A stretch of 12,600 bases of DNA from the NCBI GenBank assembly GCA_946886185.1, contig CAMPIC010000029.1:1-12600 (forward strand), in the 5' to 3' direction. Within the stretch, counting starts at the first letter, position 1. Every line of letters begins with the position of its first letter. The translations under genes were made by a program, and so were the position numbers. The DNA comes from an uncultured bacterium (GTDB lineage: Bacteria > Eisenbacteria > RBG-16-71-46 > CAIMUX01). The notes under the pieces are model-generated. The model searched no databases. It saw nothing but the letters and a program-made list of their open reading frames with translations, and was not told the DNA's origin. Shown piece after piece: positions 1 to 12,600 of this stretch.

Positions 1-260
1 TGCTGAAACACATTCGAAGGGATCGTCATGACAACCAAATTGTGTTGATGGTCGACCGACTCGAGCGTTCCTTTCACCTTGCCCGAAGCAGTATCGAGGG
101 TGAGCGACTTCCCCGTGGAGGTCTCCAGTCCGCGGAGAACGTCGCCATCGTCGGATGAGATCGGCGCTGCCTGATACCGGCCAATGCAACCCACCAAACA
201 CAGGATCGTGGCGATCCGGGCTACGTGGAGCAACGCGCTCGACATACGAGTCGAATTCAT
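1..260 (-). CDS. Lipoprotein of unknown function, partial (3' end beyond left edge)
   Basis: The first 86 codons of a gene that leaves the window. The N-terminus has a short polar start, a hydrophobic stretch and the lipobox L-V-G-C (Cys at residue 25), so the product is predicted to be exported and lipid-anchored. After the cysteine the chain is polar and probably beta-rich, with T-G-K-S-L-T-L-D-T and S-G-K-V-K-G-T-L segments; I recognise no family. The ATG at 258-260 directly abuts the TAA (261-263) of the upstream gene, with GGTGGG just before it inside the upstream coding end. The two genes are therefore almost certainly co-transcribed and probably translationally coupled. An alternative start is the internal ATG at 243-245, which would still keep the signal peptide. 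Confidence 0.75.
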   Translation of the reverse strand, partial: MNSTRMSSALLHVARIATILCLVGCIGRYQAAPISSDDGDVLRGLETSTGKSLTLDTASGKVKGTLESVDHQHNLVVMTIPSNVFQ

Positions 261-1247
261 TTACCCACCGATCGCGCGCATGAGTGATGGCCGGTCCATC
301 CGCACCGTCGCATAGGGTCCCTCGCTGCATCGATGCGGCCAGACGAAGACCGCCATCGAGTCCGGACTCGTTTGTCTCCACATGGAGTGCGCTGTAGGCA
401 AGACTCTCCAGGCGGCGTCGTCGATCCTCCGTAAGAATAAGACCGCGGGAAACGCAGAGGGGTGAACGAATCCGGGCGTGCTTCCACCGTCTGGGGGGGC
501 CCACTCACTGCGGACTCCCGCGGATGGGATGTAGACCCGGATGACATCGCCGGCTTGAACCTCCCCTTCCCGCCGCACGAGGACGGAGTCCACGACCAGG
601 TCTCCAGCGCCGGCCGCTCCCGATTCGCCTGCTCGGTAGCTGACCTGCATAGTGGTGAACGTTCCGGACACGACCAGGTCCGCTTGAGTGGCGAGTTCCC
701 CAGGGCTCACCGCTTCCAGTCGAGCTTCGACTTCGGCGAGAAAGTCCCGAAGCAGCACAGACTTTGCACGCGACTTCACCCACTCTCCGTCTACCTTCAA
801 AGGAGCGACGACTCCGTCGGGTCTGCATTTCGACGTCAGTACTACCACGGTGTCACCTACCGTCGGACGTGGGGGCGCATCGGAGACGACCGTCGACGTG
901 TCTCCGATTGCCCCTCCTGGACAGGTGAACTCGAGGATGTCGGCGCTCACGCCTTTGAGCGTTGCGAGCGTGCGGACAGTGATCCGCGTGCAAATGAACG
1001 GACCATCGCACCAGAACGCGAGTGTATCCGTCACGACCCCCATAGCGATCGTCTCCGACACGTCGATAACGGTGTTGGAGCGAGTTAGGACCGAGATCCT
1101 CTGATGCTTGGAGGCGAACCCGCAAGCAGGCATCGACAGGAGCGTGATCCAAAGCGCGGACACGATCACGACGAGGCGATGCACGCTGGCGCGACCGCAC
1201 CTCCCGACTGCGCAGCTACCCGCTTTTTGCGTGGAAGTACGTTTCAC
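261..1247 (-). CDS. Exported protein with two related beta-rich halves, function unknown
   Basis: About 328 residues from a GTG start. The N-terminus has a basic region and a hydrophobic helix (about residues 23-38) ending near S-M-P-A-C; this could be a poor lipobox or a type I signal. The mature part seems to contain two copies of one unit. Residues ~62-140 run from an opening strand G-V-V-T-D-T through T-L-K-G-V and C-P-G-G to V-G-D-T-V-V-V-L. Residues ~187-272 run A-D-L-V-V-S-G-T, V-D-S-V-L-V, G-D-V-I-R-V-Y-I, F-P-A-V-L-F-L. Exported bacterial proteins of unknown role with this pattern are common; I cannot name a function. The start is uncertain: GTG 1245-1247 is the longest, and GTG 1182-1184 gives a more typical signal peptide; neither has a clear Shine-Dalgarno. 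It is followed without a gap by the lipoprotein at 260, suggesting one operon. Confidence 0.7.
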   Translation of the reverse strand: MKRTSTQKAGSCAVGRCGRASVHRLVVIVSALWITLLSMPACGFASKHQRISVLTRSNTVIDVSETIAMGVVTDTLAFWCDGPFICTRITVRTLATLKGVSADILEFTCPGGAIGDTSTVVSDAPPRPTVGDTVVVLTSKCRPDGVVAPLKVDGEWVKSRAKSVLLRDFLAEVEARLEAVSPGELATQADLVVSGTFTTMQVSYRAGESGAAGAGDLVVDSVLVRREGEVQAGDVIRVYIPSAGVRSEWAPPDGGSTPGFVHPSAFPAVLFLRRIDDAAWRVLPTAHSMWRQTSPDSMAVFVWPHRCSEGPYATVRMDRPSLMRAIGG

Positions 1248-1350
1248 TGGCAGGCCTGTGGAGAATCAACCACGGATGGGCTCTCAATTCGTGCGCGATG
1301 AAAGCGCTTGCGACGCTCGTTCACCGGACGAGAATCCACCAGCCGGTCGC

Positions 1351-1857
1351 TCAAGCCGGCACTTCAATCCAGTACCGCCGCACCAGCTTGCCTGTTTCCG
1401 GGGAAACGGCCGTTCCCGCTTGCACCCCGCCGTTTCGTTCGATCACCTTGATGGATCCGATGTTGTCGTCGTCGCAGGTTACAAGAGCTCGTTCGATGCC
1501 GATTGCGCGCGCTTTCTGCAGTATCAGTCGCAGTAGCTCGGTCGCATAGCCGAGTCGCCTCATCGACGGACGAACGTCGTAACCGATGTGGCCGCCCTCG
1601 ATCTCCAGCCTGGCGTTCAACACGTGCCGAAGCTTCCCTCGGCCGATCAGTTTTCCGCCGTGTTCCAACCAATACTCGGTCCCGGGAACCCAGCCCTCGG
1701 ATAGATTCACGCCTCGTCGCTCATCTTCGACCTTCTGCAGGTACGCACCGAAGTCGCGCAAGGCGGACGAGTAGCGATGCTCGCCGCCTGCTTCGTACTC
1801 CGCCGCCATCTCAAGGAATGCGGCCTGCCATTCAGTCGAAGGTGTAACGAGTCTCAC
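1351..1857 (-). CDS. GNAT-family N-acetyltransferase (COG3981-like)
   Basis: 168 residues, the usual length for a single-domain GCN5-related acetyltransferase. The acetyl-CoA site is visible at about residues 89-110: G-H-I-G-Y-D-V-R-P-S strand, then R-R-L-G-Y-A-T (the R/Q-x-x-G-x-G/A loop) and a following helix. C-terminal motif B follows as C-D-D-D-N-I-G-S-I-K-V-I-E-R-N-G-G. This layout is typical of the COG3981 group of predicted acetyltransferases; the acceptor is unknown. The GTG start at 1855-1857 is supported by AGAGGA about seven bases upstream. The gene begins 21 bp after the stop of the PKD/FGE lipoprotein gene and has no promoter space, so it is probably co-transcribed with it. It should be cytoplasmic, so a functional link with the exported upstream product is not obvious. 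Confidence 0.88.
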   Translation of the reverse strand: MRLVTPSTEWQAAFLEMAAEYEAGGEHRYSSALRDFGAYLQKVEDERRGVNLSEGWVPGTEYWLEHGGKLIGRGKLRHVLNARLEIEGGHIGYDVRPSMRRLGYATELLRLILQKARAIGIERALVTCDDDNIGSIKVIERNGGVQAGTAVSPETGKLVRRYWIEVPA

Positions 1858-1878
1858 GATTCGTTCCTCTGCGAGAGG

Positions 1879-3501
1879 TCACTCGGCGCGCCGAACGGGG
1901 CGGAAGCCGATGAAGACTTTCATGCTATCACCCAACCAACCCGATGGTGGGCAGACATCCCGATAAGAACATCGTAAGAACTCGGGCACCAAGTCCGCGA
2001 ACGAGCCACCGCGGACCACGCGACGGCTTCCCGATGCCGGCCCCCGAGGGTTGGTGCCAGAGCCGTTCTGGTAGTAGTCGCGATCGTACCAATCCTGACA
2101 CCACTCCGAGACGTTGCCGATCATGTGCAGGCAACCGTACGGCGAAGCACCGATCCAATAGGCCGGATCGTCGACTGGAACCGTGGACCGTACACAGCTC
2201 CAGCCGTTGGTGTGTGCACAGTCGTAGTTGTTTCCCCACGAGTACTCTCGCTCGTCCGTCGTTCCTCGTGCGGCCTTCTCCCACTCTGCTTCTGTCGGAA
2301 GCCGATAGCCCGAGGCGTTGAAATCGCAGGTCCAAGTTTCGACATCGTAGCAAGGAGCGAGTCCGTCCGCGGCGCTCAGCCAGTTGCAGAATGCAGCGGC
2401 GCCAAACCAGGACACGCCGACAACCGGATGATCCTCCCATCCTGGCTCCACTCCGAACGAGCCGTTATCGAAAGTGATGCGGCATTCGTTCGGCGGAATG
2501 ACCTTCGGCAAGGTCGCGGCATCCATGTCCAGGTAGAGCGCCTCCCCGCCGGGCCGATGGACCGATCCATAGGGAGAGCCCGGAACGACTTCGATCTCGC
2601 CTTGTTGAAGAGCCCATCGCAGCGCTTCGGCGCATCGAGCGTTCGACACCTCGAAGGTGCCGATCCAGAAGGCGGAGATCGATGGGCGCCGCTCCGGCCG
2701 CTCGTCATCGTATCCTTCGCCGGGATCGCTCCCCATGACGAACGGGCCGGCAGCAACCAACACCATCGCCTCGGATGAGATGGGGAAGACAACCACTTGT
2801 CGCGACGACGTCGCGGTCGCTCCCTCCTGATCACGCACCTCGAGTCGGATCGAATAGCTGCCGGGGACCTCGTAGTCGTGCGCCGCCATCAGTGAAGCTT
2901 GGAACTCCGTGTCCCAGGCGCCGTCGCCATCGAAATCCCAGCGAGCCTCCAGCGCGGAGGCGTCGTCCTGTGCATCGCTGCTCCCCGATGCATCCAGCTC
3001 GAAGACCGTGTTGAGATCTCCCATCGACGGATTCACCTCGAACGCAGCGGTAGGCGGATCGTTCTCCGTGACCTCGATGGCACGCGTGACCGACGCAGTC
3101 AGACCACCTGCGTCGCGCACTTCGAGACGGATCCGCTTGGTGCCGGATGTCGTGTATGCGTGACCGGCAGTTTTCTCCGTAGAGAACCCAGTGTCCCACG
3201 TGCCGTCATCTTCCCAATCCCAGCGGACTTCGAGCGCAGCCAGATCCTGGTCATCGGTGCTGCCGGATGCGTCGACCAGAATGGCGACATTCGCAGCCAC
3301 AGTCTCAGTCGCCACCACGAATGAAGCGACTGGCGCCGCGTTTTCATCGTTGGGTGGCGGAGTGGGTGAGTCGTCATCCGCACACCCCAGAGCTGCTAAG
3401 AGGAGAACCGCGGCGACGGTGATGTTGAAGTGACGCACAGAGGGGGAAAACCAGCGGACCAACTGACGGGACGATGTCCCCGTGGCAGTTGCGGCAGGCA
3501 T
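1879..3501 (-). CDS. Lipoprotein with two PKD domains and a C-terminal FGE-sulfatase-like domain
   Basis: 540 residues. The signal peptide ends in L-L-A-A-L-G-C (Cys40), followed by an acidic/proline linker, so it is a predicted surface or periplasmic lipoprotein. Two PKD-type Ig-like repeats follow at ~56-145 and ~149-239, sharing A-L-E-x-R-W-D-x-x-x-D-G-x-W-D-T and the closing I-R-L-E-V-R-D. Residues ~246-537 form an FGE-sulfatase/SUMF1-like domain: M-V-x-V-x-A-G-P-F-V-M-G-S, R-L-P-T-E-A-E-W-E-K-A-A-R-G (400-413), N-V-S-E-W (463-467), R-G-G-S-F (497-501) and terminal G-F-R. The active-site cysteine pair that formylglycine-generating enzymes carry after G-G-S appears absent (Asp503 and Phe508 by my alignment), so formylglycine formation is unlikely; a binding or structural role is more plausible. 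The ATG start at 3499-3501 has an excellent AGGAGG five bases upstream and its own extended -10 promoter. The start of this gene is paralogous to the leader in front of the helicase at 8365. Confidence 0.92.
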   Translation of the reverse strand: MPAATATGTSSRQLVRWFSPSVRHFNITVAAVLLLAALGCADDDSPTPPPNDENAAPVASFVVATETVAANVAILVDASGSTDDQDLAALEVRWDWEDDGTWDTGFSTEKTAGHAYTTSGTKRIRLEVRDAGGLTASVTRAIEVTENDPPTAAFEVNPSMGDLNTVFELDASGSSDAQDDASALEARWDFDGDGAWDTEFQASLMAAHDYEVPGSYSIRLEVRDQEGATATSSRQVVVFPISSEAMVLVAAGPFVMGSDPGEGYDDERPERRPSISAFWIGTFEVSNARCAEALRWALQQGEIEVVPGSPYGSVHRPGGEALYLDMDAATLPKVIPPNECRITFDNGSFGVEPGWEDHPVVGVSWFGAAAFCNWLSAADGLAPCYDVETWTCDFNASGYRLPTEAEWEKAARGTTDEREYSWGNNYDCAHTNGWSCVRSTVPVDDPAYWIGASPYGCLHMIGNVSEWCQDWYDRDYYQNGSGTNPRGPASGSRRVVRGGSFADLVPEFLRCSYRDVCPPSGWLGDSMKVFIGFRPVRRAE

Positions 3502-3565
3502 GGCGACCTCCTGACCTCACCCCCCGGCTGTCGGCGAGACCACGAGCTCAGAATATAACACAGCT
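3502..3565 (-). promoter_or_regulatory. Extended -10 promoter, leader and strong Shine-Dalgarno of the PKD/FGE gene
   Basis: On the minus strand TGT-TATATT forms an extended -10 (TATATT at 3552-3557). It is followed by GAGCTCGT, a GC-rich leader and AGGAGG (3507-3512) five bases before the ATG. No good -35 is visible (GTCAAA at 17 bp is a poor match). The element is conserved at 8366-8430. Confidence 0.6.
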
Positions 3566-3632
3566 CGAATGAGGTTTGACTGGATCCAATCGCAGGTGCG
3601 TTCGAGGCTCCGCAGAATCGTGCCAGTCGTCC

Positions 3633-4889
3633 TCATGGTTCGAGATCGTAGATTTCGAGCTCTCCGGCGCCTCCGTATGGGCCCGCGCCCGTGAAGACAG
3701 CGAGACGGCGGCCGTCATGGGACATTCGAGCACAACTGCGTCTCGTTCCGGCAACGCCTCGGGTGAGCTGAGAGTAACTCCCGTCCTCCACATCGAGCTT
3801 CCATACTTCGTCATGGCCGCTTCGATTCGAAATGAACACGACGGATCGACCATCCACGGTCCAGGAAGGATTTCGATCGTCCGCCCATCCCGTGCCGGAG
3901 ATGCGTTCACAAACTCCAGTGGCCGGGGAAACCAAATACAGGTAGCTGCTGAGCTGTCCGACGGGAACTCCTTCATACACGATCAGGTCGTCCGAGGACC
4001 GAGCAGAGGGATGATACTTGCGATGAGACGGGTCACTCGTAACTGGACTGGACGATCCGCCGGAAGCCGGGGCTCGCGAAATCTCCGGGATGTTGGGCGC
4101 GTTGTAAGTTCCCCGGCAGAAATAGATCCATTCACTTGCTCCCCAAGTTGGGTCGAAATCGACGCGACCCTGCGAAAGAGGTCTGATCGACCTGTCGGCG
4201 ACACCGATCGCATGAACTCGGTATTCTATTCTGCCGGAGGAACGGGTGGGCGTGTGGGTCGTGGCGATGAACGTCCCGTCTTAGCTCCATGCCGCACCGT
4301 GATAGTTTCGCCTCCCCCAGATGCTGGACAGCCGCTCGATCGTAAGCGTTCGCAAGTCGAGCACGATAAGATGGCGCGAATCCAGATTCGACGCATCGAT
4401 ATAAGCAATCGCATCGTCAGTGGGTGACCAATCGAAGTTCCCGTCCACGGTGAGCGGACGAGTGAACACTGGCTGCAAGACGGCTCCTGGCATCGTGATC
4501 ACGGGCTCGGATTGTGTCAGTACCCGTCCCGATGCACCAATTGCGCGGACTTGGAACCAGACAATTCGTCCATCCGGCAGGCCCGATACAGTGAGCGAGT
4601 CGGTACCGGAACGATTTGACTTGTGAACGGCGACCCAGCTTCCGTCCGAGCCACTCCATGATCGGACCACGACCACTCCGGCAATCGGAGGGCCGTCGGG
4701 GTACGGATGTCCGTCCCAATATCCGCCCGAGGTGGAGGTGAACCAGCGGAGAGTCACCTCTCCTGACGCTGCCTCGCTGTCGATCGTGGCCACTCCGCGC
4801 CAGGGCTCAGGTTCAGGTTCGAGGAGCCCGCACCCGATCAGCAGAACGGCCGCGCTCGCGACCAGCAGTATCGTACGCATTGTCGACAT
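3633..4889 (-). pseudogene. Fibronectin-III-like / TolB-type propeller lipoprotein interrupted by an in-frame TAA
   Basis: An ATG at 4887-4889 opens a lipoprotein (signal ending L-L-I-G-C, Cys20). A fibronectin-III-like region follows (about residues 33-135), then propeller blades. At 4281-4283 a TAA stops it after 202 residues. The very same frame then continues for 215 more codons to TGA at 3633-3635, with no other stop or frameshift. The stop falls inside the blade signature: A-W-S-[stop]-D-G-T-F-I-A, where TolB/PD40 repeats have W-S-x-D-G-x-x-I-A. Other blade starts are F-D-W-S-P-T-D-D (before the stop) and F-D-P-T-W, Y-H-P-S-A-R, N-P-S-W-T-V-D-G-R and M-S-H-D-G-R-R (after it), about six in all, so the intact product would be a 418-residue six-bladed propeller lipoprotein. 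A GAGAGAAG-like ribosome site precedes the ATG; the gene starts 45 bp after the small lipoprotein gene and may share its transcript. A fresh nonsense mutation or a base error is likelier than readthrough. The alternative is a functional 202-residue truncated product. Confidence 0.85.
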
Positions 4890-4934
4890 GGCGCTTCTCT
4901 CACGCTAGAACGTCCCGACATCGGCAGCAGCTCA

Positions 4935-5363
4935 CTATTGCCGATCGGCATACCAGCTGCTCGAGTTCTGGGTTCCGTCAGAGCTCACGATCCAACGTCC
5001 TTCCAGTCGGTCCGCCGAGCTGAGCCCGGCTCGAAACTCCGTGCTCACAAGTGGGTCTGACCAAACCATGCTCAAGGTGTCGCCGTCCCACGCAACAGTG
5101 CTCAGCTCAAAACCGGGATGAATCAACTCTGCGGAGATGGAGCTCCCTTCGTGAACGATCGCGATCGTGATCCTGGTCAACGGACCGCCGAGATCGTCCG
5201 AAAAATCGAACGCGACACCATCCCAGAGACCGTTCAAGACACCTGGTTCCGGCTTGATGGGCTCTTTATCGGAGTTGCATGCGACCAGACCGGCTAGCAA
5301 TGCGACCGTGAAACCGATCCGCGTTGCGCCTGGTTGCCGCCCATAGCACCATCGGAAACTCAT
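4935..5363 (-). CDS. Small lipoprotein, function unknown
   Basis: 142 residues. The signal peptide ends in the lipobox L-V-A-C; a short linker (S-D-K-E-P-I-K-P-E-P-G) follows. The mature domain of about 100 residues is predicted to be beta-rich: it opens G-L-W-D-G-V-A-F-D-F and later has L-E-G-R-W and S-S-S-W-Y. The paired G-x-W segments at each end recall small lipocalin-like or W-x-G repeat lipoproteins, but I cannot assign a family. I chose the ATG at 5361-5363 because GGAG lies seven bases upstream; a GTG eight codons earlier (5385-5387) is the alternative. It is first in a likely two-gene unit with the propeller lipoprotein and is divergent from the PAP2 gene. A plausible promoter lies about 100 bp upstream. 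Confidence 0.72.
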   Translation of the reverse strand: MSFRWCYGRQPGATRIGFTVALLAGLVACNSDKEPIKPEPGVLNGLWDGVAFDFSDDLGGPLTRITIAIVHEGSSISAELIHPGFELSTVAWDGDTLSMVWSDPLVSTEFRAGLSSADRLEGRWIVSSDGTQNSSSWYADRQ

Positions 5364-5611
5364 CACGGTTCTCCATGTGTTGCGCACTGTTGGAAGGGCT
5401 CTGATGAGCCGGATTCAGGCGAACCCGACATTCCAACGGCGGAGACCGATGCCCCACAACATTGTATCAGTCATTGCTGATTCGGCCCGCCTGGAACCGC
5501 TGTACAGGGTGGATGCGCCGCCGGCCAAACTCGATGAAGCGCTATCGAGTGTGTTCATGACCCGTCCAATTCTGGCTTGCTCCAATCTGCGCGGTCCACG
5601 AATCTCGATCC
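5364..5611. other. Divergent intergenic region
   Basis: 248 bp between the small lipoprotein gene and the PAP2 gene, which point away from each other. Apart from the minus-strand -10 noted separately, I find no convincing plus-strand promoter, repeat, hairpin or small gene. Confidence 0.5.
5455..5475 (-). promoter_or_regulatory. Putative extended -10 promoter for the small lipoprotein
   Basis: On the minus strand TGA-TACAAT (TACAAT at 5461-5466) matches an extended -10 at five of six hexamer positions. It would give a leader of about 90-100 bases before the ATG at 5363. No convincing -35 is seen. Confidence 0.4.
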
Positions 5612-6313
5612 GTGAATCAGCGTGGCATATCCCCGAGGACCACCTCCCTGCTGCTCATGGCTGCCGCGGTTGCGCTTGCACTCTGGGCCGGCGCCCAATT
5701 CTTCGATCTAGCCGATGACATGCGCGAAGGGGACACGTATCGCGTCGACCGCGCCATCCTGATGTGGTTCGAAACCCATCGTACGCCCGCGCTCACACAC
5801 ATTTTCTACTCGCTCACCGCGCTCGGATCGTCGGCGGTTCTCACGATCCTCACACTCGGCACGTGCGTCGCAATGCTGTTGGCGGGGGAGCGTCGGTTCG
5901 CTTGGACTCTGCTGGTCGTGATGGCTGGCACGCCGGTTCTTTCGCAAGCAATGAAGCGGATCTACGCACGAGAACGGCCGGACGTCGTTCCGCATCTCGA
6001 GACCGTGTCGGATCCATCCTTTCCGAGTGGCCACACGGTAGCGTCGATCGCGTTCTTCGTGACGATCGCGCTACTGGTTGCTGCCTACACTCCGCAGCGA
6101 CTCCTGCGGAGCTTCCTCATCGCCTATGCGCTGTTGATCGCGGCTCTGGTCGCGCTTTCTCGCGTCTATCTCGGCGTCCACTACCCGAGCGACGTCGTAG
6201 GAGGCGCCCTGCTCGGAACTACGTGGGCGCTGATCTGCGTGATCGGAGACCGGCTCCTCCGTCAGCGAGATACGCTCGACAACGACCGCCGCCGCTCTCT
6301 CACAAAGCGGTGA
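5612..6313 (+). CDS. PAP2-superfamily membrane phosphatase
   Basis: 233 residues with about six hydrophobic segments. The three PAP2 phosphatase motifs are complete. Motif 1 is K115-R-I-Y-A-R-E-R122-P123; motif 2 is P-S-G-H (138-141); motif 3 is S183-R-V-Y-L-G-V-H190-Y-P-S-D194. Family members remove phosphate from lipid phosphates such as phosphatidic acid or undecaprenyl pyrophosphate at the outer face of the cytoplasmic membrane; the exact substrate cannot be read from sequence. The GTG start at 5612-5614 has no good Shine-Dalgarno; the ATG at 5657 is the next option but would cut into the first membrane helix. The last eight codons (R-R-R-S-L-T-K-R) and the stop lie inside a block that is homologous, on the other strand, to the end of the membrane-protein gene at 8471. 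The tail of this protein may therefore have been created by a rearrangement. Confidence 0.93.
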   Translation: MNQRGISPRTTSLLLMAAAVALALWAGAQFFDLADDMREGDTYRVDRAILMWFETHRTPALTHIFYSLTALGSSAVLTILTLGTCVAMLLAGERRFAWTLLVVMAGTPVLSQAMKRIYARERPDVVPHLETVSDPSFPSGHTVASIAFFVTIALLVAAYTPQRLLRSFLIAYALLIAALVALSRVYLGVHYPSDVVGGALLGTTWALICVIGDRLLRQRDTLDNDRRRSLTKR

Positions 6314-6380
6314 TCAGAGTCGCGAACGAAGTCGAACAGGACGAGATAGAACAGTCCGACAATGGATCCGAGATGGTCGT
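6291..6380. repeat. Direct repeat copy 1 (partner at 8494-8583)
   Basis: About 77% identical, gapless 90-bp repeat in the same orientation as its partner 2.2 kb away. The two copies bracket the lipoprotein-leader remnant and the helicase gene. Confidence 0.75.
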
Positions 6381-6383
6381 AAG
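6291..6383 (-). pseudogene. 3'-end fragment of a paralogue of the membrane protein at 8471-9187
   Basis: On the minus strand this block reads Y-D-H-L-G-S-I-V-G-L-F-Y-L-V-L-F-D-F-V-R, then D-S-D-H-R-F-V-R-E-R. It matches the C-terminal end of the membrane protein (Y-D-R-L-G-Y-I-V-G-L-F-Y-L-V-F-F-Y-F-V-R, then D-S-Y-H-R-Y-V-R-E-R). At the DNA level 6291-6380 aligns without gaps to 8494-8583 with about 69 of 90 bases identical by hand count. There is no start or upstream domain, and the similarity stops abruptly before Y-D, so this is a remnant. It overlaps the last codons of the PAP2 gene on the opposite strand and sits about 60 bp past the helicase stop. Confidence 0.75.
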
Positions 6384-6441
6384 AAATCCAACAGGCTGCT
6401 GGCAGTCGGGAGGCGCCAGGTGCAAAGCGCGCTACGTCGTA

Positions 6442-8154
6442 TTACTCGCGCCGGACGGAAGTCTTCTTGCCTTTGATCGTCGCTCCGCGCAGCGCCCGCA
6501 ATACATTGGGGGCGACGTCCTCCGCGACCTCGACGATCGAATGGCGCTCGGCGATCTCGATAGTCCCTATAACGCGGCCGGCTACTCCCGCCTCGCCGGT
6601 GATTGCGCCGACCAGATCTCCGGCCCGGACACCGGAGCTGCGTCCCACGCCGATGTGGAGGCGGACCATGTGGGGTGGTTCATTACCCCCGCGGTACTCC
6701 TTTCCTCCGCTGCGTTTCTTTGGGGTGTGGGGCTTCTCGAGTGTGCGGCGCTTCGCCTGGCGCTCGTGCGTTGGTCCTTCCTCGTGCGCCCGCGGCACTT
6801 GAGTGTGTTCCGTTTCCCCCAATGACCTCCCATCCGCTAGATGCGCAAGTTTCACGGCAGCGAGGGCGATCTCCATCACGTCGTGCTCTGCGGCAAGCGA
6901 TTCTACCACCACGCGATACTGGTCCAGGTTTCCCTCCGAAAGGGCCGCCTGCAGGGATCCGCGCGTCAGCTCGAGGCGCTTCGCCTGGAGATCGGCCACG
7001 GTCGGCAATGCAGCCATCGCAATCTTCTGCCTCGTGTGCTGTTCGATGTTACGAAGCAGCCGATGCTCACGTGGTTCAGCCAGGGTGATGGCGACGCCTT
7101 CTCGACCGGCTCTGCCGACCCGGCCAATACGGTGCACGTAGGATTCCGATGCAGAGGGAACGTTGTAATTGAACACGTGAGAAAGGTGCTCGATGTCGAT
7201 GCCGCGGGCGGCCACGTCGGTAGCGACCACCAAGTCGGCCGCGCCCCCGCGAATCTTCTTCATGACGCGAGCACGTTCGTCCTGTGGCATTCCTCCGTGC
7301 AGCGCCTGGACGCGGTAGCCTCTACCGGCAAGCTTCTCCGTGAGCTCGTCCACCTCGAGGCGCGTCCGACAGAAGATGAAAGCGGAGGTCGGACTCTCTA
7401 GGTCAAGCACAAGCCCGAGCGCCGTGAGCTTATTCGCGTGGTTGACGATGTAGGCGGTCTGACGTACCCGCGGTCCTCCTTTGCTCGCCGTCAACTTCTC
7501 ACGCGCGACTTTGATATCGACAGCATCTTTGAGGTGACGTCGGGCAATCGCGAGAATGCGAGGCGGCAACGTCACCGAGAAAAGCATCGTCTGCCGTTGC
7601 TCGGGCGTCGCCGCGACGATGGCTTCGATGTCCTCCGCGAATCCCATGTCGAGCATCTCGTCGGCTTCGTCCAGCACGAGAATCGATACCGCATCGAGCC
7701 GTAGAGTCCCCCGCCGGATGTGATCGAGCGCTCTGCCCGGCGTGGCGACGACGACATCGACTCCTCGCTCGAGCACGCGGAGCTGCTGCCCGAAGCTCTG
7801 CCCGCCATAGATTGGGAGCACGCTCGTGCCAAACGGTCGGCCGTATCGGTGCACTGCCTCGGCGACCTGCATTGCCAATTCGCGCGTCGGCACCAGGACC
7901 AGCGCCGAGGGACGACTGCGCTGCCGCTCGAGGGCATGGAGACGTTGGAGTAGCGGCAACGCGAATGCCGCCGTTTTCCCGGTCCCGGCCGCCGCCTGCC
8001 CAATCAGGTCACGCCCCGCGAGCAGGTGCGGAATGGCTTGACGCTGGATCGGTGTGGGTTCCTCGTATCCGAGCGTCGAGAGCGCATGCACCAATCGGGC
8101 ATCGAGGCCCAGATCTTCGAAATTTTCCACTTCTGGGTCAATTGGCTGGGCCAT
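6442..8154 (-). CDS. deaD: DEAD-box ATP-dependent RNA helicase, DeaD/CsdA type
   Basis: 570 residues from the ATG at 8152-8154. All the core motifs are in order: Q motif F12 and G-Y-E-E-P-T-P-I-Q (29-37), Walker A A-A-A-G-T-G-K-T (54-61), P-T-R-E-L-A (89-94), T-P-G-R (138-141), D-E-A-D (162-165), motif III S-V-T (193-195), A-T-D-V-A-A-R-G-I-D (311-320) and H-R-I-G-R-V-G-R (341-348). Residues ~496-570 form a DbpA-type RNA-binding domain after a basic linker. The family remodels RNA in ribosome assembly, mRNA turnover and cold adaptation. Two core motifs deviate: S-V-T for S-A-T and R-V-G-R for R-T-G-R. The ATG has GGAG five bases upstream and begins one base after the TGA of the short leader frame at 8156, allowing translational coupling. 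A longer frame back to a GTG at 8274 exists, but its extra 40 residues are the lipoprotein signal remnant, so I reject it as the start. Confidence 0.95.
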   Translation of the reverse strand: MAQPIDPEVENFEDLGLDARLVHALSTLGYEEPTPIQRQAIPHLLAGRDLIGQAAAGTGKTAAFALPLLQRLHALERQRSRPSALVLVPTRELAMQVAEAVHRYGRPFGTSVLPIYGGQSFGQQLRVLERGVDVVVATPGRALDHIRRGTLRLDAVSILVLDEADEMLDMGFAEDIEAIVAATPEQRQTMLFSVTLPPRILAIARRHLKDAVDIKVAREKLTASKGGPRVRQTAYIVNHANKLTALGLVLDLESPTSAFIFCRTRLEVDELTEKLAGRGYRVQALHGGMPQDERARVMKKIRGGAADLVVATDVAARGIDIEHLSHVFNYNVPSASESYVHRIGRVGRAGREGVAITLAEPREHRLLRNIEQHTRQKIAMAALPTVADLQAKRLELTRGSLQAALSEGNLDQYRVVVESLAAEHDVMEIALAAVKLAHLADGRSLGETEHTQVPRAHEEGPTHERQAKRRTLEKPHTPKKRSGGKEYRGGNEPPHMVRLHIGVGRSSGVRAGDLVGAITGEAGVAGRVIGTIEIAERHSIVEVAEDVAPNVLRALRGATIKGKKTSVRRE

Positions 8155-8155
8155 G

Positions 8156-8365
8156 TCATCTCCAGTGGGTTGGGCGCAACCCGGTCGATCCGGAGGCGCT
8201 GCGTTTCCGGAGTCGGGTGGGGGATCGGTCGATTGGTCGGCGGCGCACCCGATGGTCGAGGCAAGGAGAACCACGGCGGACGAGAACTCTGAAGCGAGAT
8301 ACGGAACAGCATCCAGGGTGGACAGGGTGTCGTGATGGCGTCCCGGCGACAGGTGCGATTGGCAT
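8156..8365 (-). pseudogene. Truncated, frameshifted N-terminus of a PKD/FGE-lipoprotein paralogue, now a leader ORF for the helicase
   Basis: The ATG at 8363-8365 has AGGAGG five bases upstream and starts M-P-I-A-P-V-A-G-T-P-S-R, like M-P-A-A-T-A-T-G-T-S-S-R at 3501. Similarity continues to S-V-S-R-F (versus S-V-R-H-F, residue 25 in both). One extra base near 8290 then shifts the frame. In the shifted frame the signal continues A-V-V-L-L-A-S-T-I-G-C and CAADQSTDPPPDSGNAAP, matching CADDDSPTPPPNDENAAP. From ATG to the lipobox Cys codon the two copies measure 121 and 120 bases. Similarity ends at N-A-A-P (about 8194), where the PKD domain starts in the intact gene. As it stands the ATG frame encodes a 69-residue peptide ending in TGA at 8156-8158, one base before the helicase ATG. 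Confidence 0.8.
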
Positions 8366-8430
8366 GGCGACCTCCTGGTCCGCCGCTCGGCAACGTCAGC
8401 GAGACGACGAGCTCACAGAGTATCACATTC
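8366..8430 (-). promoter_or_regulatory. Promoter and leader copied from the PKD/FGE lipoprotein type, in front of the helicase
   Basis: On the minus strand TGT-GATACT gives an extended -10 (8419-8424). It is followed by GAGCTCGT, a GC-rich leader and CAGGAGGTCGCC before the ATG (AGGAGG at 8371-8376). The same order, nearly the same spacing (one base difference) and identical Shine-Dalgarno block occur at 3502-3565. No good -35 is visible. Confidence 0.55.
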
Positions 8431-8470
8431 GGTCACCGCGCTCGGTTCTTCCACGGACCTCATGTCGTAG

Positions 8471-9187
8471 TCAGATCGACCAGGAACGCGCGCGTCGCTC
8501 TCTCACATAGCGATGATAGGAGTCGCGTACGAAGTAGAAGAATACGAGGTAGAACAACCCGACGATGTACCCCAAGCGATCGTAGGCCTCCACGAAGGTA
8601 AGCCCCAGGAGAAAGAGAACGCCGCAGGACAAAACTTGGTATCCGAATCCATAGTTGGCTTTCCATGTCGACCAAAACGTACGCCTGGTATCCAGACTGA
8701 TGGCTCCGGCCACTACGAAGGTGTTGATCACGAAGAAGGTGACCGGGACCGCGAGCGTTGCCCCGGGATGGTGAAGGAGCGAATCCATGTTGGTGTGGAC
8801 GACAGGCATTCCCAGGAGGCGTGCGACCTCGAAACACACTGCGAGCGCGATGGTCGTTTGGGCGGCGTTGAAAGAAGCCTTCAGCGGTTTCCGCTGGTGA
8901 ACGAGCAGATCCGACGCGCCGACCGTCAGAGCGCCAATCGCAAGAACATACGGGCGAGGAAGAACGAACAGCATCGCGAGGTTGATCGCCAATGCAGTGC
9001 TGACCATTCCCTTGCCGGTAGGAGTCTCCAGCCAGAAACATTCTGCGGCCAGGCTCAGGACGACCCAAAATGCCAGCAGATTCAAGGAAACCGGCTGGAC
9101 TGGAGCGCCGCCGGTCCAAGCATGGGCCAGGATCAGGGCCGCACCGGCCATGACAGTCCCGACGAAGAGGGCGAGGCCTTTTCGCAT
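8471..9187 (-). CDS. Polytopic integral membrane protein, function unknown
   Basis: About 238 residues from the ATG at 9185-9187, with roughly six hydrophobic helices and short loops. Examples are an N-terminal helix A-L-F-V-G-T-V-M-A-G-A-A-L-I-L-A, a middle pair A-L-A-I-N-L-A-M-L-F-V-L-P and Y-V-L-A-I-G-A-L-T-V-G-A, and a C-terminal V-G-L-F-Y-L-V-F-F-Y-F-V. The loop H-Q-R-K-P-L-K-A-S-F-N-A-A-Q-T-T lies between helices. From memory this resembles membrane sensor regions that some bacteria fuse to HD-GYP domains, but here no output domain follows, so that is only a suggestion. The start is uncertain: an in-frame GTG at 9218-9220, eight bases past the upstream stop, is the main alternative, and a longer frame to 9322 would overlap the upstream gene. 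No strong ribosome site marks any of them. A second copy of its 3' end occurs at 6291-6383. Confidence 0.78.
   Translation of the reverse strand: MRKGLALFVGTVMAGAALILAHAWTGGAPVQPVSLNLLAFWVVLSLAAECFWLETPTGKGMVSTALAINLAMLFVLPRPYVLAIGALTVGASDLLVHQRKPLKASFNAAQTTIALAVCFEVARLLGMPVVHTNMDSLLHHPGATLAVPVTFFVINTFVVAGAISLDTRRTFWSTWKANYGFGYQVLSCGVLFLLGLTFVEAYDRLGYIVGLFYLVFFYFVRDSYHRYVRERRARSWSI
8494..8583. repeat. Direct repeat copy 2 (partner at 6291-6380)
   Basis: This is the 3' coding end of the membrane protein gene and aligns without gaps to 6291-6380 at about 77% identity. Confidence 0.75.
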
Positions 9188-9228
9188 GCCGGATTTCGAC
9201 TCGTCTCGAAGGTGGTTCACGGGTTGAG

Positions 9229-10230
9229 CTACCAGCCGGCCCGTCCGGGGCGATACACGCTGAAGTGCATCAGATCGACTCTGATCCTGTCTCGATCGAA
9301 CGTGCCGTACTGGTTTTCCCATACGTTGGGCCCGTCGTGAAGCCAGAATACGGTCCAGTCTTCATACGGAGCGTAGTTCAGACCTTTCAAGTCGACTTCG
9401 AGGCGTACTGGAAGTTGGAACTCGATCCCGTGCGGTTCCAGCCAGCATGTGACGTATCCATCGCCGGGGTCGCGCACGGTGATGTATGTGTCCTGTGCGA
9501 GCGCGTTCGCGGGAAGACGTAGCTTGAAGCGGCCGTACTCGACGTCGCCACCTCGGGAAGCTTCGATCCAGGCGGTTTTGAATCCGGGACCGCTCAACCA
9601 TTCAAGGAATTGAATGCCGGTGGAATCAGCGCTCCCCACCACGAACTCCCCCAGAACCGAAGAGCTGGCTTCGATCTTGGCGGCTGATGCGGAGGACGGC
9701 ATCATGAGCCATCCGCTCGATTCGTGACGAAAGAACGAAAGACCATCGAACCCGACGCGGGTCGTTTTGTCGTCCAGATGATCGATGCTGATTTTGACTG
9801 GTTTCGCGAGCACGACAGCGCTCGGCTCTACGGAGAACGACACGGACTGCCCTTCGAAACGGGTAAGAGTGAAGGTCGTCGTCGACGACAGAGTGCCGCT
9901 CTCGAAACGAACACGAATCTCGCCCAGACGAAGTTCGCCTCCCCCCGCGGAAATTTCCCGCGTCACCAGGGTCGCCCCGCTCGCTATCGGGCTGGACGAT
10001 TGCGACTGCTGCAAGAACGTCACCGAGGCGACGTTTCCTGGGGGTGCCGCAACCGGGATCGAGTCATCCTCGGTCGAGCACCCGGCGATCGAGAGTCCCA
10101 CCCATGCCAGCACGCCGCACAGAAAAAGCCTGCTGATGCCTCCGTCCGCTCTAAGGTTCTTCCCGACCTCGGCGAATGGCCGCTGCGATCGGCGCAACGC
10201 GCCGTCATTCCATCTTGGTCCAGGCGACAT
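9229..10230 (-). CDS. Lipoprotein with two ZU5-like halves
   Basis: 333 residues. A long basic N-terminal extension precedes the hydrophobic segment L-F-L-C-G-V-L-A-W-V-G-L-S-I-A-G-C, with a good lipobox (Cys51), so it is a predicted lipoprotein. The mature part appears to hold two related beta-sandwich units. The first is about residues 92-190: G-G-G-E-L-R-L-G-E-I-R-V-R-F-E-S-G-T-L then T-F-T-L-T-R. The second is about 227-320: G-G-D-V-E-Y-G-R-F-K-L-R-L-P-A-N-A-L then T-Y-I-T-V-R. The order 'G-G, strand, x-x-P/S-x-x-A/T-L, threonine-rich strand' is that of ZU5-type domains, usually structural or interaction modules; no enzyme motif is seen. The ATG at 10228-10230 has only a weak GGGTAA upstream, and the long pre-signal extension suggests the true start could lie further in. 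It ends 41 bp before the chosen start of the membrane protein gene, so the two are probably co-transcribed. Confidence 0.75.
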   Translation of the reverse strand: MSPGPRWNDGALRRSQRPFAEVGKNLRADGGISRLFLCGVLAWVGLSIAGCSTEDDSIPVAAPPGNVASVTFLQQSQSSSPIASGATLVTREISAGGGELRLGEIRVRFESGTLSSTTTFTLTRFEGQSVSFSVEPSAVVLAKPVKISIDHLDDKTTRVGFDGLSFFRHESSGWLMMPSSASAAKIEASSSVLGEFVVGSADSTGIQFLEWLSGPGFKTAWIEASRGGDVEYGRFKLRLPANALAQDTYITVRDPGDGYVTCWLEPHGIEFQLPVRLEVDLKGLNYAPYEDWTVFWLHDGPNVWENQYGTFDRDRIRVDLMHFSVYRPGRAGW

Positions 10231-10646
10231 GTGGTTACCCGTTTTAGGCAGACACGGAACGGAAGCTCGACCTCAACGGAGTCAGGAGGCGAACGTCCAA
10301 CCTTCGTCGTACAACAGATGTGCCGCGGCCGTAAGCGGCTGGTGACACTCCACTTGAATGATTTGCGAGCCGGACCGGTGGGGGATCCCGCACAGTCGGA
10401 GACTGCGCGCGGCTCGTTGAGATCTCTAACTCGCTCCGCGCCTGAAGGGAGGAGTCACAGGCTGCCTGCGGCCAGTTCGCGCTGTGCGGGGCTGCCGGCC
10501 CGGAAACACTCCCGCTTGCGCCGACCTTTCCGATCGACGATCCACTAATCTCTGATGGATAACAGCTCCCCATGCCGCCGTGGAGCTCGAGTCGGCGCTC
10601 CAATCGAGCCTTGCACGTGCCAGACCTGTCCCACGAGGAGTTCGCG
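10231..10646. other. Non-coding stretch between divergent genes
   Basis: 416 bp between the ZU5-like lipoprotein (leftward) and the GNAT gene (rightward). Open frames here have no recognisable motif and look random. I see no tandem repeat, no convincing terminator or promoter and no RNA gene; only short GC-rich inverted repeats such as GCCGC...GCGGC near 10322. It presumably holds promoters for both flanking genes. Confidence 0.5.
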
Positions 10647-11183
10647 ATGACAGTGGACCTCAGATTATCCACGACGGATGACGCACAGACGGTCCGGAAT
10701 CTCTGGCCGCTCTATCAGCACGACCTGTCCGAATTCGACGGCGCGGTTCCGAACGTCCACGGCATCTTCAACGATGACCCTGGCGTGACCACGCTGGCTC
10801 AACACGTGCGGTCCTTGGATCCCTGGTGGAGCAATCCCCACTCTCTGTTTCCGTACGTGATTCTCGTCGATGGATTGCCGGTGGGATTCAATCTGATCGC
10901 GGCTCGATCGAGGCTGCCCGACGGGATCGACGCGGACTTCGTCGTGCACGAGTTCTTCGTCTTGCGTGGATACCGAGGGAGATCTGCGGCCGTAGAGGCG
11001 GCCCTGAGAGGATTCCAGCGCCACCGTGGTTCCTGGGAAGTCGTGACCTATCCCAACCATCCACGCGCGATCGCGTTCTGGAGGAAAGTCATCGGCAGAC
11101 ACACCGCGATGCGGTTCAGCGAGAGTGAGCTCGATCATGTCTGGGGACGCCGCGTCTGCTTCCGCTTCCACGACCCCGCATGA
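10647..11183 (+). CDS. GNAT-family N-acetyltransferase
   Basis: 178 residues, cytoplasmic and normal length for the family. The N-terminal strand-helix L-R-L-S-T-T-D-D-A-Q-T-V-R-N-L-W-P-L-Y is typical. The central strand F-P-Y-V-I-L-V-D-G-L-P-V-G-F is followed by the acetyl-CoA motif A: H-E-F-F-V-L, then R-G-Y-R-G-R-S-A-A (about residues 107-118) and a helix. Motif B follows as W-E-V-V-T-Y-P-N-H-P-R-A-I-A-F-W-R-K-V-I. The acceptor substrate cannot be predicted. I chose the ATG at 10647-10649 because GAGGAG lies six bases upstream; an in-frame ATG at 10572 would add 25 unlikely residues. Its stop is 15 bp from the stop of the convergent HD-GYP/receiver gene. It is not closely similar to the other GNAT protein of this window (1351-1857). 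Confidence 0.88.
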   Translation: MTVDLRLSTTDDAQTVRNLWPLYQHDLSEFDGAVPNVHGIFNDDPGVTTLAQHVRSLDPWWSNPHSLFPYVILVDGLPVGFNLIAARSRLPDGIDADFVVHEFFVLRGYRGRSAAVEAALRGFQRHRGSWEVVTYPNHPRAIAFWRKVIGRHTAMRFSESELDHVWGRRVCFRFHDPA

Positions 11184-11198
11184 ACGGAGCGCCGTCCC

Positions 11199-12371
11199 TC
11201 AAGCGGCCAAAACCTGCTCCATCGGAAACTCGATCGAGGAGAGATACGGATAGAGCACTTCCGGCAGCCGTGAGAATCCGGGACCGAGCCGCGACTTCAC
11301 CAGATACCCCGCCACGTTCTGATCATACGCCGCTTGTTTGTCGCGCGGATCGTCCGACGTGCTGAGCACGAACACGAGGCACCGGCGCAGCTCAGGATCG
11401 CCGCGGAGCTGCCCGAGCAGCTGCAGCCCGTTCATGTTTGGCATGTTCAAATCCAGCAGGATGACTGGAGGCGGAGCATCCCCGGCACTGCAGACGGCGC
11501 GCAGCACGTTCAGTCCCTCCTCCCCGTCTCGCGCCATGGAGATCTTCGTCTCGAAAGCCCCTCGCCGAAACGCCCGCTCGATCGCCTCCCGATCGATGTC
11601 GTCGTCATCGACGATCAGCATCTGGAACGGAGACGCATCGCCTGGCCGCAGCGGACTGGCGTCGCCCCCCAACCGCGGTGAACAGCGGTCGCTCGAAGCC
11701 AGGTTCTCTTGCAGGGAATCCGCTTCGGGTTCCTGTGGCTTCTCCTCCGGAATGGTATAGAGGAACGACATCCGCCGATCCAGGTCCGCGGCGATCTCAC
11801 CCGTGGAGTGGAGCTGGATCACGATATCGACGACGCGAGGATCGAAACGCTGTCCCGCTTCGTTTCGCAGCTCGGCATACGCTCCTTCCGTGCTCAGGCG
11901 AGCGCGATGCGGTCGATCGGAAACCATCGCGTCGAGCGCGGAGACCACCGCGAGAATGCGCGCCGGCAGTGGGATCTCTTCCCACCTGAGGTGGTTGGGG
12001 AGTCCTCGACCGTCATACCGCTCGTTGAGACACTCGATGATTCCCGCCGCGCGTTCCAGAAATGGGATGCGCCGCAGTATCGCCGCGCTGATCTGCGCGT
12101 GCTGGTTCATCTGAAGCCGTTCGGATGGATACAGCGAGCGCGGACGATGCCGGATCGTGTGAAACGCGATCTTCTTCGCCAGATCCTGCAGCAGTCCCGC
12201 GTACTCGAGATTCTGTAGATCGGGATCACACATGCCCATACGCCGCCCGACGCGCACCGCGTACTTGGAGCATCGATACGCCCGGCCGTGAGTGTAAGGG
12301 TCGCCAGCATCCATCGCGCTCGCCATGACGCGAATGAATGAGGTGAGCGCATCCTTGGGAATCTCGATCAT
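11199..12371 (-). CDS. Degenerate HD-GYP domain protein with C-terminal Rcp1-like receiver domain
   Basis: 390 residues. Residues ~10-190 follow the HD-GYP fold: Y-T-H-G-R-A-Y-R, L-L-Q-D-L-A-K-K, a conserved H91, N-E-R-Y-D-G-R-G-L-P (116-125), I-P-L-P-A-R-I-L-A-V, S-D-R-P-H-R, A-G-Q-R-F-D-P. Most metal ligands of active cyclic-di-GMP phosphodiesterases are replaced: G-H-S is G-R-A, HD is Q62-D63, H-H is L115-N116, G-Y-P is G-L-P, and the V-x-D of the last helix has Ser144. A polar linker (~205-248) leads to a receiver domain (250-382) with acidic cluster D255-D258, phospho-acceptor D307 in L-L-D-L-N-M-P, S/T at 337-338 and K359. The wording V-A-G-Y-L-V-K-S is that of cyanobacterial-Rcp1-type receivers. 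The likely role is phosphorylation-controlled signalling or c-di-GMP sensing rather than hydrolysis. The ATG at 12369-12371 is the first start after an upstream stop; its ribosome site is weak. Confidence 0.88.
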   Translation of the reverse strand: MIEIPKDALTSFIRVMASAMDAGDPYTHGRAYRCSKYAVRVGRRMGMCDPDLQNLEYAGLLQDLAKKIAFHTIRHRPRSLYPSERLQMNQHAQISAAILRRIPFLERAAGIIECLNERYDGRGLPNHLRWEEIPLPARILAVVSALDAMVSDRPHRARLSTEGAYAELRNEAGQRFDPRVVDIVIQLHSTGEIAADLDRRMSFLYTIPEEKPQEPEADSLQENLASSDRCSPRLGGDASPLRPGDASPFQMLIVDDDDIDREAIERAFRRGAFETKISMARDGEEGLNVLRAVCSAGDAPPPVILLDLNMPNMNGLQLLGQLRGDPELRRCLVFVLSTSDDPRDKQAAYDQNVAGYLVKSRLGPGFSRLPEVLYPYLSSIEFPMEQVLAA

Positions 12372-12600
12372 CAGGATCCGTCGCTCTCCCGACCAGCGAG
12401 CGATTTCGGCCGGATCGCTCGGAACGCCGTGTCATGGACTGGATGGGGCTCTGATCGCTCTGCGTAGGCGACCGGCGTGCCACCGCATTGGGGTCACCCA
12501 CAAATCGCTGCAGCCCATTTAATTGGGCCATGCCGCCAACCGGCGGATGAGTGTCATCGAGGTTCGCGGGAAGGGATTCCCCGCTGCCGCGATACGCAGC
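12372..12600. other. Right-edge region without an assigned gene
   Basis: 229 bp upstream of the HD-GYP/receiver gene. A short stem-loop (GCCCA/TGGGC around 12517-12532) and another (CCGCC-AACC-GGCGG around 12534-12547) lie together; neither has a T-tract. One minus-strand frame is open from the edge to 12226, overlapping the HD-GYP gene, and an ATG at 12547 opens a plus-strand frame to the edge. Neither shows a recognisable domain, so I leave both unassigned. Confidence 0.4.

Follow-up and report, generated by a model that had tools for sequence, protein, structure and literature searches.

Joins made by deletion, together with promoter recruitment, have been documented in Escherichia coli, as far as the available portions of two sources describe them (PMC12803068, a preprint; PMC11101190). 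At the level of translation, coupling within gene pairs requires overlaps or very short distances, according to the available part of PMC10666635. Herein, we describe a locus that can be compared with both situations, found in a window (the whole stretch of DNA analysed, 12,600 nucleotides) from an uncultured bacterium, in which a DEAD-box RNA helicase gene is preceded by the front of a lipoprotein gene. As in the deletion-born fusions and promoter captures described in those portions (PMC12803068, PMC11101190), the start of one gene would have been brought beside another by the loss of what lay between, and expression may pass to the downstream gene. Unlike in deletion-born fusions, the helicase is complete and retains its own start behind an out-of-frame leader, and the arrangement ancestral to the locus is unseen. 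As in termination-reinitiation coupling (PMC6728339 and PMC10666635, in the excerpts available), the stop of an upstream open reading frame (ORF) adjoins the next start on the same strand. Unlike in common coupled pairs, stop and start are 1 base apart instead of in a 4- or 1-base overlap, and the leader ORF appears to lack a coding signature. A further likeness is presumably to the E. coli nlpI-yrbN-deaD locus, where the DeaD helicase likewise follows a lipoprotein gene and a small ORF; the two loci differ in that NlpI is, we assume, unrelated to PKD/FGE lipoproteins.

The features of the locus, and of the intact gene in the same window to which it was compared, are as follows.

8395-8427, minus strand: conserved upstream block GAGCTCGT-GTCTCGC-GAC, common with 3530-3562; its -10-like stretch was recognised by eye only
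8370-8376, minus strand: strong Shine-Dalgarno (AGGAGGT) in front of the leader ORF, the same as at 3506-3512
8156-8365, minus strand: leader ORF of 69 codons, lipoprotein-like in codons 1 to ~26 and out of frame in the remainder
8289, minus strand: extra base relative to the lipoprotein gene, from the alignment, its exact place alignment-dependent
8195-8288, minus strand: remnant with hydrophobic segment, lipobox and linker up to N-A-A-P, readable in the helicase frame
8155-8194, minus strand: 40 bases that do not resemble the lipoprotein gene past N-A-A-P, containing the helicase GGAG, from the alignment and the sequence
6442-8154, minus strand: DeaD-type DEAD-box RNA helicase gene, 570 amino acids, from the ORF list and the Pfam domains DEAD, Helicase_C, DeaD_dimer and DbpA
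3332-3562, minus strand: front of the intact lipoprotein gene, homologous to the leader, from the local alignment
1879-3501, minus strand: intact PKD/FGE lipoprotein gene, 540 amino acids, from the ORF list and Pfam, its front homologous to the leader

All four helicase domains exceeded their Pfam cut-offs, as expected of a DeaD-type DEAD-box enzyme. The initial annotation had described a 69-residue leader ORF whose TGA lies one base before the helicase ATG, and the ORF coordinates and the sequence agree: the stop occupies 8158-8156 and the ATG begins at 8154, as close as in a termination-reinitiation pair. It had also placed this ATG 40 bases past the end of similarity, which is the length of 8155-8194. 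The helicase has a ribosome site of its own, GGAG at 8163-8160 (minus strand). The ribosome site and ATG context of the leader ORF are the same as those of the intact lipoprotein gene at 3501, and the Cys codon of the remnant lipobox lies at 8247-8245 (minus strand).

Local alignment of the two minus-strand fronts returned a single homologous block, which pairs 8427-8195 (233 bases of the helicase copy) with 3562-3332 and has a score of 62. In the PKD/FGE lipoprotein gene it takes in the upstream region with the ribosome site and the coding sequence from the ATG to about codon 57. The null distribution, obtained from 1000 dinucleotide-preserving shuffles of the helicase side, had a mean of 10.9 and a maximum of 18, so that this pairwise comparison, proposed earlier as a check, came out clearly for homology. 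Identical aligned bases numbered 47/60 upstream of the ATG and 104/170 from the ATG onward. Each part was also scored against 2000 simple shuffles. The upstream part was significant by itself (27; shuffle maximum 16) and scored 19 with the Shine-Dalgarno removed (shuffle maximum 15), while the coding part scored 33 (shuffle maximum 21). Within the coding part, the leader remainder past the first 78 bases was significant (28; shuffle maximum 15) and those 78 bases by themselves were not (12; shuffle maximum 15). Scores on either side of the block were noise, at 5 above it (shuffle mean 6.5) and 6 past N-A-A-P (shuffle mean 7.1). The boundary had been placed at N-A-A-P, exactly where the PKD domain begins. 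Similarity does end at N-A-A-P; the Pfam PKD_4 match, however, starts at residue 54, the N of that motif, and homology thus ends four residues inside the match and not just before it.

Nine other gene fronts, those of the two plus-strand genes not among them, were scored in the same comparison. Of the nine, seven scored at most 13 against either leader; the remaining two, which overlap the leader, reached 47 and 48 when set against the lipoprotein front. Across 91 loci, searched on both strands, the best score of either leader was 25. A chance or convergent resemblance between two signal peptides, in favor of which stands the nonsignificant DNA score of the first 78 coding bases alone, is rejected as having a negligible probability, given a block score far above every shuffle, a non-coding part that is significant alone and a best score of only 25 in the 91 loci.

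The alignment contained one gap in the coding part, at base 8289 of the helicase copy, and two small ones upstream of the ATG. MAFFT agreed on the coding-part gap; harsher scoring instead distributed several small gaps. The extra base shifts reading to the helicase frame, hereafter frame +1. We compared each frame of the leader with three intact lipoprotein leaders (that of the window gene at 3501, P0122 and P0123), using 1000 shuffles for each. Residues 1-26 in frame 0 matched the window gene and P0123 (1/1000 and 4/1000 shuffles as good), and were not significant against P0122 (194/1000 shuffles as good). From residue 27 onward, frame +1 scored 84 against the window gene, 106 against P0122 and 95 against P0123, a level that 0/1000 shuffles attained in any of the three, and frames 0 and +2 were at chance level against all of them. 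In the lipobox part, 18/30 residues were common to frame +1 and P0122. The frame +1 part also matched a more distant lipoprotein (P0126, a hit at 57%; score 48; 1/1000 shuffles), with no clear match to P0127 (score 31; 53/1000 shuffles). The n-region and the hydrophobic segment with its lipobox therefore lie in different frames, with the switch near codon 26, and do not form a functional lipoprotein signal. The earlier reading, that one base inserted near 8290 broke the signal peptide, holds by both the gap at 8289 and the frame switch in the protein comparison. These results confirm the observation of a homologous, frame-broken lipoprotein front before the helicase.

Next, codon usage was scored in three segments of the leader, with a codon table built from eleven of the window's ORFs, including the lipoprotein and helicase genes. 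The 69-codon frame scored poorly and was negative in all segments (log-odds of -6.3, -3.2 and -7.8 bits), a weak test in its early part, where the first 25 codons of the intact gene also gave -1.9. The helicase frame, which is open without a stop across the whole leader up to the helicase Met, scored +3.1, +4.9 and -1.3 bits; after the break the comparison is thus +4.9 for the lipoprotein/helicase frame versus -3.2 for the 69-codon frame. Identity between the two fronts at codon positions 1, 2 and 3 was 36/57, 40/57 and 28/56, so that positions 1 and 2 were kept better than position 3 (76/114 versus 28/56; Fisher p 0.045), a marginal difference which was not significant in the post-break part alone (p 0.11). 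A protein-like lipobox in the helicase frame and poor usage of the 69-codon frame suggest that a lipoprotein gene lost its body and then its frame, and the 18/30 lipobox residues common with P0122, together with the codon usage, agree with a leader that first served a lipoprotein and was broken only afterwards. The three nearest helicases of other genomes (P0002-P0004) begin at the same Met, so that positive evidence is lacking both for selection on a leader peptide and for fusion of a lipobox to the helicase.

The initial annotation had treated the leader as a paralogous copy of the gene at 3501. The alignment upholds the common descent of the two fronts, and a recent copy is not supported. 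Among aligned columns, the helicase copy had 27/56 residues in common with the window gene, 29/54 with P0122 and 28/56 with P0123, and the three lipoprotein leaders stood at a similar distance from each other (25/55 for the window gene and P0122, 26/57 for the window gene and P0123, 25/55 for P0122 and P0123). The four leaders are therefore separated by about equal distances; over the lipobox part, P0122 comes closest to the helicase copy. The bodies of the three lipoproteins are 76-78% identical (P0122 78% and P0123 76% to that of the window gene) and their leaders only about half identical; hence the leader evolves fast, and the divergence of the helicase copy falls within that spread. By these comparisons, the helicase copy would have split from the window gene about when P0122 and P0123 did, or would descend from another member of the family, the ~55 columns being too few to order the splits.

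The copied "promoter" of the initial annotation stands on conservation only: the upstream region is conserved, and no sigma-70-like promoter consensus was found in 8100-8600 or 3400-3700. The better preservation of the upstream part than of the coding part hints at use in both copies. The 5' regions of both copies gave no RNA folding signal (z of 0.05 and 0.52), and folding around the helicase start (z -0.83) and of the whole leader (z 1.15) was no better than in shuffles. In 8355-8420 and 3491-3555 (minus strand), the ribosome site pairs with the conserved upstream block, again no better than in shuffles. Rfam had 0 matches at gathering score in the window. With random bases after the leader, a leader-frame stop would have its end at -6 to +8 relative to the start with a chance of 0.042. 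Since the leader stop lies one base from the helicase ATG, the geometry permits coupling. Both translational coupling and use of the upstream region as a promoter by the helicase are possible. The helicase would most simply be translated from its own GGAG and the ATG at 8154, possibly with help from ribosomes ending at 8156.

We searched for relatives of the locus and for further copies of the leader. Searches for the helicase in 191, 298, 148 and 384 genomes (partly overlapping sets) gave no close relative, the best match being 67% identical over 6-465 only. Searches with the lipoprotein, in sets that may share genomes with these, likewise gave no close relative: 3 of 20 genomes matched, via part of the FGE domain, and 0 of 248 in another set, where an empty answer shows nothing. 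A scan of genome contigs gave at least 80 helicase loci, at no more than 64% identity among the matches listed; 4/80 were excluded by match, orientation or edge filters and 76 were examined for their neighbourhood. A conserved lipoprotein-helicase neighbourhood was rejected: an upstream lipobox pattern occurred in 11/76 loci, and by eye only two of these (L019 and L041) had credible lipoproteins. The upstream pattern was seen in three viral contigs, where the leader scored 25, 20 and 20, like unrelated loci, and plasmids yielded no further leader copy at E 1e-5. When the leader part in the helicase frame served as a protein query, 36 candidates came back, none at E <= 10. With the terms used, nothing was found in the literature on the helicase 5' region, leader ORFs or duplication of a lipoprotein front, and on lipoproteins in Eisenbacteria only a paper that its title shows to be unrelated.

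Several other genes of the window, all on the minus strand, deserve description. The gene at 3633-4889 is of beta-propeller lipoprotein type and has an in-frame stop at codon 203, past which the frame remains open to 3633, with a PD40 repeat over the Pfam cut-off; it is the second broken envelope-type gene in the window. A probable membrane protein is encoded at 8471-9322, with a weak MASE9 match below cut-off. Its listed start overlaps a lipoprotein-like ORF (9229-10230) by 94 bases, so the true start is probably further in. The protein encoded at 11199-12371 carries an HD_5 domain and, at its C-terminal end, a response-regulator receiver.

How did a lipoprotein front come to lie before a helicase? 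It is a real relic, and an ordinary leftover of gene loss is more likely than a new mechanism. To the explanation that a second, old member of the lipoprotein family lost its body there and then its leader frame, we assign about an even chance. A PKD/FGE family member would have stood directly upstream of the helicase; a deletion running from around N-A-A-P to within some 40 bases of the helicase ATG would have removed its PKD and FGE body; and late insertion of one base would have broken the leader frame. The helicase would thereby have come to follow the old upstream region, which perhaps now transcribes it, the strong ribosome site and a frameshifted ORF of 69 codons. Loss of the lipoprotein body, as initially proposed, we infer from the protein-like lipobox and linker in frame +1 and from the codon usage after the break. 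Past N-A-A-P no similarity to a PKD/FGE body was seen, the 40 bases that follow it do not resemble the stretch following N-A-A-P in the intact gene, and the next gene is the helicase.

The chief rival to body loss is that only the front, i.e., the upstream region and ~57 codons, was duplicated or moved before the helicase in an ancestor and never had a body, a gain in one step. Such an event, which we judge unlikely, would account for the compactness of the 233-base block with noise on either side, and rearrangement-driven promoter recruitment is documented in the available part of PMC11101190; in that case, however, the lipobox and linker would have served no purpose ever since a divergence of roughly the age of that from P0122 and P0123, and their still protein-like state in frame +1 would not be expected. 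We are equally doubtful that the leader is an inert, decaying relic, with the helicase driven either by its own element or by read-through from co-directional genes upstream (8471-9322 and those preceding it). The genes upstream are on the same strand, promoter consensus and leader folding beyond shuffles are both missing, and another lipoprotein-type gene is broken at 4889-3633, all of which would fit; an upstream part better kept than the coding part, as if used in both copies, would not.

We consider it very unlikely that the extra base arose in sequencing or assembly and that the gene in truth encodes a lipoprotein signal fused in frame to the helicase. Such a fusion would agree with the stop-free helicase frame through the whole leader and with codon scores that favor this frame in the first two of three segments, but the ~13 open codons from N-A-A-P to the Met are likely by chance at 0.03 stops/codon, and the second broken gene of the window is interrupted by an in-frame stop, not by an indel. 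The nearest three helicases, from other genomes and 85% identical (P0002-P0004), begin at the same Met without an N-terminal extension, their starts having been chosen by gene callers, and the protein recorded for this stretch (P0001) likewise lacks one. An RNA helicase outside the cytoplasm is also implausible. Body loss remains our preferred origin of the leader. That the broken front has in addition been retained for regulation, with ribosomes loaded at its strong site reading the 69-codon frameshifted ORF and terminating one base short of the helicase start, so that helicase synthesis follows a former envelope-lipoprotein signal, seems to us improbable. The small case, that of leader recruitment or an inert relic, is sound.

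In conclusion, the leader-helicase locus may be a new example resembling deletion joins and promoter recruitment, with a coupled leader ORF as a possible twist. It would be an example, datable by its relatives, of a housekeeping gene gaining an upstream region and ribosome site through gene loss; the lineage is one known here from metagenomes alone. If the leader ORF does regulate the helicase, a coding remnant would have been turned into a translational control element.
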